From NCBI RefSeq assembly GCF_001730525.1, contig NZ_MDFN01000006.1:1-64000 (forward strand): DNA of 64,000 nt, in the 5' to 3' direction. Positions within the stretch are counted from its first letter, which is position 1; the number at the start of each line of letters is the position of its first letter. The notes beneath the pieces are model-generated. The model did no database searches. It had not been told where the DNA came from and saw nothing but the letters and a program-made list of their open reading frames with translations. Source of the stretch: Arcticibacter eurypsychrophilus. GTDB lineage: Bacteria > Bacteroidota > Bacteroidia > Sphingobacteriales > Sphingobacteriaceae. This document shows positions 1 through 64,000 of this stretch, in pieces. The position numbers were made by a program, and so were the translations under genes.

Positions 1-488
1 AGATCATAGATGGCTCTGGGCGTATGCATACTCTACTCCTCCGTAACCTCCCGTTAGATGGATTCGCGAATCGAGGATTATTTAGTAAATTAAAGTAATA
101 AATTATAGACTCTTCGTCTGCTGCGATAATTTAAGTTGCGGTAAGGATGCGATTGTTCGTTTAAAAAAGACACATGAAGTATTAGACAAATGGATATCAG
201 AATACACTATAAAAGGGAAGAATCTGTAAGCCTTCCCAAAAATCAGAATGCTAAAAAGGCGAGAATTCGTAACAATTTGAGGTACTATTAAAATAAATAA
301 CAAACAAGTTAATCAATATCATCCAAGACAGCATAATCTCTCTAATCTTGGCATGCTTAAAATTTATTCAATCACATATAAAGCCAAAAGGTGTGGCAAA
401 TCACATCACAATGACGCTATGGCAAGAAATAATAGATGTCATATTGTTGTACATTTGCCCATCAACTACCGCTCACAACCAATTGTGT
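1..488. other. Left edge, no confident gene
   Basis: No complete gene is supported here. An open stretch enters from the left edge on the plus strand and stops at 96-98 (31 codons, ending GLFSKLK), which could be the tail of a gene outside the window. A second open stretch, 89-229, ends in ISEYTIKGKNL and has a plausible coding composition but no start codon that makes sense and no family I recognise. The rest up to 488 has no other support; an in-frame upstream extension of the DUF1905 gene exists but carries no conserved sequence. Confidence 0.3.
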
Positions 489-953
489 ATGAAACAATTA
501 TTAAAAAATAAGAAACTAACGCTCAACTACATTCCTGACCATGGGGCATGGACCTATAATATTGTGATCCCATACTCAAAGGATATTAGAGGGAAATGGG
601 GAAGCATAAAAGTATCAGGCACAATTGACGATTATGAATTTAAGAATATGAATTTAGCCCCCCGTAAAGGGTTGGATATGTACATGTCAGTGAATGCGGA
701 TATTAGGAAAGCAATCAATAAGAAAGGCGGTGATACAGTGTTGGTGACGATGCAAAAAGACTCCGACAATAAGCTTACTGATGAAGAGGACATTATCGAG
801 TGTTTTAAGGATGCAGAAGTGCTTACAAAATTTCGTGCATTGGATGAAGAAGAAAGAACTATGATCATAAAAGAGATCCTTTCACAGGCTGATGAGAACG
901 GTCAGGAAAAAAAGATAGTCCTACAAATAAAAAGACTCAGCAGTAACAATTAA
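489..953 (+). CDS. DUF1905 domain protein
   Basis: A 154-residue soluble protein. Residues about 13-75 match the DUF1905 pattern: a WTYNIVIP strand, RGKWGSIKVSGTID, and RKGLDMYMSVNADIRKAI, followed by GGDTVLVTMQKD. DUF1905 is a small beta-barrel-like domain of unknown role, often followed by a YdeI/OmpD-associated C-terminal domain. The C-terminal half here (residues 95-140, EDIIECFKDAEVLTKFRALDEEER) fits such a helical tail. The frame is open for 47 codons upstream of this ATG, but that extension resembles nothing in the family, so I chose the internal start. No neighbour suggests a pathway. Confidence 0.7.
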   Translation: MKQLLKNKKLTLNYIPDHGAWTYNIVIPYSKDIRGKWGSIKVSGTIDDYEFKNMNLAPRKGLDMYMSVNADIRKAINKKGGDTVLVTMQKDSDNKLTDEEDIIECFKDAEVLTKFRALDEEERTMIIKEILSQADENGQEKKIVLQIKRLSSNN

Positions 954-978
954 GCTGGATATATTGGCTTGACAAAAT

Positions 979-1149
979 ATGCTAAAAAAAACAACCTTCG
1001 ACTTTCTTAAAGGATTGAAGAAGAACAATACCAAGGAGTGGTTTGATAAAAACCGAGAGCAATATCGCGAGGTATATGAAAATTTTAAGATACGATTTCA
1101 GCTAGAAGGTTTAATAGGAACTACCTCTAATTTTAGATTTATGCCTTAG
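979..1149 (+). pseudogene. Truncated DUF2461 family gene
   Basis: A 56-codon reading frame whose first 35 residues (TFDFLKGLKKNNTKEWFDKNR, then QYREVYENF) match the N-terminus of DUF2461 proteins, which are usually about 220 residues. After residue 38 the match is lost and the frame runs into unrelated sequence before a stop that overlaps the 3' end of the convergent AraC gene by 4 bp. This is best read as the 5' stub of a gene cut by a deletion or rearrangement that brought in the SDR-AraC pair. The role of DUF2461 is unknown. Confidence 0.65.
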
Positions 1150-2048
1150 TTAAACAACTTTCTGAATTCTAATGGTGAAAGATTGGTTTTGATCTTAAAT
1201 AGCTTATTAAACGACTGCGAATGTTCGAAGCCTAACTGGTAGGCGATCTCACTAACTGATAAATTGGTGGTCGACAACTTTTGTTTGGCTTTCTCAAGCA
1301 GTTTGTTTTGTATATGCTGCTGGGTTGTCTGCCCGGTCAGCTGTTTCAATAAACTACCTAAATACTTGTTGGAGATGTTAAGCGTTTCTGCAATATACTG
1401 GACGGTTGGCAGTCCTTTTAACAGGACGTCTTCATGGCTGAAATAATTTTCAAGCAGTTCTTCCAGGCGGTTTAAAATTTGATGGTTCGTTATTTTTCGA
1501 GTAATGAATTGCCGTTCGTAAAATCTTCTCGAATAGGTAAGCAGTACTTCTAACTGAGCGACAACAACATCCTGGCTAAATTTATCTAAGTGAGATTCAA
1601 ACTCATGTTCCACATTTTTGATAATACCGTTGACCAAACTTTCTTCTCTTTCAGAAAGGAATAGGGCTTCTTTTACCGAATAATTAAAAAACTCGTATTG
1701 CCGGATTGTTTTTGCAAGAGAAGTGCCCCACAAAAAGTCGGGATGCAGAAACAAGATCCACCCACTCCGTTCATGAACCGTATTTTCCTCCGCCGCCAAG
1801 ACTTGGTTAGGCGCCATAAAATATAAAACACCCTCGTCAAAATCATATACCTGTTGTCCGTAAGTTAATTTATTGGCACCTCTTTTCAAGGATATGGAGT
1901 AAAAATCAAAGACAGCGCTGACCCCTGTCGGCGGTTCGATCTTTGCATACTCTACAATACTAATCAATGGATGTAAAGGTGCGGGAAGGTTCAGCATCCT
2001 GTGCAGCTCCGTTATTGTATTGATCCTGACAGGTGTGGTATTTGCCAT
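1146..2048 (-). CDS. AraC family transcriptional regulator
   Basis: A 300-residue regulator. The N-terminal half (about 1-160) is a cupin-type sensor domain with the Bacteroidota pattern FDFYSISLKRG, YDFDEGVLYFMAPNQVL and SGWILFLHPDFLW. The C-terminal 100 residues are the double helix-turn-helix AraC domain: first HTH near TVQYIAETLNISNKYLGSLLK, second near SVSEIAYQLGFEHSQSFNKLFK, ending NLSPLEFRK. It lies 18 bp downstream of an SDR gene on the same strand, so the two are likely co-transcribed, and such pairs usually mean that the regulator controls the reductase. It is clearly paralogous to the AraC gene at 3632-4552. Confidence 0.9.
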   Translation of the reverse strand: MANTTPVRINTITELHRMLNLPAPLHPLISIVEYAKIEPPTGVSAVFDFYSISLKRGANKLTYGQQVYDFDEGVLYFMAPNQVLAAEENTVHERSGWILFLHPDFLWGTSLAKTIRQYEFFNYSVKEALFLSEREESLVNGIIKNVEHEFESHLDKFSQDVVVAQLEVLLTYSRRFYERQFITRKITNHQILNRLEELLENYFSHEDVLLKGLPTVQYIAETLNISNKYLGSLLKQLTGQTTQQHIQNKLLEKAKQKLSTTNLSVSEIAYQLGFEHSQSFNKLFKIKTNLSPLEFRKLFN

Positions 2049-2066
2049 AGCTTAAATATTCACTAC

Positions 2067-2846
2067 TTATTTCTTTTTTGCTTTCTCAATCGCCTTGCTC
2101 ATAAAGTTAAGGAAAAAGTCGGGCGCGATCCGCCCCATAAACTTTAATGCTTTTGACATGCCCGGCAAGATCTCCTGTTGGTCTTTAAGAATACCTTTGA
2201 TGGCCTGAGCTACCATCTTGTCCACCTTCATACTTGGTGCCGTTTTTTCGAGATCTATATCAGGGAAACCGTTTTGCAATGGAGTATCGGTAGAAGGCGG
2301 TGCCACTTCAAATACTTTAACATTGGTCTTTTTTAATTGTAAGCGCAGTATGCGCGTATAAGCATGTACACCAGCTTTCGTTGCACTGTAAACCGGTGAT
2401 AGCGGAAATGGAATAAAGGCCAGGCCAGATGAGATATTGACGATTGCTGCAGAACTTTTAGTTTTCAAATGGGGTAAGAATTGATGAACCATCCGGATGG
2501 TCCCCGATAAATTAGTGTCAACTTCCCTGGTGATGTTCTCCAGGTCTAAGCTGATATCTTGTACGTTAATATCCCTCATAATGCCCGCATTATTAATAAT
2601 AATATTCAATTCCGGAAACTCTTTAATAACTTGATTATACAAACTTTCGATTGCCTTGATCTCGCATACATTACTCTGAACCGCGTATACGTTGGGATAC
2701 AGCCGTTTTGTTTCTTCTAGTTTTACTGCGTCGCGTCCTGTTATAATAATCTTAGCGGCACCTTGCTGGATAAGCTGTTTTACAAATTCCAGGCCGATCC
2801 CGCTTGTGCCGCCTGTAATGAGGATAGTACTATTTTGTAATTTCAT
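2067..2846 (-). CDS. Short-chain dehydrogenase/reductase
   Basis: A 259-residue classical SDR oxidoreductase (DltE-like group). It shows the Rossmann cofactor motif TGGTSGIG (residues about 12-19), the NNAG motif, the catalytic Ser in VNISSGLAF and the YSATKAG catalytic Tyr/Lys pair. The basic residue in TGRD after beta-2 is compatible with NADP(H). The start was set at MKLQN rather than the ATG eight codons upstream because SDRs begin just before the first beta strand. The substrate cannot be told from sequence. It is first in a two-gene unit with the AraC regulator. Confidence 0.88.
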   Translation of the reverse strand: MKLQNSTILITGGTSGIGLEFVKQLIQQGAAKIIITGRDAVKLEETKRLYPNVYAVQSNVCEIKAIESLYNQVIKEFPELNIIINNAGIMRDINVQDISLDLENITREVDTNLSGTIRMVHQFLPHLKTKSSAAIVNISSGLAFIPFPLSPVYSATKAGVHAYTRILRLQLKKTNVKVFEVAPPSTDTPLQNGFPDIDLEKTAPSMKVDKMVAQAIKGILKDQQEILPGMSKALKFMGRIAPDFFLNFMSKAIEKAKKK

Positions 2847-3267
2847 TGTTCTTATGATTTGATGGAACAAAGTTCGTCATTAGTCAAACCTCAGATGTAG
2901 CCCAAAGTCGCAATATTGTAGTTAAAAGGTCTTATTTAAATTAAGTCCTTTTTGTTAATATAGCTATTGGGAGCAATATTTGAGAAACTAAACATTAATG
3001 GCGGTATTTGATTTTTTTAGGATTCATAAACCCGTTTCTCAGCTACGACCGTTTATGATAATCAATGATTTCACGAAAGCTTTGATTACTGAATCAAACA
3101 TGTCTGTTCATGGAATAAACGTTGAGTATATGGCAATTAAATAATAAAGCAGCTCGAACATCAAAATGAAAAATATTGGCAACATCAGATTTGAATAGTA
3201 CGAAGTTAGATTTGGATACAAACAATTTTACTTTAATAAAGACCTTTGTTCTGAGCAAAATAAGAAA
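2847..3267. other. Intergenic region, no clear gene
   Basis: AT-rich sequence between the divergent SDR-AraC unit and the NmrA-like remnant. The only open frame of note is a 48-codon plus-strand ORF at 2998-3144, which has no recognisable domain and is probably fortuitous. Promoter elements for the minus-strand SDR gene should lie in the left part, but I see no exact TAnnTTTG box; GAACTTTG about 20 nt upstream of the SDR start is the nearest match. Confidence 0.4.
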
Positions 3268-3616
3268 ATGAACAAGATATTAATAACAGGAGCAACGGGA
3301 CATCTTGGCAGCTCAGTAATCGAAACATTGTTGAAAAAATCTAATGTAGAAAAAATTTAAACCATCACACGTAATCTAGAAAAACGAAAAGCTTTTGACC
3401 GGGAAGGAAGTCTTATATACCAATGTTGAACCCGCTGCCTTTGAAAGACTAATGAAACAAAGAGACTTGCCCGATGCGATGATAAAAAAAATTGTTAACT
3501 TCATTATTGACATTAAAAACAACCAGGAGGCAGATATTCATTATGACCTTGAAAATGAATTAGGCAGAAAGCCAATGGGTTTAAAAGACGGTTTGCAACT
3601 ATTATTTGGCTTATAA
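3268..3616 (+). pseudogene. NmrA-like NAD(P)-binding protein remnant
   Basis: Two ends of one gene joined by a deletion. The 5' part (3268-3360) encodes MNKILITGATGHLGSS, a typical N-terminal Rossmann motif of NmrA-like/SDR-a reductases, then a TAA at 3358-3360; the same frame continues with TRNLEKRKAF, which also fits the family. From about 3388, in another frame, comes the C-terminus: TGKEVLYTNVEPAAFERLMKQ, then RDLPDAMIKKIVNF and a final LGRKPMGLKDGL. Full-length relatives are about 280-290 residues, so roughly 180 are missing. It stands 15 bp before an AraC gene, mirroring the SDR-AraC pair on the other side. Confidence 0.8.
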
Positions 3617-3631
3617 TTTCACGTATATGCT

Positions 3632-4552
3632 ATGAATTCATCCATCCCCCTTTATATTAATACTATTGCTGAATACCACCGGTTTATGAGGCTGCCAAAA
3701 TCAAAACATCCCTTGGTAAGTGTTGTAAGGTTTGAAGACATCAAGCGAAAGCCAGACAATTGCACAACAAGTATCATTCACAATTTTTATTCAATTGCCT
3801 TAAAGAAAAACTTTACACAAAAAATGAAATACGGTCAGAATGAATTTGATTTTGACGAAGGGGTGATGCACTTTATGTCGCCGAAACAAGTTTTAACTAT
3901 CCAAGCAACAGCTAAAGAACAATTTGAACATTCCGGTTGGCTTTTACTAATCCATCCAGATTTTCTGTGGAATAATCCGCTTTCTAAAAAGATAAGACAG
4001 TACAGATATTTCAGCTACAATGTAAATGAAGCATTGCACCTTTCGGAAAAAGAAGAAATTTTAGTTATAGGCATCTATAAACAAATCACAGAAGAATATT
4101 ACACTAATATTGACAATTTTAGTCAAGATGTAATCATAGCTCAAATAGACTTATTATTGACCTATTCCGACCGATTTTACCAAAGACAGTTTATTACCAG
4201 AAAAATTGTCAACCACAAAATACTAAACCAGATAGATAATTTCCTTACAGAACCTTTTCAAGAGGACAATCTGGTTATAAAAGGCGTTCCAACTGTTCAA
4301 CACGTCGCATCACACCTAATTATTTCGCCCAATTATCTAAGTCGTTGGCTTAAGTTACTGACGGGTCAAAGCACTCAACAATTCATACATGATAAATTAA
4401 TTTCCTTTGCAAAAGAAAAACTGTCAACGACTGATTTGTCTATAAATGAAATTGCTTATGCATTAGGATTTGAGCATCCACAATCCTTTAGCAAATTGTT
4501 TAAAAAACAAACAGATCAATCGCCATTGACGTTTAGACATTCATTCAATTGA
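3632..4552 (+). CDS. AraC family transcriptional regulator
   Basis: A 306-residue AraC-type regulator with the same architecture as the gene at 1146-2048: N-terminal sensor (HNFYSIALKKN, FDFDEGVMHFMSPKQVL, HSGWLLLIHPDFLW) and C-terminal double HTH (TVQHVASHLIISPNYLSRWLK and SINEIAYALGFEHPQSFSKLFK). The central linker blocks FSQDV, RQFITRKI and NHKILNQ are also shared, so the two are paralogues. Its probable target, the NmrA-like reductase just upstream, is a pseudogene, so this regulator may have lost its original target. Confidence 0.9.
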   Translation: MNSSIPLYINTIAEYHRFMRLPKSKHPLVSVVRFEDIKRKPDNCTTSIIHNFYSIALKKNFTQKMKYGQNEFDFDEGVMHFMSPKQVLTIQATAKEQFEHSGWLLLIHPDFLWNNPLSKKIRQYRYFSYNVNEALHLSEKEEILVIGIYKQITEEYYTNIDNFSQDVIIAQIDLLLTYSDRFYQRQFITRKIVNHKILNQIDNFLTEPFQEDNLVIKGVPTVQHVASHLIISPNYLSRWLKLLTGQSTQQFIHDKLISFAKEKLSTTDLSINEIAYALGFEHPQSFSKLFKKQTDQSPLTFRHSFN

Positions 4553-4884
4553 TATGTCTACATTGTTGTATATTATAAATTGAATTACAGTTAGTAAATA
4601 CGGATTCCATCAATCTTTTGAATAGGAATAGATGATTATGTTGCTGTCTATAAGAAACGCCATATTTATGAAAGAGGAAGATAAAGATCGTCTCATTGAT
4701 TTTTTTCCTATGTACCAGCATCACCGAAGAGGATGTTCCTTTAGCCAATGAGAAATGGCAGGAAGTATTAACTTAAACCCCAATGCTGAATTAGTTAGAT
4801 TACTACCGCGTATTGTTAAACAATAGATGTATCTTATAGTTCTTAACTTAGCGACAACTACGATATGAAAATTAAGACCGGACA
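4553..4884. other. Intergenic region, possible gene tail
   Basis: A 332-bp stretch with no complete gene. A plus-strand open frame around 4680-4775 ends in ITEEDVPLANEKWQEVLT, which looks like the C-terminus of some protein, but I cannot name the family and no start is present. No hairpin terminator or TAnnTTTG promoter was seen before the transporter that follows. Confidence 0.3.
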
Positions 4885-6126
4885 ATGAAGAAAACACCCC
4901 GCTCTCTACTCATATTAATTCTAGGGCTACTTTCAGCGTTAGGGCCTTTTTCAATTGATATGTATTTGCCTGGCTTCCCTACTATAGCCGCTGATTTAAA
5001 TACATCTGTTGACCATGTTTCCTATTCTCTATCCAGTTTTTTTATCGGAGTTTGTATCGGTCAGCTAATTTGTGGCCCATTACTGGATCGCTTTGGCAGG
5101 AAAAAGCCCCTATATATTGGTTTGATTATCTATGTGTTTGCATCTTTAGGTTGCGCTGTCGCCACATCAGTGGAGGTTTTAGTCTGGTTACGATTTCTTC
5201 AGGCATTGGGTGGCTGCGTCAGCATGGTAGCGCCCGGAGCCATTGTGCGTGATTCATTTCCGGTCAAAGAGAATGCAAAAGTTTTCTCTTTGCTCATCCT
5301 CATATTAGGGGTCTCACCTATTATTGCCCCAACTGTCGGCAGTTTCGTGATTGCTGGTTTAGGGTGGCATGCTGTGTTTATTCTGCTTGCCGTTATTGCA
5401 GCCTTGTTATTGGTTATGGTTATTTTCCTTTTGCCCGAGAGTAAACAGCCCGATCATTCCATATCTCTCCGTCCCCGGCCTATTCTTACTAGTTTCATGT
5501 TTGTATTAAAACAACCTCAGTTTTTTACGTATGCATTTTCCGGGGCAATTGCAGCTGCTGGATTGTTTGCCTATCTTGCTGGATCTCCTTTCGTTTTCAT
5601 GAATATTTATAAAGTTACTGAACAACAATATGGTTGGATCTTCGGCTTGGTTGCAGCAGGACTTATCGCATGTAGCCAACTAAATAATTTAGTGCTAAGA
5701 AAGTACGACAGTGCCCAGATAATCAAAGTCGTGTTGCTTTTTCAAAGCTTTATCGGGCTGGTTCTATTTTCGGGCAGCTATTTGGAATGGCTAAACATCT
5801 ACAGTATAATTGGCTTGATATTCCTGTTTTTGAGTTGTCAGGGGTTTAGTTTCCCGAATTCATCTGCCCTTTCTTTAGCCCCATTTACAAGGGAAGCAGG
5901 AACCGCATCGGCTCTGATGGGAGCTTTACAAATGGGCTTAGGTGCCTTAGCTTCTACATTAGTGGGATTTATAAATAATGGAACTACACTGCCAATGACA
6001 GGCGTTATGGCAAGTTGTGCATTGCTTGGTTTGATTATTCTTAGCATAGGGCGTAAGCGTGTGGAATACAAATCTAGAATCGAAGATGTAGATGAGCAGG
6101 CATTTGGGCAAATTGAAAAGTATTAA
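4885..6126 (+). CDS. Bcr/CflA-type multidrug MFS transporter
   Basis: A 413-residue inner-membrane drug:proton antiporter of the DHA1 group. The start reads LGPFSIDMYLPGFPTIAADL, the signature of the Bcr/CflA subfamily. Motif A appears as GPLLDRFGRKKP between TM2 and TM3, and RFLQALGG with the following R of VRDSFP matches TM4-5 motifs. About 12 hydrophobic segments are visible. Such proteins export bicyclomycin, chloramphenicol or related small molecules; the substrate here is not predictable. It stands alone, 98 bp before a DUF427 gene. Confidence 0.9.
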   Translation: MKKTPRSLLILILGLLSALGPFSIDMYLPGFPTIAADLNTSVDHVSYSLSSFFIGVCIGQLICGPLLDRFGRKKPLYIGLIIYVFASLGCAVATSVEVLVWLRFLQALGGCVSMVAPGAIVRDSFPVKENAKVFSLLILILGVSPIIAPTVGSFVIAGLGWHAVFILLAVIAALLLVMVIFLLPESKQPDHSISLRPRPILTSFMFVLKQPQFFTYAFSGAIAAAGLFAYLAGSPFVFMNIYKVTEQQYGWIFGLVAAGLIACSQLNNLVLRKYDSAQIIKVVLLFQSFIGLVLFSGSYLEWLNIYSIIGLIFLFLSCQGFSFPNSSALSLAPFTREAGTASALMGALQMGLGALASTLVGFINNGTTLPMTGVMASCALLGLIILSIGRKRVEYKSRIEDVDEQAFGQIEKY

Positions 6127-6223
6127 TATCGTCTCTATGAAAGCATTTTATCTGAAGGTTATATAAATCAATGCCATTGAAACAAATGCTAAGTTGGTCG
6201 GTTAATATTCAACAACCACAATC

Positions 6224-6502
6224 ATGAAAGCGACCTGGAATAATCAAACCTTAGCAGAAAGTAACGATACCATAGTAATTGAAAACAATCATTATTTTCC
6301 AGCATCATCTATAAAAAATGATTTTTTTCAGGCCTCAAACAAACACACCGTTTGCCCTTGGAAAGGTGAAGCATCTTACTATACTCTGGTAGTCGATGGT
6401 CAAAAAAACGAGGATGCTGCGTGGTATTATCCAAACCCAAAGGACGCTGCTAGTGAGATTAAAGATTATGTTGCTTTTTGGAAGGGCGTTAAAATCGTAT
6501 AA
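6224..6502 (+). CDS. DUF427 domain protein
   Basis: A 92-residue single-domain protein. Hallmarks of DUF427 are present: MKATWNNQTLAES at the N-terminus, NHYFPASSI, the CPWKGEASYY block (about residues 44-53) and AWYYPNPKDAASEIKDYVAFWKG at the C-terminus. The fold is a small beta barrel; the biochemical role is not established. It is convergent with the lipoprotein gene that follows (14 bp gap). Confidence 0.85.
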   Translation: MKATWNNQTLAESNDTIVIENNHYFPASSIKNDFFQASNKHTVCPWKGEASYYTLVVDGQKNEDAAWYYPNPKDAASEIKDYVAFWKGVKIV

Positions 6503-6516
6503 ATTAAATAAAAAAC

Positions 6517-6891
6517 TCAATCTTTACACTCAATTTCACTTACAGAATCAATTACAAATATTTTGGCAGGACCAAAAATTGCAGGACATGGCTTTACGTC
6601 AGGTTTGTCCAAGGCGGCATCATAATGATAACTAACAAAGAATACTTTATCCTTTACTTTAAATGAATCAGGAACGTTCAGGAAAGCTACTTCGGAAACA
6701 ACGTTTCCTCGTTCATCAGTAAATGAATCTGAATTTGGGTTTACTAATCTGAGTAATGCTGCACCTGTAGTTGGACAATAGTCCATGACATATTTAACTT
6801 CAACACATTCCCTTGTATTTCTATCTTTTTTACAAGAAAAGACGGTAGCAACTACAAGAAAAACAAATAAACAATAAATTATCCTTTTCAT
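6517..6891 (-). CDS. Predicted lipoprotein, unknown function
   Basis: A 124-residue protein starting MKRIIYCLFVFLVVATVFSC: a short basic n-region, hydrophobic core and a lipobox with the acylated Cys at about residue 20 followed by KKDRN, the usual Bacteroidota lipoprotein pattern. Four further cysteines (ECVEVKYVMDYC, KPCP, IECK) could form disulfides outside the cytoplasm. The mature part is predicted beta-rich. I recognise no family. The start eight codons downstream of the first ATG was preferred because it places the signal peptide at the N-terminus. Confidence 0.6.
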   Translation of the reverse strand: MKRIIYCLFVFLVVATVFSCKKDRNTRECVEVKYVMDYCPTTGAALLRLVNPNSDSFTDERGNVVSEVAFLNVPDSFKVKDKVFFVSYHYDAALDKPDVKPCPAIFGPAKIFVIDSVSEIECKD

Positions 6892-7078
6892 ATAATTAGT
6901 TAGTTGAGAAATCAAGCTTTAGAATTAATACGAATCAGTTACCCTAAGTGCGACACAAATAATTGAGCTAATGGAGAACTTTAGTGGATTGTATTTCAAA
7001 ATTACAGCGGATTTAAAATATCTTATTTTGATATAAAATTATATTTCTCTTTTTGTTGTGATTTTTCAATGTTGGGTT

Positions 7079-7537
7079 TTATGTCAAACGCATGTCAACC
7101 GGAACATTAACAACATTAACAACTTTTATCAGATCATGATAACCAGGAAATAAGGGATCCAGTAAGATATTATATTCAGATTGATTGACAGCAGACCTAA
7201 CTTTAATCCCTAGTATTTTGTGATCAGATAATAGTTGATCCCCTAATCTTTTACACGCCAGGTTATCCGTATTAAGCCAATCTCTAGGGTAATCTGAATC
7301 TGGAATTTGAAAGATTAGATTTTCATTTTGAACGCTAATTTCCATAACATACAAGTCTTCCGGCGTCTCTCCGGCATCAAAATGCACAAGGTTTTCCAAA
7401 AAGGCCAATGATGAATTTTCTGATGTATATAAGACGTAGGTTCCTTTGTCATTCCATCTTCCACCTGCTCTAAATGCGCCCATACCGGATAAGTCTTCAG
7501 TTCTCTTTTCCGATTTTACGATTCTGTAAACATACAT
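7079..7537 (-). CDS. RES domain toxin (NAD+ degrading family)
   Basis: A 152-residue RES-domain protein. Family toxins deplete NAD+ with an ADP-ribosyltransferase-like fold. The conserved residues are visible: Arg27 in AFRAGGRWN, Tyr37 in YVLYTS and Glu48 in AFLENLVHF, with the family spacing of 10 and 11 residues, and the C-terminal motif GIKVRSAVNQSEYNILLDP with the conserved Ser, Glu and Asn. The ATG directly abuts the stop codon of the upstream antitoxin gene (no spacer), a strong sign of translational coupling. The full family length and catalytic set suggest that it is active. Confidence 0.9.
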   Translation of the reverse strand: MYVYRIVKSEKRTEDLSGMGAFRAGGRWNDKGTYVLYTSENSSLAFLENLVHFDAGETPEDLYVMEISVQNENLIFQIPDSDYPRDWLNTDNLACKRLGDQLLSDHKILGIKVRSAVNQSEYNILLDPLFPGYHDLIKVVNVVNVPVDMRLT

Positions 7538-8002
7538 CTATGAATAAACTCCTTCTTCAATCCGCGTTAGAACATCTTCTACCATACCTATTCCTGTAGG
7601 GGTAGAAAAAAAAGATAGGGGACTATCTCCATGCAAGGCATTATTAGGTTTGGAAAGCCATCTTTGGACTTTTTCTTTGTCATTGAATACTCGGTAAGTA
7701 TGCTCAAGGACTCTTGCAACTTCAATGACTAATGAAGATGTTCTTTTATCGAGTTTATCATCATCTTGTTTTCTCTCAAGGGTTTTTATTGAAATATTCA
7801 AAATATCTTCAACGAAATTCTTTTTAGACATGCCAGTAAAACTTATCACTGATTCCGCTGAAGCTTTACTAATACCGGCTCTGGAGAGTAATATAAGATC
7901 ATAATAGCTTTTAATAGAAGTATTAAGCAATAGTTTGCCACCAAGGAGATCACTAAGTTCGGGGGGGTGGGTGTTTGTCTGAAGCAAATCCATGTACGAC
8001 AT
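7538..8002 (-). CDS. Xre/MbcA/ParS-type antitoxin
   Basis: A 154-residue antitoxin partner of the RES toxin. The N-terminal and central part (residues about 40-100) corresponds to the Xre-like DNA-binding domain. The C-terminal 55 residues are the toxin-binding DUF2384 domain: VQRWLSKPNNALHGDSP, then LSFFSTPTGIGMVEDVLTRI and a final EEGVYS. I start at MSYMDLL; an in-frame ATG six codons earlier is less likely because a -7 promoter box lies only 6 nt upstream of the chosen ATG. The pair is probably autoregulated through the palindrome in its promoter. Confidence 0.88.
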   Translation of the reverse strand: MSYMDLLQTNTHPPELSDLLGGKLLLNTSIKSYYDLILLSRAGISKASAESVISFTGMSKKNFVEDILNISIKTLERKQDDDKLDKRTSSLVIEVARVLEHTYRVFNDKEKVQRWLSKPNNALHGDSPLSFFSTPTGIGMVEDVLTRIEEGVYS

Positions 8003-8008
8003 TTTAAT

Positions 8009-8027
8009 CAAATATAACAATTATTGT
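8009..8027 (-). promoter_or_regulatory. Promoter and operator of the RES-Xre operon
   Basis: On the minus strand TATATTTG (8016 to 8009) matches the Bacteroidota -7 element TAnnTTTG and ends 6 nt before the antitoxin ATG. Directly upstream is the palindrome ACAAT-T-ATTGT (8017-8027), flanked on both sides by TATA, a good candidate operator for the antitoxin-toxin complex. No clear -33 TTG was found at the usual distance. Confidence 0.5.
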
Positions 8028-8191
8028 CGTATATTAAAGTTTTAACAAATTATTCCTGATTGAATGATAACTGGTTTTATGTCCTTCCATCAATGATATT
8101 AACTACTTAAAACAGGCTAATTAGAAAAGCGATAGATCTCTATCTATAAGAAATGAAATACCGGCAATATATCAAACAGGCTCCGTGAAAT

Positions 8192-8719
8192 TTATTTCAT
8201 TGTTTGCAATAAAGAAACTTCTTGTAACCAATCGCCCGGGGTTTTAATTTCTCTATATATCTTAATTAATCTTCCTTTCCAGTCAAAAATCCCAGCAAAG
8301 GGAAATTGTTTAATTAAATAATGACGCTGCAATGCCATTTGCTTTCCTTCTGTCCCGCAGACTAAATTACTAATACCTTTTAACTTAAAGTCTCTTTCAA
8401 ATCTTTTCAACTGATCTAGTGAAGAATTTGTAACCATAATAATTTTCGTTTTATTCCACTTATTCCTATGGAGGATTAAAGCCTTGGTAAGACTTCTGCA
8501 ATCATCACATTCAGGTGAAAAATATATAATCAGCACAGGAGTCCCTGTGCCTATTTTAGACAGCTCATAAAAAGATGCACTTGGAGTTACAATTCGAAAC
8601 GGAGACAGATCGCTTAAATTCTGTCCATTAGCATGTCCCAACAGCAAGCACACCAACAAAGAAAGAACATATTTAAACCAATTTTTCATCGATAAAAAAC
8701 ATAGAAGTGACTTATTCAT
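8192..8719 (-). CDS. Secreted thioredoxin-like protein
   Basis: A 175-residue protein with a hydrophobic N-terminal segment (YVLSLLVCLLLG, then HANGQ, probable cleavage site) and a thioredoxin fold. The redox motif is SPECDDCRSL (CxxC, about residues 70-73) rather than CGPC; the later cis-Pro region is KQFPFAGIFDWKGR. It overlaps the 3' end of the ROK kinase gene by 8 bp, so it is the last gene of the sugar utilisation operon. An internal ATG at 8689 (MKNWFKYVLS) gives a more typical signal peptide and may be the true start. Its role is probably thiol-disulfide chemistry in the envelope; why it is in this operon is unclear. Confidence 0.7.
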   Translation of the reverse strand: MNKSLLCFLSMKNWFKYVLSLLVCLLLGHANGQNLSDLSPFRIVTPSASFYELSKIGTGTPVLIIYFSPECDDCRSLTKALILHRNKWNKTKIIMVTNSSLDQLKRFERDFKLKGISNLVCGTEGKQMALQRHYLIKQFPFAGIFDWKGRLIKIYREIKTPGDWLQEVSLLQTMK

Positions 8720-9680
8720 TACTTAGTATCGCCAATGACAAGGCTGCCATGTCGCCGATATTCTCTAACAAGCCAGCAGGTACTATTTGACAAACTATCC
8801 TTGAGTCATGAAATGCCTCTTTTTCAATATACTTCATCATAGTTGGCTCCAAAAGATGCTTAGCCCTTCCATATATACTTCCAATGATTATCATTTCAGG
8901 ATTCAAAATATCTATGAATAAGGCAAGTGTCTTCCCTAAAAATTCTCCGCAGATGGCATAGACTTCTATAGCAAGTTCGTCTCCCTGATCAGCAGATTCA
9001 GCAACAGATTTAGCAGTGATATTGCTTAATTCACTAAAATCTTTACAAAAAGCAACTTTACGGCCCATTTGCAAAACTTCTCTTGCCTTTATTTGAGCAA
9101 GCTGTGCTATTCCTCCCCCACTACAGTATCCCTCAAATGATCCGGCTTTACCAAATCCCACCGGCCCCATATCTGTCAGCCGAATATGGCCAACTTCCCC
9201 CGCCAAATCTGAAATACCGGAATAAAGCATGCCATTTAAAATCAATCCCGCTCCCATTCCAGTGCCAAAGGTTAAAAACATCAGGTTATTCACTCCCTTT
9301 CCTGCACCATATTTCCATTCTGCAACAGCACAGGCATTCGCATCGTTTTGCAATAACACCTTGCGATTGAATCTCTTTTCTGCCATTTCTACGATAGGAA
9401 TATTATCCCAACCTATTAGATTAGGAGGAGATAATATCAGCCCTTTTTTACTGCTAAGTGGGCCGCCACAACTTATACCGAAGCCCGTGATCTGATCAAT
9501 TGGTATATTATGTTTCGAAAGCAACATTTCAGCCTTCAGAAATAAAAGATCTATTATTTCATAAACTGGTTTGTTTGTAGGAACTACTTCCTTATCAATT
9601 ATTTCTATTTCCTCTTTATCGGTAATTCTACCTATTATAACCGCACATTTTGTACCGCCAATATCTAACCCCACTAACAT
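8712..9680 (-). CDS. ROK family sugar kinase
   Basis: A 322-residue cytoplasmic kinase of the ROK family, likely phosphorylating fructose or glucose released by the neighbouring GH32 enzyme. The ATP phosphate-1 motif LDIGGTK is at 5-11, the catalytic Asp is Asp113 in QNDANA, phosphate-2 is TFGTGMGAGL and the ROK signature AGEVGHIRL contains His165. The usual zinc motif (CxCGxxGCxE) is absent: the region reads GPVGFGKAGSFEGYC, keeping only the last Cys. Zinc-free variants of this form occur in the family, but the change is notable. It is 20 bp downstream of the GH32 gene and overlaps the thioredoxin-like gene. Confidence 0.85.
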   Translation of the reverse strand: MLVGLDIGGTKCAVIIGRITDKEEIEIIDKEVVPTNKPVYEIIDLLFLKAEMLLSKHNIPIDQITGFGISCGGPLSSKKGLILSPPNLIGWDNIPIVEMAEKRFNRKVLLQNDANACAVAEWKYGAGKGVNNLMFLTFGTGMGAGLILNGMLYSGISDLAGEVGHIRLTDMGPVGFGKAGSFEGYCSGGGIAQLAQIKAREVLQMGRKVAFCKDFSELSNITAKSVAESADQGDELAIEVYAICGEFLGKTLALFIDILNPEMIIIGSIYGRAKHLLEPTMMKYIEKEAFHDSRIVCQIVPAGLLENIGDMAALSLAILSNE

Positions 9681-9700
9681 ATATTATATATTTAATGATT

Positions 9701-11173
9701 CTATAACAGAGGACTAACTTTTATGGATTTGAATCTGATATTGCCATGCTTCGCATAAAACCATAGAAAATCACCTTTTTGATCAATAGCCCGGTTTACT
9801 ATGCATCTTCTATTATCAATACTCATATCAATAATATCACCATCCATAATCAGGTCAATTTTAATCAACTTATCCAATCCGGAGACCGCCTTAATATCTG
9901 TACTCCCCAGGGAAACTATTTTGTTGTCTGCTGAAAAACTTACTTTATATCCATCCGCTGCATTTTCATTTGACCTTAAATAAAACCCATATTCTTCAGA
10001 ATTCGATAAAGGCTCAATCTCCATAGTTACCCTACATCTCATTGGAATTCCAGTAAGGTGTGCCGCACCCACACCATTCGGGGCATTTATATTCAGCATG
10101 TTATTATTTACAGTTGTTGCATATAAGTCATTCTTCAATTTTAAAGGTAGCTCTGGACCAGTTTCAGGTATCATTTCTTCGGGAAATTTACTTTCCAACG
10201 TACCATCCGGCAATTGCATTATTTCCCTAAACAAGGCGTTACCGCCAAAGGTTTCTCCATTGCTGTCCTTATTATCTCTTCTGGAAGGAATCCATGAAGC
10301 AGCAATACGCCTGTTATTTTTAAACCCGGCAGTTTTCACCACATTTGACCACGATTCATTTAAGACCTGGCTTTGCGGTTGCTCCCAAGGACCGTATGCA
10401 TTCTTTGATTTTACATAAAACGTGTCACCATTGTCTCCGTATACCAAGTAATACCATCCATTCCAAAGGAAATAATCCGGACATTCAGGCACAGATGACT
10501 GTCCCGTTAAAACAGGATCAAGAACAGTCCAGTTTTTCAAATCTTTGGAGGTCAGGTGTACAAGAGCCCCACCTGCATGTTTTAATACTGGATTTTCCTT
10601 CCAGCTAGAAACAAACAAATGAAACTCTCCCGTCTTTTCATCAACGAAAACCTTTGGATCCCTAAAATCCCTTTTGCTGTAACCGGGAGCTGATGTATAA
10701 AATGGATTTGGTTTCTGTTTATCGAAATTTATACCGTCATTACTGATCGCATAGCTCAACTGCTCATTCACATTACCTTCCGCATCAACCAATCGTGTTG
10801 CATAGAAGGCATAAAATTTATTCTTATAATTGACAATTGACCCGGTACAAATAGATTTCTCCCATGCTTCATCGATACCCAGTACTATAGGATGTTGTTT
10901 CCAGGTCTTTAAGTCTTTAGTAGTACTCAATGCCCACTGATGCCCTCCTAGCCCTTTCAAGCTAGCATGATGTGCTGAATCCAGTAACCAATAGAAATAA
11001 TACGTCCCTTTATAAGAAAATGGCATACAATCGCCGACAAATAAATCACCCTTCGGGCGAAAATACTGAAGCGTTTTAGTGGTTTGAATTGTTGGATCGT
11101 ACTTTACACCCAGCTGGCCAAAAGCAAACGAGATGGAGCACATTAATAGTACTAATACAGTTATTTTCTTCAT
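9701..11173 (-). CDS. GH32-like glycoside hydrolase (fructosidase type)
   Basis: A 490-residue exported enzyme with signal peptide (MKKITVLVLLMCSISFAFGQ). Residues about 35-330 form a five-bladed propeller of clan GH-J type: RDFRDPKVF gives the RDP motif (Asp172, transition-state stabiliser) and SVPECPDYF the EC motif (Glu230, acid/base). The usual nucleophile motif WMNDPNG is replaced by FVGDCMPFSYKG, with Asp48 the likely nucleophile. The C-terminal 140 residues are a beta-sandwich (GFYLRSNENAADGY). This suggests hydrolysis of a fructose-containing sugar such as sucrose, levan or inulin fragments in the periplasm. It is 12 bp from the sugar porter gene. Confidence 0.8.
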   Translation of the reverse strand: MKKITVLVLLMCSISFAFGQLGVKYDPTIQTTKTLQYFRPKGDLFVGDCMPFSYKGTYYFYWLLDSAHHASLKGLGGHQWALSTTKDLKTWKQHPIVLGIDEAWEKSICTGSIVNYKNKFYAFYATRLVDAEGNVNEQLSYAISNDGINFDKQKPNPFYTSAPGYSKRDFRDPKVFVDEKTGEFHLFVSSWKENPVLKHAGGALVHLTSKDLKNWTVLDPVLTGQSSVPECPDYFLWNGWYYLVYGDNGDTFYVKSKNAYGPWEQPQSQVLNESWSNVVKTAGFKNNRRIAASWIPSRRDNKDSNGETFGGNALFREIMQLPDGTLESKFPEEMIPETGPELPLKLKNDLYATTVNNNMLNINAPNGVGAAHLTGIPMRCRVTMEIEPLSNSEEYGFYLRSNENAADGYKVSFSADNKIVSLGSTDIKAVSGLDKLIKIDLIMDGDIIDMSIDNRRCIVNRAIDQKGDFLWFYAKHGNIRFKSIKVSPLL

Positions 11174-11184
11174 GATTTTATTAA

Positions 11185-12558
11185 TTATAATTTTCTAGGA
11201 TTTCCTCCTTCATGCCAAAACTTTTCAATCTCTTCGAGAGATTTTCCCTTTGTTTCAGGTATGTAAAAATAGCCCCAGACAAGCCCGAACAGGCAGATAA
11301 TACCATAACTCCAAAACGTATAATCGATTCCTAGTGAATTTACCAGTTTTAAGAACGTAAAGGTGATGATTGCATTAAATCCCCAATGCGCAAGGGAACC
11401 AATACTCATTCCTACCCCACGAACATTTAGTGGAAAAACTTCAGAAATCAATAACCATCCTAGTGGTGCCAGACTTATAGCAATAAAAATAATGTAACAT
11501 ACTATGCTTAAAACGGCAAAAACAGGCAGACTAGAACCCAATTCTTCTTTAAAATGAAAGCAGGCACCCAACAAAGCAAGAGATGGAATCATCCCAATCA
11601 TCCCAATAAAATAAAGCTTTCTTCTTCCTACTTTGTCTAATAAAAACACGGAAGCCAAACAGGCAAGAACATTCACCGTACCGATTATAATAGCAGGAAT
11701 AATTGATGCGGTATTGCTTACTACCCCGGCTATTTTAAAAATCATTGGCGAATAATAAATGATCGTATTAACGCCTGAAAACTGCTGAAAAAAGAATATC
11801 CCAATAGTAATAATTAAAGGAGCCCTCAGCCAGGGTTTTAAGATCTCTTTCGATGTCGTTTTATTTTTTTTCGAGTGTTCAACTTCTTTTTTTAAATCAG
11901 CTAAAGTTTGTTCGATAAGATCTTCATCTTCAAGGGTATTTAGAATTTTGACACCCTCATCCCAGCGATCTTTACTGATCAGCCAGCGAGGGGTTTCTGG
12001 AAGAAAAAACATTCCAATTAGTAATACTGCGGCAGGAAAAAACCCTACAAGGAACATATTTCTCCACGATTCTAAGTTAGCATCATCCGACAACCAATAA
12101 TCAGCAGTGTAAGATAAAAGGATTCCTAATGTTATCATTAATTGGTTCAAGGTGACTAAAGCTCCCCTGACCCTGGTTGGTGATATTTCAGATATATACA
12201 TTGGAACGACGTAAGAAGTGATACCAATTGCTATTCCTATAATTATTCGCATGATGATCAAAACCAATAACGTCGGCGCATATGCACATCCTATTGCCCC
12301 AATGGCAAATATGATCGCATTTATAATAATCATTCGCTTACGACCAATTATATCAGACAATTTTCCGCTACCTAATGCGCCTATTATGGCTCCTATCAAA
12401 ACAGTAGTAGTAATCCATTCAATACTGGCATCACTAAGATGCCAGTATTGTTTTAAAAAGGGAAGGGCTCCTGAAATCACACCAGTATCGAACCCAAACA
12501 AAAGCCCTCCGGTTGCAGCTATTAAAGCTATTAAAAAGACATTAAATTTTAATTTCAT
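11185..12558 (-). CDS. MFS sugar:proton symporter
   Basis: A 457-residue sugar porter of the major facilitator superfamily (XylE/GalP/GLUT group) with 12 hydrophobic segments. Diagnostic motifs: GGLLFGFDTGVISGAL in TM1, GKLSDIIGRKR and LDKVGRRK (paired motif A), PETPRWL after TM6, QQFSGVNTIIYYSP in TM7 and PETKGKSLEEIEKFW at the C-terminus. It would move the monosaccharide or disaccharide generated in the periplasm across the inner membrane. It lies 12 bp from the GH32-like gene and 17 bp from susD, so it is part of the same operon. Confidence 0.92.
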   Translation of the reverse strand: MKLKFNVFLIALIAATGGLLFGFDTGVISGALPFLKQYWHLSDASIEWITTTVLIGAIIGALGSGKLSDIIGRKRMIIINAIIFAIGAIGCAYAPTLLVLIIMRIIIGIAIGITSYVVPMYISEISPTRVRGALVTLNQLMITLGILLSYTADYWLSDDANLESWRNMFLVGFFPAAVLLIGMFFLPETPRWLISKDRWDEGVKILNTLEDEDLIEQTLADLKKEVEHSKKNKTTSKEILKPWLRAPLIITIGIFFFQQFSGVNTIIYYSPMIFKIAGVVSNTASIIPAIIIGTVNVLACLASVFLLDKVGRRKLYFIGMIGMIPSLALLGACFHFKEELGSSLPVFAVLSIVCYIIFIAISLAPLGWLLISEVFPLNVRGVGMSIGSLAHWGFNAIITFTFLKLVNSLGIDYTFWSYGIICLFGLVWGYFYIPETKGKSLEEIEKFWHEGGNPRKL

Positions 12559-12575
12559 GTTCAGCGTGTATATAA

Positions 12576-14297
12576 TTAATATCCAGGATTTTGCTTGTAA
12601 AGTCCTTTACTAAAATTGATTTGATTTGTCGGAATTGGCATATATTCATCTTTCCCTTTTGTAAAACGAGCCAATTTTAAGTATGACTTTTTAGTTCCTT
12701 CTGAAGCAAAATAGCTATTTAAATAGGTTTCAGCAATCCCCCATCTAACTAAATCGAAAAATCTGTTTCCTTCCATTGCAAATTCTAACCGGCGTTCTCT
12801 TCGCAGCGCTTCTTTTGCATAAGATGGTGTCCAGGTACAGTTGATACCAGGCTGGTAAGTAACTACTTTGTAATTGCTTATGAAAGACCCATTGCTCTGC
12901 TTAAGCATGGATGTACTGTTGGAAGCCCTTTGCCTCACCTGATTGATTAATGGAAGAGCTTCCAATGGCCGACCAAGTTCGATCAATGCTTCAGCTTTCC
13001 ATAATAATACATCTGCATATCTAATAAGCTCCCAGTTCTTTGAGCTGGACATAAATGGTGGAATTCGTTGAAAAGATGGGTCATTGTATGCTGCAACATC
13101 CTTCATGCTTGTATAATTTCCATAAATTGCCGGAGCTCTCGCCCATGAAGTTTGATATATAAAAGTTGTTACGTATTTAAAAGGATGCCCTGGAATCCCC
13201 ACGGTATGATCCAATCTAGGGTCAAACGTATTATTTAAAAAATCATTTACAGTGGTTGCATCCGTATTATTATACCCCGAAAATAGTGGAAGGCCATTAT
13301 TGTCTGTTTTATAATTATTTACGAGATCCTGGCTAGGAATATGCTGCCAACAGCAGCCATATTCAGGATTCATGGGATAAGACAGCGAATGGCCCATATC
13401 AATTCTTCCATACTTTGTTCCGTCATTTTTAGAATACTGAATGGCAAAAACAGATTCAGGACCATTGTCATATTCAGCAAGGAAATTCTGTCCAAAATCA
13501 GTTGCTAAACTATACTTCCCAGCGTTTATAACATTATCACAAAGCGAAATCACCTCTTGTAATTTTGATTGGTCAATTGAAATCACCGCATACTTGTCAT
13601 CCTGTTTGTAAGCCTGGTATAATCGTACCTTCGCAAGAAAAGCACTTGCTGTGAATTTATTTGGCCGTCCAGCATCAGCTTGAGTATCCGGAAGATTTTC
13701 TACTCCAAATTGAAATTCTTCCGCAATTTTATCCCAAAGCTGATCACTTGTCAGCTCAACATTGGATATATTAATATAATCATCTTTCGCTATCGTCTCA
13801 TCAAAGTAGGGAATCTGATTAAATAAAATCTTAAGCATGAAATAATAATTACCTCTTAAAAATCTCATTTCCGCTTGCCTGGCGATCTTATTAGGATATA
13901 CAGATACATCAATGGCATTGATTCGTTGTAAAGCATCATTAGCCCTTCCTATACCATTATACATCTGAGCCCACATTTGATCGGTTAAAGAATTGGTAGC
14001 CCGATTGGTCACAAATGTTTCGTAATCATTCCATTCACTATTATCACCAACACCATCACCACCTTTATAAGCATCACCACTTCGGAGGCTTCCCCATGGC
14101 CACAAACTATTGGAAGTATGGATATTCTCATTTCCTAATGTAGAATAAGCTGAAATTACCATCTTTTCAACATTTTCCGGTGTATTTAAATCCTCACTGG
14201 ATACCACCACCTGTGGTTTCTCTTCTAGTGAATCCTTGCAGGATATACACATCATGATCAGGCATATCCCTATAAAATATTTATTTCTCATTTTCAT
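12576..14297 (-). CDS. SusD/RagB-type outer-membrane lipoprotein
   Basis: A 573-residue surface glycan-binding lipoprotein that caps the SusC channel. The signal peptide ends in the lipobox MMCISC followed by KDSLEEKP, giving a surface-exposed acidic anchor. TPR-like helices in the N-terminal half (MRFLRGNYYFMLKILFNQIPYF) and the C-terminal SusD signature (LRRERRLEFAMEGNRFFDLVRWG, YMPIPTNQI) are typical; the length is normal. It starts 11 bp after susC. The ligand is inferred to be a fructan or sucrose-like glycan from the GH32 and ROK neighbours. Confidence 0.95.
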   Translation of the reverse strand: MKMRNKYFIGICLIMMCISCKDSLEEKPQVVVSSEDLNTPENVEKMVISAYSTLGNENIHTSNSLWPWGSLRSGDAYKGGDGVGDNSEWNDYETFVTNRATNSLTDQMWAQMYNGIGRANDALQRINAIDVSVYPNKIARQAEMRFLRGNYYFMLKILFNQIPYFDETIAKDDYINISNVELTSDQLWDKIAEEFQFGVENLPDTQADAGRPNKFTASAFLAKVRLYQAYKQDDKYAVISIDQSKLQEVISLCDNVINAGKYSLATDFGQNFLAEYDNGPESVFAIQYSKNDGTKYGRIDMGHSLSYPMNPEYGCCWQHIPSQDLVNNYKTDNNGLPLFSGYNNTDATTVNDFLNNTFDPRLDHTVGIPGHPFKYVTTFIYQTSWARAPAIYGNYTSMKDVAAYNDPSFQRIPPFMSSSKNWELIRYADVLLWKAEALIELGRPLEALPLINQVRQRASNSTSMLKQSNGSFISNYKVVTYQPGINCTWTPSYAKEALRRERRLEFAMEGNRFFDLVRWGIAETYLNSYFASEGTKKSYLKLARFTKGKDEYMPIPTNQINFSKGLYKQNPGY

Positions 14298-14308
14298 TGT
14301 ATCTAAGA

Positions 14309-17300
14309 TTAAAAAGATAAATCAAGGCCGAAAGTAGCAATTGCTGGTACTGGATAGCCATTACCCGGATTTTCAGGATCTGCAGCCGTATACCCTTTAC
14401 TTTTAATAGTAAACAAGTTAGCCCCCTGCACAAATATTCTTGCATTTTGAAAATGAATGCCCTTTAGTGCACTTTTCAAATTGTATCCAATCTGTAGGTT
14501 TCTTAGCTTTAAATATGATCCATTTTCGATAAAATAGGTTGAAGTACGTGCTTCATCATTTGAATTAACAAGCGTTAATGCAGGTATCGTAGAGTTAGTA
14601 TTTTGAGGCGACCACGCGTTTAAAACACGGGTTCCCCAGTTACCCCCGGGCCAAATCGATGCAAAATCTGTATATGTCTTATATGAATTATAAACATTTG
14701 ATCCCTGCACACCTTGAAAAAAGGCACTTAAATTAAAATTTTTCCATTCAAATGTGAAGTTTAGCCCATACAACAAATCAGGATTGCCCGTACTGATATA
14801 CTTTCTGTCCTGGTCGTTAATTATGTTATCATTATTCAGATCCTTAAACCTTATCCTTCCCAATCCTTTACCAGGCTGATCCGGAGAATTGGTAACTTGA
14901 TCTGCGGATGTAAATAACCCATCAGCCACATAGCCAAATACAGAATTGATAGACTGGCCAACTATATTTTGATCTGTTCCGTTACCAGGATAAGCGGTTA
15001 ATATTTCTGAGGGTAAATACGTTACTTTATTACGATAACTGCTCAGGTTAGCGCCGACGGTAAATAAAATGTCCTTACCAATTGTGCCTTCGTAATTTAT
15101 CGCCGCATCTATACCTTTATTTTGCATGGAGGCACCATTAAATGTCTTATTACCACCTTGACCTATTACAGCAAGATAACCGGGTGTTATCAATATACCC
15201 GATGTTTTCTTAATGAAGTATTCCACGTTACCGTTAATTCTTTGGTTAAAGAGGCCGAAGTCTAACCCAAAATTTGACTCTCTAGTTGTCTCCCACTTCA
15301 AATCCGGATTAGCTTGTTGAATTTTAACAAAGCCTGAGGGCAAAGTGCCTGTACCTGCACCGGAGATGTCGTATGCCGTTCCTCCATCTGCATCAAAAAC
15401 ATGATCAGTCCCATATATAGCTGAATAAAGACTGTAAGTAGCATAATTTCCTGTTTCCTGATTACCAGCTTGTCCGTAGCTATATCTTAGTTTCAGGTCA
15501 GAGACAAAGGGTATTTTTTTCATAAACTCTTCCTGGCTCATCCTCCATCCAACAGAGGCCGCAGGAAAATAACCATACTGGTTATTGGAGCCAAATCTTG
15601 AAGAACCATCCCTACGTAAGGTAGCGGATGCCAGATATTTATTATTTAGGCTATAGTTGACTTTTCCAAAAAATGATAATAAAGAGTTAGCAGAACCATT
15701 GCCACCATTATTTATGTTTGAAGTACCTACGTCCAGATAGGAGTAATCGAGGTTTTCGAGAGCGTAGCCCTGTCTGGAGCCAAAAAAGTTCTGATTAATG
15801 AATTTGATAGATTCCTGACCTAAAAGAAAATCAAAGTGATGATTTTTTTTATCGAGAACGTAATTGATGGTATTTTGTAAGATAAGATTACCATCATAGC
15901 TTTGTGTGTTCTGGACTAAATTGGAAGGATCAGTTAAGAAACCTGAGACATATGATTTTCTTAATGTTCTTGAATAAATTCCAGAGTAATCTACTCCATA
16001 ATTTGATCTCAAATGTAGGTTAGGAATAATGGTAAAATCTACATAAGCACTGCCTATTATTCTCTGAAAGAAATTCTTATTTTGTTGATTGTCTTCAATT
16101 AACCTGACCGGGTTATTTCTGTCAGTCATACCTGATGCCGGCCCTCCCCATCCCCCATTAATAGAATGCACAGGCACTATGGGCTGTTGCACCAAAGCTG
16201 TAAATAAAACATCACCGGTTGGTATTAATACATTGTTTGCGTAGGTGGTATTAAAATTTTCACCTACTTTTAAGCGACCGTTTAATAAACTATAGTCAGA
16301 ATTTAATCTTAAATTGATTTTTTTCGCTCTTGACTCTCTTACTATACCCTTGTTGTCATAATAGCCCAAAGAAAAATAGGAATTGCCTCTCTCTCCACCA
16401 TTTGTCAAAGCTATATTATAATTCTGTATGACAGAAGCTTGCGAGATTTCATCATACCATTTTGTATCAGCAGGCGTCATGGTCTTGGCTGCATCTATAA
16501 ATTCAGGAAGGATCACTTCATTTAACACCGGATCGCTAAAGTTATTATTCCAGTTATACTGATAGATTTGGTTGTCGTTCGGATTGAAATTATTGTTAAT
16601 AGCCGCCCTCCAGTAAGCTTCACCTCTTTGGTTGGTATTCAACATACTTTGTTTAGTAGTGTAGTATTGTGAAGATGTAGAGGCATTCACGTCAATCCGG
16701 TGGATTCCGTTTTTAGCTTTTTTAGTAGTAACGATTATAACACCATTGGCAGCCCTTGATCCGTATATAGTTGCAGATGATGCGTCCTTCAAAACCTGGA
16801 TCGATTCAATATCGTCCTGATTAAGTTCCTGAAGTCCTCTTTTTGTAGGGATTCCGTCTATTACATACAGTGGGTCATTATTCCCGAGAGTTCCAATCCC
16901 CCTTATCCTTACTGTTGCCCCACCTCCAGGACTTCCGTCTGTTGTAATATTAACACCTGGAATTCTCCCTTGTAATGATTTAATCGCATTGCCTTGCCTT
17001 ACATCTTTAATATCAGCCATTTTTACCACAGATACTGCACCCGTCAGGTCTGCTTTTTTCTGTGATTGGTAGCCCGTAACTACAACCTCATTTAAATTGC
17101 CGGCTTCTTGTTGCATCACAACAGAAATCGGCTGTGTTGAAGAAGTAATGGACACTACAGCCGTTTGCATACCTATATATGTAAAGGTCAATTGTTGATT
17201 CACCTGAACAGGTATAGAAAATTTTCCATTTACATCTGTAAGTACAGTTTGTTCAGACGACTTTACTGTCACCCCTGCAAGTGGTACCATTAAATCCTTA

Positions 17301-17386
17301 TCTATGACGGTACCTGCCACAGTTCTCTGCTGAGCATCCGCGACAACGCAGAGAATCATAAAAACAACGAAAAATATAGATTTCAT
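14309..17386 (-). CDS. SusC/RagA-type TonB-dependent transporter
   Basis: A 1025-residue outer-membrane channel. Order: signal peptide (to about residue 18), carboxypeptidase-regulatory-like beta-sandwich (VAGTVIDKDLMVPLAGVTV), TonB box region (NLNEVVVTGYQSQKK), plug domain (PGVNITTDGSPGGG, IRGIGTLGNNDPLYVIDGIP, IYGSRAANGVIIVTTKK) and a 22-strand barrel ending FGLDLSF. No STN domain is present, in contrast to the SusC at 43645. It is the first structural gene of the sugar operon. A 20-bp palindrome at 17541-17560, matching the one before the LacI gene, probably governs its transcription. Confidence 0.96.
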   Translation of the reverse strand: MKSIFFVVFMILCVVADAQQRTVAGTVIDKDLMVPLAGVTVKSSEQTVLTDVNGKFSIPVQVNQQLTFTYIGMQTAVVSITSSTQPISVVMQQEAGNLNEVVVTGYQSQKKADLTGAVSVVKMADIKDVRQGNAIKSLQGRIPGVNITTDGSPGGGATVRIRGIGTLGNNDPLYVIDGIPTKRGLQELNQDDIESIQVLKDASSATIYGSRAANGVIIVTTKKAKNGIHRIDVNASTSSQYYTTKQSMLNTNQRGEAYWRAAINNNFNPNDNQIYQYNWNNNFSDPVLNEVILPEFIDAAKTMTPADTKWYDEISQASVIQNYNIALTNGGERGNSYFSLGYYDNKGIVRESRAKKINLRLNSDYSLLNGRLKVGENFNTTYANNVLIPTGDVLFTALVQQPIVPVHSINGGWGGPASGMTDRNNPVRLIEDNQQNKNFFQRIIGSAYVDFTIIPNLHLRSNYGVDYSGIYSRTLRKSYVSGFLTDPSNLVQNTQSYDGNLILQNTINYVLDKKNHHFDFLLGQESIKFINQNFFGSRQGYALENLDYSYLDVGTSNINNGGNGSANSLLSFFGKVNYSLNNKYLASATLRRDGSSRFGSNNQYGYFPAASVGWRMSQEEFMKKIPFVSDLKLRYSYGQAGNQETGNYATYSLYSAIYGTDHVFDADGGTAYDISGAGTGTLPSGFVKIQQANPDLKWETTRESNFGLDFGLFNQRINGNVEYFIKKTSGILITPGYLAVIGQGGNKTFNGASMQNKGIDAAINYEGTIGKDILFTVGANLSSYRNKVTYLPSEILTAYPGNGTDQNIVGQSINSVFGYVADGLFTSADQVTNSPDQPGKGLGRIRFKDLNNDNIINDQDRKYISTGNPDLLYGLNFTFEWKNFNLSAFFQGVQGSNVYNSYKTYTDFASIWPGGNWGTRVLNAWSPQNTNSTIPALTLVNSNDEARTSTYFIENGSYLKLRNLQIGYNLKSALKGIHFQNARIFVQGANLFTIKSKGYTAADPENPGNGYPVPAIATFGLDLSF

Positions 17387-17540
17387 AATTGATTAGTTTT
17401 ATTTTAAATGGATGTATAATTGATTATACCAGTGGTTATGGCGGCTTGAATGACAGCCTTGATCCATAAATTGCTGAAAACAACTTACCCTTAGTAGAAA
17501 AAATAGTTATGATAAAATGCTCTTTCATAGATATTAAATA

Positions 17541-17560
17541 TACTTTAATCGTTTAAAGTA
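17541..17560. promoter_or_regulatory. LacI-type operator upstream of susC
   Basis: TACTTTAATCGTTTAAAGTA: perfect 8-bp arms around TCGT, a typical LacI-family operator form with a central CG. The inner 16 bp is the exact reverse complement of the palindrome before the lacI gene. It lies 155 bp upstream of the susC start codon and just downstream of the LacI stop codon. Binding by the LacI protein encoded next to it is inferred from position and from the repeated occurrence. Confidence 0.75.
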
Positions 17561-17601
17561 ATTGGTTGTACTTATCGTAAGTATGATTCAATAAAAAAAA
17601 T

Positions 17602-18618
17602 TTAGACTAGTATTTCTCTACAGGATTGGCCAACTATCAGATCAGCCTGTAAGCAGATGAGTTTATTTACTTTATTTTGGTTAATGAGTTCAATTAAGGT
17701 ATTGAACGCTAACTTTCCCATTTCTTCCAATGGTTGTTTTGAATGAGTGATTGGAGTGTAAAATAATTCAAAAGCTTCCGATTCATCGAAACTAAACACA
17801 GAAATGCCTTCCGGAACCTTAATTTCTTTATTATTCAGCAATTTTAACCCATCAAGTGCAAGCGTATCTGTAGCAAAAAAAATGGCATCAAACGAATCCT
17901 GTTGACTAATAATGTCGGATAGGGCTTTCTCCATATCACCGGATCTACTTTCAGTGTTAATTTCATAAAGCCACTCCTCTTTAATACCCTGCTCATTAAG
18001 TGCATCTCGGTATCCCCGATTGCGTTCAAGTAGGTGAAAGAGGGTAGTTTTGTAATTCACCATAGCTATTTTTTTATGGCCCCTAGCTATAAGATACGAT
18101 GTAGATGTATAGCTAGCCTTATGATTATCTAATGCAATACAGTTAGTCTCCATTTCAGGAAAGATCCTGTCTACTAAAACGAATGGAACATCTGTTTTTT
18201 GTAATTTACGAATTTGGTCCTGCGAGTTCTCTACAGGTACCAGAATGAGGCCATCTACTCTGCGGTTAACAAATACATCGATTAGTTCAGCAAATTTTTC
18301 TTCATTTTCGTTTGAGCTTCCATAAATAACGGTATAATTCTTCTTCTTAGCCTCACTTTCAATGGCCCTGGTAATCCCTGTACTAAAACGGTAATTTATA
18401 TCTGCAACCACCAAACCGATAGTATGCGTTTTTCGCATTTTCAGGCTTTTTGCAATTTGATTGGGCAAATAATTAAGTTCTTTTGCGGCAATTACTATTC
18501 TTTCTGCTGTTTCTTTATTAACCTGCTTCTCAACAGCCTGTCCGTTTAGCACATAAGATACCAGAGCAGTGGAAACACCTACGTGCTGTGCAACATCTTT
18601 AAGATTCACTTTCTTCAT
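17602..18618 (-). CDS. LacI family transcriptional regulator
   Basis: A 338-residue LacI/GalR regulator. The N-terminal HTH and hinge are clear: VNLKDVAQHVGVSTALVSYVLNG, then NYLPNQIAKSLK hinge helix; residues about 60-335 form the periplasmic-binding-like effector domain (TIGLVVADINYRFSTGI, DGLILVPVE, FDAIFFATDTLALDGLKLL). I start at MKKVNLKDVA because the HTH begins within a few residues of the start; an ATG 11 codons upstream is possible. It is transcribed in the same direction as the sugar operon and flanked by two copies of one operator, indicating control of susC and of itself. The effector is likely a fructose- or sucrose-related sugar. Confidence 0.93.
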   Translation of the reverse strand: MKKVNLKDVAQHVGVSTALVSYVLNGQAVEKQVNKETAERIVIAAKELNYLPNQIAKSLKMRKTHTIGLVVADINYRFSTGITRAIESEAKKKNYTVIYGSSNENEEKFAELIDVFVNRRVDGLILVPVENSQDQIRKLQKTDVPFVLVDRIFPEMETNCIALDNHKASYTSTSYLIARGHKKIAMVNYKTTLFHLLERNRGYRDALNEQGIKEEWLYEINTESRSGDMEKALSDIISQQDSFDAIFFATDTLALDGLKLLNNKEIKVPEGISVFSFDESEAFELFYTPITHSKQPLEEMGKLAFNTLIELINQNKVNKLICLQADLIVGQSCREILV

Positions 18619-18660
18619 TTCGGCTAAATTCAGCAATGAATTGTAAAACAATAATAATCA

Positions 18661-18676
18661 CTTTAAACGATTAAAG
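18661..18676. promoter_or_regulatory. LacI-type operator upstream of lacI
   Basis: CTTTAAACGATTAAAG, a 6+4+6 palindrome identical (in reverse orientation) to the core of the operator at 17541-17560. It is 42 bp upstream of the chosen LacI start codon, where it would allow autorepression. Confidence 0.7.
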
Positions 18677-18876
18677 CAAATATTATTTTATACAATTTTT
18701 AAGGCTATACACTTTGATATATGAGTATTTTATCACATAATTACATAGATAGACAGCTGATCCTAATCACTTCTGATTATTGTATCCCGGAATATATATC
18801 ACGGTTGGGTGTGGAGTTACTACATTTGACTGGAGGGAATTTGAAAGACAGATTTAAATAAATTAAATTTGATATT

Positions 18877-19170
18877 ATGAATAAACGTGTGTTTGATGAC
18901 TCCTTTAAAACGATGGCTGTAGAATTAACGCATGCCAAAGGATCAGTTAAAGAGGTAGCCGATGAACTTGGGATAGATCCCAGCCGGCTAAGCAAATAGA
19001 GACGGCTGCAGTCTGCCCCAAAGGAAAGCGCAAGTGCTGAATTAAATGAAGACCAGCGATCCATTAAAAGGCTTCAAAAGGAACTTAAAGAAGCGCAACT
19101 TGAATGTGAAATCCTAAAAAAGGCGGTCGGCATCTTTTCCAGGAGAGACGGGAGATATTCGGATTTATAA
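18877..19170 (+). pseudogene. IS3 orfA with in-frame stop
   Basis: A 97-codon orfA encoding the HTH protein of an IS3-type transposase: MNKRVFDDSFKTMAVEL, AKGSVKEVADELGIDPSRLSK, then a TAG at 18997-18999 where relatives have Trp, then a leucine-rich segment (LNEDQRSIKRLQKELKEAQL). A slippery heptamer A AAA AAG in the zero frame at 19116-19122 would direct -1 frameshifting into orfB, whose frame is open from there. Because of the TAG, the OrfAB fusion transposase cannot be made from the orfA start without suppression. Confidence 0.8.
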
Positions 19171-19202
19171 AAATACACCGAACTATATTTCCTGTTGAAA
19201 AG

Positions 19203-20033
19203 ATGTGTAAAGTACTAAAGGTAAGCACCAGTGGGTACTATTACTGGCTAAAATATCCGGTAAGCTTACGTGCAAAAAAACAAAAAGATCTTTTAGTGGA
19301 AATTAAAAAGATATATGATGATAGTAAACGTTGCTATGGCAGTCCCCGGATCACTGCTGAACTGAAGTCTATCGGGATATTTTCTTCCAGACCAAGAGTG
19401 GCAAGACTGATGCGTAAAGCCAATATCAGGAGCGTGATACGAAAAAGCTATCGGGTGCAAACTACGGATTCTGCGCATACCTATGCAGTAGCAGAAAATC
19501 TCCTCAATAGAGATTTTTCTGCGGACAGGATAGGGCAAAAATGGGTATCGGACCTGACTTATATCCAAACGGATGAGGGCTGGCTCTACCTGACCACTGT
19601 TATTGACCTGGCCGACAGGAAGGTAATTGGATGGGCTACAAGCGAAACGATGAATGCAGGACAAACCAGCGTGGCTGCATGGCAGATGGCCATAAAAAAC
19701 AGGACTGTTACCAATAAACTGATTTTTCATTCGGATAGAGGGATACAATACGCCTGTGAAGAATTCAGGAATCAATTGAAAGGTTTTCCTGTTTCTCAAA
19801 GCATGAGCCGTAAAGGCAATTGCTGGGACAATGCTGTGGCCGAGAGTTTCTTCAAGTCAATAAAAACAGAGATGGTATACCAGATGTGCTTTAAAACCCG
19901 TGCACAGGCTAAACTGGCCATATTCGAATACATTGAGATATGGTATAATAAAAAAAGGAGGCACTCTGCTTTAGGATATTTGACCCCGACTGAATTTGAG
20001 CTACTTTTGGTGAATACTGAAATTACTGCCTAG
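19203..20033 (+). CDS. IS3 family transposase OrfB
   Basis: A 276-residue catalytic subunit with the retroviral-integrase-type core. DDE residues lie in KWVSDLTYIQTDEGWLYL (first Asp), FHSDRGIQYACEEF (second Asp) and NCWDNAVAESFFKSIKTE (Glu), followed by the terminal RRHSALGYLTPTEFE block. The N-terminal helical part (KKIYDDSKRCYGSPRITAEL) is the HTH_21 domain. The ATG at 19203 is internal to a frame open since about 19123, in keeping with production as an OrfAB frameshift product. Confidence 0.93.
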   Translation: MCKVLKVSTSGYYYWLKYPVSLRAKKQKDLLVEIKKIYDDSKRCYGSPRITAELKSIGIFSSRPRVARLMRKANIRSVIRKSYRVQTTDSAHTYAVAENLLNRDFSADRIGQKWVSDLTYIQTDEGWLYLTTVIDLADRKVIGWATSETMNAGQTSVAAWQMAIKNRTVTNKLIFHSDRGIQYACEEFRNQLKGFPVSQSMSRKGNCWDNAVAESFFKSIKTEMVYQMCFKTRAQAKLAIFEYIEIWYNKKRRHSALGYLTPTEFELLLVNTEITA

Positions 20034-20202
20034 AAAAAAATCTCCAGTAAAGTGTTGCAATTCCAATATCAACTTCTATAATAAAGAAAGGAGGCATAAG
20101 TCTTTAAAAAGGCACACACCGCAAGAAAGTTACATATCATTAGCGGCTTAGAATGAAAAGAGAGAATCAAAAAAGAAAACAGGTGTGGAAATGTGGAAAA
20201 CT

Positions 20203-20898
20203 CTAAAAAGAGTTTACAACATTCCCACACCTCAAGCAACAACAATAATATTGAATAATTAACTTTGTACAAATTATTGTCCTAACAATGGGGAGTACTT
20301 TAGGCAAATATAATTTGTATTCGCTGGCAATGATCGTTTTATTATTTTCCGGAAGAGAGATCTTAACTACTGCATTGTTTTTTTCAGCGCATAGCAAAAT
20401 TCCAATGGTTGGGTTTTCAAAATCTTTTTTCTTATAACGGTCATAATAATTAACATACATCTGCAATTGCCCTATATCTTGATGGGTAAATTTAGTTGTC
20501 TTTATTTCCACAATCACAAAGCATTGTAAGAGCCTGTTATAAAAAACCAGGTCAATAAAAAAATCATCACCATCTATATGCAGTCGTTTTTGCCTTTCTA
20601 CAAAAGCAAAACCATTGCCGAGTTATAACAAAAAGTCATGTAAATGAGTGATAATGGCCTGTTCTAAATCTTTTTCGTAATATGATGCCTCTCGGTGTAA
20701 TCCTAAAAATTCAAGGTACATCGGGTCTTTAATGATTTCGTTAGCCTCTGATGGCTGTTTTTCATTTCTTGCTACAGCCACTACGCTCACTTTATCATTG
20801 CTCATAAGTAAGCGTTCCCAAAGGTTGCTATTTATCTGGCATTCTAATTGGCGAGTTGTCCAATTATTTTTCACTGCTTCAGCAACGTAAAACTCTCT
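20203..20898 (-). pseudogene. DUF1016 (YhcG-like) nuclease remnant
   Basis: Remnant of a DUF1016 protein with a PDDEXK nuclease domain. One continuous frame begins without a start at REFYVAEAVKNNWTTRQLE, runs through DPMYLEFLGLHREASYYEKDLE and AIITHLHDFLL, meets a TAA at 20623-20625 where relatives have Glu, and continues LGNGFAFVERQKRLHIDG, DDFFIDLVFYNRLLQCFVIVE and IKTTKFTHQDIGQLQMYVNYY. The catalytic D...VEIK is still readable. The C-terminus diverges after KLYLP, so the last residues are also lost. The N-terminal half (about 150 residues) is deleted. Family members often accompany restriction or defence genes; here the remnant lies beside an IS element. Confidence 0.85.
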
Positions 20899-21076
20899 TT
20901 AATCATGATTATCACACTTTCTCAGGGAGGATATCATGCACGAGTTCTAAAATCTGCATTATAAATTATTGACTACAAAACGTTGCTCCATAACTGGTTT
21001 TGTGTTAAATAGAGTTGTTTTTAGTTAGATGACAAAGGAAACAAGGTGTCTGAAAAAACCACCTTTTTTGAAGAAT

Positions 21077-21487
21077 TTATTTACTAAAGGAACGTTTTAA
21101 TAAAAACAAAGTGGCGGTAACAAAAACGAAGGTGCCAAATACTGATTGCATTAGTAGTCCTACAGGAACCATAGCCGATACAATGTCACCAAACCAACCG
21201 GATAAATAAGAGTAGGTATTAATTATTATATTAGTGGCCATAATTGCAATTGCGAGAAGAAGACCTTGCTTCAGTTTAAACCAAATTAATATCGAAGCAA
21301 AGAGATCAAGGAGGGTTAGGATGTCCCAGTATAGATTTACGTACCAAGGCGCAAGGTGGGATACTGATAAAAAGCCACTAACGATAATATTATATAGATG
21401 GGTAGAGGTTCCAATCAAAAACCCGACACTATAAAAAAATAGGATCATACGCCGAGTTCGATTGTCATCGATCTGATTAATTTTCAT
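21077..21487 (-). CDS. Small four-helix membrane protein
   Basis: A 136-residue protein with about four hydrophobic segments: MILFFYSVGFLIGTSTHLYNI, LYWDILTLLDLFASILIWF, GLLLAIAIMATNIIINTYSY and VPVGLLMQSVFGTFVFVTATLFLL, with basic residues at both ends. I do not recognise a family beyond resembling small uncharacterised Bacteroidota integral membrane proteins. It stands alone with no operon partner. The reading frame has normal composition and a plausible start. Confidence 0.65.
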   Translation of the reverse strand: MKINQIDDNRTRRMILFFYSVGFLIGTSTHLYNIIVSGFLSVSHLAPWYVNLYWDILTLLDLFASILIWFKLKQGLLLAIAIMATNIIINTYSYLSGWFGDIVSAMVPVGLLMQSVFGTFVFVTATLFLLKRSFSK

Positions 21488-21907
21488 CGTTTATTGAAAC
21501 TAACGGTTAAGAGTTTGATTTGTACCCGATTAAGAGCACGTCATTGTCGCCCGAGTACTAAAGTAATTAAAGAAGTAGAAAAAGAACGAGATATATCGCC
21601 CGGGCATAATTTGAACTCCATTTTACCGACGTTTATTTTATGTCCATTCAGTCATTAATTCAAAGGTCTTTTTACTGGTTCCCCAATATTCTTCAAAATA
21701 AACTTATATGTAAGAACAATCCGCCAAAAAAGAACACGAATGGAAAACTATCTAAATCCAGACATTTATAAGTTCGTTCAGTAATTCAAATCCTTCGAAT
21801 TTACATTTGTAATGGTTAAAACATTCGTAAATTCAGCCAAAATGAATTCATGAGGAGTCTATCTTACATTGTCTAAGAAAACGACCTCTTTAGTAAAAAA
21901 TTGATTT
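21488..21907. other. Intergenic region, no clear gene
   Basis: A 420-bp stretch with no complete gene. On the minus strand an open tail near 21640-21700 reads EEYWGTSKKTFELMTEWT before a stop, possibly a gene fragment of unknown family. An inverted repeat GAATTTAC/GTAAATTC spans about 21797-21836 with a 23-nt spacer and could be chance. Confidence 0.3.
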
Positions 21908-22651
21908 TTACTTTGCTAATTTATATCTAAACCCAGAAAAGGAAATGTCGAATGGTCCAGTAGGGGACGGATCGCTGCCTATAGGCGATTCAAACGTTAT
22001 CCTAACTTCATCAAAGGGTTTTGTGGCTTCAATCCCCCATATGTGGGCACCACCCGGTTTGCCAAAGTTTATTTTAAAGCCGCCACCTCCGCCATTCAGG
22101 AACCTGGTGCCTCCACCCTCAGGTACTCTTTGATTAAGCTTGGAGTTCCAAAAACTAACAGTTACCCCAAGCCCTATTCCTTTGTAAGGTGAATTAATCT
22201 CAAGTCCAATTGCAGTCACCATTTTTGACATTTTAATAGTAAAGATGTGATCGGCACTGTTAACAGTAACGATAGATGGATGTTCAGCTGTTACGCGTGG
22301 TACTACAGCCCATAAAGCGGATTTGTCATGAGTTTTTTTTCCTTTACTTTCGAAATACAAAGCCAGATCTTTGTTGCATACGGAATCAAGTAAAGCATTG
22401 TTCTTGTACTTTTCTAAACTCAGTGGCTTCATCTTAAGATAGTTTTTAGTAGCTTGGTAAAAAGCACTAATGGAGTCAATGTAATGATAATTCTCACCCG
22501 TTTCCACCTGATAATAACCAAAATTCCCAGGGTCTAAGGGATGTGCCGATGTCGTTACTGGTTTAAGGTCTACTTGTTCTTCTTTAGAACAAGAGTTCAA
22601 GGTCGCCAATAAGCCTACCGCGACAAGAGAGTGGATAAAGTGTTTTTTCAT
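21908..22651 (-). CDS. Predicted lipoprotein, unknown function
   Basis: A 247-residue lipoprotein: MKKHFIHSLVAVGLLATLNSC, with lipobox LNSC and SKEEQ after the acylated Cys. The mature part has a helical first half (YQATKNYLKMKPLSLEKYKN) and a beta-rich second half with repeated aromatic/glycine strands (GIGLGVTVSFWNSKLNQR, GGGGGFKINFGKPGGAH) that resembles a jelly-roll or fibronectin-like domain. I recognise no family. The first ATG (26 codons upstream) would bury the signal peptide, so the internal start was chosen. Confidence 0.65.
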   Translation of the reverse strand: MKKHFIHSLVAVGLLATLNSCSKEEQVDLKPVTTSAHPLDPGNFGYYQVETGENYHYIDSISAFYQATKNYLKMKPLSLEKYKNNALLDSVCNKDLALYFESKGKKTHDKSALWAVVPRVTAEHPSIVTVNSADHIFTIKMSKMVTAIGLEINSPYKGIGLGVTVSFWNSKLNQRVPEGGGTRFLNGGGGGFKINFGKPGGAHIWGIEATKPFDEVRITFESPIGSDPSPTGPFDISFSGFRYKLAK

Positions 22652-23647
22652 GTTTATATTAGTTTCTGTTCTACGAAAATAAAATTTTATCATTGTACTA
22701 TTGCCAGATGTAAATTGTTGTAACATCAAACTGGCTATATTGGAAATTAGTGTGAAAAAGTGAGAATGTAAGGGTTCAGCTCTTCATCTTAGATTCATTG
22801 ACTGATATGCATCTTAGTTGATAAAAACTTGAAATCCTTATCAAATTCCCGTCTCAATTTATACCGAATAACGGTCGTATCATTGATAAAATAGTATGAC
22901 TTCTTTTTATTTAGTTTTGTTTACTATTCTCGTTATAAACGATTCTAATGTTATATATCAATGCTCAATTTTAAAAAAGCAAAACAAGGTCAACAGCGCT
23001 CATAATTAGTCTACGGCCTCTGATCATCTGCATGGAAAGATGGGGGAAAAATAATAGGTCTGTACTCGAGGCAGCCGTTAGCAAAGAACAATAAGCATGA
23101 AATAATTAAATTTTCCTTTTGGTTTTCACTTAATAATGTTTTAAAGGAAATAAAACTCACGGTTTTATATGTGATTATAAACTGACATTTCTTTTTTTAC
23201 CTCTATCATTATTCCCTCCTTTTGTGATCAAATAAACACTAGTTAATTCATTTCTAGAGTCATGAGATTGAGAATAGGAGCATGATTTTATCAATTATCA
23301 AGAACTCATTTCATTAATCAAACGGTAATTATATTTTTTGATAATGAGTAAATGATAGATATGAACAGTGTATTGAACTATTTAAAACAAAATACAATAA
23401 AGCTTACCCTCACGAATAAGATGTGTTAAGACCACATAATTATAAAATAAACCTTCCTATAAACTATAATTATAATTAGATGAAACAAGCACTTTATTGA
23501 TTATAAAAATTATAATAAAAGTGCTATCATAGGGTATTCTTCGAATTGGACAATTGGAACAAAAAAGCAGCAACATTGGCGACCCTAGACAAGTAATCAG
23601 CTTCGCTTAGTTAGATAATTGGATCATAGCTCCTTTCTTAAACATGA
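22652..23647. other. AT-rich non-coding region of about 1 kb
   Basis: No supported ORF on either strand. The sequence is very AT-rich with many stops. A hairpin at 23489-23524 pairs GCACTTTATT and TTATAA with their near-complements around an AAA loop; without a clear T-tract its role is uncertain. The right end leads into the structured element at 23648-23726. The low coding density beside an IS element and pseudogenes suggests decayed accessory DNA, though unannotated small RNAs are possible. Confidence 0.4.
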
Positions 23648-23726
23648 ACTGAGATTACAGACCTTTTCCTGAGAGGAATAAGTGAAGCAAAGCAAACCTG
23701 TATCAAGTTGACTTCACAATCTCAGT
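23648..23726. ncRNA. Candidate structured RNA, three-way junction
   Basis: A closing stem of 9 bp (ACTGAGATT at 23648-23656 with AATCTCAGT at 23718-23726) encloses two hairpins: CTTTTCCT-GAG-AGGAATAAG (8 bp with one bulge) and GTGAAGCAA...TTGACTTCAC (9 bp with one bulge). All three stems are compatible at once, giving a three-way junction of 79 nt. The fold is possible on either strand; on the minus strand it starts 21 nt after the stop codon of the orphan gene. It has no T-tract, so it is not a simple terminator, and it matches no RNA family I know. Confidence 0.4.
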
Positions 23727-23747
23727 ACATTGCAAAATTAAAACAGC

Positions 23748-24731
23748 CTACAACAAACCAAACCTCTCAACCTTTTTGAATGAAACTCGCTTTCCTGGCA
23801 TAATATCTGGAATCACCTGCTTTGATTTTACCATTTTAGGGTTCAACTTATCCGGTTTTCCAAACCGGGAAACCAGTCCCAGCATCAGGAGATTCCCTTT
23901 GTAAAACATTTCACAGATCTTTTCTTCCCTGCCGAGATAGTTGGATGGTTGCCTTTCAACCTCTTTTAATGGGTAATCAGATGGCTTTACGGATTGAAAA
24001 GCACCGATAATAGCACATGGACTAAACTCTCCACTGTTCAGCAGGATACTTTCACTGGTTTGACTAACAGTAGAATACATCATCAGTGACATGCTTACCA
24101 TTGCAAGGCAATCGTCTGGAACGATTTCGTTAAAGGTGATCAACTGTTCATCGATGGTTTGATAGCCTTCCAGATCAATATCCTGAAAGCCCAGGTTTTC
24201 ATAATACTCTTCCCTGAAGTTAAATGCAACCAGCATTAACCTGATGCGGTGTTTCATATAAGCTCCACTAAGGTTTCGCGGCCTTTTGATGTCGGTTTGA
24301 GTGTTTAGAGAGCCCAATGTAACACTGACCAAACCGTCTGCATTCTTACTTACCGAGTGGCTCATCTGCAGGAATTCTTGAAGTTTGCTGTTCGCATTGA
24401 AGTCCATTCCCTGTAACAGGGATAGATCCCCGTCATGCAAATCCCTCTTTCCTTTCTCTCCGCTTACATTATTTAATATCGACCGGTATACCATTTGTGT
24501 ACTCCTATATGCTGCCGTCCCATCTTTAAAGAAATAAGCAGGTTCAAACGCCTTCCTAATCACTGCCGCTACAGAACTTGAAAGTCCAAACTCAGTAGCG
24601 CTCCTGATTGTCTTTTCTGTTTGCTTAAATGCCTTTGCTTTGCCCTGGATAATGTTCTTTCCCCGGTACTCACGGTAAATCACTGAACCTGCAGTTCCAT
24701 GTACCATTCCTTTTTTATCTATTGTAGCCAT
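23748..24731 (-). CDS. Uncharacterised Bacteroidota protein
   Basis: A 327-residue protein beginning MATIDKKGMVHGTAGSVIYR and then EYRGKNIIQGKAK, AFKQTEKTIRSATEFGLSSS: a G-x-x-G-x-V-x-Y-R...GK...Q-x-K...KQT pattern that I associate with an unnamed family common in Sphingobacteriaceae genomes. No signal peptide, membrane segment or catalytic motif is evident. The composition is normal for a globular protein with many Ser and Met residues in a central beta-rich part (LAMVSMSLMMYSTVSQTSES). The internal ATG was chosen over one 34 codons upstream because the conserved block begins there. Function unknown. Confidence 0.65.
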   Translation of the reverse strand: MATIDKKGMVHGTAGSVIYREYRGKNIIQGKAKAFKQTEKTIRSATEFGLSSSVAAVIRKAFEPAYFFKDGTAAYRSTQMVYRSILNNVSGEKGKRDLHDGDLSLLQGMDFNANSKLQEFLQMSHSVSKNADGLVSVTLGSLNTQTDIKRPRNLSGAYMKHRIRLMLVAFNFREEYYENLGFQDIDLEGYQTIDEQLITFNEIVPDDCLAMVSMSLMMYSTVSQTSESILLNSGEFSPCAIIGAFQSVKPSDYPLKEVERQPSNYLGREEKICEMFYKGNLLMLGLVSRFGKPDKLNPKMVKSKQVIPDIMPGKRVSFKKVERFGLL

Positions 24732-25030
24732 ATCGTTAAAATATATGCTGGTAAAGGAACGATTCAGGAATATCAAAAGCGAAAGTGAGACCAATTTTTC
24801 CGAACTCTTCTCGTATACGTCGAATTCTTCCAAGTTACGCTATAAATTTCGATGAAGGTCAAAATCCTTAACATAACAGAAATACACGATTGCAACTTAT
24901 CGCAAAAACAAACTAATAAAAATCCCGTGAAAGTCCGACTTGAGCTATGCAATACTGGACTCAACTTGGATCCATACTGCATTTTTACTAGACTATTTTA
25001 CTATCAGGTTTACACGAAATGTATCAAACT

Positions 25031-25816
25031 CTAAAATTTCACCTTGAAATCTTCCTTCACCTGTCCCTTCCTGAAAAACACAAGCCCAATCCAAAACAGA
25101 TCAACCGTAACCGTCACCTCCGGATGTGCTTTTATCTCCTCCCACGCTTCCTCCATACCTTTACTCCAATAGATATCGTCGAAAATCAGCACCGAATCCT
25201 CATTAACCTTATCCAAACAAATCTTAAAATAATCCAGCGTAGCCTGCTTCCTATGGTTCCCATCAATAAACACCAAATCCACTGAAGACAACCCTCCAAT
25301 AACTTCCGGAAATACCAAATCAAAATTCCCGGTCAAAATAGATGCATTCTCAATGTGCAGCGATTGCAGGTTTTCACGTGCCACACCAGCAGTCTCCGGA
25401 CACCCTTCAATGCTAACAATCTTCCCTTTTGGCACTGCTTTGGCAAGATATGAGGTGGTTAGACCCAAACATGTTCCAAGCTCTATACTATTAGCGGGTT
25501 GAAATTCGTTTACTAATCTGTATATTAGTTGTGCTAGTTTTGGTGTTTTTAGTGCATTTTTCGCAAGTTGCTTAATTTGCTTTTGTTTGTTATTATTGAC
25601 ATGTGATCCTGCACCCAGATCGGTTATGGTGATAAAGCGTTTATCTTTCAGCAATTGATGCCGGAGTAACTCAATTTCGCTATAGTCTGAACGCGGTTTG
25701 AAGTCATATATCACCTTATCAATCAAATGATAAACAAAGGGAGAATGGACACCATGACGGGTTTTAGCTGTTAAACGGTGTTTGATGTAGGACTTGAGTA
25801 GTTGAAAATTAATCAT
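25031..25816 (-). CDS. Class I SAM-dependent O-methyltransferase-like
   Basis: A 261-residue methyltransferase of the methyltransferase_24/O-methyltransferase group. SAM-binding motif I is SIELGTCLGLTTSYLA (about residues 112-127), motif II is GKIVSIEGCPETAG, and VDLVFIDGNHRKQATLDYF plus LIFDDIYWSKGM are the acidic post-motifs. The N-terminal RHGVHSPFVYHLIDKVIY block is typical of Bacteroidota members. The acceptor is unknown. It is divergent from the transglutaminase-like gene, sharing a short intergenic region. Confidence 0.85.
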   Translation of the reverse strand: MINFQLLKSYIKHRLTAKTRHGVHSPFVYHLIDKVIYDFKPRSDYSEIELLRHQLLKDKRFITITDLGAGSHVNNNKQKQIKQLAKNALKTPKLAQLIYRLVNEFQPANSIELGTCLGLTTSYLAKAVPKGKIVSIEGCPETAGVARENLQSLHIENASILTGNFDLVFPEVIGGLSSVDLVFIDGNHRKQATLDYFKICLDKVNEDSVLIFDDIYWSKGMEEAWEEIKAHPEVTVTVDLFWIGLVFFRKGQVKEDFKVKF

Positions 25817-25891
25817 GAAGGCACAAAATCAGGTAAACGGTTTATTCGTATCGAATAAGAACATAAATGGCCTCAAAAATAGCATAAATCA

Positions 25892-26761
25892 ATGAATAAG
25901 GAGTTAGAGTCATTAGTTAAGTTGCTGGATGATCCTGATGAGCAGGTGTCCAAAAACGTGGAGGAGCGGTTACTTTCTTATGGAAATGGAATTATTGAGT
26001 ACCTGGAATCGGCATGGGAGCAGTCTTTTGATGCGCTGGTGCAGCAACGGATAGAAAACCTGGTTCATAAAATTCAGTTTAATGATGTCAAGAATGACCT
26101 GACCCTTTGGTATACAGGTGGAGCATTTGACATTCTGGATGGGATGATCATCATTAACCGGTATCAGTATCCGGATATGGACCCCCAGAAAATAGTTTAC
26201 CAGATTGAAGAAATCAAACGGGAGGTGTGGCTGCAAATTTTATACAGCATGAGCCCGGTAGAAAAAATCAAACTGTTTAATCATGTATTCTACAACGTGT
26301 ATGGTTTTGCAGGAAACACGGGAAATCACCAGGATCCGAATAACTCCTATATCAGCCAGGTGCTGGAAAGTAAAAAAGGGAATCAAATTTCTTTAGCGGT
26401 TATTTATTCGATCATTGCGCAGAAACTTGATATTCCGGTGTATGGTGTCAATCTGCCACAGCATTTTATTCTTGCTTACGTGGACGAATCGCTTAATGAA
26501 AGCCCTACTGAGGAAGTGCTGTTTTACATCAATGCGTTTAACAAGGGTTTTATATTCGGTAAGAAGGATGTGGATTCGTTTCTGAAGCAGTTAAACCTGC
26601 CATTGGAAGATCAATATTATCAGGCTTGCTCCAATACTGACATTATCCGCAGAGTGCTACGAAATTTAACTTCTTCATACCAAAAATCAGGGAATGAAGA
26701 TAAGGTGGCGGAAGTAAGCGAGCTGCTTAAAATTGTAGAAGATCAAGGTCCGGCTCTTTAA
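25892..26761 (+). CDS. SirB1/transglutaminase-like family protein
   Basis: A 289-residue cytoplasmic protein. The first 75 residues are helical (LDDPDEQVSKNVEERLLSYG, HEAT-like). The middle carries the SirB1 N-terminal/transglutaminase-like block: LDGMIIINRYQYPDMD, FNHVFYNVYGFAGNTGNHQDP, NSYISQVLESKKGNQISLAVI and YGVNLPQHFILAY. The usual catalytic Cys is replaced by Ser or Asn in GNQISLAVIYSI, as is common in SirB1-like proteins, so enzymatic activity is doubtful. The biological role is not defined. It converges on prfB with a 29-bp gap. Confidence 0.8.
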   Translation: MNKELESLVKLLDDPDEQVSKNVEERLLSYGNGIIEYLESAWEQSFDALVQQRIENLVHKIQFNDVKNDLTLWYTGGAFDILDGMIIINRYQYPDMDPQKIVYQIEEIKREVWLQILYSMSPVEKIKLFNHVFYNVYGFAGNTGNHQDPNNSYISQVLESKKGNQISLAVIYSIIAQKLDIPVYGVNLPQHFILAYVDESLNESPTEEVLFYINAFNKGFIFGKKDVDSFLKQLNLPLEDQYYQACSNTDIIRRVLRNLTSSYQKSGNEDKVAEVSELLKIVEDQGPAL

Positions 26762-26790
26762 TCTAAGAAGCCGGACACTTAATACCAAAA

Positions 26791-27868
26791 TTAAAATTCC
26801 ATTAAATAAGCCTTTAAGAAATCATTCAGGTCGCCATCAAGAACGGCCTGCGCATTGGAAGTTTCATGGTTAGTACGTACATCCTTCACCATCTTATAGG
26901 GATGGAGCACGTAATTACGGATCTGCGATCCCCACTCAATCTTCTTCTTCGCTCCTTCTATCAAGGCAGAACTTTCACTTCGCTTCCGTAACTCCGCTTC
27001 ATAAAGCTGAGATTTCAGTAAGCGAATGGCATTCTCTTTATTTTGTAACTGCGAACGGGACTCCTGATTTTTAATCACGATACCTGAGGGTTTATGGTAT
27101 AACCGTACGGCTGTCTCCACCTTATTTACATTCTGACCTCCTGCTCCACCGGAACGGAAAGTTTCAAACTCAATATCAGCAGGATTTACCTCAATCTCTA
27201 TCGTATCATCCACCAAAGGGTAAACGTAAACCGAAGCAAATGAGGTATGCCGCTTTGCATTGGCATCAAAGGGAGAAATGCGGACTAGCCGGTGTACTCC
27301 CGACTCCCCTTTCAGGTAGCCATAAGCGAATTCACCCTCTATTTGAAGTGTTACAGATTTTACTCCGGTCACCTCCCCTTCCTGCATATCCTGCTCAGTT
27401 ACTTTATACCCATTTTTCTCTGCCCACATGATGTACATACGCATCAGCATATAGGCCCAGTCGCAACTTTCGGTTCCACCGGCTCCCGGCGTAATCTGCA
27501 ATACGGCATATAGCTGATCTTCTTCGGAACTGAGCATATTTTTAAACTCAAGTTCTTCCAGTTGATTCAATGTCGCGGTGTATTGCGTTTTAAGCTCCGC
27601 TTCATCTGCTTCACCAGCCTGAAAAAATTCAAGCATCACAGCGGTATCTTCTATAGCGGTATCGATTTTAACGATACCATCTGTCCAAACCTTCTTTAGC
27701 TGGATCGAGTGTAATACTTTCTCCGCATCTTTTGGTCTGTCCCAGAAATCGGGCGTTAAAGTTAACTCCTGTTCCTGGTGTAATTCATCGAGCTTCCGGT
27801 CAATGTCAAAGGTACCTCCTCAGGGAAGTTGCTCTATCCCTTAAATCCAGCAATTGCTCTTTAGTCAT
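26791..27868 (-). CDS. prfB: Peptide chain release factor 2, frameshifted
   Basis: RF2 terminates translation at UGA and UAA. The gene is read in two frames: 20 codons from ATG (27868) encoding [20 protein letters not shown], an in-frame TGA at 27806-27808, then a +1 shift into the 338-codon remainder (DIDRKLDEL onward), 358 residues in all, normal for RF2. The stop-codon recognition tripeptide SPF lies in [18 protein letters not shown] and the peptidyl-tRNA hydrolysis motif GGQ in [18 protein letters not shown]. Autoregulation through the TGA is intact. The gene has a good TTTG-21-TATCTTTG promoter. It is monocistronic, divergent from pgi. Confidence 0.97.
27805..27820 (-). promoter_or_regulatory. 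prfB: Programmed +1 frameshift site of prfB
   Basis: On the minus strand AGGAGG TAC CTT TGA C: an anti-Shine-Dalgarno-pairing AGGAGG three bases before CTT, the slippery CTT codon and the UGA followed by C, the same layout as the classical RF2 site. Low RF2 lets the ribosome pause and slip forward by one, restoring RF2 synthesis. Confidence 0.95.
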
Positions 27869-27872
27869 AACA

Positions 27873-27905
27873 CAAAGATAAAATATAAAGGAAAAGAAAA
27901 TCAAA
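27873..27905 (-). promoter_or_regulatory. prfB: prfB promoter
   Basis: Minus strand TTTG (27905-27902), 21-nt spacer, TATCTTTG (27880-27873): a full match to the Bacteroidota TTTG/TAnnTTTG promoter. The -7 box ends only 4 nt before the prfB ATG, so the transcript probably begins at or within a few bases of the start codon. Confidence 0.75.
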
Positions 27906-27941
27906 AAAGGAGTCCTATATTCGCTTAAAATTATAACACTT

Positions 27942-29588
27942 ATGCTACCTAGAATAAACTTTACAGATACAAAATCATTCCAATACCTTACAGATCACTT
28001 CATTGACGTCAGCGGCAAGCAGCTGAAAGATTTGTTTACTGAAGATCCGTCGAGGTTTGAAAAATTTTCAGTTCAGTTTAATGATATCATGCTGGATTAT
28101 TCTAAAAATAGAATAACAGATAAAACAATGGCTTTATTGATTCAGCTGACTACGGAATGCGGACTGAAAGAAGCAATCGACGCGATGTTTAGCGGAGAAG
28201 CGATCAATGAAACAGAAGGACGTGCGGTTTTGCATACTGCTTTACGGAATCAAAGTAATTCGGAAGTGTTGGTTGATGGCAAAGATGTGATGCCGGATAT
28301 CAATGAAGTGCTGGGTAAAATTGAACAATTTACGGATGCTGTAATTTCTGGTTCATGGAAAGGTTATACCGGCAAAGCGATTACTGATATCGTAAATATT
28401 GGTATTGGAGGCTCGGATCTTGGTCCGGTTATGGTTACAGAGGCTTTAAAGGCTTATAAAAATCACCTGAACTTACACTTTGTATCCAATGTAGATGGTA
28501 CACATATTGCAGAAACATTAAAGACGGTTAATGCGGAAACCACCCTTTTCTTAATTGCTTCCAAGACCTTCACTACGCAGGAAACTATGGCGAATGCACA
28601 TAGTGCGCGTGATTGGTTCCTGGCTGCCGGAGCTGCTGAAGCAGACGTTGCCAAACATTTTGCGGCCTTATCTACCAATGCGAAAGCAGTTTCTGCTTTT
28701 GGTATTGATACTGCTAATATGTTTGGATTCTGGGATTGGGTAGGTGGCCGTTACTCCATCTGGAGTGCTATAGGTACTTCAATTGCCCTTGGTGTGGGCT
28801 TCCAGAATTTCAAAGCTTTGCTTGCAGGAGCTCATGCGATGGATAATCACTTTAAGAACACGGAGTTTGAACAAAATATTCCGGTAATATTGGGTCTTCT
28901 GGGTGTATGGTACAATAATTTCTTTGAATCAGAAACTAACGCTATTTTACCGTACGATCAGTATATGCATCGTTTTGCTGCCTATTTCCAACAGGGTGAT
29001 ATGGAAAGTAATGGTAAACATGTGGACCGTAATGGTGATGACATCAGTTATGAAACGGGTCCGATTATTTGGGGCGAGCCAGGTACAAATGGTCAGCATG
29101 CTTTTTATCAGTTGATTCATCAGGGAACGAAGTTGATTCCTTGCGACTTTATTGCTCCTGCGCAATCACATAATCCTCTTGGAGAGCACCATACCTTGTT
29201 GCTGTCCAATTTCTTTGCTCAAACAGAGGCTTTGATGAACGGTAAGTCTTTGGAAGAAGTGGTTGCTGAATTAAAGGAATCGGGTAAATCGGATGAAGAG
29301 ATCGAGAAATTGGCTCCTTTCAAAGTATTCCTTGGTAACAGGCCAACGAATTCTATTTTGGTGAAGAAAATCACGCCTGAAACACTTGGATCGCTGATTG
29401 CCATGTATGAACACAAGATTTTTGTGCAGGGTATCATTTGGAACATCTTTAGCTTTGATCAATGGGGAGTGGAACTGGGAAAACAACTTGCCAGCAAGAT
29501 TTTACCTGAGTTGAGAAGTGAGGATGAGGTTCAATCGCATGATTCGTCTACAAATGGATTGATCAATTTGTATAAAAACTGGAGATAA
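27942..29588 (+). CDS. pgi: Glucose-6-phosphate isomerase
   Basis: A 548-residue cytoplasmic enzyme interconverting glucose-6-phosphate and fructose-6-phosphate in glycolysis. Family signatures are present: [69 protein letters not shown] and the C-terminal [16 protein letters not shown]; catalytic Glu, His and Lys fall in these blocks. The length matches the long bacterial form. A TATATTCG sequence at 27916-27923 is a near-match to the -7 box. It ends with a strong hairpin terminator. Confidence 0.98.
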
Positions 29589-29623
29589 GGAAATAATCTC
29601 CTTAAACAATAAATTAATTTAAC

Positions 29624-29683
29624 ACATAACAAATCCTCAAAATCAAAAGCTCATTCAGGCTTTATTTTGAGGATTTGTTATGT
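29624..29683 (+). terminator. Hairpin terminator after pgi
   Basis: A perfect 20-bp stem (ACATAACAAATCCTCAAAAT with its complement) whose loop contains a further AAAGC/GCTTT pairing. It lies 35 bp after pgi and may act in both directions. Its core AATCCTCAAA recurs in the hairpin at 60692. Confidence 0.8.
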
Positions 29684-29820
29684 ATATTAATGTGCTTAAG
29701 GATCTGCAAACCCACACCTTTATTTTGGGAAACGTACGCTGAATAGTATGATTTCCTAAATGATGGTACTACTGTTGTTTAATCAGGGTACAATGACTTT
29801 GCTGTCTAAATAACTTACTT

Positions 29821-30879
29821 TTACTTCTTTTCAACCAGCTTAATCTGGAACAACGTATTCCATTTTTTACCCGTTACAAATAAACGCTTTCCCTTTGCGT
29901 CCCAAGCTATTCCATTTAGTACATCAGTGTTTTCAAAACGATCCTTAGCAGGGAGCAGTCCGCTTAAATTAACGTCACCCACTACTGCACCGCTCTGTGG
30001 ATCGATAATCACAATCCGGTCTTTTTGATATACATTAGCATAAATCTGACCATCGATCCATTCCAGTTCATTGAGCTCACTTACAGCACCACTTTGACCG
30101 TAAACTTCAATGAATCCATCTTCCTGATAGGTATCCTTATTTAAAAAATAAATCCGGTTTGTGCCATCTGATTTGTAGAGTCTTTGCCCATCGAAACAGA
30201 GTCCCCAGCCTTCCGAACTGGCCTGATAAGGAAATTCCCCCACTTTTTTAAAGCTATCTTTTTCATACACGATTCCGATATGGTTCTCCCAGGTAAGCTG
30301 AATCAACTTGTCTCCTACCAATGTTAACCCTTCGGCAAAGATGGTAGCAGGCATATCCAGATTTTTTAATACTTTACCCGTAGCCGGTTCTACTTTACGC
30401 AGGCTTGAGAACCCGATTCCATCAGTAGGATAACCGCCGGCACTCTCATAAAAAATTCCTTCATGGAACTCAAGTCCCTGGGTATATGAAGAAGTGTCAT
30501 GTGGAAAAGCATGAAGTACTTCAAACGAATACTTTATCGGATCTTTTGAAGGAAGCAATACAATATTAGTGGTCGTTTCTTTAAATTCTCCGTTCTTGAA
30601 TACACGGGCAACGATAACCTTGATACCTAGTGAAAGGCTGTCTGTTCTACTGCGAAAAGAACTGGTGTCCGTTTTAGTGCCCAGGTAGTTTGTATCCAAC
30701 AAGTACCTTACCGAGTCAAATGATCCGAGTTCTCCGGATAACTTCAAAACAAGATCCTGACCTTGTTTTACAGCACTTCCTTCTTCGGGTGATACAAAGT
30801 AGGTAGAGGTGGCGTTTTCTCGCTTACAGGACGCGAAACCAAGGGCAAACAAAACAAACAAAAAAGCACTTTTTCTCAT
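29821..30879 (-). CDS. Glutaminyl-peptide cyclotransferase, lipoprotein
   Basis: A 352-residue lipoprotein (lipobox GFASC, then KRENATS). After an N-terminal Ig-like segment (residues about 25-110), residues 115-350 form the plant-type glutamine cyclotransferase five-bladed propeller: FPHDTSSYTQGLEFHEGIFY, FAEGLTLVGDKLIQLTW, EGWGLCFDGQRLYKSDG, ELNELEWIDGQIYANV and DVLNGIAWDAKGKRLFVTG. The enzyme cyclises N-terminal Gln to pyroglutamate on exported proteins, which is widespread in Bacteroidota because signal peptidase cleavage often exposes Gln. It follows yraN by 22 bp and is probably in the dnaG operon. Confidence 0.88.
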   Translation of the reverse strand: MRKSAFLFVLFALGFASCKRENATSTYFVSPEEGSAVKQGQDLVLKLSGELGSFDSVRYLLDTNYLGTKTDTSSFRSRTDSLSLGIKVIVARVFKNGEFKETTTNIVLLPSKDPIKYSFEVLHAFPHDTSSYTQGLEFHEGIFYESAGGYPTDGIGFSSLRKVEPATGKVLKNLDMPATIFAEGLTLVGDKLIQLTWENHIGIVYEKDSFKKVGEFPYQASSEGWGLCFDGQRLYKSDGTNRIYFLNKDTYQEDGFIEVYGQSGAVSELNELEWIDGQIYANVYQKDRIVIIDPQSGAVVGDVNLSGLLPAKDRFENTDVLNGIAWDAKGKRLFVTGKKWNTLFQIKLVEKK

Positions 30880-30901
30880 TTCAATTCTTATTTAAGGATG
30901 T

Positions 30902-31261
30902 TTAACCCCAAAAGGCATCCTCTATATGATTAATTTTAAATTTTCCGGTTTCATCAAACAGGATGGAAACAATATCGAAGCGAACCTCCCCCTGGTACTT
31001 GAATTGGTAAATGTACCCTTCAGCAGCCCATTGTAACCGCTTTTGTTTCGAAGGTGATACAAAGTCTTCAGGCTGTCCAAAATCAGTTCCTGATCTTGTT
31101 TTTACTTCTACAAAGACCAGGTATCGGTCAAAAGAAGCTATAATATCTACTTCTGCCTTGCCATAAGTCCAGTTTTTACTAATGATCCGGAATCCGAGAT
31201 CCTTCAGATATTCCGTTGCTAGTTCCTCTCCCCGTTTTCCAAGCTCATTGTGGCTTGCCAT
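30902..31261 (-). CDS. yraN: YraN/UPF0102 family nuclease-like protein
   Basis: A 119-residue protein of the UPF0102 family with a Holliday-junction-resolvase-like PDDEXK fold. Conserved pieces: NELGKRGEELATEYLKDLGF, NWTYGKAEVDIIASF with the catalytic Asp, LVFVEVKTRSGTDFG with the ExK pair, and KQKRLQWAAEGYI. The in vivo role is unsettled. Its ATG overlaps the dnaG stop codon as TAATG, so it is translationally coupled to primase. Confidence 0.92.
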   Translation of the reverse strand: MASHNELGKRGEELATEYLKDLGFRIISKNWTYGKAEVDIIASFDRYLVFVEVKTRSGTDFGQPEDFVSPSKQKRLQWAAEGYIYQFKYQGEVRFDIVSILFDETGKFKINHIEDAFWG

Positions 31262-33171
31262 TATTTTACAACTACAGATCCTAAAAACGCAGAAATTCCT
31301 TTCTCCACATCCTTTACACGCATATAACGCTGCAGTAAAATAGTCAGGTTATCTTCATCGGGTTCTTTGGCTATTTCATCCCTGATGTTTTTCAATATTT
31401 CATCTACTTTTCTCTTCTTGAGATGGAAGATTCCGCCGAGTATGGTTGCACGCATATTTTCCGTTTCACTGCGGACAAATATTTTCCGTTTATCATACCA
31501 GTTATCACTTAAAACGTAGGGAGAAGTAACCAAAGAGATGGCCATATCTGCTATGTGCTGATCCCTGCTTTGTATAAAATCCTGCACCGTAGGCAACTCT
31601 CCTTCATCAATTCGTTTTGCATACTCTTCAATGATCGATTTACAGACGGGATCTTCAAAGACCACGTCATTCATATTAGAGATCACATAGGGAGCGATAT
31701 AGGTATCTGTTACGCCATCCCAATTTACCAGTTCATGTCCGTAATTCAATAGAAGCCGCACTACCTCCTGCTCCTGAACCTGAGCTAAAACACTGGGAAT
31801 ATCTGCATACTCCATTCCATCCGGCGGAGGTAATTGATCCGGCTCATCGGGTCGGGGAGCTTTATACTTTCCCTGTTTAAGTTTATTGAGCTCGGTAATT
31901 AATGCACGTTCGTCGATCTGCATCAGCGTGCTACATTCCCTTATAAAAACGGAAGCCTTGATACTATCGGGAATCTTGGCAATGCTTTCAACTACTTCCC
32001 GGATGACGCCTGCCCTTTTTATCGGGTCAGTGCCTGCATCTTTAAGTAAGATGGAGGTTTTGTAAAGGATAAAGTCTTTCTGGTTTTTCTCTATGTAAGT
32101 TTTGAATTCGGAGCTTCCTAGTTTGCGGACGTAGGAGTCAGGGTCATGTCCGTCGGGAAATAATACAACCCGTACATTCAATCCTTCTTCCAGAATCATA
32201 TCAAGCCCCCGGAGAGAGGCTTTAATACCTGCTGGATCACCGTCATAGAGAATAGTAATATTCTTGGTAAACCGGCCAATTAAGCGAATCTGTGCGGTTG
32301 TGAGTGACGTTCCGGATGATGCCACCACGTTTTCAATTCCAGCCTGATGTACGGATAAAACATCCGCATAACCTTCCACCAGATAACAGTTATCCGCATC
32401 GCGGATGGCCTTCTTCGCAAAGTAAAGACCATAAAGCACATCTGATTTATGGTAAATTTCACTTTCCGGAGAGTTGACGTATTTAGGAACCTTTTTGTCG
32501 GTTTTTAGAGTACGTCCGCCGAAGCCAATAATCTTTCCGGTAAAACTGTGGATCGGGAATAGGACCCTGCCTCTGAACCGGTCGTATAACTTTCCTTTGT
32601 CATTTCGGATAGCCAGACCTGCATCTTCCAGAATTTTTTCATTAAATCCTTCCTGCAGTGCCTTCGTAATAAAGGCATCCCAGGAATCGGGAGAATAACC
32701 CAGCTCAAACTTTTTAAGGATTTCATCCCGGAAACCACGCTCTTTAAAATAACCCAGGCCAATAGTTTGTCCTTCCTGAGAAGTCCACATACTGTCCTGA
32801 AAAAAGCGGGCTGCGCGTGTGGTGACTACAAATAAGCCTTCCCTACGAAGGTCAGACTCCTGTCGTTCAGGAGATTGAACCTCCTCTGCAATCTCAATGT
32901 TGTATTTATTAGCAATGTACTTTAACGCTTCGGGGTAAGAAGATTTCTCATGGTCCATGATGAAACGCGTAGAATCGCCACCCTTCCCACAGCCAAAACA
33001 TTTAAAGATCCCTTTGGCAACTGAAACGTGAAAGGAAGGTGTGGACTCGTTATGAAAAGGGCAAAGACCAATGAGACTGGTTCCTCGTTTTTTAAGGGCC
33101 ACAAAATCGCCCACCACCTCTTCGATGCGTGCTGTTTCTAAGATCTTGTCTACAGTCTCTTTAGGAATCAT
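31261..33171 (-). CDS. dnaG: DNA primase
   Basis: A 636-residue primase that makes RNA primers for replication. The N-terminal CHC2 zinc finger is complete (Cys37, His40, Cys58, Cys61 in GLCPFHNESTPSFHV and FKCFGCGKGGD). The catalytic core shows GFGGRTL, the TOPRIM motifs NCYLVEGYADVLSVHQAGI and ITILYDGDPAGIKASLRGL, and a DPDSYVR motif. The C-terminal 180 residues form the helicase-binding region. Length is normal. It starts 54 bp after the stop of the secreted protein gene and is likely in the secA-to-cyclotransferase run. Confidence 0.97.
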   Translation of the reverse strand: MIPKETVDKILETARIEEVVGDFVALKKRGTSLIGLCPFHNESTPSFHVSVAKGIFKCFGCGKGGDSTRFIMDHEKSSYPEALKYIANKYNIEIAEEVQSPERQESDLRREGLFVVTTRAARFFQDSMWTSQEGQTIGLGYFKERGFRDEILKKFELGYSPDSWDAFITKALQEGFNEKILEDAGLAIRNDKGKLYDRFRGRVLFPIHSFTGKIIGFGGRTLKTDKKVPKYVNSPESEIYHKSDVLYGLYFAKKAIRDADNCYLVEGYADVLSVHQAGIENVVASSGTSLTTAQIRLIGRFTKNITILYDGDPAGIKASLRGLDMILEEGLNVRVVLFPDGHDPDSYVRKLGSSEFKTYIEKNQKDFILYKTSILLKDAGTDPIKRAGVIREVVESIAKIPDSIKASVFIRECSTLMQIDERALITELNKLKQGKYKAPRPDEPDQLPPPDGMEYADIPSVLAQVQEQEVVRLLLNYGHELVNWDGVTDTYIAPYVISNMNDVVFEDPVCKSIIEEYAKRIDEGELPTVQDFIQSRDQHIADMAISLVTSPYVLSDNWYDKRKIFVRSETENMRATILGGIFHLKKRKVDEILKNIRDEIAKEPDEDNLTILLQRYMRVKDVEKGISAFLGSVVVK

Positions 33172-33225
33172 GAAAAGAAATTAATACGGCTTTAAATTAT
33201 AAATAAACTGATATATAGGAACGTA

Positions 33226-34164
33226 TTAATGTTCTTTTTTATATCCTTTATGCAGAATCAGAAAACTGGCCCGTTCTTCTTTCTTAAATGGAACGTCCCA
33301 GTTTCCCTCATAGGTTATCTTAGTAGGCAGGATGGTTTCGCCCTGATCAAAATAGCCCATCTCTATATTCATCTTCACGTCAAAATCGAACACCATATTT
33401 CCATAATTCATGGTGACAGAGCGCCCCAGAATTTGCATGTTCCTTTTATCAAAGATGGTATTGAGCTCCTTGATCATTAACCCGCTCTTTGTCCAGCCGG
33501 ATAGATCATCCTTCACTTTGACTTTAAACGTATAGATAGGAATTGTATCGAGGTAAGATCCACTAAAAAAGGTATAATCGTAATATTGTCTCATATTTGG
33601 ACTAAAAATCTCTGTCTTGCTCCCTATAAGAGGAACGCCTTTTACCGGTCGCCCGGGAGTGAACAGCAAAGTTTTGAGTTTGTCTTTATAAGACTCGTTG
33701 CCTTTTTTGTCGCCACTCGTTGTAGGTGCAGATTTCACAAAATCAGAGTTGTAGGCGTTCATGAAGATATAGTCGAACATTTCCACGGTATAAAGCTGAT
33801 ACTTGCCGTTCTTTTTAAAGAGCTTGCCACTGTCCTGTTTAGCGAGGTACTGCATTTTATACTTCCCCTGGTTGTTGTGGAAGATCTTTCGGTAGATTTT
33901 TCCTTCCACCCGATTTTTCTTATCAAAAGTAAAAATGCGGTTTTCGGCAGTGAAACTATATTGTTTCATTTTACGGAAGGCCTCGTAGAAGCTGGTATCG
34001 CTGGTTACTTTATTAATGAACATCTGCACATTAATCCGTTCCCCTTTAATACTTACTGCCGAATCAAGTCTGATTGTAAGAACTGTATCCGGGTTGAATC
34101 TTTGTAATTCCTGAGCCTGACAAATAGAGGAGGCAAGAATAAAAAACAAGATCAGTCTTTTCAT
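33226..34164 (-). CDS. Secreted protein, unknown function
   Basis: A 312-residue protein with signal peptide MKRLILFFILASSICQAQ. The mature part is beta-rich and resembles the DUF3108-like group of envelope proteins: QYSFTAENRIFTFDKKNRV, GKIYRKIFHNNQGKYKMQYL, YYDYTFFSGSYLDTIPIYTF and DFDVKMNIEMGYFDQGETILP, which is a pattern of paired long strands. I cannot assign a precise family or ligand. It is 25 bp after the amidohydrolase gene on the same strand, so probably co-transcribed with secA. Confidence 0.65.
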   Translation of the reverse strand: MKRLILFFILASSICQAQELQRFNPDTVLTIRLDSAVSIKGERINVQMFINKVTSDTSFYEAFRKMKQYSFTAENRIFTFDKKNRVEGKIYRKIFHNNQGKYKMQYLAKQDSGKLFKKNGKYQLYTVEMFDYIFMNAYNSDFVKSAPTTSGDKKGNESYKDKLKTLLFTPGRPVKGVPLIGSKTEIFSPNMRQYYDYTFFSGSYLDTIPIYTFKVKVKDDLSGWTKSGLMIKELNTIFDKRNMQILGRSVTMNYGNMVFDFDVKMNIEMGYFDQGETILPTKITYEGNWDVPFKKEERASFLILHKGYKKEH

Positions 34165-34189
34165 AGCTAGGTTATTAGAATAATGATTT

Positions 34190-35374
34190 TTAATTACCTA
34201 AGCGCTTCACAGCGAGATAGGCCATTAAGCCGGTACTGCAGATCAATGCAGATTCGTCAATATCAAAAGTTGGGGTATGCACTGAAGAAATTATGTTCTT
34301 TTCTTCGTTACGAATGCCTAAGCGATAAAAACACGCATCCGCAGCCTGCGAATAATAAGCAAAGTCTTCCGCAGCCATCCATATATCAAGATCTTCTACG
34401 TTTTCCTTACCTAAATAGTCCTCTGCATAAAGGCGTACGCTGGCCGTTAATTTCTCTTCATTCACCAGGAATGGATAGCCATTGGCAATTTCGAATTCAC
34501 ATGTTCCACCCATAGCCTCAGCAATGCCTTCAGCCATTTTTTTCATGTGCTGATGTGCTTCATAGCGCCATTCTTCATCAAGCGTACGGAATGTACCTTC
34601 CAGATAAACCTCATTCGGAATGATGTTCGTGGCACCATTTGCGATTACTTTTCCAAATGATAGTACAGTAGGGAGACGAGGATCAGCAACACGGCTTACG
34701 ATCTGTTGCAGGGCAACAATAATGTGTGCGGTAATCAAAACAGGATCAATATTCTGGTGCGGTTGAGCACCGTGACCACCCTTTCCTTTCACGGTTACGT
34801 AAATCTCATCTGTGGATGCCATATACTTTCCGGAGCGGATCCCTATTTTTCCCGCGTCGATTAAAGGCATCACGTGCTGACCTAAAACCGCAACGGGTCT
34901 TGGATTTTCTAACACACCCTCTTTGATCATGAGGCTTGCACCACCGGGGAGTTTTTCTTCAGCAGGTTGAAAGATCAACTTGATGGTACCGCCAAACTCT
35001 GCTTTTAATGTTTGAAGAATTCGGGCTGTACCCAAAAGAGAGGAAGTATGGACATCATGTCCGCATGCATGCATGACTCCTTCGTTTTGCGACTTGTATT
35101 CGACCTCATTTTTCTCTGTAATGGGAAGCGCATCCATATCTGCACGAAGGGCAATGACCACATCAGAAGGAAGATCACCTTTGATGAGGCCAACTACACC
35201 AGTATCTGCTAATGGATGCCAGCTGATCCCTAAATCATCCAGGCAAGACTTTACAAAGGCAGAAGTAGTATACTCCTGAAAAGATAATTCGGGATGGGCA
35301 TGCAGAAAACGGCGATGTGAGACCACATCGCCGTATATATTCTCCGCCAATTGCCGGATTTTTTCTTTTAACAT
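34190..35374 (-). CDS. M20D amidohydrolase (N-acyl amino acid type)
   Basis: A 394-residue metallopeptidase-family hydrolase (amidohydrolase/hippurate hydrolase group). Metal ligands lie in HACGHDVHTSSLLGT and in the PAEEKLPGGA block with the catalytic Glu; ALRADMDALPI and GQHVMP are family motifs, with GKGGHGAQPHQNIDP in the dimerisation domain and AAEDFAYYS near the C-terminus. It removes acyl groups from N-acyl amino acids or related amides in the cytoplasm. No signal peptide is present. It follows secA by 6 bp. Confidence 0.92.
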   Translation of the reverse strand: MLKEKIRQLAENIYGDVVSHRRFLHAHPELSFQEYTTSAFVKSCLDDLGISWHPLADTGVVGLIKGDLPSDVVIALRADMDALPITEKNEVEYKSQNEGVMHACGHDVHTSSLLGTARILQTLKAEFGGTIKLIFQPAEEKLPGGASLMIKEGVLENPRPVAVLGQHVMPLIDAGKIGIRSGKYMASTDEIYVTVKGKGGHGAQPHQNIDPVLITAHIIVALQQIVSRVADPRLPTVLSFGKVIANGATNIIPNEVYLEGTFRTLDEEWRYEAHQHMKKMAEGIAEAMGGTCEFEIANGYPFLVNEEKLTASVRLYAEDYLGKENVEDLDIWMAAEDFAYYSQAADACFYRLGIRNEEKNIISSVHTPTFDIDESALICSTGLMAYLAVKRLGN

Positions 35375-35380
35375 AGTTTG

Positions 35381-38300
35381 TTATTCCAGACCTGCACCAT
35401 GGCAGTTCTTATATTTTTTGCCACTTCCACAAGGACAAGGATCATTTCTACCGATCTTTTGTTCTACGCGAATAGGCATTTGTTTCTGAGGTTCACGTGT
35501 ATCTTCCATACCTATTGTATTAGGATCATCGGATACCGTTGCAAGCTGGGGTTTAGAAACTTTAAGTTTCGACATGTCCTGCTTAGGCTGAGGACGAGCC
35601 TCTTTCACATCCTCTGACTCCTGCATAGGTATTCCACCTTTAAACAAGAAACTGACCACATCTTTATTCACCGAGATCAGCATTTGTTTGAACAGATTAA
35701 AGGCTTCCATTTTGTAAATGACCAATGGATCTTTTTGTTCGTAAACGGCATTTTGAACAGACTGTTTCAACTCATCCATTTCACGCAAATGCTCTTTCCA
35801 GGCATCATCAATCAGGGCAAGTACCACTGTCTTTTCAAACACTCTGAATACTTCGTGTCCTTTAGTTTCGACTGCCTTCTTCAGATTTGAAGCAACCTGT
35901 ATATTTCGTATTCCGTCGGAAAAAGGAACGATGATATTTTCAATCACATCGCCTCGCTCGTGATAGACCTGATCTAAGATCGGGAATGCCTGAGCAGCTA
36001 TGCTATCTTTTTTACGGGTATAAAAATCAGATACTTTTAAGAATAAACGGTCTGTCAGTTTGCCGATCGAGTTTTCAGTAAACTCTTTCACATCAATTTC
36101 AGCATCTAAAGAAAAGACACGGATAATTTCCAGCTGGAAACCTTCGTAATTCGCAGTTTCTTTATATTCTGAAACAATATCTTCTACTGTATCATAAAAT
36201 GTATTGCTTAAGTCAACTTCAAGACGCTGACCGTATAAAGCATTCCGGCGTTTAGTATAGACCACACTACGCTGAGAGTTCATTACGTCATCATATTCCA
36301 GCAACCGCTTACGAATACCATAATTGTTCTCTTCTACTTTTCTTTGCGCTCTTTCGATAGACTTGGTAATCATGGAATGCTGAATCACTTCACCTTCCTC
36401 AATACCCATACGCTGCATAATACTGGCAATGCGTTCTGATCCGAATAAACGCATCAGGTTATCTTCCAGAGAAACAAAGAACTGAGACGATCCGGGATCA
36501 CCCTGACGACCGGCACGTCCACGTAACTGACGGTCAACCCGTCTTGATTCATGTCGTTCTGTACCGACAATCGCTAAACCACCTGAATCCTTTACGCCTA
36601 CACCCAGCTTGATATCCGTACCACGACCAGCCATATTCGTTGCGATAGTAACGGTTCCGGCCTGACCAGCTTCAGCAATAATATCAGCCTCTTTTTGATG
36701 CATTTTCGCATTCAGTACATTATGTTTTACACCACGGAGTTTCAACATACGACTTAAAAGTTCGGATATTTCAACAGATGTAGTACCAACAAGTACTGGT
36801 CGGCCTGCCAGAGTTAAAGCAGTAATCTCATCAACTACCGCATTATATTTTTCTCTTACCGTACGGAACACTTTATCCTCCATATCCTGGCGGGAGTTCT
36901 GTACGTTGGTAGGAATTTCAACAACATCGAGTTTATAGATCTGCCAAAGCTCACCTGCCTCAGTTACAGCAGTACCTGTCATACCACAAAGCTTGTGGTA
37001 CATTCTAAAGTAATTCTGGAGGGTTATAGTGGCATAGGTCTGACTGGCATCTTCAACCTTAACATTTTCTTTTGCTTCAATTGCCTGATGTAAACCATCG
37101 GAATAACGACGACCATCCATAATACGGCCTGTCTGCTCATCCACGATTTTGATCTTACCCTCGTCGATGATGTATTCAACATCACGTTCAAATAAAGTAT
37201 AAGCCTTTAATAGTTGATTTACCGAGTGGATCCGTTCCGATTTAATGGAGAAATCTCGCATTAACTCTTCTTTTTGGGCAATCTTATCTTCAATACTTAG
37301 TTTAGATTTCTCAATGTCAGCAATCTCTGTACCGACATCAGGCATAATAAAGAAGCCGGCATCCTCACCAGAAGTAGTGATTAGTTCAATTCCCTTTTCA
37401 GTAAGTTCAACCTGGTTGTTTTTTTCATCAATAACGAAGTACAGCTCAGAATCTGCGTTTGGCATTTCCTTATTCTGATCCTGCATGTGATAATTCTCAC
37501 TCTTCATCATGATCTGTTTCACACCTGGCTCGCTCATAAACTTGATTAATGCCTTGTTTTTAGGCAAACCACGATGTGCACGCAATAAAGCTAATCCACC
37601 TTCTGTAGCACCTGTTTTACCTTCGGCAACTAACTTTTTGGCTTCATTTAGAACACCGGTTATATAATTACGCTGCACACTAACCAGACGTTCAATTCTT
37701 GGCTTAAGTTCGTAGAACTCATGCTCATCACCTCTAGGAATAGGTCCGGATATAATTAAAGGAGTACGTGCATCATCAATCAATACTGAGTCAACCTCAT
37801 CTACCATTGCAAAATGCAATTTCCGCTGAACCTGACTTTCCGGATTTTGAGTCATATTATCACGCAGATAATCAAATCCAAATTCATTGTTTGTACCAAA
37901 AGTAATATCGGCAAGATAAGCTTTACGGCGTTCTTCAGAATTAGGCTGATGTCTGTCGATACAATCTACCGATAGACCATGAAATTCGAATAAAGGACCA
38001 TTCCACTCCGAGTCACGACGTGCAAGGTAATCATTGACCGTAACGATATGAACGCCATTTCCGGCAAGCGCATTTAAGTAAGCAGGCAAGGTTCCAACCA
38101 ACGTTTTACCTTCACCAGTAGCCATTTCAGCAATTTTGCCCTGATGAAGAACAATACCACCGATTAGCTGAACATCGTAATGGACCATGTTCCATACTAC
38201 TTCTGTTCCAGCAGCTAGCCAGGTATTACTATGGATAGCCTTATCGCCTTCAATGACCACGTTGGGCTTGCGGGAAGCCAGTTCCCTATCGAAATCTGTA

Positions 38301-38692
38301 GCCGTAACTACAATCTTCTTGTTCTCTGAAAATCTTCTTGCCGTTTCTTTTACAACCGCAAAACCTTCAGGAAGTATTTCAAGTAAAATCTTTTCAAGTT
38401 CTTTATCACGATCCTTTAACAGTTTGTCTACCGCCTCATAAAGATCAGTTTTTGCATCTACAGAAAGAGTTGGTGATTCGGCTTGTTCTTTAAGGTCTAT
38501 AACCTCCTGATCGATATCTGCTAATCCTTCTTTTATTTTGTTCTTAAAAAAAGAGGTCTTTTCCCGGAGCTCGTCATCAGACAAAGTTGCTAATTTGGGA
38601 TATACAGCCTTAATCTGTTCAACAAGAGGTTGAATTTGTTTTATATCGCGATCAGACTTACTTCCGAATAGTTTATTTAAAAATCCTAACAT
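35381..38692 (-). CDS. secA: Preprotein translocase ATPase SecA
   Basis: An 1103-residue motor of the Sec export pathway, longer than the 900-residue proteobacterial form, as usual in Bacteroidota. Walker A is [19 protein letters not shown], Walker [21 protein letters not shown], and the second helicase domain holds [13 protein letters not shown] and [18 protein letters not shown]. The C-terminal zinc motif is [14 protein letters not shown], used for SecB or lipid contact. It heads a minus-strand run with amidohydrolase and DUF3108-like genes. TAATTTTG at 38775-38768 is a possible -7 box with a leader of about 70 nt. Confidence 0.98.
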
Positions 38693-38902
38693 GTGTATCT
38701 TGAATAAATTCTAGTTGACCAACAACTGCGCCATTAAGGCCTCATCAGTCAATTTGACATAATAACGCAAAATTAGTGAATTTGTATTGATATAGATGCT
38801 TATCTGTGCTTACTTTGTGTTATTTTATATGTTTTTAACATCTTTACATTAACCTTCCATTTTAAAACCACGTTATCAGGCATTCAGCAGATAAAAGATA
38901 TA

Positions 38903-38910
38903 TATATTTG
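38903..38910 (+). promoter_or_regulatory. purD: purD -7 promoter element
   Basis: TATATTTG, a match to TAnnTTTG, ending 5 nt before the purD ATG. No clear -33 TTG at 19-21 nt upstream. Transcription starting about 6 nt after the box would give a leaderless message. Confidence 0.45.
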
Positions 38911-38915
38911 CTTCC

Positions 38916-40190
38916 ATGAACATTCTTTTATTAGGTTCAGGTGGAAGGGAAAGTGCTTTTGCCTGGAAGATTACTCAAAGTCCGCTCTGCAGTGAATTAT
39001 TTATTGCTCCAGGTAATGCTGGGACAGGTGCGTATGGCCAAAATGTCAACTTGCAACCAACGGACTTTGATGGCATCCGTGAGTTTGTATTAAATAATAA
39101 TATAAACATGGTGATTGTTGGGCCGGAAGAACCTTTGGTAAAAGGGATTCATGACTTCTTTCTTGCTGATGCGGAATTAAAAGCAATTCCTGTCATAGGG
39201 CCACAGCAAGAAGGCGCCAAGTTAGAGGGGAGTAAAGAATATTCCAAAGCATTCATGCGCAGGCATTTTATACCCACTGCTGCATCTGCTACGTTTACCG
39301 TTAATTCGCTGAACGAAGGTCTGGCGTACCTGGAAACGCATAAACTTCCTATCGTGCTTAAGGCTGACGGACTTGCTGCTGGTAAAGGTGTGTTGATCTG
39401 TCAAACGCTCGAAGAAGCACAAACAGAATTAATTGCCATGCTTCAGGATGCCAAATTTGGTGAAGCGAGCAGTAAAGTGGTGATCGAAGAATTTCTTGAC
39501 GGCATTGAATTGTCTGTGTTTGTACTGACAGATGGGCATTCTTATAAAATATTACCTGAAGCAAAAGACTACAAAAAAATAGGTGAAGCAGATACCGGCT
39601 TAAACACCGGAGGAATGGGTTCGATCTCTCCTGTATCCTTTGCTGATGAAGCATTTATGCTTAAAGTAGAGAATGACATCATCAAACCGACTATATATGG
39701 ATTAAAGATTGATCAGATTCATTATAAGGGCTTTCTCTTTATTGGTTTGATGAATATTGACGGCGAACCTTTTGTGATTGAATATAATGTACGCATGGGT
39801 GATCCGGAAACAGAAAGTGTTATTCCACGGATTGAAAGTGATTTTCTGGATCTGCTTCTAGGGGTTGCCAATGAGAACCTGGCTGAAAAAGAATTAGTCA
39901 TCTCCAAAAAAACAGCAGCTACAGTGATGTTAGTTTCGGGAGGGTATCCCGGGGAGTATATAAAGGGTAAAACCATCTCGGGAATAGAAAACTTAAGAGG
40001 CTCGCTTGCCTTTCATGCAGGAACTATTTTAGAGGATAATATTGTAAAAACTTCAGGAGGCCGTGTTCTTGCCATCACCTCTTTACAGGATACACTTTTT
40101 GATGCTGTGCAACAGGCAGTAGCCGATGCGGGAAGAATCTACTTTGATGGTCGATATTTCCGTACGGATATTGGGTTCGATTTACTTTAG
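38916..40190 (+). CDS. purD: Phosphoribosylamine-glycine ligase
   Basis: A 424-residue ATP-grasp enzyme of purine synthesis that joins glycine to phosphoribosylamine. N-terminal domain MNILLLGSGGRESAFAWKI and GPEEPLVKG; ATP-grasp core GSKEYSKAFMRRHFIPTA, LPIVLKADGLAAGKGVLIC and EEFLDGIELSVFVLTDG; GGMGSISPV; metal-binding NVRMGDPETE; C-terminal DGRYFRTDIG. Full length, cytoplasmic. It is monocistronic, divergent from secA, and convergent with the TlpA-like gene through a shared terminator. Confidence 0.98.
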   Translation: MNILLLGSGGRESAFAWKITQSPLCSELFIAPGNAGTGAYGQNVNLQPTDFDGIREFVLNNNINMVIVGPEEPLVKGIHDFFLADAELKAIPVIGPQQEGAKLEGSKEYSKAFMRRHFIPTAASATFTVNSLNEGLAYLETHKLPIVLKADGLAAGKGVLICQTLEEAQTELIAMLQDAKFGEASSKVVIEEFLDGIELSVFVLTDGHSYKILPEAKDYKKIGEADTGLNTGGMGSISPVSFADEAFMLKVENDIIKPTIYGLKIDQIHYKGFLFIGLMNIDGEPFVIEYNVRMGDPETESVIPRIESDFLDLLLGVANENLAEKELVISKKTAATVMLVSGGYPGEYIKGKTISGIENLRGSLAFHAGTILEDNIVKTSGGRVLAITSLQDTLFDAVQQAVADAGRIYFDGRYFRTDIGFDLL

Positions 40191-40381
40191 GTAATCACCT
40201 GGAAGAGCCAGGTAAATCGATACAACGGAGTTATGATTGACATTTATTCAGTTAATCACAATCTGAAATAGAGTATCAATTTAGGAAGTTCGAAGAACCT
40301 GCCGATTATATTCAAGTAGATTCCTTGTTTGAATTTCTCAGAGAGATAAATAAACGAAAAAGGATTTTCATTAAAATTCTT

Positions 40382-40434
40382 AATAAACAAAAAAGGCTGT
40401 TTCCCAATGTAGGAAACAGCCTTTTTTGTTTATT
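40382..40434. terminator. Bidirectional rho-independent terminator
   Basis: AATAAACAAAAAAGGCTGTT with CC, loop CAATGTA, and its exact complement form a 23-bp stem. A- and T-tracts on either side make it work for both purD and the convergent thioredoxin-like gene. Confidence 0.9.
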
Positions 40435-40443
40435 TATTTGTTT

Positions 40444-41580
40444 CTAAAGGATCTCTGAAAGCTTCTTATCCAGAGCAGCTCCTCTTAGGTTTACAGCAAC
40501 GATCTTTCCTGTAGGGTCAATCAAATAATTCTGAGGAATTGACCGAATACCATACAAACGGGCAACTTCATTATTCCAGAATTTAAGATCAGAAACCTGT
40601 GTCCACAATAGACCGTCAGTTTCAATGGCCTTTAACCAATTCGCTTTCTGATTCTCACGATCAAGTGAAACTCCTAAAACAGTAAAGTTTTTGCCTTTAT
40701 ACTTGTTATAAGCAAGTACTATATTGGGATTTTCTTCCCGGCATGGACCACACCATGATGCCCAAAAGTCAAGCAGCACATATTTACCTTTGAAATCGGA
40801 TAATTTAACCGGTTTACCATTGACATCATTTTGTACAAAGTCGATTGCAGTGGCACCTACTGAAGTATTTTTAAGTGATGCTAAACTTTGAATCAAAGGC
40901 TGAAGCGATGCGCTTTTTTGCAGTTCGGGACTTAGTGATTTAATTAACGGATCCAATTCCCCATATTGAGGATCCTCTCCTGCCAGGGAAAGAATGGAAT
41001 TTACACTGACAAAACTAGCTGGATGCTCCTTGATAAACTGTTTAATAACTTCGTTTTGTTGCTCTGTAAATTTCTCAAATTTGCCTTGTAAAGCCCCCAT
41101 AAATTCAGCATTTCCTTTTTGCTCTGCTGAAGCACTTTGATACTCGGCATTCAGTGTTTTAAAACTTTCGTTTATTGATTTAAGACGACCTGATAAAAGT
41201 TGGTTATCCGTGTTCAGCTTACTGCCCTTTATTACAGCTGTAGATAAAGAGTCCTTACTTTCTATAGAATATTCCCCTTTTTCAACATAAAATGAGGTAA
41301 CGTCAGGTCTTCCTGCTGTTTTCAATGAATCAAGACCAACTCCTTTGGAATCAAGAATCAAAAGTCCTGCGCTCGGTTCTGCAATGGCACCACTGAAAAC
41401 AAATTGACCATTCTTCATGACGGCAGAGTCGGTTATAGACTGATCTGCAACACGATAGATCATGAACATTTTGGCAGGCGAATTATATTTACCTATTGAT
41501 CCTTTAACTTTATATGGAGCCTGCTGTGCAAAAAGCATCACAGGTGACAATGCAAAAGTAATTAACAACGTTTTTTTCAT
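40444..41580 (-). CDS. TlpA-like thioredoxin with DUF4369 domain
   Basis: A 378-residue envelope thiol-disulfide protein. Signal peptide MKKTLLITFALSPVMLFAQ; DUF4369 beta domain at about 20-130 (YKVKGSIGKYNSPAKMFMIY); a helical linker; and a C-terminal AhpC/TSA-thioredoxin domain at about 235-378 with WCGPC at 276-280 and cis-Pro in GIRSIPQNYLIDPTGKI. It likely keeps periplasmic proteins or cytochrome c maturation substrates reduced. It stands alone and ends at a shared terminator. Confidence 0.9.
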   Translation of the reverse strand: MKKTLLITFALSPVMLFAQQAPYKVKGSIGKYNSPAKMFMIYRVADQSITDSAVMKNGQFVFSGAIAEPSAGLLILDSKGVGLDSLKTAGRPDVTSFYVEKGEYSIESKDSLSTAVIKGSKLNTDNQLLSGRLKSINESFKTLNAEYQSASAEQKGNAEFMGALQGKFEKFTEQQNEVIKQFIKEHPASFVSVNSILSLAGEDPQYGELDPLIKSLSPELQKSASLQPLIQSLASLKNTSVGATAIDFVQNDVNGKPVKLSDFKGKYVLLDFWASWCGPCREENPNIVLAYNKYKGKNFTVLGVSLDRENQKANWLKAIETDGLLWTQVSDLKFWNNEVARLYGIRSIPQNYLIDPTGKIVAVNLRGAALDKKLSEIL

Positions 41581-41864
41581 TTTCCAAATTTGTTAAAAGA
41601 AAACGTATTTTTCGATTAAATAGTGCAATTAATACTATCACTCATTCAATTTATAATTAGAAACCGATATAATCCTACTTATAAGAATCCTTAATAACCA
41701 GTCATTCTATCATGCATGTTACTTCCTATTCAAATTAGTTACTAAATCCACAATTAAATTACAACACATTGTTTTTAAGCATATTAACAATCTTAAATTG
41801 AAATAAAAAAAAGTAGGAGTAACGATTCAGTGATGAACTTAATATTAACCTAACATTGGCATTT

Positions 41865-41872
41865 TATCTTTG
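41865..41872 (+). promoter_or_regulatory. ECF sigma gene -7 promoter element
   Basis: TATCTTTG, an exact TAnnTTTG match ending 4 nt before the sigma factor ATG, implying a leaderless transcript. No clear -33 element. The 280 bp upstream (41581-41864) hold no ORF. Confidence 0.45.
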
Positions 41873-41876
41873 TGCC

Positions 41877-42449
41877 ATGTCAATAAAGAAGTTTCGCCAG
41901 TATCAGGATGCCGATCTATATGCTTTAATTCAAAACAATAAGCAAGTGGCACTGGAAGTTATTTTTGAACGATACTACAAATCTCTTTGTTCATTTATTG
42001 TGATTTATGCAAAAGATAAGACTGTTTGTGAAGAAATAATTGCGGATCTCTTTATTAAAATTTGGAATAACAGAGCTTCAACTGAGATCAATAACTTAAA
42101 AAGCTACTTATTTATCGCTGCTAGAAATCTGGCTTTAAACCAAAAGAACAAAAAGATAGTTCCAATAGCATTTATGGAGACGCTCGATGCTTATGAGAAT
42201 ACGTCTAGTATGGACGACAATCCTTTTCAAATCATATCTAACCGGGAGTCTTATGATTCACTCATTTCCGTTATTGATCTTTTACCTGAACGTCAAAGAG
42301 AAGTATTATTAATGAGCCGTGTGGAGAATTTAGATAAAAACAAAATTGCCGAAATCCTTACCCTTTCAGTGAGAACAGTAGAAACGACCCTGTATTCGGC
42401 TGTTAAACAACTTCGCGCTACACTCACAAACCGTAACCCGATCCTTTAG
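41877..42449 (+). CDS. ECF RNA polymerase sigma factor
   Basis: A 190-residue sigma-70 factor of the Bacteroidota FecI-like group. Region 2: ALEVIFERYYKSLCSFIVIY, ADLFIKIWNNR and LKSYLFIAARNLALN; region 4: VIDLLPERQREVLLMSRVENL, KNKIAEILTLSVRTVETTLY and SAVKQLRATL. A TTG seven codons upstream extends the frame, but the ATG fits family starts. It is followed by a FecR-type anti-sigma gene and the SusC/SusD locus, so it is expected to switch that locus on when the SusC-like transporter senses its ligand. Confidence 0.94.
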   Translation: MSIKKFRQYQDADLYALIQNNKQVALEVIFERYYKSLCSFIVIYAKDKTVCEEIIADLFIKIWNNRASTEINNLKSYLFIAARNLALNQKNKKIVPIAFMETLDAYENTSSMDDNPFQIISNRESYDSLISVIDLLPERQREVLLMSRVENLDKNKIAEILTLSVRTVETTLYSAVKQLRATLTNRNPIL

Positions 42450-42550
42450 TACTTTATTTTCCTGTTGACAATTTCTTAATATAATATTAACCCACATGGT
42501 TACGTATTCCTTGCCCTGTTTACTGTCTTTATTTATAACAAGCAGTTTTA

Positions 42551-43558
42551 ATGGACGAATACAACTACCGTTTAATACAGGAATACTACGAGAAGAAAAT
42601 CAGTGAAGAGGGTCTTAAAGACCTTAGCGATTGGGTAGAGGCTGATCAGGAGAATCTTACAGCTTTTAGAGAAACCATGCACGTACTGGAGGCTTCAGCT
42701 AAATACCCTGCATCGTCTGCAGATCGGGATAAAGTATGGGGATCCATCAGTAGCCAGGTAAGCCGTAACAATCAAACCAAATGGCTTGCTTATGCTGCGG
42801 CAATACTTATACTGCTAACATTAAGCATGCTTTTGGGAGAGTCATTACTTAACCGGGATCAAAAGAAAGTTAAATACACCATAATAAGCAATTCAAATGG
42901 GAAGCAATCTAGAATTATGCTACCTGATAGTTCTATAGTTTATCTTCAGGCAGGAAGCAGTATTCGTTATAATAAAGCATTTAATGATCCGAAGGAAAGA
43001 ATAATATCTCTTCAGGGAGAGGCCTTCTTTGAGGTAATACATGATGAAAACCGACCCTTTATTGTACATAGCGGAGCAGTAAATACACTAGTTTTAGGAA
43101 CGTCATTTAACGTTAAAGCATTTAAAGCTGATAATAACGTAAAGGTTACCGTTCGATCCGGAAAAGTAGGGGTATCTATAACGGAGAAAGGCAAAGAAAA
43201 ATTCCTACAATATCTAGTTCCTGATCAACAGCTTTCTGTGAATCCAGAAAGTGGTAATTATTCTTTCAGCCATTTGGATGCAGCGTCTGAAAGCTCCTGG
43301 AAAGAAAACAAGATCACTTTTAACAATGCATCTTTACAAGAAATTGGACGATCTCTTGAGCGTTGGTACAATATCAAGGTCGTATTCAGTGATCCGAAGA
43401 ACACCGCATGTCAGTATACGGCTAAGTTCGACTTCATCCCTTTGCATCAGTTAATGGATATAATGGCTCAACTAACAGATTGCACCTACTCAATACAAAA
43501 CAATCATCTCATCATAAATAATAAAAAATGCAAGCAGGAGGATCCTATGTATCATTAA
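42551..43558 (+). CDS. FecR family anti-sigma factor
   Basis: A 335-residue inner-membrane regulator: cytoplasmic sigma-binding N-terminus (LIQEYYEKKISEEGLKDLSD, residues about 5-50), one membrane helix (WLAYAAAILILLTLSMLLG, about 78-96), a periplasmic FecR domain (LPDSSIVYLQAGSSIRYN, GEAFFEVIHDENRPFIVHSG, VLGTSFNVKAF) and a C-terminal DUF4974 STN-like domain (ITFNNASLQEIGRSLERWYN). It receives the signal from the STN domain of the SusC-like protein downstream and controls the sigma factor upstream. Confidence 0.95.
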   Translation: MDEYNYRLIQEYYEKKISEEGLKDLSDWVEADQENLTAFRETMHVLEASAKYPASSADRDKVWGSISSQVSRNNQTKWLAYAAAILILLTLSMLLGESLLNRDQKKVKYTIISNSNGKQSRIMLPDSSIVYLQAGSSIRYNKAFNDPKERIISLQGEAFFEVIHDENRPFIVHSGAVNTLVLGTSFNVKAFKADNNVKVTVRSGKVGVSITEKGKEKFLQYLVPDQQLSVNPESGNYSFSHLDAASESSWKENKITFNNASLQEIGRSLERWYNIKVVFSDPKNTACQYTAKFDFIPLHQLMDIMAQLTDCTYSIQNNHLIINNKKCKQEDPMYH

Positions 43559-43644
43559 ATATCTTTTAAGAACCAGGATTACGGGTAACCGTTGAAAAGT
43601 AAGTTTTAAATCAACAAGTATTAATTATTAAGCTATTAAATCCC

Positions 43645-46600
43645 ATGAATATAATTATTCGCCCGAAAAACATTGTTTCGACGAAGTTCATAAAAATGCT
43701 ATTATTAACCGGGGCTGCATTGTTTCAGTTAGTATTAGCCTCATTCACCGCCAAATCACAGCTAGTTTTAGAGAATAAAATAGTTTGGGGTGGAAATCAA
43801 ATCACACTTAACCGCGCGTTTACTGAAGTCGAAAAATTAAGTGGAATCACTTTTAACTATAATAATGCGATAGTAAATGACCAGAAACAGATTAATATAA
43901 GTCGTGCTGAGCGCACAGTAGCGGAAACAATCCAGCTGCTGATTAAAGGTACTTCTTTGTCCTACCAATTAGCCGGAGAGAAAAACGTACTAATTATCCG
44001 GGCACAGGCAAATGGAACTCTATCCGGAAAGGTTTTAGATGATAACGGCGAAGCGCTTCCTGGCGCATCTGTTAGAATCATCGAGCTGAATAAAAGTTTC
44101 ACAACCGATAAGAATGGATCTTATTCGATAAGTGTAGCACCCGGCACCTATACCGTAGAGGTTAAATTTATCTCATTTGAAACGAAAAGAGCTTCGGGGA
44201 TTAAGGTAACTGCCGATAAAAGCACACCACTTAATTTCTCAATGGTCACTGCGGCAAATCAACTGCAGGAGGTAATGGTGACAACCGCATTAGGAATTAA
44301 GCGGGAAGAAAAAGCACTTGGCTATTCAGCCACTGTGGTAACAGGAAAGCAACTTAATGAGTCATTATCCAATAACTGGACAGATGCTCTTTCGGGAAAA
44401 GTAGCCGGATTAAACCTGGTGCGTTCTAATGCAGGACCAGCAGGTTCGAATAAAATTATCTTAAGAGGAGAAAGTAATCTTACTGGTGACAATAATGCGC
44501 TTATCGTTGTTGATGGAGTAGTTATTAACAATGGTAGTGGAAGAGCTACCGGCAGTGGAAGCAATGCTTACCTGGATGGAGATTCGCCAGTTGATTTTGG
44601 TACAGGTTTGAATGACATCAATTCGGAAGACATTGAAAGTGTAACTGTATTGAAGGGACCTGGAGCAGCTGCCTTATATGGACAACGAGGTGCTAATGGT
44701 GCCATTATTATTACTACTAAATCTGGCGTAGCACGCAAAGGTTTAGGAGTTAGTTTTAATTCAAATTATTCACTTGAATCTATTTCAAGATGGCCTGAAT
44801 ACCAAAATAAATATGGACAGGGAGTAGAAGGTGCAAATTATTATTCATTTGGAGCTACAGCGGATGGAGCCTCTACCCGAAGTACCAGTTCAGCTTGGGG
44901 ACCCAAATTCGATGGGCAAGAGTACTTTCAATATGATCCTATTACACATACAGGAGGCACTACCCGAACTCCATGGGTTGCTTATCCGGATGACCGGCAA
45001 AACTTCTTTGAAACAGGCAAAACATTTACTAATAATTTAACGCTGGATGGCGGGACAGAGAATACAGCAGTTCGTTTCTCCTTTACGAATGTGGATAATA
45101 CCTGGATCATTCCCAACACCGGATATAACAGGAATTCTGTAGCACTATCTGCAAGTCAGAAAGTGAATGACAAATTGCAGATCAGCACCAAAATAAATTA
45201 CACGAACAAATGGAGTGATAACTTGCCTAACAGCGGGTATAACAACCAATCGATCATGTATTGGAATATGTTTTGGGAGCCTAATGCAAGTGTAGACTGG
45301 TTGAAAGAATACTGGTTGCCAGGTCAGGAAAACATTGCTCAAAGTTATCCTTTCAGTAGTTATCCCGATAACCCTTATCTCATCGCAAATGAGATGTTAA
45401 ACAAATCGGATCGCGATGGTTTAACAGGAAATATTCAGGCCACTTACAGCTTCACAAAGGAACTGAGTTTATTAGTTCGTACCTCAATGGATTTTGCAAG
45501 TGAAAGGCGTTCACAACAACGTCCGTATGATACTGAAAAATTCAGGAAGGGCATGTTCCGAACTCAAAACATCTTCTCAAAGGAAGCCAGCAGCGATTTC
45601 CTTTTACAGTATAAAAAGAAAATAAGCAAGGATGTGGATCTTTCCGTTTCTGCCGGTGGAAGTATGCTCACCAACAGATACACTACGGATAATAATAGGG
45701 CCGATTCATTGCTTTATCCAGGTGTATTCACACTTGCCAATAAAGCTGGAATACTCGATTCAAGGCCAGGAATCAGTGAATATAATATCAACAGTTTTTA
45801 TGGACTGGCAACGATGAGTTATAAAAATTATTTGTTTCTTGATATAACAGGGCGTAATGACTGGAACAGTGTATTGGCTACTGCGAACTCTACAAATAAT
45901 GTTTCCTTCTTCTATCCATCTGCTAACGCTAGTTTTATTCTTTCGGAGGCCTTCAAGCTCCCTAAATTTATATCGTTTGCCAAGATTAGAGCTTCAGCAT
46001 CAGGAGTAGGAAGCGGTGGCCAGACAAGCTATCAAACCGCTTTAACATATGATACAGCTCCAAACTTTCCTGGAGGTCTGCAAAACCCGTCTATGCTGGC
46101 GAATCTTAATTTGAAATCGCTTTTTACTACAGCATACGAAACAGGAGTAGATGTTCGCTTTCTTAATAATCGTCTGGGGTTTGATCTTGCACTTTATACT
46201 AGTGATACCAGAGATCAGATCCTGATGGCAAAAGCGGATGCCAGCTCGGGTTATGGTTCAGCGTTAGTTAATGGTGGACTAGTTCGAAATAAAGGGATTG
46301 AACTTGCCGCCAATGGCAGTCCTTTGAAATCGCAGCATGGTTTAAACTGGAACATGACCGCTACGTTCGCGGCTAATAGAAATAAAGTGATCTCTTTATC
46401 CGATTCCGTTCAACAACTTACTTTACAAACCGGACCAGGAAACAGGGGTGCTATTGTTGCTGCCGTTGGAGGCAGTATGGGTGATTTATATGGCCGGGGA
46501 TATCAACGCTCCCCAGAGGGAGAAATTGTGTATGAAAATGGTTATCCAAGGCTTACAGATGAGATGCTTTATTTAGGAAACACTACTCCCAAGTGGAGAG

Positions 46601-47124
46601 CAAGCATGGGCAATACATTCAAGTACAGACAGTTTAGCTTTAATTTTCTGATTGATGCACAATATGGTGCCGTGGCTTATTCCCTTACAGCCGCAGTACA
46701 CGCCGAACAAGGAAAAACTAAAAACACGCTTCCAGGGCGTTACAACGGAATTATCGGTAATGGGGTAATTCAAAATACAGATGGAACATATCGGAAGAAT
46801 GATGTGATCGCAAAAGAGATCTGGACCTATTACAATGCACACTACGGAAGAGATAACGTAGAGGGCAGCAGCTACTCCACAGATTTCGTCAAACTGAGAG
46901 AAGCCAGGTTAGACTATACTTTGACTCCTCAGTTGAGCAACAGACTTGGCTTACAACGTGTAAACATCGGCGTTTATGGTCGTAATTTATTGATGATTAC
47001 ACAATGGCCAGGATTTGATCCCGAATTCGGAACACTTAATAATGGCGATATCACTCAGGGCTTTGAACTAGGACAATTTCCAGTTACCCGGACCTTTGGA
47101 CTTAACTTAACTATAGCTCTTTAA
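43645..47124 (+). CDS. SusC-like TonB-dependent transducer
   Basis: An 1159-residue outer-membrane transporter with an N-terminal STN signalling domain (about residues 45-110, KIVWGGNQITLNRAFTEVEK, then LIKGTSLSYQL), carboxypeptidase-like domain (LSGKVLDDNGEALPGASVRI), TonB-box region (NQLQEVMVTTALGIKREEKAL), plug (VAGLNLVRSNAGPAGSNKII, LIVVDGVVINNGSG, ALYGQRGANGAIIITTKSG) and a barrel. The STN domain makes it a transducer that can act on the adjacent FecR/sigma pair. The ligand is not predictable from the transporter itself; the downstream enzymes suggest a phosphoester-containing compound. Confidence 0.95.
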   Translation: MNIIIRPKNIVSTKFIKMLLLTGAALFQLVLASFTAKSQLVLENKIVWGGNQITLNRAFTEVEKLSGITFNYNNAIVNDQKQINISRAERTVAETIQLLIKGTSLSYQLAGEKNVLIIRAQANGTLSGKVLDDNGEALPGASVRIIELNKSFTTDKNGSYSISVAPGTYTVEVKFISFETKRASGIKVTADKSTPLNFSMVTAANQLQEVMVTTALGIKREEKALGYSATVVTGKQLNESLSNNWTDALSGKVAGLNLVRSNAGPAGSNKIILRGESNLTGDNNALIVVDGVVINNGSGRATGSGSNAYLDGDSPVDFGTGLNDINSEDIESVTVLKGPGAAALYGQRGANGAIIITTKSGVARKGLGVSFNSNYSLESISRWPEYQNKYGQGVEGANYYSFGATADGASTRSTSSAWGPKFDGQEYFQYDPITHTGGTTRTPWVAYPDDRQNFFETGKTFTNNLTLDGGTENTAVRFSFTNVDNTWIIPNTGYNRNSVALSASQKVNDKLQISTKINYTNKWSDNLPNSGYNNQSIMYWNMFWEPNASVDWLKEYWLPGQENIAQSYPFSSYPDNPYLIANEMLNKSDRDGLTGNIQATYSFTKELSLLVRTSMDFASERRSQQRPYDTEKFRKGMFRTQNIFSKEASSDFLLQYKKKISKDVDLSVSAGGSMLTNRYTTDNNRADSLLYPGVFTLANKAGILDSRPGISEYNINSFYGLATMSYKNYLFLDITGRNDWNSVLATANSTNNVSFFYPSANASFILSEAFKLPKFISFAKIRASASGVGSGGQTSYQTALTYDTAPNFPGGLQNPSMLANLNLKSLFTTAYETGVDVRFLNNRLGFDLALYTSDTRDQILMAKADASSGYGSALVNGGLVRNKGIELAANGSPLKSQHGLNWNMTATFAANRNKVISLSDSVQQLTLQTGPGNRGAIVAAVGGSMGDLYGRGYQRSPEGEIVYENGYPRLTDEMLYLGNTTPKWRASMGNTFKYRQFSFNFLIDAQYGAVAYSLTAAVHAEQGKTKNTLPGRYNGIIGNGVIQNTDGTYRKNDVIAKEIWTYYNAHYGRDNVEGSSYSTDFVKLREARLDYTLTPQLSNRLGLQRVNIGVYGRNLLMITQWPGFDPEFGTLNNGDITQGFELGQFPVTRTFGLNLTIAL

Positions 47125-47136
47125 TCAAAAGGAAAG

Positions 47137-48582
47137 ATGAAAAGAAAAAAATATTCAATTTATGTATTTACCCTTGTGATGCTGTTAAGCGTAACGTCAT
47201 GCAAGGATGGATTTATTGAACTCAATACGAATCCAAATGCAGTAGACCATGCATTACCTCAAACTTTACTTGCCCCCGCCATTACTGATGTAGTAAGTGG
47301 CAATATGAACCGCAGCCAGCGTATTACAAATGAACTGATGCAGGTTACAGTTAACATGGGTGATTCGGATGGTAAAATATTCAGATATGACCTACTGAAA
47401 TCTGAGGCAGATTATTTGTACAACCTCTGGTATTTACAGTTGACAAATTTCAACGACATCTACGCTTCAGGACAAAACTTAAATAATCCGGCATTTATGG
47501 GAGTAGCCCGCATATGCCAGGTTTGGATCTACTCTCTTCTTACGGATACCTACGGAGATGTCCCCTATTTTAATGCGGGTAAAGCAAGGGAGGGTGTTAT
47601 GACTCCAGAATTCGATCAGCAGCAACTTATTTATGCAGATTTGTTTGCCAAACTCGAAGAGGCGAATACCTTACTAAAAACTGCTTCCAGTATTCCAGCT
47701 GCCAGTGATCCTGTGTTTGGAGGTGATCAGGTTAAATGGCGTAAATTCGGAAACTCACTTTATCTGCGTTTATTAATGCGGGTTTCTGCTAAGTCGGAAC
47801 TCAATACCATTGCAAAGATTAAAGAAATAGTGGATACTAATCCTGCAGGATATCCTGTAATGGGAAGCAATGATGATTCTGCCATATTAAGATGGACAGG
47901 TTCAGCTCCTTATGTATCACCCTTCTCGACATGGCGCCCCGCAGACTGGTACATCCCTAAATTAGCAAGCTTTTTTGTTGACAATCTGAATGAATGGAGT
48001 GACCCAAGAATTCAAAAATGGGGTACTTTGTATCAAGGCGAATATGCCGGTATTCCCAGTGGATATGCTTCCGGACAGGCACCTGATGGAAAATCATCAT
48101 TTCCTACTACTTTGCAAGTAGAACCTTTATTGGGTAATATCATGAACTATGCCGAGCTGCAGTTTATTCTTGCAGAGGCTGGTGCAAAAGGCTGGATCAG
48201 TAGCAATTCGGCTCAACGCTACTATGAAACAGGAGTAAACAGTGCAATCACATTATGGGGATATACATTGCCTGCTGGTTATTTAACCAATAAAAAAGCT
48301 AAATGGGACGATACCTACAGCACTGATAAGAAAATGGAGCTAATACTATTACAAAAATATTATGCGCTATTCTTCACAGATCTACAGTCATGGTTTGAGT
48401 ATCGTCGTACGGGTCATCCCATACTACCTAAAGGTGCTGGTTTACGGAATGGGGGAGTAATGCCTGCCAGACTTAATTATCCTTTATATGTACAAACGAT
48501 AAACGGCGATAATTATAATGCAGTAGTTGCGGCTCAAGGACCCGATACCTTCACTACAAACGTTTGGTGGCAAAAACCTTAA
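47137..48582 (+). CDS. SusD/RagB-type lipoprotein (SusD-like 2)
   Basis: A 481-residue lipoprotein with lipobox LLSVTSC, then KDGFIELNTNPNAV, the start pattern of the SusD-homologue group 2. Helical repeats and signature blocks follow: NLWYLQLTNFNDIYAS, ARICQVWIYSLLTDTYGDVP, WRKFGNSLYLRLLMRVS, MNYAELQFILAEAGAKGW and LILLQKYYALFFTDLQSWFE with YRRTGHP. It pairs with the SusC-like gene 12 bp upstream and would bind ligand at the surface. The conserved WRKFGNSL block is typical of SusDs not dedicated to a known glycan. Confidence 0.94.
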   Translation: MKRKKYSIYVFTLVMLLSVTSCKDGFIELNTNPNAVDHALPQTLLAPAITDVVSGNMNRSQRITNELMQVTVNMGDSDGKIFRYDLLKSEADYLYNLWYLQLTNFNDIYASGQNLNNPAFMGVARICQVWIYSLLTDTYGDVPYFNAGKAREGVMTPEFDQQQLIYADLFAKLEEANTLLKTASSIPAASDPVFGGDQVKWRKFGNSLYLRLLMRVSAKSELNTIAKIKEIVDTNPAGYPVMGSNDDSAILRWTGSAPYVSPFSTWRPADWYIPKLASFFVDNLNEWSDPRIQKWGTLYQGEYAGIPSGYASGQAPDGKSSFPTTLQVEPLLGNIMNYAELQFILAEAGAKGWISSNSAQRYYETGVNSAITLWGYTLPAGYLTNKKAKWDDTYSTDKKMELILLQKYYALFFTDLQSWFEYRRTGHPILPKGAGLRNGGVMPARLNYPLYVQTINGDNYNAVVAAQGPDTFTTNVWWQKP

Positions 48583-48610
48583 TCATTAATTGGTTTAAAA
48601 GTATTTTTTT

Positions 48611-50170
48611 ATGAAAACAAGATTTTTGTACATACTATTTAGTATAACAACATTTATATGGTCGGCTTGTGAAAAGCATAATTATGCCGAAGGAATATTA
48701 AGTCCTTTTATTTCACTTGAGGACGTCAGGAACATCTATAAAGGGACCGATATAACCCTAAACGAACAGAATTTGATTGGTGCAAGACAGGTTGTAGGGG
48801 TAGTTACTTCAGATGTTGATTCGGGTAATGTTCCAGCTGGCATAGTGATTCTTCAAAACAACAACAGGCAAAGAATCCGTGGAATATCGCTTAATTTAGG
48901 TGCATCAGCGTCTTCGTATCATCCGGGAGACTCCCTGGTAATCAGTATCAGAGGGGCAGTGTTAAAAAAGGTAGATGGTTCTATGCAGTTAACCGAGATT
49001 GCGGATACGGCTATTACTAAAATTTCTACCAAGAACCCTTTCACTATTCGAAACGTTTCAAGTTATACCATCAACCTTAATCCAAGAGAGTATGAGGGAA
49101 CGATGGTGAGCATTAAATCGGCAAGTGTCAGTCCATCCCCACTTCCTGGAGAACCTTATGCAGGTGACCGGTATTTGGTGAACGGTAACGATAGTGTGGC
49201 CATGCATACAGAAAGCTCTGCCCATTTTGCGCAGTCCTTTCTTCCTGGAGGAGCTACAGTTGCCGGGATTCTTTTTGTAAATCAAGATGCAGCAGATAAC
49301 ACTAAAGCATCCGTATGGCCACGTTACCTCTCCGACATCACTGATATAAGAGAAGCGATTGATCCGAACGCACCAGTTTTAGGAAAAAATGCAGTAGTCA
49401 TAACCGGTTATACCACAGATGTACTGGGAGCTGATGGAAACTATGAGTATTTTCAGTTTAAGGCGACAGAAAACATTGATTTTTCAAAAACACCAATGTC
49501 TGTTGTTACCTGTACCAATGCTGGTTCTGCTAGCCCATATCCTGGAGCTGCGCCTGGTGGCGGATGGGCTACAGGTGGCGGTAGAACTTATAAGTTTGAT
49601 CTTACTGAAGGCACTGTCTTAAAGGGAGAGTTCTTTTATGCAGGGGGAAGCAACAAGAAAATCAATGGTGCTAACTCTACTGATCTAAGTACAGCTAAAT
49701 GGATCAGATCTATCGCTTATGTCACTACAGACGGCGATGGTTATGGCAGCAAGAGTTCAGGATTACTTCCTAATAGTGGAAATGCCGGAGGGATTGCTAT
49801 TTTTGGCGGGACCAACATAACCGTGAAATCCATTCCTATGGATGCTGTATTTTACGGAGGAACAGGTACCACAACTATTGTGGATGTAGTTAATGGAATA
49901 GGCTACAGGATTCCAGACAATGACCACTATCATGCTGTAGATCCAGAAACCGCAGTAGAACAACCGTTCTTCTATCAAGGCAACAATCTATACAGGATCC
50001 CCTATTTATCACCAACCGTTCAGGGTATATTTATAAAACTTGGGGGTACTTTTAATACTAAAACCGATACTTGGGAAACGGCAAGAGCATATACATTTTA
50101 TGTCATGACAACAACGGCTGCATTATCTGAAATAGAGACAGATCAGGTCACTCAACTGTCCGGCAATTAA
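48611..50170 (+). CDS. DUF5689 domain lipoprotein
   Basis: A 519-residue lipoprotein (TTFIWSAC followed by EKHNYAEG). Residues about 30-245 form the DUF5689 domain, an OB-fold-like module: VVGVVTSDVDSGNVPAGIVI, RIRGISLNLGASASSYHPGD, LVISIRGAVLKKVDGSMQLT. The second half is a large beta-rich domain with Gly/Thr-rich stretches (GGGWATGGGRTYKFDLTEGT). DUF5689 proteins typically sit directly after SusC/SusD pairs as extra surface components. No catalytic motif is seen. It ends 11 bp before a hairpin terminator. Confidence 0.85.
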   Translation: MKTRFLYILFSITTFIWSACEKHNYAEGILSPFISLEDVRNIYKGTDITLNEQNLIGARQVVGVVTSDVDSGNVPAGIVILQNNNRQRIRGISLNLGASASSYHPGDSLVISIRGAVLKKVDGSMQLTEIADTAITKISTKNPFTIRNVSSYTINLNPREYEGTMVSIKSASVSPSPLPGEPYAGDRYLVNGNDSVAMHTESSAHFAQSFLPGGATVAGILFVNQDAADNTKASVWPRYLSDITDIREAIDPNAPVLGKNAVVITGYTTDVLGADGNYEYFQFKATENIDFSKTPMSVVTCTNAGSASPYPGAAPGGGWATGGGRTYKFDLTEGTVLKGEFFYAGGSNKKINGANSTDLSTAKWIRSIAYVTTDGDGYGSKSSGLLPNSGNAGGIAIFGGTNITVKSIPMDAVFYGGTGTTTIVDVVNGIGYRIPDNDHYHAVDPETAVEQPFFYQGNNLYRIPYLSPTVQGIFIKLGGTFNTKTDTWETARAYTFYVMTTTAALSEIETDQVTQLSGN

Positions 50171-50180
50171 AACTTAAACC

Positions 50181-50208
50181 AGCAGATAGCTCTTAAGGGC
50201 TATCTGCT
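50181..50208 (+). terminator. Hairpin terminator after DUF5689 gene
   Basis: AGCAGATAGC and GCTATCTGCT pair with a TCTTAAGG loop and a short TTT tract. It separates the transporter genes from the phospholipase-D-like gene 29 bp later and may attenuate read-through. Confidence 0.65.
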
Positions 50209-50236
50209 TTACTAAATTGCTGATCGACACATTAAA

Positions 50237-51421
50237 ATGATTCTAATTAAAAATCTCCTAGGCCTGATTCTTCTATTGACTCTTGTGTCATGCAGTAAAA
50301 GCAAGCAGGACTCTCTTGAAGGCCTGCCTCTTGACATCTCATTCCCATCGGCATACTTTACTGACCCAGATAAAATTGCTAGTCAGTCGGCTTCCCCTGT
50401 CATCATGGATAAGCTGATCGCTATGATTAATGCCAGTCCTGCACATTCCTCTATTTACCTTTCTATTTTTGGATTTGATCATTCAGGTGTTATTGCATCT
50501 TTGAAAAAGGCATCCAAGCGAGGAGTTGATTTGCACCTGCTGGTAGATAATAGTATAGACGAAACTCGTTTACAGAATGCAAAGACTATTAGTACAATTA
50601 AAGGATTTCTTACGGATGGATCTGAGTTGGTAATTGTAGATAATGATTGCACTGCATCCGCAATTAATCATAACAAGTTTGTGCTCTTTTCATCTTTAAA
50701 TACACTTGAGGGACTGAAGCATCAGGTCATTTTTCAAACTTCGCACAATTTCACAATAGATGACAGTAAAAAGATTCAGGATGCTGTAGTCGTATCTGAT
50801 AGCGGTATATATGAGGCCTATTTCAATTACTGGCAAGACATAAGCAAAAAAGCGGTTAGTGGAATGACCAATTTTTATTACCGTGAATACCAGAATGAAC
50901 TGACTGGAATTAGCGCCTATTATTTCCCAAAAAGGCGAAACGGGGTCTCCTATGGGGATGATACCATCATTGAAATCTTAAATGGAATATCGAAGCCTTC
51001 GGGTGCAATAATCAAAGTAGGGATGTCTGATTGGACATCATCGCGCTTGAATATAGTCAACAAGCTGGGTGACCTGCTCAATGCGGGAGCACATATAGAA
51101 GTAATTGCTAAAAACAAGGCTGATATAGAAATCTTAAACGGTTTAGAAGGATTAAGGAAAAAAGGGGCTTACATTAAAATTTACAATATAGTGAATAGCA
51201 ACCAGCAAAAGGTTAACATTCATGCTAAGTTCTTAATGATAAAAGGAGAATGGAAAGGAAAGCAATGTACAGTTCTGGCTACAGGTAGTCATAACTATAC
51301 TCAAAATGCGCTTAGAAATAACAATGAAACCTTGCTTCTATTTAAAAATAACACGGTACTTTATAACGCATATACCATTTGGTATGATGCCCTGAAAAAA
51401 TTACCTGGTTCGTCAGAATAA
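50237..51421 (+). CDS. Phospholipase D-like lipoprotein
   Basis: A 394-residue lipoprotein (LLTLVSC followed by SKSKQD) with two PLD-type half domains. HxK motifs are His145/Lys147 in INHNKFVLF and His329/Lys331 in NIHAKFLMI, each followed by a Ser-His-Asn block (QTSHNF at 167-172 and GSHNYTQNA at 350-358). The Asp that follows in the canonical HxKx4D is Ser151 in the first copy and Lys336 in the second. Members hydrolyse phosphodiester bonds in phospholipids or nucleic acids. Location in a SusC/SusD locus suggests cleavage of an extracellular phosphodiester substrate before uptake. Confidence 0.85.
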   Translation: MILIKNLLGLILLLTLVSCSKSKQDSLEGLPLDISFPSAYFTDPDKIASQSASPVIMDKLIAMINASPAHSSIYLSIFGFDHSGVIASLKKASKRGVDLHLLVDNSIDETRLQNAKTISTIKGFLTDGSELVIVDNDCTASAINHNKFVLFSSLNTLEGLKHQVIFQTSHNFTIDDSKKIQDAVVVSDSGIYEAYFNYWQDISKKAVSGMTNFYYREYQNELTGISAYYFPKRRNGVSYGDDTIIEILNGISKPSGAIIKVGMSDWTSSRLNIVNKLGDLLNAGAHIEVIAKNKADIEILNGLEGLRKKGAYIKIYNIVNSNQQKVNIHAKFLMIKGEWKGKQCTVLATGSHNYTQNALRNNNETLLLFKNNTVLYNAYTIWYDALKKLPGSSE

Positions 51422-51433
51422 TAAATAATTGAT

Positions 51434-52927
51434 ATGCATAACAGAAGATCATTTTTAAAAAACCTTGGTGCCGCAGGTACGTTACTGGCACTTCCCTCTG
51501 CTATACTACAGGCAGAACCACTAGTAAAAAAGGAACCACTGGACCTCTCTACCTTAACTATCCGCGGACATGTACACACCAAAGGAAAAGGCATTTCAGG
51601 AGTGTCTGTAACAGATGGTTTTAATATAACACAGACTGACAATAAAGGCAATTATGAGTTATTGAGCAACAAAACTGCCGAATTTATCTATATCAGTATC
51701 CCTGCGGGTTTTGCTATTAATCATAAAAAGGGAATAGCTGATTTTTATCAGCCACTCGATAAAAGTAGCACTAAATTTAATGCTGATTTTTCGCTAAACC
51801 CATTAGGTAAAAGTGACCTGAACCATAACTTTGTAGTATGGGCTGACCCTCAAATTATCTCTAAATCAGATGCTGAGCAGTTGAAGACAAGGACAGCACC
51901 CGATTTGCTACAACTCGTTAAATCATATCCCCAGGATACACTTTTCCATGGTATTGGTTGTGGTGACCTGGTTTGGGATCATTTCGAACTTTTCGAAGAC
52001 TATAGAACTGCTGTTGAAACCACTGGAATCCCCTTTTACAACGTCATAGGTAACCATGATATGGATCTCGATGCACGTACAGATGAATTATCAGCACAAA
52101 CTTTTAAAAAGCAGTTTGGCCCCACCTATTACTCCTTTAACAGAGGGGAGATTCATTACGTGGTATTGGATGATGTTTTTTTTATTGGAACAGCTAAAAA
52201 ATATATCGGCTATCTCACTGAACAGCAATTGCAATGGCTAGAACAGGACCTTGCCTTCGTTAAAAAAGGAACAACCTTAGTATTATCACTGCATATCCCT
52301 ACTAACACAGGATCGGTAAGACGCAATAATCTGAAAGAAGATGAGCTAGGCGGGGTGGTTTCCAATAGAGAGCGTCTGTATAAAATAATGGAAGGATATA
52401 CGGTTCATATCATGTCAGGACATACTCACATGAACGAAAAGTGGACTAAAGGAAACATTACCGAACATGTACATGGAACAGTTTGCGGGGCATGGTGGAC
52501 AGGTCCTGTTTGCAGTGATGGAAGTCCTGAAGGTTATGCCGTATATGAAGTTCAAGGAAGTCAGATTCAATGGTTTTATAAATCCATTGGAAAGCCAAGG
52601 GACCATCAGGTAAAAGTTTATCCAAAGGGCTTTGTTAAAGATTCACCAGATGAAATTATAGCGAACGTATGGAACTGGGACGCTAATTGGAAAATTGAAT
52701 GGTTGGAAGATGGTGTATTAAAGGGAGAGATGGAAAGACGTACAGCCCTGGATCCTCTGGCCGAAAAATTGTACAATGGGCCTCAGCTTCCTAAAAAGCA
52801 TAAATGGATTGATCCCACATTAACAGACCACTTATTTTTTGCTAAACCATCATCATCAGCCAAACTTATAGAAATAAAAGCAACAGATCGTTTTGGAAAA
52901 ATTTATGTAGAAAAGCTTTCTCTCTAA
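51434..52927 (+). CDS. Tat-exported metallophosphoesterase
   Basis: A 497-residue calcineurin-like phosphoesterase. The N-terminus MHNRRSFLKNLGAAGTLLAL is a twin-arginine signal (Arg4-Arg5). An N-terminal Ig-like module (TIRGHVHTKGKGISGVSV) precedes the catalytic domain, with metal-ligand motifs VVWADPQI, GCGDLVWDH, NVIGNHDMD, LSLHIPT and MSGHTHMNEKW, and a C-terminal metallophosphoesterase-associated domain (ALDPLAEKLYNGPQLPKKHKW). It would cleave phosphate mono- or diesters in the periplasm or at the surface. It is 12 bp after the PLD-like gene, so the two are one unit. Confidence 0.93.
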   Translation: MHNRRSFLKNLGAAGTLLALPSAILQAEPLVKKEPLDLSTLTIRGHVHTKGKGISGVSVTDGFNITQTDNKGNYELLSNKTAEFIYISIPAGFAINHKKGIADFYQPLDKSSTKFNADFSLNPLGKSDLNHNFVVWADPQIISKSDAEQLKTRTAPDLLQLVKSYPQDTLFHGIGCGDLVWDHFELFEDYRTAVETTGIPFYNVIGNHDMDLDARTDELSAQTFKKQFGPTYYSFNRGEIHYVVLDDVFFIGTAKKYIGYLTEQQLQWLEQDLAFVKKGTTLVLSLHIPTNTGSVRRNNLKEDELGGVVSNRERLYKIMEGYTVHIMSGHTHMNEKWTKGNITEHVHGTVCGAWWTGPVCSDGSPEGYAVYEVQGSQIQWFYKSIGKPRDHQVKVYPKGFVKDSPDEIIANVWNWDANWKIEWLEDGVLKGEMERRTALDPLAEKLYNGPQLPKKHKWIDPTLTDHLFFAKPSSSAKLIEIKATDRFGKIYVEKLSL

Positions 52928-52971
52928 ACGCAAAGAAAACTAAATAATAGGCATCAATAACGCAGTAAGAG

Positions 52972-53223
52972 ATGTTTGTCTGGAAGTATGAAATCACAAT
53001 TGGGAATAATGTGTGGATTGAAGGAAATACAGTCGCAAACCCAGGTGCACTTATAGGAAATAACGCAGTAATCGGATAAGAAAGCTTAGTGATGAAAGAT
53101 CTACCTGACAATGTAGTAGCAGTTGGAAATCCATGTAGAATTTTACGGTTAATTTCTGAAAAAGACAGACCTTATTATCACACAGATAAAGGATTTGATG
53201 TGGATGAATATATTAAAAGCTAA
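52972..53223 (+). pseudogene. Sugar O-acetyltransferase remnant
   Basis: The C-terminal part of a hexapeptide-repeat (maltose/galactoside O-acetyltransferase type) protein: ITIGNNVWIEGNTVANPGAL and IGNNAVIG, then a TAA at 53077-53079, then, in the same frame, MKDLPDNVVAVGNPCRILR, ISEKDRPYYHTDKGFDVDE. The first about 110 residues are missing and the stop replaces the Ala of VIGAGSV. It is a decayed gene unrelated to the preceding operon. Confidence 0.85.
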
Positions 53224-53330
53224 GAGAATAAAAACGCCTCCTAGAACTATTCTTATATAGATTAGTTCTAAACAATTTTGAATGACAAGGAAAGAATGCT
53301 TTCTTTGTAGCTGTTTGGAACAATTTATAT

Positions 53331-54467
53331 ATGACGATTAAAAAATTAATTGGTAAACTACACTTATGGCTCGGATTAATATCCGGTTTATTGGTGTTAT
53401 TTTTAGGCATTACAGGATGTATACTTGCATTCGAACGCGAAATTGAAAATGCCACTCAACCGTATCGATTTACAAAGACGCAGCAGAGTACCTTACTCCA
53501 GCCCTCAGTACTCAAACAGATAGCCGATCAGGAATTGCCCGGCAAAGCAGCACACAGTATCGGATACGAACCCGGCAAATCAGCCACAGCCGTATATTAT
53601 GGTGAGAAGCCGGAAGCCTATTACTATATCGTGTTTCTGAACCCTTATACGGGAAAGGTCCTTGAGGTAAAAAATATGTCCGACGACTTCTTTCGCATTG
53701 TAATCATGGGTCATTTCTACTTATGGTTACCTCCTCATATCGGGCAGCCAATTCTTGCTTCTGCCACACTTGTTTTTGTATTACTCATGATAACGGGGGT
53801 TATCCTATGGTGGCCCAGACATAAGACAGCCTTTAAACAACGTTTTACGATTAAATGGAATGCCCGATGGCGTAGAAGGAATTATGATTTACACAATGTA
53901 CTCGGGTTTTATATTACATGGGTCGCTATTTTCCTGGCTTTAACCGGCTTAGTAATGGGCTTTCAATGGTTCTCTAACTCGGTATACTGGATCGCTTCGG
54001 GAGGCAAACAAGAAGTGGCATATCAGGAAATTTTCTCTGATTCCATCCTCATATGGAACAAAGCCGGTAACATTCCAGCGATTGATAAGCTGTGGCACAA
54101 GACCATGCAAGAGAATCCTGGCTACAAAGGAAGCATAGAAATACATCCACCCGAAAATACAAAATCAGTAATTGAGGTAGCTATCAATCCGAACACAGAT
54201 ACCTTTTGGCAATATGATTACTTATTTTACGATCAGTACACTTTAAAGGAGAAAGAAGTTAAACACAGGTATGGAAAGCTGCAGAATGCGTCTGTTGCTG
54301 ATAAAATCATGCGCATGAATTATGATATTCACGTGGGGGCAATCGGCGGAATCGCAGGTAAGATCATTGCATTCCTGGCGAGCGCCATAGCCGCCAGTAT
54401 GCCTGTAACCGGGTTCTTAATTTGGCTTGGAAGGAAAAAGAAGTCCTGTAAAAAGCTAAATTCTTAA
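53331..54467 (+). CDS. PepSY-associated TM protein
   Basis: A 378-residue inner-membrane protein of the PepSY-TM family: TM1 (LHLWLGLISGLLVLFLGITG), a PepSY-like periplasmic part (AVYYGEKPEAYYYIVFLNPY), then TM2 (ATLVFVLLMITGVILWWP), TM3 (VLGFYITWVAIFLALTGLVMG) and TM4 near the C-terminus (AFLASAIAASMPVTGFLIWLG). His residues in LHLWLG, MGHFYLWLP and YDIHVGAIGG may bind heme or metal; family members are often linked to siderophore or metal uptake and ferric reduction. It lies 404 bp after the phosphoesterase gene beyond a pseudogene, so it is not clearly in the same operon. Confidence 0.88.
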   Translation: MTIKKLIGKLHLWLGLISGLLVLFLGITGCILAFEREIENATQPYRFTKTQQSTLLQPSVLKQIADQELPGKAAHSIGYEPGKSATAVYYGEKPEAYYYIVFLNPYTGKVLEVKNMSDDFFRIVIMGHFYLWLPPHIGQPILASATLVFVLLMITGVILWWPRHKTAFKQRFTIKWNARWRRRNYDLHNVLGFYITWVAIFLALTGLVMGFQWFSNSVYWIASGGKQEVAYQEIFSDSILIWNKAGNIPAIDKLWHKTMQENPGYKGSIEIHPPENTKSVIEVAINPNTDTFWQYDYLFYDQYTLKEKEVKHRYGKLQNASVADKIMRMNYDIHVGAIGGIAGKIIAFLASAIAASMPVTGFLIWLGRKKKSCKKLNS

Positions 54468-54484
54468 CAGCGGCACCAATTTAT

Positions 54485-57400
54485 TTATACACATGCAACC
54501 TTCGACGCTGTTTCTTTTAGAAAATCTATTAAAATTTGCAAGCTAATTGGTTTGCTGATGTATTCATCCATTCCAGCATTTATACAAGCTTCACGATCTT
54601 CAGGCAAGGCATTAGCGGTCATCGCTATAATGTTGGGTTGAGGTAAAGCACTCGCCCGAATGGCCTTAGTTGCTTCCAGCCCATCCATTTCCGGCATCAA
54701 CATATCCATTAGAATCAGATTATACGCTTTTTCCTGCAACATTTCTAATACTTCTTTCCCGTTATTGGCAATATCAGCTTGATATCCTAATTTAAGCAGT
54801 ATCCGCATCGTGAGCTTCTGATTAATCAAATTATCCTCAGCAATCAAAATACATAATGGATAACTCAGCGCAAAATCATCATTAATTGGTTTTACTTTTG
54901 CAATTACTTCCGAAATTATCTCCTTACTCTGCTTCAGCTCCATTTGTACAAGCTTGAAAAGCTGTTGTAGTTTAACTGGCTTAGTGAGTACAGAGCTAAA
55001 TAGGTGTGGATATTTAGACTTGCTTTCGTCTCCAACTGAACTTAAAAGCATAATTGGGATGGTAGTAATTTTTTCCTTTATCGCTCCCGCCAACTCAATA
55101 CCATCTATATCAGGCATTTGCATGTCCGATATAATTAGATGGAAATTTTTATCTTTTGCTAAAATTTCCAATGCAGATTTTCCTGAAGCGGCCGTTGTTA
55201 CCTCTAATTTCCATAGCTCTAACTGGCTCTTTAGGATAGTCAGGTTAGTAAGATTATCGTCAACAATTAATACGCGTTTTCCTTCCGTCTCTTTACCAAA
55301 ACTGACATACTTCTTTTCCGAACTTTCTGCCGCCTTAGTTTTGATGTTAAAGAAAAAGGTGGTCCCTACGCCTTCCTGACTGTTTAACCCTATTTCGCCA
55401 CCCATTAGCTTTACAAGCCGCTCACTAATTACCAATCCCAATCCAGTACCCCCATATTTTCGGGTCGTAGAAGAATCTACTTGTGAAAAAGCTTTAAATA
55501 ATCGGGATACTTTATCCTCTGCAATGCCTATCCCCGTATCATGTACATCAAACCGAATAGATATTCCATCAATATTTGTACTTTCTAAATCCACTTTCAC
55601 AAATACTTCTCCAGATTTAGTGAACTTCAGTGAATTGCTTATCAGATTAACTAATATCTGGCGAAGTCTTAAACTATCACCAACGATCATGACAGGCAGC
55701 CTATGATCAATCTGATAAACCAGATCAATTCCAATTTTCTCAGCCTTTCCACCAAAAACATCCATTACATTTTCTATGCACTGCCGTAAATCAAAAGGAT
55801 GGAGTTCAAGCTCTAAATTCCCGGACTCTATCTTAGAGAAATCAAGAATATCATTAATAACGCTCAGTAAGGCATCTCCGCTGGTATTGATAATTTTCAC
55901 ATAATCTTCCTGCTCCTGATCTAAATTAGTCTGGGCAAGTAAGGAAGCCATACCAATAACACCATTCATCGGAGTGCGTATTTCGTGACTCATGGTAGCC
56001 AGAAAAACACTCTTAGCCTGATTTGCTTTTATAGCCTCTTCCTTTGCCAGTTCCGCCTCATTACTCTTTTCATGAAGCTCTTCATTCAGTATCTGTAAGT
56101 GTTCTGATTGAGATTGAAGCTCTTCAGCCTGACTTTGTAATTCTTCATTAATAAACTGCAAATTATCCGCTTGATCATTTACAATTTTAGATTGCTCCAC
56201 AACTTCGGCAGTTCGTATAAGTACTTGTTCCTCCAGCACTCTTTTTTGATTTTCTATACTCTTAAATCTAAGTTTTATAGCAAGGTAAATGAACAAGGCA
56301 ATCACAGCCAGAACTATTATTCGAAACCACCAGGTAAGCCAAAAAGGCGGTCTGATGATTACTTTAATGGAAGTTCCTATTTCATTCCATAACCCATCAT
56401 TGTTGCTAGCCCGAACTCTAAATATATAGGTACCTGGATCAAGATTAGTATAGGTAGCCGTATTTACGTGCCCAACACGCATCCAGTCCTTATCAAACCC
56501 TTCCATTTTATAGGCATACTGATTCATTTCAGCAGAGGTATAATTCAGTGCGGCAAACTCAAAAGAAAACACGGATTGATTATGATCTAAAGTAATTTCC
56601 TTGGTCTCGGTAATATCATTAATGAGAGGCGAATTCAGTTGATTTGGAATAACTTGCTTATTGAAAATCTGAAATCCCGTAATATAAACAGGTGGAATAA
56701 AAGGGTTTCCTTTAATACTGTCCGGTTGGAAACTAATCATCCCCTCTAAACTTCCAAAAAACAGTGATCCTTTGTTATTCTTAAAAAAGGCACCTCTCCT
56801 AAACTCATTCTCTTCGTCCTCCTTCGCAGGTTTATAGCTAATGCAGCTTTTTGTTAAGGTATTAAACTTTGCCATTCCATTGTTCGTACTGATCCATAAA
56901 TTCTCTCTGTTATCTTCAAGAATCCCATATAACACATCATTTGGCAACCCTTCTTTTTCTTTAAAACTGGTAAATGATTGATCTTTAGCATTGAAAAGAT
57001 TCAACCCTCCCCCACCTGTTGCTACCCAGATATGTCCTCTTTTATCTTCATAAATACAATTTATAATATCATAACTAATGCTTTTAGGATCTTTTTTATT
57101 ATTCAAGAAGGTTCTCCTTTTCCCTGTTTTACCATTTATAAAAATCAATCCTTTTTGCGTACCCATCCAGCTATTGCCTTTTGAATCAATTCTATAAGCA
57201 AATATTTTATTTAATTCTGCGTCTTTATTGCTTGAATAAATAAACTCCCCTGATGTATTATTGTAATGGAGCAGCCCCCTGGTCGTACCAATCCATAAAT
57301 CATTCTTTTTGTCTTTAAAAATGGTATTTACAGTTGCAGGATATTTACCACCTGCCTCCAGTTCCATAAAGGGATAATGAGTAAATTTCCCGCTCCGCTT

Positions 57401-58684
57401 ATTATAAAAATCAATACCTCCTCTAAAATATCCAAATACCAACGTATCTTCATTAAGCTGGGTTATAGCATAAATTTTATTGCTTGCCGGACTATTCTTA
57501 TTTTTTCTGTCACTTTTTAAAATAGTATAGATACCGGTTTTAGTATTTAGAAAATTAAGATTGTCAGACTCAGTGCCCATCCACAAATCACCATCCGTAT
57601 CTCCATAAATACTTCTGATGGAATTGCTGCTTAAAGAGTTCGGAGAAAGAAGATCCTGTTGATAATACTTAAACTTTTTGGCATTTCTTGAAATGAAGAG
57701 GACACCACCTGAATGAGTTCCAAGCCATATATTATCATGATTATCTTTGTAAATGATTCTTATTGTTTTGTCCTTATTGTTATATGCGTAAGAAGTAAAA
57801 AGGTTAGTTTTCGGATCAAACTTACAAAGCCCTTTGCTGTCCGTACCAATCCATATTTTACCATCCGGACCTACATTTAATGCAATTACATCATCGTGAA
57901 CAAGTGAGTGCGAATTACCTGGTACATTACGAAAGTTTTTAAAGGTTTTAGTCGAAGGATTAAACATGGACAATCCTTCTTCGCGAGTTGCAGCCCATAT
58001 ATTACCTTTTTTGTCCTTGATAATATGTCTTAAAAAATCACCACTCAGTGAATTTTTATTTGTCTTATCATTCTTGTAAGAGATAAATTTATTTGTCTTC
58101 AGATTGAAATTCCCTAAACCACTACCCGCCATTGCAAGCCAAATATCTCCGCTATTTCCTTCAATAATTTGTGAAATCTGGTTAGTGGTAAAATTTTTAA
58201 ATTTCCCACTTTTGTTGAATAAAAAAAGCCCTTCTGTTGTTCCTATCCATAGGTTTCTTTTACTGTCCTGAAACAAATCCCTTACAGTCACCGAATTCCC
58301 AAACTTATCAAAATGGCTAAATGATGCTGTTTTACGATTATATCGATCCAGTCCTTTATTCGTACCAATCCACAAATCACCTGCATTATCTTCAAAAAGA
58401 GTATTGACGTAATTGTCATTGATCGTATACTCATCTGTTGGGTCGTTTTTAAAAACAACCATCTTATACCCGTCGTAACGATTAAGACCGTCTCTTGTGC
58501 CAAACCACATAAAACCTTCGCTATCTCTCAAAATACATTGAACTGTACTTTGAGATAACCCATTTTTAGTCGTAATTCTTTTGAATTCTAACTTTTCAGT
58601 TTGGCTTAAGGCTGGTTTAGGAAAAAGGTTTATTAATAGGATCAAATAAAAGACAAAGCCTTTTATATCTTTAATCACACTCAT
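54485..58684 (-). CDS. Hybrid two-component sensor kinase with propeller
   Basis: A 1399-residue one-protein signalling system. Order: signal/TM start ([19 protein letters not shown]), periplasmic seven-plus-seven-blade Reg_prop propeller (repeats such as [36 protein letters not shown], residues about 30-730), Y_Y_Y domain ([20 protein letters not shown]), one TM ([19 protein letters not shown]), coiled coil, HisKA (His900 in [11 protein letters not shown]), HATPase ([42 protein letters not shown]) and two receivers (phospho-acceptor Asp1187 and Asp1327). Unlike classical hybrid systems of Bacteroides it has no C-terminal AraC domain. Its regulated partner is not evident nearby; the ligand is unknown. 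Confidence 0.95.
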
Positions 58685-58914
58685 ACCGTATAATAATCCT
58701 TCTAAATTAATGAGAAAATATGGCATTCCAATTAAGTTTAAAAAAGGTCTTGAAAAAAGAAATATCAATTAATTATTAAGAAACACAAAAAGGAATATGG
58801 TACAAGCAGAGGAAAACTTATATTAGATTTTTATGGCGCAAATCAATGCCTTAAATAAACGAGTCAAAGTTTGATTTATCTCATGGAAAACAAAAATATA
58901 AAAATGATAAATAT

Positions 58915-60348
58915 ATGAAAGAAGAGAATATATCAGTCTTTGATATGTTTAAAATAGGCGTTGGTCCCTCTAGCTCGCATACACTGGGTCCATGGAAAGC
59001 CGGACATATGTTTATAACAAAGCTGGAATCGGCATTTGTATTGGATAAAGTAAAGTCATTTAGGGTTCATTTATATGGATCACTTGCTAAAACCGGCCTT
59101 GGACATGGAACTGATATTGCAGTAATGCTAGGCCTTTGCGGTTATGACGCAGAGACGATTAACACCGATCAGATTCCTATACTGATCGAAGAAATCAGAA
59201 AAAAACAGTTGCTGCTTATAAATGGCAAACATGTAATTGCATTTTCTGCAGAAAATATTGTTTTTCTATATCGGGAGTCCTTACCATTTCATCCTAACGC
59301 TTTAACGTTTATTGCCGATCTTGGAGATGAAGGAGAATTTATAGAAACATACTATTCTATTGGAGGAGGTTTTATAATCAATGAAACCCAAAGAAATAGC
59401 GATCAAACTTTAAAGAAATCTCTAAAGTTACCCTATCCTATAAACTACGCATCAGATCTTTTGACACATTGTGAACATACCTCAATGTCTATTTCTGCAC
59501 TGGTTTTTGAAAATGAAAGATTATGGAAAAATGATTATGCTATCCGAAAGGATCTTCTACATATTTATAAGGTCATGCAGGAATGTATATTCAGAGGCTG
59601 CCATACCAATGGTGTATTACCAGGGGGGTTACATGTTCAGCGGAGAGCTGCCCGGATGAATAATGAACTGCTAAAAGGTGAACCCTTCTCAGATTACCCG
59701 GAATGGCTTAACGCGATTCAAAAGTCCGGACAAGGCTTTAATTATACGCTCGATTGGGTAAGTTGTTTTGCGTTGGCAGTGAATGAAGTAAATGCCTCAT
59801 TCGGGCGCGTAGTTACAGCACCTACAAATGGTGCAGCTGGAGTAATACCCGCTGTCCTTCAGTATTATATTACATTTTGCGAGGGTCATACTGAAGATAA
59901 AATCATAAACTTTCTTCTTACCGCAGCAGAGATTGGCAGTATTTTCAAAAAGGGCGCCACTATTTCAGCAGCTATGGGAGGATGTCAGGCAGAAATTGGC
60001 GTCTCCTCCGCAATGGCTGCCGCCGGCTTAACTGAAGTACTTGGCGGCACCCCTAAACAATGTTTAATGGCAGCAGAGATTGCCATGGAACACCATTTAG
60101 GTTTAACTTGTGACCCTATAGCTGGCCTGGTTCAAATCCCGTGTATCGAAAGAAACGCAATGGGTGCCATAAAAGCAATAACCGCTTCTCAACTTGCATT
60201 AAGGAGCGACCCTCAACTCGCTATAGTTTCTTTAGATCATGTAGTCAAAACAATGTGGGAGACTGCAATTGATATGAACTCCAAATACAAAGAAACCTCT
60301 GAAGGGGGATTAGCTTTAAACATTCCAATAAGCTTAAGCGAATGTTAG
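58915..60348 (+). CDS. sdaA: L-serine dehydratase, single-chain iron-sulfur type
   Basis: A 477-residue enzyme that deaminates L-serine to pyruvate and ammonia. Its N-terminal beta domain starts [20 protein letters not shown], followed by [20 protein letters not shown], and the alpha domain holds [16 protein letters not shown] and [21 protein letters not shown]. Iron-sulfur cysteines are in [39 protein letters not shown]. Both subunit domains are fused in one chain as in E. coli SdaA. The start after MENKN is at the ATG of MKEENIS. It is monocistronic, divergent from the sensor kinase. Confidence 0.96.
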
Positions 60349-60436
60349 CTACTCATGATTACCAAAAGCATAAACAAAATAACCCGCCTCAATTAAAAAT
60401 ACGGAGACGAGTTACCGAAAAGCAATAAAACCTTAA

Positions 60437-60643
60437 TTAATTAAACAGATACCTGATTCCAAGTTGTCCTTGCCAGCAAGAAATTTGATTGAAATCGCTC
60501 TTATTTAAATTAACAAAAGGTATCGCATTGATAGCATCCTAACATCCAGCCCCATGTATCTCAGCTGATGAGCCATTATTAAATCCACTAAAGGAATCAA
60601 AAGGCACCGTATATTTAGACTGGTATAGCAACCTATCCACTGA
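60437..60643 (-). pseudogene. Outer-membrane protein C-terminal remnant
   Basis: An open frame without a start reads SVDRLLYQSKYTVPFDSFSG, FNNGSSAEIHGAGC, a TAG stop, then DAINAIPFVNLNKSDFN and QLGIRYLFN at the end. The final aromatic strand with Phe as penultimate residue is typical of outer-membrane beta-barrel proteins, and the sequence reads like the last two or three strands. The rest of the gene is absent, so it is a remnant. The family is not certain. Confidence 0.45.
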
Positions 60644-60691
60644 TTATAGAAACGCTGCGCTCATCTATACCAAATAAGCTTTAAAATAAAT

Positions 60692-60736
60692 AATCCTCAA
60701 AGTAGAACTTTACAAAAAGTCATTACTTTGAGGATT
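60692..60736. terminator. Hairpin terminator
   Basis: AATCCTCAAAGTA and TACTTTGAGGATT form a 13-bp stem. The core AATCCTCAAA is shared with the pgi terminator. It separates the sdaA side from the small lipoprotein gene. Confidence 0.75.
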
Positions 60737-60797
60737 TATGCGTTATAAGAGCCTTTATTATCCTGAAGGCACTCTTACACAAATAAGCCTTAGCTCC

Positions 60798-61064
60798 TTA
60801 TTTCGCAGGTGTTAAAGGAGTAGCAGGTGCATTAACTGCTTGAGGTTTGTAAATTGCACCAGTAGCGAAATCAACTATCGTAGCCGGTAAGAAAATAATA
60901 ATATCAGCGATCAATGCTCCTGCCCTAATAGGCCTTGAAGGTTCTCCAGCCGCAGGTTTAGTTTTTTGATATTGATTAACAGGTCCACCAAAAATAGTGG
61001 CACATGAACTCATTGAGCTGATTAGCAATACAGCTACCAGCAAATTTGATAAAGTTTTTTTCAT
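60798..61064 (-). CDS. Small YceK-like lipoprotein
   Basis: An 88-residue lipoprotein: MKKTLSNLLVAVLLISSMSSC, lipobox SSC followed by ATIFGGPVNQYQKTKPAAGE and a hydrophobic block GALIADIIIFLPATIVDFATG, then IYKPQAVNAPA. The CATIFGG start and the IADIIIFLP hydrophobic segment are reminiscent of YceK/DUF1375-type envelope lipoproteins, though short. Function unknown. The start was moved to MKKTLSN, nine codons after the first ATG, to place the signal peptide at the N-terminus. Confidence 0.7.
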   Translation of the reverse strand: MKKTLSNLLVAVLLISSMSSCATIFGGPVNQYQKTKPAAGEPSRPIRAGALIADIIIFLPATIVDFATGAIYKPQAVNAPATPLTPAK

Positions 61065-61269
61065 AATTGATAATTGAAGTAGTAAAGGCACAACAGACCA
61101 GTTTTTTGCTGTTGCCTTTCCTTCAATACGCGGTGAAAGTAGTACTTTATTTGGAATAAAGAAAATTCAATTATTTCAAAAACCGCCTTAAACTACATTT
61201 ACTTAATTGCCTGTTTAAACATATTAATTAATTGGCTAACAAGACATTTAAGTTTCTATTAAAAGCAGC

Positions 61270-63810
61270 CTATTCTTTTTTAGCCAAATTCATTATCTCC
61301 ATATTATCATAAGAAGCCAATGCGTCGTATGACCTCAAACCTATAGTCCCTTTACTAAACTCGTTATCGTTTATTTTCAATACCGGCTCCTGTTCATCAT
61401 CCAGAAAAACACAGATATCAGGTCCCTTCGCTTCCACCTTTAGCTTGTACTTCTTTTCAGGTTCCACTTTAAGTGATGACGAAGCAAGCAAGACATACTT
61501 TTGTTCCGATGACTTACCAATTTCAATCCTGTTTAGAGCAGGATTAATGCCAACGTAGTAACCATTGTATAAATCAGGACCTATTGCCGGCTTTGATACA
61601 CGAAACACAATCCCAGCATTCCCCTGCTTTCCAGGAGTCATATCAATTTCAAAAACAAAGTCAGCCAGGCTTACAGCACTATTGATCACCTTAGAGCCAT
61701 GAATCCCTGCCCCCCATGAACCCTTGTTAGAGGCTGCATGCAAGGCACCATCTTGAGTAAACCATCCCCCGCCATACCAAACCCAACCTTCCATATTATT
61801 GGCATCAAAGTTTTCAGTAAAGGATTTCTGAACTACAACAGGTCCATTAATTTGAGGAAAATTAGAAATCCTTATATTTTCAGATCCAAATGGAGTCAGC
61901 GTAACTTCTTCTATTGGTTCAGTTGAAGTCAACGGTCCATAAGGCACATCAAAAGCAGAAATGCCATTATAAGACATGGTCCAGTCCTTAAGCTTTTGCG
62001 CTTTTACCTTTATCTTAACAGGAGTACTTTTTTGCACAAAAGGATTTTCAGGCATTACGCCCTTCTCTACTATAAAAGATTTTTGTACGTTCTTCTTATC
62101 GAAAATCAAACCATAGTTCCAATCGTTCACAGGGAAAACTTCATAATCATGAAAACCCTTTACCGGATGATCTTTTATGGACACATATTTTGCATCCATT
62201 TGCAGAGCATATACAAGAGGACCACGCTCAATACTCACTGAATTATGCACCTGTGGCGATACTTTTATTTCCATGGGAAAGTTTAAGATCAACTCATCTT
62301 TATCATTCCAACGCCGGTTAATCAAAACAATCCGGTTAGATGCCAACCCTTTTTGTGCTTTCCCATTAATGCGGATAGATGGTGTTTTGCACCATGCAGG
62401 AATCCGTAGACGCAACGGAAACTCTGCAGACTTCTCTAATGAAATCTTTAATTTAATCTGTTCATTAAACGGATAGTCCGTTTCTTCCACGATTTTTATA
62501 GGAACCTGATCTGCAACTACTGCATTTACTTCAACAGGGGCATACGCAATAATAGCCAAACCCTTATCGGGAGTTGCCGCCCAGCTATTTTTTACAAAAT
62601 AAGGCCAGCCCATGTGCATGTTGTACCTGCAGCAGCCCATACCCGAATAAGGACTCAATAATAATCCTTCGGGATAATCTTCATCAAACCCATTGTGCCC
62701 ATACTTGCATTGAATCTGGTTAGGCAGCGTATAATACAAATGCTCCTTCAGATCTCTGCTAAACTGAGCAGGCAAAGTATTAAAAGCAATCTTTTCCAGC
62801 CGATCCCCTATGGAAGGATCTTCAATTATTCGGGCGGCAGTTTCCAAACTTTGCATCCATTCTACAACCGTACACGTTTCCACCCCTTGAATCTCACTTT
62901 TACCCGCCAGGAATTCTGTACCCGATGCGATACCTGAAGACTGACCATGCTCCTTAATTAAATGATCTATTCCTTTTTGAAAGGCCTCTTTGTAAGATTT
63001 ATCACCGCTGCGCTGATAGTATATCGCAGGAAACTTCAATGCCTGACCCACACTTACCGCATGCTTAGTATGAAAATCATCACCAAAATGGTAAAATAAA
63101 TTATTCGTATAAATATCTTTCCAGGGATAAGCCTGATCCTTCAGCAAGTCTGCCAGTTTCAACAAATATGCATCACCCGTTTTATTATAGAGCCATAGCA
63201 CAATTTCAATGTTATCGCCAGTTCTTGATTTACTCCATTCTTTCAAAGGATCCAATGGAAGATTTTCAAGCTGATACTTAAAATATTTACTAAAAAAGGG
63301 AATCACCCGCTTGTCACCTGTAGCCTCATAATAGTTTTTTACCGCATACAACATCGGCATCCTTGGCCACCAGTCCTTCATCTTCGAAGGACCAATCAAA
63401 CCATTAGCCTGCTGATTTTCCAGTGTCCATGTTATCCACTTCTCAGCCTTTAATTTTAAACTGGCATCATCCAATGTATAAGCCAGTGCGACAAGGCCTT
63501 TAACGTAATAAGGAACCCTTTCCCAACTATTCCCTGTACCGCCAAGCCAATCCGAATTCGCTCCTAAGTTATCCGCTTCCTGATATAATTCCTCAGCATG
63601 ACCTGTAAATCCGGCCGCTTGCAACTCAAGCTGTTTTAGCAACCATCCCTTTGCTTTGATACTTCCTAAAGGAAGTTCAGCATAGGTACTACTGACCAAA
63701 GGCTGCCGGGAAAAAACATAATCATAGATAGGGGAAGTTTGAGCGCATAACTTACCCGCCGAATTACATATTAATGGCAACAAAATGGCTATTTTTAATA
63801 TCTTTCTCAT
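61270..63810 (-). CDS. GH127-like beta-L-arabinofuranosidase with LamG-like domain
   Basis: An 846-residue exported enzyme (signal peptide ends LCAQ). Residues about 40-400 are the alpha/alpha-barrel of GH127/DUF1680 type: WLGGTGNSWERVPYYVKGLV, GTEFLAGKSEIQGVETC, MGCCRYNMHMGWP. The catalytic Cys and zinc site would use Glu311, Cys313, Cys393 and Cys394, with Glu299 as the extra ligand, matching the Glu/Cys pattern of the family. Residues about 420-610 are beta-sandwich domains and the last about 200 a concanavalin-like domain (FDANNMEGWVWYGGGWFT, GNAGIVFRVSKP). Substrate may be an arabinose-containing glycan. Next to another CAZyme fragment. Confidence 0.8.
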   Translation of the reverse strand: MRKILKIAILLPLICNSAGKLCAQTSPIYDYVFSRQPLVSSTYAELPLGSIKAKGWLLKQLELQAAGFTGHAEELYQEADNLGANSDWLGGTGNSWERVPYYVKGLVALAYTLDDASLKLKAEKWITWTLENQQANGLIGPSKMKDWWPRMPMLYAVKNYYEATGDKRVIPFFSKYFKYQLENLPLDPLKEWSKSRTGDNIEIVLWLYNKTGDAYLLKLADLLKDQAYPWKDIYTNNLFYHFGDDFHTKHAVSVGQALKFPAIYYQRSGDKSYKEAFQKGIDHLIKEHGQSSGIASGTEFLAGKSEIQGVETCTVVEWMQSLETAARIIEDPSIGDRLEKIAFNTLPAQFSRDLKEHLYYTLPNQIQCKYGHNGFDEDYPEGLLLSPYSGMGCCRYNMHMGWPYFVKNSWAATPDKGLAIIAYAPVEVNAVVADQVPIKIVEETDYPFNEQIKLKISLEKSAEFPLRLRIPAWCKTPSIRINGKAQKGLASNRIVLINRRWNDKDELILNFPMEIKVSPQVHNSVSIERGPLVYALQMDAKYVSIKDHPVKGFHDYEVFPVNDWNYGLIFDKKNVQKSFIVEKGVMPENPFVQKSTPVKIKVKAQKLKDWTMSYNGISAFDVPYGPLTSTEPIEEVTLTPFGSENIRISNFPQINGPVVVQKSFTENFDANNMEGWVWYGGGWFTQDGALHAASNKGSWGAGIHGSKVINSAVSLADFVFEIDMTPGKQGNAGIVFRVSKPAIGPDLYNGYYVGINPALNRIEIGKSSEQKYVLLASSSLKVEPEKKYKLKVEAKGPDICVFLDDEQEPVLKINDNEFSKGTIGLRSYDALASYDNMEIMNLAKKE

Positions 63811-63856
63811 GAAGCTATGCGTTTAAATCCTACGTTATTATGCCTTAAATTCAATC

Positions 63857-64000
63857 TTATTTGTTAATTAGAACTGAAATCCCGGCATCAATGTACTGTC
63901 CGCCGCCATCCTGATGACAATGAATAGCAATACTATTTTTAGCACCCGAAACCAGGGCTTTTTTAGCAGCTTCCTCTATTGCAACCATGGTATATCCCGA
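63857..64000 (-). CDS. C-terminus of probable carbohydrate-active enzyme, partial
   Basis: The last 47 codons of a gene that continues beyond the right edge. It ends KKALVSGAKNSIAIHCHQDG, then GGQYIDAGISVLINK. The phrase AIHCHQDGGGQYIDAG is common at the end of glycoside hydrolases of the beta-sandwich or GH127-linked type in Bacteroidota. It lies 46 bp upstream of the GH127-like gene on the same strand, so they are probably co-transcribed. Family cannot be assigned from this piece. Confidence 0.55.
   Translation of the reverse strand, partial: SGYTMVAIEEAAKKALVSGAKNSIAIHCHQDGGGQYIDAGISVLINK

What the first reader, a model, noticed from the sequence alone, without database searches (positions are those of the whole stretch)
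41877..52927. SusC/SusD locus with phosphodiesterase-type enzymes instead of glycosidases
ECF sigma, FecR, an STN-bearing SusC, SusD, a DUF5689 lipoprotein, a PLD-like lipoprotein and a Tat-exported metallophosphoesterase lie in one direction with short gaps. SusC/SusD loci usually carry CAZymes; here both enzymes act on phosphate esters. Inference: the locus imports a phosphorylated polymer or lipid-derived compound (teichoic-acid, phospholipid head group or nucleic acid), and the SusC-STN senses its own substrate through FecR. The PLD motifs lack the usual Asp, which could mean an altered substrate.
Basis: partly seen in the sequence, partly recalled or inferred. Interest (0 to 1): 0.6.

Follow-up and report, generated by a model that had tools for sequence, protein, structure and literature searches.

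The report
Outer-membrane glycerophosphodiester uptake locus
A bacterium carries a nutrient-uptake gene cluster that pairs an outer-membrane importer with phosphate-ester-cutting enzymes, and in many relatives the same importer sits near genes for using glycerol phosphate, which suggests that it takes up fragments of phospholipids or of Gram-positive cell-wall polymers rather than sugars.

Summary
In detail: ECF sigma, FecR, SusC, SusD, DUF5689 lipoprotein, PLD-like lipoprotein and Tat-type metallophosphoesterase (MPE) run in one direction at 41856-52927. The linkage is conserved. The DUF5689 marker of the SusC-SusD-DUF5689 trio matches 246 of 400 genomes of the order, some weakly. Near the trio lie MPE in 17 of 20 drawn loci against 2 of 40 other SusD loci, and GDPD in 11 of 20 against 2 of 40. 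All 17 PLD relatives found in 400 genomes lie beside, or about 13 kb from, a SusC/SusD/DUF5689 locus. GlpT, GlpF, GlpK or GlpD genes lie near 31 of 80 named and 5 of 20 drawn trios, against 2 of 40 controls. Best reading: an importer for glycerophosphodiesters from phospholipid head groups or glycerol-phosphate teichoic acids. An ECF/FecR version alternates with a glp-embedded one. In the window's genome GlpD and GlpT were not found, so phosphorus is likelier than glycerol carbon as the gain there. The concept has precedent (Flavobacterium PusCD); the DUF5689, glp-linked form looks like a new variant. Substrate and activity are untested.

The parts
41856..42449 (+). ECF sigma factor (in-frame ATG at 41877)
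   Evidence: Sigma70_r4_2 E 5e-12, Sigma70_r2 E 1e-5; TIGR02985 122.5 bits, just below its cut-off of 126.4
42551..43558 (+). FecR-type anti-sigma regulator
   Evidence: FecR E 3e-16, FecR_C E 8e-17
43645..47124 (+). SusC-type TonB-dependent transporter with N-terminal STN-like extension (about residues 69-119)
   Evidence: TIGR04056 526 bits, above cut-off; STN below cut-off here; an N-terminal extension was found in 41 of 41 FecR-adjacent relatives, STN in 23 of 42
47137..48582 (+). SusD-like surface lipoprotein, SusD-like_2 family
   Evidence: PF12771 E 9e-105; lipobox read by eye
48611..50170 (+). DUF5689 lipoprotein: two OB-fold domains (32-141, 143-252) and a C-terminal beta domain (260-511)
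   Evidence: PF18942 E 1.5e-19; model pLDDT 89, pTM 0.54; OB-fold matches Z up to 10.7, C-terminal match to 4q1z Z 9.8
50181..50208 (.). 12-pair hairpin between the DUF5689 and PLD genes; role unknown
50237..51421 (+). PLD-like lipoprotein with both HxK and S-x-N motifs but without the usual Asp
   Evidence: PLDc_2 E 1.7e-22, two stretches; motifs; lipobox read by eye
51434..52927 (+). Tat-type exported calcineurin-like metallophosphoesterase (MetallophosN-Metallophos-MetallophosC)
   Evidence: RR (residues 4-5) invariant in 31 of 31 aligned relatives incl. window; nearest folds Rv0805 and the glycerophosphodiesterase GpdQ

Best explanation
The locus is a SusCD-type outer-membrane import system for glycerophosphodiesters: deacylated phospholipid head groups, or glycerol-phosphate oligomers from teichoic acids. 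The SusD and DUF5689 lipoproteins bind the substrate at the cell surface and SusC imports it. The PLD-like lipoprotein trims it at the surface or in the periplasm. The Tat-exported MPE then cleaves the phosphodiester in the periplasm. Transcription is set by the ECF sigma factor, held by FecR and released when a loaded SusC signals through its STN domain. In many relatives the same importer instead lies among glycerol-3-phosphate genes (GlpR, D, K, F, T and GDPD) and lacks FecR and the STN extension. GlpD and GlpT were not found in the window's genome, so the gain there is more likely phosphate, or the non-glycerol part, than glycerol as carbon. Shown: gene content, conserved linkage, alternation of the two versions, folds. 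Inferred: substrate, enzyme activities, signalling, place of each enzyme.
For: Short conserved gaps: SusC-SusD median 11 bp, 90 of 95 within 150 bp; SusD-DUF5689 median 16 bp, 94 of 95. MPE 17/20 and GDPD 11/20 drawn trio loci against 2/40 and 2/40 control SusD loci, Fisher p 4e-10 and 3e-5; 80 named loci: MPE 62, GDPD 33, GlpD 27, GlpK 25, GlpR 24, GlpF 22, GlpT 17, GDSL lipase 17. Any of GlpT/F/K/D: 31/80 named, 5/20 drawn, 2/40 controls; with GDPD added: 41/80, 11/20, 3/40. One GlpT and one GlpK tested pass the equivalog cut-offs TIGR00712 and TIGR01311. Of 113 proteins just downstream of DUF5689, 54 match MetallophosC, 25 GDPD, 5 GDSL lipase, 3 PF04185, 2 PLD. The window's SusD lies in a 34-row clade (SH-aLRT 100) with 11 glp-type loci. 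The MPE model's best PDB folds are Rv0805 and GpdQ. FecR next to SusC goes with an N-terminal extension in 41 of 41; FecR only 40, glp only 33, both 1, neither 20. GlpD in 2 of 11 tested genomes with a FecR-type trio and 13 of 13 others.
Against: The window locus has no glp or GDPD gene and the genome search found no GlpD, no GlpT above cut-off and only 27%-identical FGGY kinases, so the substrate is read from relatives. In the drawn set the single glp genes are only weakly enriched (GlpT 5/20 to 2/40, p 0.036; GlpK, GlpD, GlpR 4/20 to 1/40, p 0.038; GlpF 2/20 to 1/40, p 0.26); the stronger numbers come from the named set, which was chosen by similarity. The tandem OB folds of DUF5689 best resemble nucleic-acid-binding proteins, and a DUF5689 protein belongs to the pair reported essential for transformation in Riemerella (PMC8459023, passages). 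Exo_endo_phos genes occur near L057, L058 and L141. Rv0805, the best MPE fold match, is a cyclic nucleotide phosphodiesterase (recalled) and the fold is widely shared. A phylogeny-aware test of the FecR/glp alternation is borderline (median p 0.06). No expression or biochemistry.
Confidence: 0.55

Rival explanations
1. A general phosphate-scavenging SusCD system of the PusCD type, induced by phosphate starvation, with no special preference for glycerol-containing phosphodiesters.
For: F. johnsoniae PUSI has SusCD, two periplasmic phosphodiesterases and an ECF sigma, induced by phosphate depletion (PMC8115612, one section and passages read). GlpD and GlpT were not found in the window genome.
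Against: GlpT, F, K or D lie near 31 of 80 named and 5 of 20 drawn trio loci, and with GDPD 41 of 80 and 11 of 20, against 2 and 3 of 40 controls, in several genera. PusD1 and PusD2 are listed as pf07980/pf14322, not PF12771.
Confidence: 0.22
2. The locus imports extracellular nucleic acid: DUF5689 binds DNA, PLD acts as a NucT-like nuclease, and the MPE acts as a nucleotide phosphodiesterase.
For: Tandem OB folds like HIN-200, RPA and Teb1. Weak PLD similarity to NucT and Nuc. A DUF5689 protein beside an outer-membrane protein is reported essential for transformation in Riemerella (PMC8459023, passages). Exo_endo_phos genes, a family that includes nucleases, near L057, L058, L141. MPE fold nearest Rv0805.
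Against: No nuclease or nucleotidase among the 25 of 47 families shown downstream of DUF5689; Exo_endo_phos in 1 of 80 named and 0 of 20 drawn loci, while glycerol-phosphate genes are common. OB folds also bind oligosaccharides (recalled).
Confidence: 0.13
3. A glycan PUL whose target carries phosphodiester links (phosphoglycan or sugar-1-phosphate polymer), with the glycosidases encoded elsewhere.
For: Sister SusC/SusD/DUF5689/PLD loci carry NAGPA phosphodiester glycosidases (L208, L209) and a PF01663 phosphodiesterase (L208). Three trio loci of the window's genus carry GH89 NAGLU (L046, L057, L058), and the tested gene of one Mucilaginibacter locus (L092) is an alpha-L-fucosidase family member.
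Against: No glycosidase in the window locus and none among the 25 families shown downstream. NAGLU in 0 of 80 named and 0 of 20 drawn loci.
Confidence: 0.1

Closest known systems
Phosphate utilisation systems PUSI-PUSIV / PusCD of Flavobacterium johnsoniae (Lidbury et al., PMC8115612)
   Same: SusCD-like pair with phosphodiesterases or phosphatases instead of CAZymes; ECF sigma in PUSI; FecR and sigma in PUSIII; proposed import of organic phosphorus
   Different: PusD1 and PusD2 are pf07980/pf14322, here PF12771; no DUF5689 partner or glp linkage in the passages read; phosphate induction shown there, unknown here
Glycerol-3-phosphate / glycerophosphodiester utilisation (GlpQ-type GDPD, GlpT, GlpD, GlpK)
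   Same: Part of the relatives carry these genes near the same SusC-SusD-DUF5689 trio
   Different: The window locus has none of them and uses a calcineurin-like phosphoesterase; an outer-membrane SusCD step is not part of the classical system (recalled)
GpdQ glycerophosphodiesterase (3d03) and Rv0805 (2hyp)
   Same: Calcineurin-like fold, best PDB matches of the MPE model, E 1.8e-9 and 6.5e-12
   Different: 17-19% identity to GpdQ; extra N- and C-terminal domains; DxQ instead of DxH (DxH recalled) in the first metal motif, Gln invariant in 31 of 31 aligned
Riemerella anatipestifer transformation pair RA0C_RS04915/RS04920 (PMC8459023)
   Same: DUF5689 surface protein encoded beside an outer-membrane protein with a CarboxypepD_reg domain
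   Different: There a DUF5017 domain, and no phosphoesterase beside the pair is mentioned in the passages read; its role is in DNA transformation
Classical Sus-type PULs
   Same: SusC, SusD, extra surface lipoprotein, ECF/FecR control in some (recalled)
   Different: No CAZyme in the window locus

Membership tests
PusCD phosphate utilisation system | SusC/SusD-like pair | tested here: met
PusCD phosphate utilisation system | Co-located phosphodiesterase or phosphatase instead of CAZymes | tested here: met
   Pfam of all seven proteins, (activity inferred from family); conserved in relatives
PusCD phosphate utilisation system | Induction by phosphate depletion | not testable with these tools
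   needs expression data
PusCD phosphate utilisation system | Same SusD subfamily as PusD1/PusD2 (pf07980/pf14322); not strictly defining, since PusD is called polyphyletic in PMC8115612 | tested here: not met
   SusD is PF12771, E 9e-105; no PF07980 or PF14322 match at E 0.01
Classical polysaccharide utilisation locus | Glycoside hydrolase or lyase in the locus | tested here: not met
   none among the seven proteins; the nearest seen is a GH127-like gene at 61270-63810, over 8 kb away on the other strand
glp-embedded SusC-SusD-DUF5689 system (defined here) | Orthologous SusC, SusD and DUF5689 in order | tested here: met
glp-embedded SusC-SusD-DUF5689 system (defined here) | glp genes within about 10 kb | tested here: not met
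   no glp or GDPD family among the neighbours scanned between 29.8 and 63.8 kb; GlpD and GlpT not found in the genome, its one GDPD is on another contig; GlpF was not searched genome-wide
PLD superfamily (HKD) | Two HxK motifs with S-x-N downstream | tested here: met
PLD superfamily (HKD) | Asp of HxKxxxxD (recalled motif) | tested here: not met
   Ser in motif 1, Lys in motif 2
GpdQ-type glycerophosphodiesterase | Fold and metal-ligand motifs | tested here: inconclusive
   fold match E 1.8e-9; GD, GNHD, H and GHTH kept, DxQ for DxH; substrate untested
Natural-transformation DNA uptake pair | DUF5689 protein beside an outer-membrane protein, with a role in transformation | not testable with these tools
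   domain shared (PMC8459023 passages); role needs an experiment

The most novel reading that the evidence does not exclude
A widespread Bacteroidota system imports oligomers of glycerol-phosphate polymers (wall or lipoteichoic acid of Gram-positive neighbours) through SusCD. DUF5689 acts as a tandem OB-fold clamp on the polyanionic sugar-phosphate backbone, the PLD and MPE act as outer and periplasmic teichoicases, and two exchangeable controls exist: the GlpR regulon or ECF/FecR/STN.
Probability: 0.2. Interest if true: 0.75.

Novelty: new variant of a known kind. Interest (0 to 1): 0.52.

Why it matters
It gives a testable substrate class for a common but unassigned SusCD family: its DUF5689 marker matches 246 of 400 sampled genomes of the order. 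It would extend SusCD transport from glycans to glycerophosphodiesters, and it offers a natural experiment in which one importer appears under two kinds of control. If the teichoic-acid form is right, it would describe how such Bacteroidota feed on Gram-positive cell walls. If the lipid form is right, it would describe how they recover phosphorus from dead membranes.

Tried and rejected
PDB sequence search with the MPE and PLD gave only weak hits. Paper searches for SusD with GlpT or glycerol-3-phosphate, SusCD with glycerophosphodiester phosphodiesterase, SusC with teichoic acid, PusCD follow-ups, and glycerophosphodiester with SusD listed no paper that appeared to describe this linkage. I judged from listings (the listed part only) and abstract starts, except the papers named in the report; the one listed hit with both GlpT and SusD (PMC10197871, passages) mentions GlpT only in a reference title. 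BT_1938/DUF4876 papers were not read.

Considered and rejected: separate transcription from a terminator at 50181 (hairpin real, not listed as terminator-like on the plus strand); an altered PLD substrate peculiar to this strain (Ser in motif 1 is a family trait; the Lys in motif 2 is the window's own); pure chance linkage.

Limits of the counts: the 80 named loci are the best 80 of 228 by similarity to the window. SusC was recognised in 76 and SusD in 79 of them, and in 19 and 20 of the 20 drawn; some of the misses are at contig ends. The 20 drawn loci come mostly from the high-scoring part. The 40 controls are high-scoring PF12771 loci picked by me, leaving out those beside a trio match; one (L175) is short. 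L167 and L168, which supply the 2 MPE hits among controls, carry SusCD 39-44% identical to the window's. About 40 of the 246 genomes have much weaker best matches (E above about 1e-110, my count of the listing), which may be other DUF5689 proteins. One search used 94 of 100 trio loci (6 without one clear SusC ORF were dropped); two of its extension values (L107, cut by the contig end, and L129, a cut ORF) are artefacts counted as short. One search used 96 rows, window included. One search used 113 of 145 downstream proteins (the rest left out for size limits); 15 of 100 loci had none. The 24 genomes were picked by me from those with a read trio locus; G076 and ten others were not tested. Two weak MFS hits counted as GlpT (L141 at 30%, L206 at 34% identity) are probably not GlpT. 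Fisher values are not corrected for relatedness.
Full report
What is there. Seven genes in one direction at 41856-52927 encode an ECF sigma factor, FecR, SusC, SusD, a DUF5689 lipoprotein, a PLD-like lipoprotein and a metallophosphoesterase, MPE. They are followed by a PepSY_TM protein and an opposite-strand hybrid two-component protein. The STN domain of SusC is weak in the window alone, but as a class it is clear.

Is the linkage conserved? Yes. A DUF5689 alignment from the first relatives (A1) matches 246 of 400 genomes of the order at E <= 0.001; about 40 of these are much weaker matches and may be other DUF5689 proteins (my count). I read 100 neighbourhoods of clear matches, 80 named and 20 drawn. 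SusD was recognised in 79 and 20 of them, SusC in 76 and 19, with short gaps: median 11 bp and 16 bp. Against 40 other SusD loci, the MPE is enriched 17/20 to 2/40, GDPD 11/20 to 2/40, GDSL lipase 9/20 to 2/40. The two control loci with an MPE carry distant relatives of the same SusCD. One of them (L167) has a full glp set, and the other (L168, its MPE confirmed) lies at the site of the window's locus in a species of the same genus.

The PLD family is rare: 17 matches at E <= 1e-20 in 16 of 400 genomes. All 17 lie with SusC/SusD and a DUF5689 protein. Nine are with the window-type trio: G000, G001, G069, G163 and one in G090 close to it, and G023, G214, G254 and G328 about 13 kb away across glp genes. 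Six are with a sister type (DUF5689 28-32% identical), one is in G277 (27%), and one is in G024, where the DUF5689 match (40%) covers 63% of that protein. But the PLD lies within about 10 kb in only 3 of the 100 trio neighbourhoods, so it is accessory.

What the neighbours say about the substrate. Near the trio, part of the relatives carry GlpT (one tested, above the TIGR00712 cut-off), GlpK (one tested, above TIGR01311), a MIP-family GlpF, GlpD, a DeoR-type regulator (called GlpR here by its company; the one tested matches AgaR best, below cut-off), GDPD and GDSL lipase. At least one of GlpT, F, K or D is present in 31 of 80 named, 5 of 20 drawn and 2 of 40 control loci; with GDPD added, in 41, 11 and 3. 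In the drawn set the single glp genes are only weakly enriched (p 0.036 to 0.26), so the glp argument rests more on the named set and on GDPD. Of 113 proteins just downstream of DUF5689, 54 match MetallophosC, 25 GDPD, 5 GDSL lipase, 3 PF04185 phosphoesterase and 2 PLD. GDPD enzymes of the GlpQ type release glycerol-3-phosphate from polyglycerol-phosphate wall teichoic acid and hydrolyse phospholipid head-group diesters (PMC7086022, passages). A calcineurin-like phosphoesterase, PhoD, degrades teichoic acid (PMC11188070, passages). So the neighbours point to glycerophosphodiesters but do not separate lipid from teichoic acid. GDSL lipases and PF04185 enzymes lean to lipid. NAGPA phosphodiester glycosidases in sister loci and GH89 in three loci of the window's genus lean to cell-wall glycopolymers. 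Exo_endo_phos genes near L057, L058 and L141 fit nucleic acid or other phosphodiesters.

Folds. The MPE model (pLDDT 85) has Rv0805 and then the glycerophosphodiesterase GpdQ as nearest PDB folds. This agrees with the reading, but the fold is shared by many phosphoesterases. The DUF5689 model (pLDDT 89, pTM 0.54) shows two OB folds and a C-terminal domain like that of BT_1938. Its OB-fold relatives are mostly nucleic-acid binders. With the Riemerella transformation result (PMC8459023, passages) this is the best evidence for the DNA rival. OB folds also bind oligosaccharides (recalled), so a polyanionic sugar-phosphate backbone is a reasonable common denominator (inference).

Two versions of the locus. 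FecR next to SusC goes with an N-terminal extension of SusC in 41 of 41 loci, and its absence with a short N-terminus in 48 of 53. FecR and glp genes hardly ever occur together: 40 FecR only, 33 glp only, 1 both, 20 neither, of 94. On the SusD tree FecR needs at least 10 changes and glp at least 14. In 8 independent pairs that differ in FecR, glp goes the other way in 4.7 and the same way in 0.0 on average, with a median p of 0.06: suggestive, not decisive. In 24 genomes picked by me, GlpD (PF16901) was found in 2 of 11 with a FecR-type trio (G099, G109) and 13 of 13 others; GlpT above cut-off in 0 of 11 and 8 of 13. One of those 13, G001, also carries a second trio with FecR (L057). Seven of the 11 FecR genomes belong to one genus group, so relatedness is a confounder. 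In the window's genome (93 contigs, 99.99% complete as given) neither was found; it has one GDPD on another contig and only 27%-identical FGGY kinases. In such genomes the gain is more likely phosphate or the non-glycerol part (inference).

Comparison with the known. SusCD with phosphoesterases instead of CAZymes is known as PusCD in Flavobacterium, with phosphate-starvation induction shown (PMC8115612; abstract start, one section in full and passages). This locus works like a PUS. Membership cannot be claimed, since induction is untested and the SusD family differs. In the searches I saw no listing that describes the DUF5689 trio or its glp linkage. That covers open-licence PMC papers only, judged mostly from titles and abstract starts of the listed part.

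Verdict.

Noticed in passing
L168 (G005:C32:26700-46500); window 34190-58768: In another species of the same genus the same chromosomal site (same flanking gene sizes as secA, purD and thioredoxin, and on the other side the PepSY and hybrid two-component genes) holds a different SusC-SusD-MPE set (44, 43, 55% identical) in the opposite direction, without DUF5689, PLD, ECF or FecR matches.
   Followed up: partly
L067, L070, L071, L074, L075, L076, L087, L148, L158, L163, L164: In 11 of 100 trio loci, the named ones all Mucilaginibacter, the MPE gene lies between the ECF sigma and FecR genes instead of downstream of DUF5689.
   Followed up: no
L208-L212, L214: Sister SusC/SusD/DUF5689 loci with large PLD proteins (593-1170 aa). 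The two of which neighbours were scanned by Pfam carry NAGPA phosphodiester glycosidases (L208, L209); L208 also has a GFO/IDH/MocA oxidoreductase and a PF01663 phosphodiesterase.
   Followed up: partly
L167 (G025:C89): A full glp set with GDPD, MPE, GDSL lipase and GlpT surrounds a SusC/SusD pair 44/39% identical to the window's, but no DUF5689 gene was recognised; the third partner seems replaced or lost.
   Followed up: no
L186, L199, L206: Three control loci share a different set: SusC/SusD 36-42% identical to the window's, Exo_endo_phos genes, a GxDLY-type GDSL gene and ECF/FecR matches.
   Followed up: no
G030 (L022, L032, L035-L045): One genome has 14 matches to the DUF5689 protein, several in a row on contig C22, an unexplained expansion.
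   Followed up: no
L127: A MAG labelled Williamsia (Actinomycetota) carries a Bacteroidota-type SusC/SusD/DUF5689 locus; probably a mislabelled or mixed bin.
   Followed up: no
L046, L057, L058: Three trio loci of the window's genus have GH89 alpha-N-acetylglucosaminidase (NAGLU) genes downstream; none of the 80 named or 20 drawn loci has one.
   Followed up: partly
window 50181-50208: Strong 12-pair hairpin between the DUF5689 and PLD genes (z -4.6); could be a processing or stability element.
   Followed up: partly
window 61270-63810: A protein with GH127-like and 3-keto-disaccharide hydrolase domains on the minus strand, not part of the locus.
   Followed up: no
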